NCBI GenBank assembly: GCA_017549085.1
Contig: JAFYVO010000279.1
Location: 1-11,140 of the forward strand
Source of the DNA: Thermoguttaceae bacterium
GTDB lineage: Bacteria; Planctomycetota; Planctomycetia; Pirellulales; Thermoguttaceae
Length of the DNA: 11,140 bases
Direction: 5' to 3'
In this document: positions 1-11,140 of the stretch, one piece after another
How the letters are laid out: every line of letters begins with the position of its first letter
Position numbering within the stretch: the stretch's first letter is position 1
Made by a program: the position numbers and the translations under genes
The notes under the pieces: generated by a model
Told to the model about the DNA's origin: nothing
The model's input: only the letters and a program-made list of their open reading frames with translations
Databases searched by the model: none

Positions 1-582
1 GTCGAGGGACGATTCCGCCGCCAACCGCGTTTTCGTCCCTTGCAGACGGTCGAGAACGTCTTGGCATTGCTGGATTCCGTCGTCGTCGCCGAGGTCGACC
101 ATCAGCAAAACGAGCTCCGCGCCGCGAATGTACCCGTACAAATACGACTCAAAAAAGTCCGGCGTGATCGGCGGGGTGTCGATCAGTTGAACGAAAACGT
201 CCTCCCAAGCCATCATCCCCGGCGCCGCGGTCTGCGTCGTGAAGGGATACGGCGCGACTTCCGGCTTCGCTTTGGTAAAATAGTTCAGCAGCTGACTCTT
301 TCCGGAGTTCGGGCCGCCGATAACGACCGCGGTTCCGGCGCCCTGACGCGGGATTTTGACCGACTTTCCGCCCCCTTTTTTCCCGGCGCCGCGCGACGCT
401 TCGACCTCTTTCTTGGCGTCGGCGATCTTCGTTTTCAGCATCATCTGCATTTTTTCGCTGGCTTTGTGCTTCGGAATTTCCTGAAGCATCACTTGGAGCC
501 AACGCAACTCTTCGTCCGGCGACTGCGCGCGACGATATTCTTCTTCGGCTTTCAAATATTGGGGCGTTAAGTTAGCGGCCAT
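1..582 (-). CDS. Obg/DRG-family GTPase with TGS-type N-terminus (partial, C-terminus beyond left edge)
   Basis: The 194 codons seen begin at the ATG at 582 and no stop is reached before the window edge. Residues 1-70 form a charged helical region rich in Lys/Glu and containing EIPKHKASEKMQ. This is the usual N-terminal helical hairpin of DRG/Obg-like GTPases that carry a TGS domain further on. The G domain follows: the P-loop GGPNSGKS at residues 89-96, a switch-I region PYPFTTQTAAPG near 112-121, and a G3-like DTPP at 135-138. G4, G5 and the expected TGS domain would lie outside the window. Family members bind GTP and usually associate with ribosomes in the cytoplasm. The start is supported by homology-like sequence from residue 1; only a weak purine-rich GAGAAG precedes it. 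An oddity is Pro in place of the Gly of the canonical DxPG motif. Family assignment is confident; the precise role is not known. Confidence 0.85.
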   Translation of the reverse strand, partial: MAANLTPQYLKAEEEYRRAQSPDEELRWLQVMLQEIPKHKASEKMQMMLKTKIADAKKEVEASRGAGKKGGGKSVKIPRQGAGTAVVIGGPNSGKSQLLNYFTKAKPEVAPYPFTTQTAAPGMMAWEDVFVQLIDTPPITPDFFESYLYGYIRGAELVLLMVDLGDDDGIQQCQDVLDRLQGTKTRLAAESSLD

Positions 583-1021
583 CTTCTCTATTTTATCTAA
601 AGGAAAGGGGCGAAAAGGCGAAATCAACGACGCTCGCCGCGAACAGCAAACAGAACGGGAACGAAAACCGCTCCCGCCGCCGCGTTCGCCGAAAAATCCG
701 AACCGGCGAACCGTTCCGGAATCGACGGAAAACGCGAACCCGCGAACCGCTTTCGGAATTACCGAAAAAACGCGAACCCGCGAACCGCTTTCGGCGCCGT
801 CGCGAGCGTCTCTTACGATGATACCCGCAAACGCCGCAAAAAGCAAGCGCCCGCGAAAAAAAGCGACAAAAAAAACAAAAAAACGCCGACGAAACGCGCC
901 GCTTGCGTCGCGACGCGCCCCGTCGACGCTAAAATCGCCGCCCCCGCTTGCGCTCCGCCGCTCGACGCGTTATAATAACAACGTCGAATCAAGGAAACGC
1001 GTTAAAGCGGGACTCGCCGCG
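583..1021. other. Intergenic region, no supported gene
   Basis: This stretch lies between the GTPase start and the stop of the first oxidoreductase, both on the minus strand. It contains a degenerate 38-bp tandem repeat (693-794), a Lys/Arg-codon-rich purine stretch (about 830-890) and a small A/T-rich near-palindrome GTTATAATAAC at about 969-979. A plus-strand frame is open from 601 to a TAA at 973-975, but it has no ATG, GTG or TTG codon. A shorter plus-strand frame beginning with ATG at 818 encodes only low-complexity basic sequence. I see no convincing gene, and no clear promoter for the GTPase. Confidence 0.6.
693..794. repeat. Degenerate tandem repeat, about 38-bp period, three copies
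   Basis: A 28-bp unit occurs identically at 729-756 and 767-794, with a diverged copy at 693-719. The spacing is 36-38 bp. The core is CGCGAACCCGCGAACCGC followed by TTTCGG. Read on the minus strand, the two exact copies contain the mini-hairpin CGCG-GGTT-CGCG followed by a run of four to six T, so transcription from the right would meet small terminator-like elements. The 38-bp period is not a multiple of three, which argues against coding. Confidence 0.7.
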
Positions 1022-2224
1022 TTAGTTAATTTCGCTTAACCGAACCCAGCGATTTTCGCAAATCGACTTTTTCGTCGCTTCAAGCGTGCGTTCGACTTCC
1101 ATCGCGTCCTTAAAGGTTGCAAGCGGCGAAACCGGCGCCAAGCCCGCGAAAGCGCGAACGTTCTCATACAGAAAATTCGCCGTAAGCGCTCGATAATCGA
1201 CGCCGTGTCCCGGCGCAAAGATGGCGTACGGAAATTCCGTTTGATCCGCAGTAAACGTGGTAGAGCCGCCGTAAGTCTTGGTTTCGCCGGTGCGTTCGTC
1301 AACCATAACGCCTTCGGAAAGCCGGTCGAAATTCCATTTAAAGGTGGCGTCGCGACAGCAAATCGTATAGGAAAACGTGTTCTGCGCGCCGCATTGGTTA
1401 CGAGTGCAGCTAATCGTTCCAAAAACGCCGTTTGGCATTTTCATCAGGATGCGCGCCGCGTCGTCAACCTCCACTTTTACCATTTCGCCTTCGCGTTCCC
1501 GCGCAACGTTATTTTCATATCGCCGAATGTCGGAAGCCGCTTGTTTCGCCGGTTTAAAGCGCTCAGGAATATACGTTGCGGCAACGGCGGCAACTTCCGA
1601 CGGTCGTTCGCCAGTCAAAAACGACGCCATGTCGCACGCATGTGAACCCAAATCGGCGAGACACCCGCCGAAAGGCCCAAAACGCCAAGAATAATCGGCG
1701 TTTCGGCCCCACGACTGCGCGTAACGAAATTCAAACTCGATCACAGGCCCATACGCGCCGGAAAGGATAAGATTGCGGAAAAACGCATTAATCGCAACGT
1801 GTCGATATATGAAGTTGCAAGAGCAATGCAGGTTAGGAATCGTCTTTGCCAGCTCGTACATTTCCTTGGCTTGCCCAAACGACGTCGCGAGCGGTTTTTC
1901 GACGATAACCGCGCGTTTTTTCCCAAGTTTTTTGGTCGCTTCCAACGCCTCCATACACATTTCGTGATGGAGCTCGTTCGGCGTCGCGATTTCGATCACG
2001 TCCCACTTCGTCTCGTTAACCAACGCTTTCCAGTCGGTAGTCGGTTCGATTCCCGCGTTGCGCACGGCGTCGCATTCGCTCGGAAGGCACGAGCCTTTAT
2101 AAATCGTCGGGCGATACGGAATCGTCGGATAGTAGTAAGGTAACGAAGCGTATCCCAACTGTCTTGCGCGTCCCATCATGCCGGCCGCGCCCAAAAGCGC
2201 AACCATTAACTTATCGTTGGTCAT
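1022..2224 (-). CDS. Gfo/Idh/MocA family oxidoreductase (paralogue 1)
   Basis: This 400-residue protein is a probable cytoplasmic NAD(P)-dependent dehydrogenase acting on a sugar, inositol or related polyol. The substrate cannot be told from the sequence. The N-terminal Rossmann fold shows GAAGMMG at residues 12-18. The family signature EKP follows at 109-111, and the active-site region DLGSHACD at 191-198. The C-terminal half has the alpha/beta dimerisation and substrate-binding domain, with EVDDAA near 252-257 and TRNQCGAQN near 274-282. The start is fixed by an AGGAG box at 2232-2236, seven bases from the ATG. The protein shares many blocks with the neighbour at 2655-3866: MMG, FIYR, SWRF, DLGSH, TRN.CG, ATF.DA and the C-terminal KSI.E..WV.L. 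The two are therefore recent or well-kept paralogues. A -10 box lies at 2245-2250. No signal peptide is present. Confidence 0.92.
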   Translation of the reverse strand: MTNDKLMVALLGAAGMMGRARQLGYASLPYYYPTIPYRPTIYKGSCLPSECDAVRNAGIEPTTDWKALVNETKWDVIEIATPNELHHEMCMEALEATKKLGKKRAVIVEKPLATSFGQAKEMYELAKTIPNLHCSCNFIYRHVAINAFFRNLILSGAYGPVIEFEFRYAQSWGRNADYSWRFGPFGGCLADLGSHACDMASFLTGERPSEVAAVAATYIPERFKPAKQAASDIRRYENNVAREREGEMVKVEVDDAARILMKMPNGVFGTISCTRNQCGAQNTFSYTICCRDATFKWNFDRLSEGVMVDERTGETKTYGGSTTFTADQTEFPYAIFAPGHGVDYRALTANFLYENVRAFAGLAPVSPLATFKDAMEVERTLEATKKSICENRWVRLSEIN

Positions 2225-2231
2225 AAAATTT

Positions 2232-2236
2232 CTCCT
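2232..2236 (-). promoter_or_regulatory. Ribosome binding site of oxidoreductase 1
   Basis: AGGAG on the minus strand, seven bases before the ATG at 2224. This is the clearest Shine-Dalgarno box in the window and it settles the start. Confidence 0.75.
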
Positions 2237-2244
2237 GCGAAGAG

Positions 2245-2250
2245 ATTATA
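2245..2250 (-). promoter_or_regulatory. -10 box (TATAAT) upstream of oxidoreductase 1
   Basis: A perfect TATAAT on the minus strand ends 20 bases before the ATG, so a transcript would have a leader of only about 13 nt that just includes the AGGAG box. No good -35 hexamer is seen at 16-18 bp: ACTTAC lies at 17 bp, and TTACCG at 15 bp. A palindrome at 2277-2294 sits where an activator could compensate for the weak -35. Confidence 0.5.
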
Positions 2251-2276
2251 CCGCTCTTAGCTAAACGGTAAGTAGC

Positions 2277-2294
2277 GAGAACCGCGCGGCTCTC
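2277..2294. promoter_or_regulatory. 18-bp near-perfect palindrome, possible operator
   Basis: GAGAACCGCGCGGCTCTC is self-complementary apart from one base pair. It lies immediately upstream of the putative promoter of oxidoreductase 1. Its length and CG-centred symmetry resemble operators of dimeric regulators such as the LacI family. No regulator gene lies in the window, so operator function is inferred. Confidence 0.35.
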
Positions 2295-2362
2295 ACTGGA
2301 GATAGGACACAACGCCTTAAGAAACGACTCGCGAATTGTTAGACGGAACGGTTTTGCAGAAA

Positions 2363-2379
2363 ATTCTTTCAAAAAGAAT
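2363..2379. repeat. A/T-rich inverted repeat
   Basis: ATTCTTT-CAA-AAAGAAT is a perfect inverted repeat with 7-bp arms and a 3-base centre, upstream of oxidoreductase 1. It has no adjacent T-tract on the minus strand that would make it a strong terminator. It may be a second protein-binding site or chance in A/T-rich DNA. Confidence 0.3.
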
Positions 2380-2399
2380 CAACACAATCCCTACAAAGC

Positions 2400-2453
2400 A
2401 AAAAACCGCCGTCGGTCGCTCGTCTTTTTGACGTTCGACTTCGCGGCGGCGGT
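2400..2453 (-). terminator. Possible intrinsic terminator downstream of oxidoreductase 2
   Basis: On the minus strand, arms ACCGCCG (2453-2447) and CGGCGGT (2411-2405) enclose a smaller hairpin CGTC-AAAAA-GACG (2433-2421). The outer stem runs straight into six T (2405-2400). It lies about 200 bases after the stop at 2655, so it could end that transcript before the promoter of oxidoreductase 1. The loop is larger than ideal. Confidence 0.4.
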
Positions 2454-2603
2454 CGCATTTTCGGGGGAGTCGGGCGTTTTTATTCGCTTTTCACGTTCAG
2501 CGCGCTTCAAAAGCGTCGACAAGTTTACGTCTTCGACGTATATTTCAGTCGACGCTCTTCTACAAAGCGCGAACGACGGCGAATCAAACAAACTCCAATG
2601 TTC

Positions 2604-2639
2604 GCGAACCGACGGCGTTTAAAGAAAACGCCGGTTCGC
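2604..2639 (-). terminator. Bulged hairpin just after oxidoreductase 2
   Basis: Two 7-bp stem blocks are separated by a 3-base bulge. Outer arm GCGAACC (2604-2610) pairs with GGTTCGC (2633-2639), and inner arm GGCGTTT (2614-2620) pairs with AAACGCC (2626-2632), with loop AAAGA. It starts 16 bases beyond the stop codon on the minus strand. The following bases are only mixed T/G, so it may act as a 3'-end stabiliser or weak terminator ahead of the one at 2400-2453. Confidence 0.4.
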
Positions 2640-2654
2640 CTGAAACTCCGTCGA

Positions 2655-3866
2655 CTATTGAATGTCTTCGAGTTTGACCCAGCAGCGTTCGGCGATCGAT
2701 TTATCGCAAGCGGCCAAGGTGCGTTGGACGTTGTACGCGTCGCGGAAGGTCGCGATCGGGGATTCGCTTTCGTAAGCGACGCCCTTGTTGAGCGCGTCGA
2801 TGGCGCGAAGGTTTTCGAGGACGCCGTAGACGGTGATGTCGCGGTAACCGATCATGTGACCGTCGGCGAAGTCGAAGTAGTTGCCGTAAACCGCGCGGTT
2901 CGTGCAGATCTTGCTCCAACCCCAGAGTTGCGGATCTTCGGCGGTTTTGTCGAAGACTTCGAGGTAGTTCATGTCGTCGAAGCAGAACTTAATCGTACCT
3001 TTTTCGAAGCGGAGTTCGTAACCGTTTTGGTTTTCCGAACCGCAAGCGTTGCGGGTGACGGAGAGGGTCCCGATGGCGGAGTTGTCGTCCAACGTGAACA
3101 TAACGCGCATCGCGTCGTCGACGTCGCAGTCGCGGATTTCGAAATCGTCTTGAGCTTGCGCGCCGGCGCCCATGTTGCTCAATTGCGACGCGAAGGTTTT
3201 CTTCCATTTGCGTTGTTTGACGTGCGTCGCTTGCATCGCGCAGAGTTCGATCGGGCGAAGACCGGTGATGTAGTAGAGCATGTCGAGGGAGTGCGAACCG
3301 AGGTCGCCCGCGGCGCCGCCGCCGTGCGATTTTTCGAAGCGCCAGCTGCCGTCGGCGCCCCAACCCCAACCTTGGTTGTAGAACATGCGGGCTTCGATCA
3401 AGCGGCCGAATTTGCCCGAACGCGCCAGTTTGCGAGCGTAAACGTTCGCCGGAACGCGACGATAAATGAAGTTGACGCTGTTCAATTGGCCTTTGCAAGC
3501 GTCCGCTTTGTCGGCCATTTCGCGACCTTGTTCAAGGTTCGCGGAGAGCGGTTTTTCGCAGAAGACGTGTTTGCCGGCGTCGAAAGCGGCCATCGCGGCG
3601 GCGTAGTGCGCGGCGTTCGGCAAGCAGATGTCGACGTAATCGGTGTCGGCTTTCGCGATAACTTCTTTCGAAGCGTCCGGGCCGACGATCGCTTTCCAAC
3701 CGTCGCGTTCCGCCATCGCTTTTTCAGCGTCGTTCCAGCAGGACGCGTAACCGAGAACCGGTTGAATCGGAGCATTCTTGAAGTAGCCGACGACGCCGCG
3801 GTACGCCAAGCTGCGAATGACGCCCATCATACCGTAACCCAAAACCGATACGTTCAAATTATCCAT
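2655..3866 (-). CDS. Gfo/Idh/MocA family oxidoreductase (paralogue 2)
   Basis: This 403-residue protein is a predicted cytoplasmic NAD(P)-dependent oxidoreductase of unknown substrate, probably sugar-like. The cofactor motif GYGMMG is at residues 10-15, EKP at 104-106 and the active-site block DLGSHSLD at 188-195. The C-terminal domain carries DVDDAM near 248-253 and TRNACGSEN near 271-279. I chose the ATG at 3866 because a GAGGA box (3873-3877) lies six bases upstream and the Rossmann strand begins at once. The in-frame ATG at 3917 would add 17 residues that do not look like part of the fold. A well-formed promoter lies at 3968-3996. The gene is co-directional with its paralogue at 1022-2224, but 430 bp of terminator-like and promoter-like sequence between them suggest separate units. 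Together they may act on related substrates or consecutive steps. Confidence 0.92.
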   Translation of the reverse strand: MDNLNVSVLGYGMMGVIRSLAYRGVVGYFKNAPIQPVLGYASCWNDAEKAMAERDGWKAIVGPDASKEVIAKADTDYVDICLPNAAHYAAAMAAFDAGKHVFCEKPLSANLEQGREMADKADACKGQLNSVNFIYRRVPANVYARKLARSGKFGRLIEARMFYNQGWGWGADGSWRFEKSHGGGAAGDLGSHSLDMLYYITGLRPIELCAMQATHVKQRKWKKTFASQLSNMGAGAQAQDDFEIRDCDVDDAMRVMFTLDDNSAIGTLSVTRNACGSENQNGYELRFEKGTIKFCFDDMNYLEVFDKTAEDPQLWGWSKICTNRAVYGNYFDFADGHMIGYRDITVYGVLENLRAIDALNKGVAYESESPIATFRDAYNVQRTLAACDKSIAERCWVKLEDIQ

Positions 3867-3967
3867 TAAAAATCCTCTATCGCTTGATAAAGCCGGTAAA
3901 ATATTCCATTTACGCAAAGTACTCGCGCCGCCGACAAGTTAACGTCGCTCCGGCGCTCTTTTCGCTC

Positions 3968-3996
3968 ATTATAACAAATTCGGCGCGCGGTTGCAA
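3968..3996 (-). promoter_or_regulatory. Sigma70-type promoter of oxidoreductase 2
   Basis: On the minus strand TTGCAA (3996-3991) and a perfect TATAAT (3973-3968) are separated by exactly 17 bp. Transcription would begin near 3961, giving a leader of about 95 nt to the ATG at 3866. It sits in the 351-bp region between divergent genes. Confidence 0.65.
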
Positions 3997-4165
3997 TCGT
4001 TTTTCCCGGGTTTTCCGCGTTTTTTCGAAAATTCTTTTCCGCCGCGAAATCGCTTTTGAGTCGCGTCGACGGCAAAACTTTCGCTTTTTCCCTAAATTGG
4101 CAAATTTTTTCCCGGTCGGCTCGCGGGGCTGGACGTCGGCGCAAAAACGGTTAAAATTAAATCGG

Positions 4166-4194
4166 TTGCGTTTGCGACGCGACGTTTTAATAAT
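4166..4194 (+). promoter_or_regulatory. Promoter of the ATPase-sulfotransferase pair
   Basis: TTGCGT (4166-4171) is followed after 17 bp by AATAAT (4189-4194), a five-of-six match to TATAAT; a second AATAAT lies at 4192-4197. The predicted start of transcription near 4201 would leave a short leader of about 17 nt with no clear Shine-Dalgarno box before the ATG at 4218. Confidence 0.5.
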
Positions 4195-4217
4195 AATCCA
4201 CGACTCGATAACGAAAT

Positions 4218-5117
4218 ATGACGACTCAACGCCTCTCGACCGGCGTTCCCGGTCTCGACGAACATCTTGGCGGCGGCTTGATTCCCGGAACGACGACCGC
4301 GCTCGTCGGAAGCTCCGGCGCCGGTAAAACGCAGTTCGGACTCCAATTTCTCAACGCCGGCCTCGCCGCGCCGGAAGGGCGACGCGGGATTCTGCTCGAC
4401 CTCACCGCTCGCGGCGACTCGCAAAATCACGCGGCTTACGCCAAATCGCTTTTCGGGTGGGAACCGGTCGAAGAACTCGGCGACCGTTCGTTCGACCCGG
4501 CGGAGTTCTTCGCGAAAATCGCCGCGAACGAACGCTTTGCGGGAGACTACTTTCACGCCTTTTCGCAAGCGGGGCGGCGCGTTACCCGTCGCGACCTCGG
4601 CGACGACGCTTGGCGCGAGTGGAAACTCGATTTGACGAAGCGTTTGCAGTCGACGATCGCGTTCCTTTACGCGAACTTTGCGCAGGGCGCGCGGCGGCTC
4701 GTCGTCGACGGCGTCGAACCGGTCGAACGCCAAGGGGACTCGATTCAGTTCGAAATGCTCGAATACGTCGAGCGGCAGATCGTCAAGAAAGAGTCGGCTT
4801 GGGTCGCTCGCGATCTTTTCCGACAAAACTTCCGCGAATTTGAGGCGCAAATCGGGCCCCAACCCTACCCGGAAACCGAAATCGGAACGCTTTTCTCGTA
4901 CACCGCGCCGGAAACGTCGCTCGACGCGCTGATCGAAAAACCGCTCGAAGAAGGCGACTTCTTCGCCCAAGCGAACACGGTGATTTATCTCGGTAAAATC
5001 CGCGACGGGCGCAAGTTCCGACGCGCGCTTTATATCATGAAGCACCGCGGTTCCGCTTGCTCCGACGAAATTTTATTTTACGAAATCGACGACGCCGGCC
5101 TGAAAATCGTCGACTGA
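4218..5117 (+). CDS. Single-domain KaiC/RAD55-like RecA-superfamily ATPase
   Basis: This 299-residue protein has one RecA-type domain. It opens with the KaiC-family start STGVPGLDEHLGGGLIPG (residues 7-24). Walker A GSSGAGKT follows at 31-38, with Walker B RLVVDGV at 160-166 (Asp164). The end resembles KaiC domains: YIMKHRGSACSDEI near 272-285, then a terminal beta strand DDAGLKIVD. Two-domain KaiC is about 500 residues, so this is the single-domain form, with an insertion of roughly 80 residues between the second strand and Walker B. The catalytic Glu pair that KaiC proteins carry after the second strand is not visible; LLDLTARGD (59-67) stands there instead. No membrane segment is seen. The start is supported by the motif beginning at residue 7, and the upstream -10 box leaves no room for a longer form. 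It is 46 bp from the sulfotransferase and probably co-transcribed. Its partner and role are unknown; clock function is not implied. Confidence 0.85.
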   Translation: MTTQRLSTGVPGLDEHLGGGLIPGTTTALVGSSGAGKTQFGLQFLNAGLAAPEGRRGILLDLTARGDSQNHAAYAKSLFGWEPVEELGDRSFDPAEFFAKIAANERFAGDYFHAFSQAGRRVTRRDLGDDAWREWKLDLTKRLQSTIAFLYANFAQGARRLVVDGVEPVERQGDSIQFEMLEYVERQIVKKESAWVARDLFRQNFREFEAQIGPQPYPETEIGTLFSYTAPETSLDALIEKPLEEGDFFAQANTVIYLGKIRDGRKFRRALYIMKHRGSACSDEILFYEIDDAGLKIVD

Positions 5118-5163
5118 CGCGCCGTAAGTTCCCGTTAATTCCGCGCTTGAAGAAACCGCTGCA

Positions 5164-6324
5164 ATGAAAAACGATAAAAACAACAAAAAAACGTCGTCCA
5201 TCGTTAAAATGACGACCGGAGGAAGCGCCGACCGCTTTTGGAATCCGCGCATGTGGGACGGCGTCACCGTTTCCGCTTGGCTGAAAATTTTGAACGCCGG
5301 TCGTTGGCGGGTCGCGCCGACGCGCTTTCCGATGTTCTGCGTCGTTTCCGGATTGGCGTTGACCAACTCGTGTTTGGCCGGTTGGCAAAAGCTGACTCGC
5401 GGGAAGAAAATTCGGAACGCTCAACTCGTCGACGCGCCGGTCTTTATCGTCGGACACTGGCGCAGCGGCACGACGCTCCTGCACGAGTACATGATGCGCG
5501 ACGATCGCTTCGCTTGCTCCGACACTTACGACTGTTTCGCGCCGGCGCACCTCCTCGTTTCCGGGCCCCATTTCCGTCCTTGGGTCAAGTACCTGATGCC
5601 AAAAAAGCGTCCGATGGACAATATGGCCGTCGGGCTCGACCGTCCGCAAGAAGACGAGTTCGCCGTCTGCGCGCTCGGGGCGCCGTCGCCGTACCGCGAA
5701 ATCGCCTTCCCGAACAACGCTCGTATCGACGCGGATTATTTGACGCTCCGCAATTTGAACGACGCCGACCGTTCCCGTTGGCTCGACGCGCTCGAATACT
5801 TCCTTAAAGCGTTGACGGTCGGTCGCGGCAAGCGGATTATTTTGAAGTCGCCGCCGCACACCGCTCGCGTCCGCGCGATTTTGGAGCGTTTCCCGAACGC
5901 GAAATTCGTTCACATTTCCCGCGACCCGTTCGCGCTCTTCCCGTCGACGGTCAACCTTTGGAAAAAGCTCGCCGCGACGCACGGCTTGCAGTCGCCCAAG
6001 GGAGGCGCCCCGCTCGAAGAGAAGGTTTTGAGCGACTTCGAAGCGATGTACGACGCGTTCTTCCAAGACGTCGACCTCGTTCCGCAAGGCTCGTTCTGCG
6101 AAATTTCCTACGACGAGCTGGTCGCCGCGCCGGTCGAAACGCTCGAACGGATTTACGCCGAGTTGGGAATCGAAGGGTTCGACGGTCGCCGTCAAGCGTT
6201 CGAAGAGTTCGCGTCGACGCAAAAGAAGTACCAAAAGAACAAATTCGAACTCGCGCCGGAAATCAAAGAAACGATTTCGCGCCGTTGGAAGGCTTACTTC
6301 GACCGCTATTATCCTTCGAAATAA
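5164..6324 (+). CDS. Sulfotransferase family protein
   Basis: This 386-residue protein is a predicted PAPS-dependent sulfotransferase that moves a sulfo group to a hydroxyl or amino acceptor. The 5'-phosphosulfate loop GHWRSGTTLL is at residues 97-106. The 3'-phosphate-binding motif HISRDPFALFPS is at 250-261, with Arg253 and Ser261 as the expected contacts. KSPPHT at 228-233 and the block RPMDNMAVGLDRPQEDEF at 149-166 are typical of the long bacterial forms common in planctomycetes. A moderately hydrophobic stretch near residues 55-74 may associate with the membrane but is not a clear transmembrane helix. The ATG at 5164 gives a Lys/Asn-rich leader; the ATG at 5209 (residue 16) is an alternative, and neither has a strong ribosome binding site. 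It follows the ATPase by 46 bp and is closed by a strong terminator. The acceptor is unknown. Confidence 0.9.
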   Translation: MKNDKNNKKTSSIVKMTTGGSADRFWNPRMWDGVTVSAWLKILNAGRWRVAPTRFPMFCVVSGLALTNSCLAGWQKLTRGKKIRNAQLVDAPVFIVGHWRSGTTLLHEYMMRDDRFACSDTYDCFAPAHLLVSGPHFRPWVKYLMPKKRPMDNMAVGLDRPQEDEFAVCALGAPSPYREIAFPNNARIDADYLTLRNLNDADRSRWLDALEYFLKALTVGRGKRIILKSPPHTARVRAILERFPNAKFVHISRDPFALFPSTVNLWKKLAATHGLQSPKGGAPLEEKVLSDFEAMYDAFFQDVDLVPQGSFCEISYDELVAAPVETLERIYAELGIEGFDGRRQAFEEFASTQKKYQKNKFELAPEIKETISRRWKAYFDRYYPSK

Positions 6325-6346
6325 GCGCGACTTAACGCCTTAACGC

Positions 6347-6387
6347 AAAAACGCCGCGTCGACGGTTAATCGACGCGGCGTTTTTTT
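6347..6387. terminator. Bidirectional intrinsic terminator between convergent genes
   Basis: A perfect 16-bp stem, AAAAACGCCGCGTCGA (6347-6362) with TCGACGCGGCGTTTTT (6370-6385), encloses the loop CGGTTAA and ends in seven T on the plus strand (6381-6387). On the minus strand it ends in five T, so it can also stop transcripts of the esterase gene that ends at 6418. It is the strongest hairpin in the window. Confidence 0.9.
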
Positions 6388-6417
6388 ACGTTTCAACGTT
6401 TTACGCTCGAACGCGTT

Positions 6418-9400
6418 TTACTTCGCTTCCGCTTTCGATTTCGACAGGAGCCAAGTATAAAGATCGGCTTCCGCGTAAGCGTTGATCCAGCTGTTGTGAC
6501 CGACGCCGGGATAAATCGTCAGTTTCGCTTCTTCGTTTCCGACCGCTTTGACGGCGTCGATCATCCGTTGCGACGCGCCGAGCGGAACCGCTTTGTCTTG
6601 GTCGCCGTGGAAGGCCCAAATCGGCGTCGACGCCATCTTCGAAGCCGCGTCGGCGTTCCCGCCTCCGCAGATCGGAGCCGCCGCCGCGATCTTTTCCGGG
6701 CATTCGGCGAGAAGATTCCACGTCCCGTAACCGCCCATCGAAACGCCGGTTACGTAAACGCGACTTTTGTCGATCGGATACTTTTCGCAAAGTTCGTCGA
6801 TCATCGCGCTAAGTTGCGGCGCCGACCAAGCGACGTTGCGCGGACATTGCGGCGACACGGTGAAGAACTTCCAGTTTTTCGCGCCCTCTTCCTTCGAGCA
6901 AATTTGCGGCGGGCCGTAATTTTTCAGGAGTTCGAGGTTTTCGCCGCGTTCGCCCGAACCGTGCAGGAACAACATCAGCGGGAAACCGGCGTCCGTCTTC
7001 GCCGACTCGTCGCTCGGTTGGAAGACGTAATATTTCAGCGTTTCGGTCTTCGTTTCGTCGAGTTTGTCCGCGGCGCCGCGAGCGCGAACGACCGCCGGAA
7101 GCTCGATCGACGCGGCGACGAGTTCCCCGGCTTTCGGCGTTTCGTCGACGGCGACCGGCTCGACTTTCGCCGGTTTCGCGCTCAAACGTTTCGAGAGCAA
7201 CCACTTATAAAGCTCTTCGTCGGCGTAGGCGTTCGTCCAAGAGTCGTGCCCGACGCCTTCGTAAATCGTCAGTTTCGCTTCCGGGTTCCCGGCTTTTTGG
7301 TTCGCTTCGATCATCGCTTTCGACATCCCGGGCGGAACGAGCGTGTCTTTGTCGCCGTGGAACGCCCAAATCGGCGTCGTCGCCATCTTCGCCGCCGCGT
7401 TCGGGTCGCCGCCGCCGCAAATCGGGGCCGCCGCCGCGATCTTTTCCGGGCATTCGGCCAAGAGCGACCAAGTCCCGAAACCGCCCATCGAAAGGCCGGT
7501 AACGTAAACGCGATCTTTGTCGACCGGATATTTCGCGCAAACGTCGTCGAGCATAACTTTAAGTTGCGTCGCCGACCACCAACCGTCCGGGAAACATTGC
7601 GGCGCGACGGTGAAGAACTTCCAAGTTTTCGCGCGTTCCGGATTGGCGCAAATCGCGGTCGGGCCGTAAATCTTCAAGCGATTCAAGTCGTCGCCGCGTT
7701 CGCCGATCCCGTGCAGGAAGATAAGGAGCGGAAAACCGGCGTCCGTTTTTTCCGATTCGTCGATCGGTTGGAACGTCAAATATTTCAGCGTTTGCGTTTT
7801 CGTTTCGTCGATCGATTCCGGTCCGAAGAGCCCGCCGAGTCGCTTCGAAAGCGGAACCTTCGTCGCGCCCGGAACGAGTTTCCCCGCTTGCGGCGTTTCG
7901 TCGACGACGACCGGTTCGACCTTCGCCGGTTTGCCGCTGATTCGCTTCGAAAGGAGCCAAGTATAGAGGTCGGCTTCCGCGTAAGCGTTGATCCAGCTGT
8001 CGTGCCCGACGCCCGGATAGACCGTCAATTTCGCGTCCGGGTTTCCGGCTCGTTTGTTCGCGTCGATCATCGTTTGCGATTGTTCGAGGCGAACGACCGG
8101 GTCTTTATCGCCGTGGAACGCCCAAATCGGCGTCGTCGCCATTTTCGGCGCGGCGTTCGGGTCCCCTCCGGCGCAAATCGGCGCGGCGGCCGCGATCTTT
8201 TCCGGACAAGTCGCCAAGAGCGACCAAGTCCCGAAACCGCCCATCGAGACGCCGGTAACGTAAACGCGGTCGCGGTCGACCGGGTAAAGTTCGCAAACCT
8301 TATCGATCATAACGCTAAGTTGCGCCGCCGACCACCAACCGTTCGTCGGGCATTGCGGCGCGACGGTGAAAAACTTCCAATCTTTCGCGCTCTCCGCCTT
8401 CGAGCAGTACATCGCCGGGCCGTACTTTTTCAACAGCTCCAAATTGTCGCCGCGTTCCCCCGCGCCGTGCAGCATCAACATCAACGGGAAGCCCGCGTCC
8501 GTCTTCGCCGATTCGTCGCTCGGTTGGAAGACGTAATACTTCAGCGTTTCCGTCGCGCTCTCGTCGAGCGTTTCGGGGCCGCGTCGCCCGCCGTCGCGCT
8601 TGACCGCCGGAAGTTCGATCGACGCCGCGATCAACTCGCCCGCCTTGGGGCTCGCGTCGGCGGCGACCGGCTCGACCTTCGCCGGTTTCGAGCTAATCCG
8701 CTTCGAAAGGAGCCAAGTATAGAGGTCGGCTTCCGCGTAAGCGTTGATCCAACTATTGTGCCCGACGCCGGGGTAAACGGTCAGTTTCGCGTCCGGGTTC
8801 CCCGCTTTTTTGTTCGCGTCGATCATAATTTGCGACGAAGCGAGGCGCACCGCTTGGTCTTTATCGCCGTGAAACGCCCAAATCGGCGTCGTCGCCGTTT
8901 TCACCGCGTCGTTCGGATTCCCCCAACCGCAAATCGGCGCGGCGGCCGCGATCTTCTCCGGCGCCCGGGCAAGAAGGGACCAAGTCCCAAAACCGCCCAT
9001 CGAAACGCCGGTAACGTAAACGCGGTCGCGGTCGATCGGGTAAAGTTCGCAAACTTTGTCGATCATAACGCTCATCTGCGCCGACGACCAACGAACGCCC
9101 GCCGGACATTGCGGCGCGACGGTGAAGAACTTCCAATCTTTCGCGCTCTCCGCCTTCGAGCAACACATAACCGGGCCGTATTGTTTCAACAGCTCCAAAT
9201 TGTCGCCGCGTTCCCCCGCGCCGTGCAAGACCAACATCAACGGAAAACCCGCGTCGGTCTTTTCCGATTCGTCGGACGGTTGGAAGACCCAATATTTTAC
9301 CGCTTCCGTTTCGTTTTCGAGGAGCGTTTCGGAGTCGCGCCCCCCCTTTTCGCGCTCGACTTTCGGGAGTTCGATCGACGCCGCGACCAGTTCCCCCGCT

Positions 9401-9495
9401 TTCGGCGCCGAGTCGTTCGCCTCTTGCGCGAAAGCGCCCGCCGCGCAACAGAGCGCCGCGACGCAAAGCGCCGCAAATCGAATCGTTCGTTTCAT
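6418..9495 (-). CDS. Secreted four-domain esterase (tandem alpha/beta-hydrolases)
   Basis: This 1025-residue protein begins with a Sec signal peptide: Lys-Arg, then a hydrophobic Ala/Leu/Cys core, with probable cleavage after AFA at residue 23. Four complete alpha/beta-hydrolase domains of the COG4099/PHB-depolymerase-like esterase type follow, at about residues 31-265, 283-519, 534-770 and 786-1019. Each has an oxyanion loop HG.GERG, a nucleophile motif G(V/L)SMGG, an acid in HGD.D and a His in GVGH(N/D)SW. The triads are Ser165-Asp213-His246, Ser417-Asp465-His498, Ser669-Asp717-His750 and Ser919-Asp967-His1000. Linkers repeat KPAKVEPV..D..P.AG.L. Relatives cleave acyl or feruloyl-type esters, often on plant carbohydrates; the substrate here is inferred only by family. 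The ATG at 9495 is preferred over an upstream ATG at 9537 because it starts the signal peptide and has GAGG at 9501-9504, five bases upstream. The gene lies downstream of a single-domain paralogue. Confidence 0.9.
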   Translation of the reverse strand: MKRTIRFAALCVAALCCAAGAFAQEANDSAPKAGELVAASIELPKVEREKGGRDSETLLENETEAVKYWVFQPSDESEKTDAGFPLMLVLHGAGERGDNLELLKQYGPVMCCSKAESAKDWKFFTVAPQCPAGVRWSSAQMSVMIDKVCELYPIDRDRVYVTGVSMGGFGTWSLLARAPEKIAAAAPICGWGNPNDAVKTATTPIWAFHGDKDQAVRLASSQIMIDANKKAGNPDAKLTVYPGVGHNSWINAYAEADLYTWLLSKRISSKPAKVEPVAADASPKAGELIAASIELPAVKRDGGRRGPETLDESATETLKYYVFQPSDESAKTDAGFPLMLMLHGAGERGDNLELLKKYGPAMYCSKAESAKDWKFFTVAPQCPTNGWWSAAQLSVMIDKVCELYPVDRDRVYVTGVSMGGFGTWSLLATCPEKIAAAAPICAGGDPNAAPKMATTPIWAFHGDKDPVVRLEQSQTMIDANKRAGNPDAKLTVYPGVGHDSWINAYAEADLYTWLLSKRISGKPAKVEPVVVDETPQAGKLVPGATKVPLSKRLGGLFGPESIDETKTQTLKYLTFQPIDESEKTDAGFPLLIFLHGIGERGDDLNRLKIYGPTAICANPERAKTWKFFTVAPQCFPDGWWSATQLKVMLDDVCAKYPVDKDRVYVTGLSMGGFGTWSLLAECPEKIAAAAPICGGGDPNAAAKMATTPIWAFHGDKDTLVPPGMSKAMIEANQKAGNPEAKLTIYEGVGHDSWTNAYADEELYKWLLSKRLSAKPAKVEPVAVDETPKAGELVAASIELPAVVRARGAADKLDETKTETLKYYVFQPSDESAKTDAGFPLMLFLHGSGERGENLELLKNYGPPQICSKEEGAKNWKFFTVSPQCPRNVAWSAPQLSAMIDELCEKYPIDKSRVYVTGVSMGGYGTWNLLAECPEKIAAAAPICGGGNADAASKMASTPIWAFHGDQDKAVPLGASQRMIDAVKAVGNEEAKLTIYPGVGHNSWINAYAEADLYTWLLSKSKAEAK
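6439..9405 (-). repeat. Four-copy in-frame tandem repeat, about 756-bp unit
   Basis: The four esterase domains are encoded at about 9405-8701, 8649-7939, 7896-7186 and 7140-6439. The nucleophile serines are 252, 252 and 250 codons apart. Nucleotide identity is still visible: 53 identical bases at 7943-7995 and 8699-8751 lie exactly 756 bp apart. The repeat unit includes the linker, so whole linker-plus-domain units were duplicated. Confidence 0.88.
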
Positions 9496-9538
9496 TGTCG
9501 CCTCGTTTTGATTAATCGTTTCAATAATTACCGCCAAT

Positions 9539-9578
9539 AAAAAAACGCCGCCCGCGACGACGCGAAACGACGTTTTTT
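9539..9578 (-). terminator. Intrinsic terminator between the two esterase genes
   Basis: On the minus strand A6-CGTCG-TTT and GGGCGGCG-T6 can pair over about 14 bp with several G-T pairs, and the stem ends in seven T (9545-9539). It lies about 90 bases after the stop of the single-domain esterase and 44 bases before the start of the four-domain gene. The two genes are thus probably separate units, though read-through is possible. I could not find a convincing promoter for the four-domain gene in the short A/T-rich stretch 9496-9538. Confidence 0.6.
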
Positions 9579-9667
9579 AAACGCTTTTCAAGCGCGAAAG
9601 TTTCGCGACAAACGCCGCAAATTTCGGCTTTTCCGCGCGTTCCCTTCGTTAAACCGCGCTCGAACGC

Positions 9668-10519
9668 TTATTTTTCGAGCTTTTTCGACAACAGCCAGCG
9701 GTAAAGTTCCGGGTTGTCGTAGGTTTGCGTCCAGCAGTTGTGATTGACGCCCGGGTACGTCGTGAATTGAATATCGTCGTTCCCCGCTTTTTTGACCGCT
9801 TCGACGAGGTTCTTCGTGTACTCGTACTTGACGGCGCCGTCCGCGTCGCCGTGGAACGTCCAGATCGGAGTTTTCGTCATCTTCGGCGCGAACTCGACGC
9901 CGTAACCGCCGCAGATCGGAGCCGCCGCCGCGATAATATCGGACGAGTGCGCGATCAGGCCCCAAGTCCCGAAACCGCCCATCGAAAGACCGGTAATGTA
10001 AATACGGGAACGGTCGACCGGATAGTTTTCGCAGATTTGGTCGATCAAAACGCGCAGCTGAGCCGGCGACCAGAAACGAACGCCCGGGCATTGCGGCGAA
10101 ACGGTCAGGAACGGCCAATCTTTCGCTTTTTCCGGTTTCGAGCAGATCATCGCCGGGCCGTGAACCTTCACTTTTTCCGGATTGTCGCCGCGTTCGCCCG
10201 CGCCGTGCAGGAAGAGGAGGAGCGGGAAGCCCGCGTCCGTTTTTTCCGCTTCGTTCGACGGGAGGAAGAACCAGAACTTCAGCGTTTCGGTCTTCGTTTC
10301 GTCGATCGGGTTCGGGCCGCCGAGCGGCATCGCGTCGCCGCCGGTCCAAGTCCCGCCGGTCGCGAGCGGAAGTTCCGCCGTCATCAAAATTTGTTCGCCC
10401 GCTTTCGGGGTCGGATTTTTTTCTTTCATCGTCTCCGCTTTCGCGACGCTTCCCGTCGAAAACGCGGCGCAAAGGGCCGCGAACGCGAGCGCCGACGTTA
10501 ATTTCGCAACGCTTTTCAT
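9668..10519 (-). CDS. Secreted single-domain esterase, paralogue of the four-domain protein
   Basis: This 283-residue alpha/beta-hydrolase of the COG4099-like type was probably exported by a Sec signal peptide: Lys near the start, an Ala/Leu core, and cleavage after AKA at about residue 28. The oxyanion loop HGAGERG is at 105-111. The nucleophile motif GLSMGG contains Ser179, HGDAD contains Asp227, and GVNHNCW contains His260. The spacing from Ser to Asp (48) and Ser to His (81) is the same as in every domain of the neighbouring four-domain protein. The stretch PIDETKTETLKF (71-82) is closest to that protein's domains 3 and 4. I chose the ATG at 10519 because it begins the signal peptide and has GGGAG (10529-10533) nine bases upstream; the longer in-frame start at 10687 would add an Arg-rich tail and cover the promoter. 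It differs from its neighbour in having Cys rather than Ser after the catalytic His-Asn. The substrate is unknown, probably an acylated carbohydrate or similar. Confidence 0.9.
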   Translation of the reverse strand: MKSVAKLTSALAFAALCAAFSTGSVAKAETMKEKNPTPKAGEQILMTAELPLATGGTWTGGDAMPLGGPNPIDETKTETLKFWFFLPSNEAEKTDAGFPLLLFLHGAGERGDNPEKVKVHGPAMICSKPEKAKDWPFLTVSPQCPGVRFWSPAQLRVLIDQICENYPVDRSRIYITGLSMGGFGTWGLIAHSSDIIAAAAPICGGYGVEFAPKMTKTPIWTFHGDADGAVKYEYTKNLVEAVKKAGNDDIQFTTYPGVNHNCWTQTYDNPELYRWLLSKKLEK

Positions 10520-10625
10520 CTTAACAGTCTCCCGTCGACGCGCAAGCCGCCCCGCCGACTTTCTTATTTTTACTATTTCGCTTAAACACCGTCGACGTTC
10601 CAACCAAACGGCGACGTTTAGCGTT

Positions 10626-10654
10626 AATATAAAGGAAAACGCGCCGCGACGCAA
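10626..10654 (-). promoter_or_regulatory. Sigma70-type promoter of the single-domain esterase
   Basis: On the minus strand TTGCGT (10654-10649) and TATATT (10631-10626) are separated by exactly 17 bp. Transcription would start near 10619, leaving a leader of about 100 nt. The -35 matches that of the ATPase promoter base for base. Confidence 0.6.
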
Positions 10655-10789
10655 GCGCTTTTCGCGCTTTCCAGCTCTTTTCCGCAAAATAAGGGAACGT
10701 CCGCCGATTGAAGCCGCGCCGAAAAGTTAAAGTAGTCAAAAGAAACAAAATAGCGAAGTCGCTCGACGCCGAACGCGCCGTCAAGAAAT

Positions 10790-10889
10790 AAAAAACCCCC
10801 TTCGAACGCGGCGAGTCGAAACGACTTGACGGAGGAACGGGCAAGGTATCCTCGCGCCACCCAGCGCGCCGCGTTCTCAAGGGGAACGC
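10790..10889 (-). ncRNA. Possible small structured RNA with its own terminator
   Basis: On the minus strand CCCCTT (10884-10879) pairs with AAGGGG (10802-10797). After a 1x2 internal loop, GAACGCGGCG (10876-10867) pairs with CGCCGCGTTC (10813-10804). This gives a 16-bp long-range stem. The enclosed 53 bases contain a perfect AGTCG-TTT-CGACT hairpin stacked directly on the stem. The closing arm is followed at once by G and six T (10796-10790). The shape fits a roughly 100-nt RNA ending in an oligo-U tail, or an unusually large terminator. No SRP, 6S, RNase P or tRNA signature was recognised, and no clear promoter lies upstream on the minus strand. Competing hairpins exist (10853-10868 and 10871-10889), as does an alternative outer pairing CCGTCAAG/CTTGACGG (10778-10785 with 10825-10832). 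Confidence 0.33.
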
Positions 10890-10962
10890 CCGCAATTAGG
10901 CAAACGCGGCGCCAAACGGAACAAACGTCGTTTTTTCTTCTTTCCAACGCGCCCCAAAATCA

Positions 10963-11009
10963 TTGCAAGTTGTTTATTTGCAACAGGTAAAAACAAGAGG
11001 ATATTGCAA
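10963..11009. promoter_or_regulatory. A/T-rich island with three TTGCAA motifs
   Basis: The self-complementary hexamer TTGCAA occurs at 10963-10968, 10978-10983 and 11004-11009, inside an A/T-rich stretch of about 80 bp in otherwise GC-rich DNA. The same hexamer is the -35 of the promoter at 3968-3996, but no -10 box stands at the right distance here on either strand. It may be a binding site cluster or a promoter of non-standard type. Confidence 0.3.
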
Positions 11010-11053
11010 AGAAAAATTTCTCTAAAAAATTTTAACGTCTTCTTTCGCCGCCG

Positions 11054-11108
11054 AAAAAAAGCGAGCGCCGCGTTTTAAAGCGCTTCAAAACGCGGCGCCG
11101 CTTCTTTT
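11054..11108. terminator. Bidirectional intrinsic terminator hairpin
   Basis: GCGCCGCGTTTT (11065-11076) pairs perfectly with AAAACGCGGCGC (11087-11098). The stem continues outward past a bulged A (11064) as AAGCG with CGCTT and flanking A/T pairs. On the minus strand it ends in a run of seven T (11060-11054); on the plus strand in TTCTTTT. It most likely ends a minus-strand gene lying beyond the right edge. Confidence 0.75.
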
Positions 11109-11140
11109 CGCTCCGCCGTCGAACGCGTCAACGAACCAAC

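Follow-up and report, generated by a model that had tools for sequence, protein, structure and literature searches.

Four intact esterase-type domains in one chain of a Thermoguttaceae genome and their variable number within the genus

Why would a single polypeptide carry four complete copies of one catalytic domain? This question is raised by a gene in the 11,140-nucleotide stretch of Thermoguttaceae DNA that was analysed here as a whole (the window). A preliminary description had placed this gene at 6418..9495 and interpreted its product as an exported chain of four esterase domains. These coordinates are correct, and the gene lies on the minus strand.

Architecture of the four-domain gene

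The gene and its parts are located as follows:
6418..9495, minus strand: four-domain esterase gene, 1025 aa (ATG at 9495, TAA ending at 6418)
9427..9495, minus strand: signal-peptide-like N-terminus, residues 1-23 (sequence judged by eye; the model shows helix 2-27 with low confidence)
8653..9408, minus strand: unit D1 as scanned, residues 30-281, with Ser165, Asp213 and His246
7897..8652, minus strand: unit D2 as scanned, residues 282-533, with Ser417, Asp465 and His498
7141..7896, minus strand: unit D3 as scanned, residues 534-785, with Ser669, Asp717 and His750
6421..7140, minus strand: unit D4 as scanned, residues 786-1025, with Ser919, Asp967 and His1000
8653..8691, minus strand: linker 1, residues 269-281, pLDDT under 50
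7903..7932, minus strand: linker 2, residues 522-531, pLDDT under 50
7147..7179, minus strand: linker 3, residues 773-783, pLDDT under 50

After the signal-like N-terminus, the chain divides into units of 252, 252, 252 and 239 residues; the units used in the Pfam and NCBIfam scans start one residue earlier. The triad residues lie in the motifs G-[VL]-SMGG (Ser), HGD-x-D (Asp) and GVGH (His). As had been described, the Ser-Asp and Ser-His spacings in the 1025-residue sequence are 48 and 81 in all four units, the nucleophiles are 252, 252 and 250 residues apart, and the linkers are repeated as well (KPAKVEPV, followed by AG[EK]L). The units share 64-82% of their amino acids and 72-84% of their nucleotides in pairwise comparison, which marks them as a true tandem repeat rather than a chance likeness. 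With its complete homologous domains in one chain, the protein belongs with the enzymes that have repeated catalytic domains.

In the AlphaFold model all four domains are predicted to fold separately, like beads joined by disordered linkers, and the four triads claimed earlier sit at the canonical positions in this prediction. Predicted secondary structure consists of four repeated alpha/beta units with nothing further that could count as a domain. Likewise, Pfam detected only hydrolase-type families and no binding module, in agreement with the preliminary description; a marginal match to a Dyp peroxidase fragment (20.5 bits) falls inside a hydrolase domain. The simplest account would be a row of serine esterases that act independently and are tethered by flexible linkers, and the appearance of the N-terminus suggests that the chain is exported. 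The opposite strand holds a 1014-aa open frame antisense to the gene (window 6496-9540, plus strand); this and further long antisense frames in the window are probably a by-product of codon bias.

The nearest solved folds are the esterases 3doh, which we take to be Thermotoga maritima EstA, and 4q82. The two are tied in fold, with 3doh first by sequence (phmmer E 9e-34; profile E 4.4e-68), and 3wyd is another esterase among the top structure matches. The predicted alpha/beta-hydrolase fold and the canonical Ser-Asp-His order are those of 3doh-like esterases, and the motifs HGAGERG and GLSMGGYGTW of the 3doh hydrolase domain are shared by the four-domain protein. However, 3doh has a single matching domain, which forms the C-terminal part of a chain of 375-380 residues, whereas here there are four and no other module. 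As to a possible place among the CE1 carbohydrate esterases, feruloyl esterases were found among the weaker profile and fold matches. COG4099, the group named in the preliminary description, is presumably labelled 'predicted peptidase'.

A fifth copy and the flanking genes

A fifth copy of the esterase domain, unmentioned in the preliminary description, is encoded by a gene, here called U, that ends 172 bp upstream of the four-domain gene on the same strand:
9668..10519, minus strand: U, single-domain esterase gene, 283 aa, 54-58% identical to D1-D4, triad intact
9545..9563, minus strand: terminator-like hairpin between U and the four-domain gene (consensus match only)
6347..6385, no strand assigned: 16-pair terminator-like hairpin between the convergent esterase and sulfotransferase genes (consensus match only)

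Given the hairpin between them, U and the four-domain gene may not form one transcript; the region holds 15 terminator-like sites against 13.5 expected. No promoter-like sites were found in the region (1.0 expected by chance), and no RNA family reached the gathering threshold there.

A KaiC-like ATPase gene (4218-5117, plus strand) and a sulfotransferase gene (5164-6324, plus strand) run towards the esterase gene, and they adjoin it in all seven genomes of the clade with three or four domains. A tree of these two genes from eight genomes had no fork at the support mark; its outgroup stood on a very long branch and had an odd composition. Further along lie two adjacent Gfo/Idh/MocA-type oxidoreductase genes (1025-2224 and 2658-3917, both minus strand), which match a levoglucosan dehydrogenase model well below its cut-off.

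Number of domains in the genus and family

The closest named records are Thermoguttaceae metagenome-assembled genomes (MAGs) from water buffalo cecum, goat rectum, water deer rectum and roe deer colon; after these herbivore-gut MAGs, the next named relative is the planctomycete MAG RUG11796. All 20 genomes of the genus contain the esterase family. The longest esterase gene has four domains in one genome, three in five, two in eleven and one in two, and in the remaining genome it is cut by a contig end:
Four domains: G000 (source genome)
Three domains: G009, G010, G015, G017, G019
Two complete domains and a piece at the contig end: G008
Two domains: G001, G002, G003, G005, G006, G007, G011, G013, G014, G016, G018
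Single-domain genes only: G004, G012

As two of the 20 genomes have single-domain genes only, fusion is not required by all members. The search of the family covered 119 genomes including the genus, 74 of which had a match at E 1e-40; a minority of the other loci was read. Among the best 80 of 139 loci from the named genome collection, at least two complete domains per frame were found in 7, all from this genus, which within this sample bears out the earlier statement that a single domain is usual in esterases of this type. Two matches per frame at loci L061, L093, L096, L099, L100 and L107 were taken as one domain matched in two pieces. Outside the genus, 13 family genomes were sampled with one locus each, some of them cut by contig ends, and no frame with more than one domain was seen. 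G093, from another genus of the family, has five separate single-domain esterase genes in a row (L160 6187-13179, minus strand), three with N-terminal extensions and one beginning with a LEERHLL motif.

Furthermore, a set of 5.8 billion proteins was searched twice, with 770 and 871 matches, of which 120 each were listed (171 distinct proteins). In each search, scoring was limited to the 8000 candidates with the most shared words and to lengths of about 564-1794 aa, a range that favours fusions such as PF06452 proteins. PF06452, which we take to be a domain of carbohydrate-binding type, was counted by hand in 56 of the 120 long homologues listed in the first search. Other proteins with at least three intact domains in tandem do exist, the preliminary description having proposed a search for them: three (P0001-P0003) are among the 171 listed homologues and represent the three-domain form of this clade's gene. 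Two intact triads occur in 41 of the 171, some with a distant second hydrolase domain, and none of the 171 is a second protein with four. P0122 (1006 aa, metagenome) also has four tandem domains of the same family, but according to the alignment only one of them retains Ser-Asp-His, so that four intact copies here contrast with three triad-less copies in a four-domain relative. By the same alignment reading, P0138, P0040 and P0019 have three domains with one triad each; the triad-poor domains of these four proteins are possibly pseudo-enzyme or scaffold domains. Eight proteins of about 1000 aa (P0017, P0018, P0022, P0025, P0027, P0028, P0031 and P0032) combine an N-terminal esterase domain of the same family with PF01841 and a distant second hydrolase domain harbouring a GYSAG motif.

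No description of such a four-copy esterase was found in open-licence papers. As far as searched, four intact copies of one esterase type per chain are new, and so is a series of esterase copy numbers within one genus; repeated catalytic domains as such are already known. For instance, DmCE1B of Dysgonomonas mossii is a gut enzyme that has two esterase domains per chain and a complete triad in each (PMC8040265). Unlike in the four-domain esterase, its two CE1 domains are just 35% alike with a CBM48 between them, and the C-terminal one is nearly inactive on test substrates. A second likeness is offered by tandem fusions of norcoclaurine synthase with 2-4 repeated active catalytic domains per chain, in which catalytic efficiency increases in proportion to domain number and some fusions also hold incomplete, inactive domains (PMC5171800). 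That enzyme, however, belongs to plant alkaloid metabolism and catalyses another reaction.

Exchange between domains and selection

A tree of 72 domains, built with a quick method and with several long branches flagged, unites D1-D4 with their orthologues in a single group (support 98). The two-domain proteins at the U locus lie outside this group with both their first and their second domain, which suggests that multiplication took place more than once. The gene of G010 consists of D1, a mosaic domain and D3, those of G009, G015, G017 and G019 consist of D2-D3-D4, and in G014 a U-type domain is joined to the second-domain type.

Sequence comparison indicates that the domains exchange segments. 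The D4 units of G017 and G019 contain a stretch of about 40 codons that matches the middle domain of G010 at 92-98%, compared to 70-80% for four other D4s, while the flanks are D4-like; over its latter half this stretch is also close to other D1 and D2 domains (88-93%). A window-wise nearest-group scan missed this exchange because its two carriers match each other, and a focused comparison revealed it.

With the mosaic domain excluded, ortholog dN/dS was 0.08-0.41 over 47 pairs (one for D1, 10 for D2, 21 for D3 and 15 for D4), so the copies are under purifying selection. The triad is intact in 91 of 92 domains scored and in all 65 within the genus; a profile of the same family had served to pick out these domains, and two fragments under 150 residues (G008 and G010) were omitted. 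The preliminary description had read four active copies in series as a sign of selection. Purifying selection on the copies supports this in part, but selection for four is too simple, since their number ranges from one to four in the genus and the domains recombine. How many active sites one molecule carries still seems to be in flux.

The alignment of D1-D4 contains 31 columns that are fixed within but different between the copies (D1 being represented by two sequences only). Several of these lie by catalytic motifs: the variable residue in LHG-x-GER is A, A, I and S in D1-D4, respectively, and further examples are positions 416, 421, 469, 472 and 499. Such columns would fit a division of roles, with every active site adapted to an ester or polymer position of its own, as in fused acetyl-feruloyl esterases. 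The CE6-CE1 fusions are a precedent, and fused esterase domains can act synergistically (PMC7110780). However, 119 of 248 columns are invariant across D1-D4, and three-domain relatives live without D1 or D4, which means that a fixed set of copies is not required. We regard divided roles as somewhat unlikely.

Alternatively, copy number might be neutral, with unequal recombination of similar repeats adding and removing domains and the copies active only because they are young or homogenised by gene conversion. That the count differs between close relatives and that segment exchange is visible both agree with this, as does the fusion in G014, which is of the kind expected from deletion. Purifying selection on D1-D4 (with its single D1 pair), the lack of any triad loss among the 65 genus domains scored and the 31 copy-specific columns speak against it. 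In addition, tandem copies elsewhere do decay, as in P0122, P0138, P0040 and P0019. Neutrality appears fairly unlikely to us.

Gene neighbourhood and candidate substrates

In G009, G015 and G017 the genes follow the order apiosidase-like, beta-helix, U and three-domain esterase, and the same order is found divided over contigs in G010 and G019. The apiosidase gene is GH140-like and matches PDB 8t9w (E 1.8e-129) and PF13204. In the source genome, the esterase contig stops 621 bp beyond U on its upstream side. The apiosidase is on a different contig, which breaks off within the beta-helix gene, so that adjacency in this genome is extrapolated from the relatives. On this contig (C176) a large ankyrin-repeat gene (L175 515-2947, minus strand) lies between the beta-helix and apiosidase genes, a place where it does not occur in G009, G010, G015, G017 and G019.

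In 13 genomes (G001-G005, G007, G009, G011, G012, G014 with its fused U, G015, G017 and G019) the beta-helix gene adjoins U or is separated from it by no more than one predicted gene, and G010 is a fourteenth via its second contig. In G018 it is nearby on the opposite strand, in G006 none was seen near U, and in G000, G008, G013 and G016 the esterase contig ends too early to show this neighbour. The one real PDB match of the beta-helix protein is a phage tail fibre (E 1e-8), which is not an informative relative, and its NCBIfam matches, rhamnogalacturonidase and polygalacturonase among them, are all far below cut-off.

PF13204 was found in 17 of the 20 genus genomes, GH10 (xylanase) in 19, mostly with strong scores, and GH28 in all 20 with at most 46 bits. 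In the ten two-domain genomes with PF13204, this gene is located on contigs other than the esterase contigs.

The apiosidase and beta-helix neighbours in the relatives hint at pectin. In Bacteroides, an alpha/beta-hydrolase serine esterase, the pectin methylesterase BT1017, acts in RG-II breakdown on the same pectin as the beta-apiosidase BT1012 (PMC7939467). BT1017 has one catalytic domain, a cap domain, zinc and DUF3826, and is likened to the present protein by enzyme type and apiosidase partner; as for a relationship by sequence, 6GOC is absent from the 60 of 281 profile matches listed. By analogy with this pairing, a pectin-type ester would be the leading guess for the substrate, held with a confidence somewhat short of even. 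The main alternative is xylan acetate or ferulate, as the wide occurrence and mostly strong scores of GH10 beside the low scores of GH28 keep xylan among the candidates. If the neighbourhood is functional, it would add a candidate pectin-ester system for gut Planctomycetota.

Proposed function of the linked domains

Our preferred reading, to which we give an about even chance, is a linked multi-site plant cell-wall esterase that works with U, the beta-helix protein and the apiosidase and whose copies arose by duplication and recombination within the gene. The product would be exported and would belong to the 3doh-like group of alpha/beta-hydrolase serine esterases, its four catalytic beads being joined by short flexible linkers. 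Each bead would most likely strip small ester groups, acetyl being the likeliest, from plant cell-wall polysaccharide in the herbivore gut, and with U, the beta-helix protein and the GH140-like apiosidase as probable partners, the target may be a pectin-type, apiose-bearing polymer. The copies would stem from in-frame duplication and recombination, their number still changing, and all would be kept active, giving several active sites per exported chain. The benefit of linking them may be high local activity or multivalent action on a polymeric ester, as was suggested earlier.

Several points weigh against this: no activity data were found for close homologues, the Pfam matches are generic, the beta-helix protein lacks an informative solved relative, and in the source genome the apiosidase and the truncated beta-helix gene are on a separate contig. 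Moreover, where PF13204 genes were found outside the clade with three or four domains, they are not on esterase contigs, and G004 and G012 have only single-domain genes. A bolder version, which we consider doubtful, is that the genus uses the recombining array as an adjustable comb of active sites. Unequal recombination and conversion would then alter the number and flavour of the sites, giving avid multi-point ester removal from apiose-bearing pectin and replacing a carbohydrate-binding module. With their natural series of one to four linked similar sites, the sister genomes lend themselves to asking whether repetition of a catalytic domain brings dosage, avidity or split specificity.

Assembly and annotation

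A repeat artefact within a single strain was set aside as unlikely because no k-mer of at least 61 bases is repeated inside the gene. The four-domain form could also be an assembly chimera of three-domain genes from two strains (D1-x-D3 and D2-D3-D4). Both three-domain forms occur in relatives, the four-domain form was seen in the source genome alone, and this MAG is 65% complete in 449 contigs. On the other hand, besides the missing 61-mer repeat, D1 of the source genome differs from D1 of G010 by a dS of 0.24, while the KaiC-like and sulfotransferase genes next to the esterase gene share 89.5-91.3% identity with their counterparts in the six clade relatives, so no part looks foreign. We consider a chimera improbable.

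A peptidase of S9 type is very improbable: PF00326 (Peptidase_S9) is above cut-off in each domain, along with other broad alpha/beta-hydrolase families in Pfam, but the top structures are esterases and the predicted secondary structure holds only the four repeated alpha/beta units. Least probable of all is the polyhydroxyalkanoate (PHA) depolymerase that the NCBIfam names would imply, which we rejected since the cut-offs are passed only by summing four copies: the whole chain scores 246.9 for NF050058 (short-chain/extracellular PHA depolymerase type 1; cut-off 150) and 169.1 for TIGR01840 (cut-off 107.85), whereas D1-D4 alone reach 67.1, 73.2, 68.4 and 73.5 for the former and 45-53 for the latter. 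Summed domain scores that lift a multi-domain esterase above such a cut-off are a trap for annotation.
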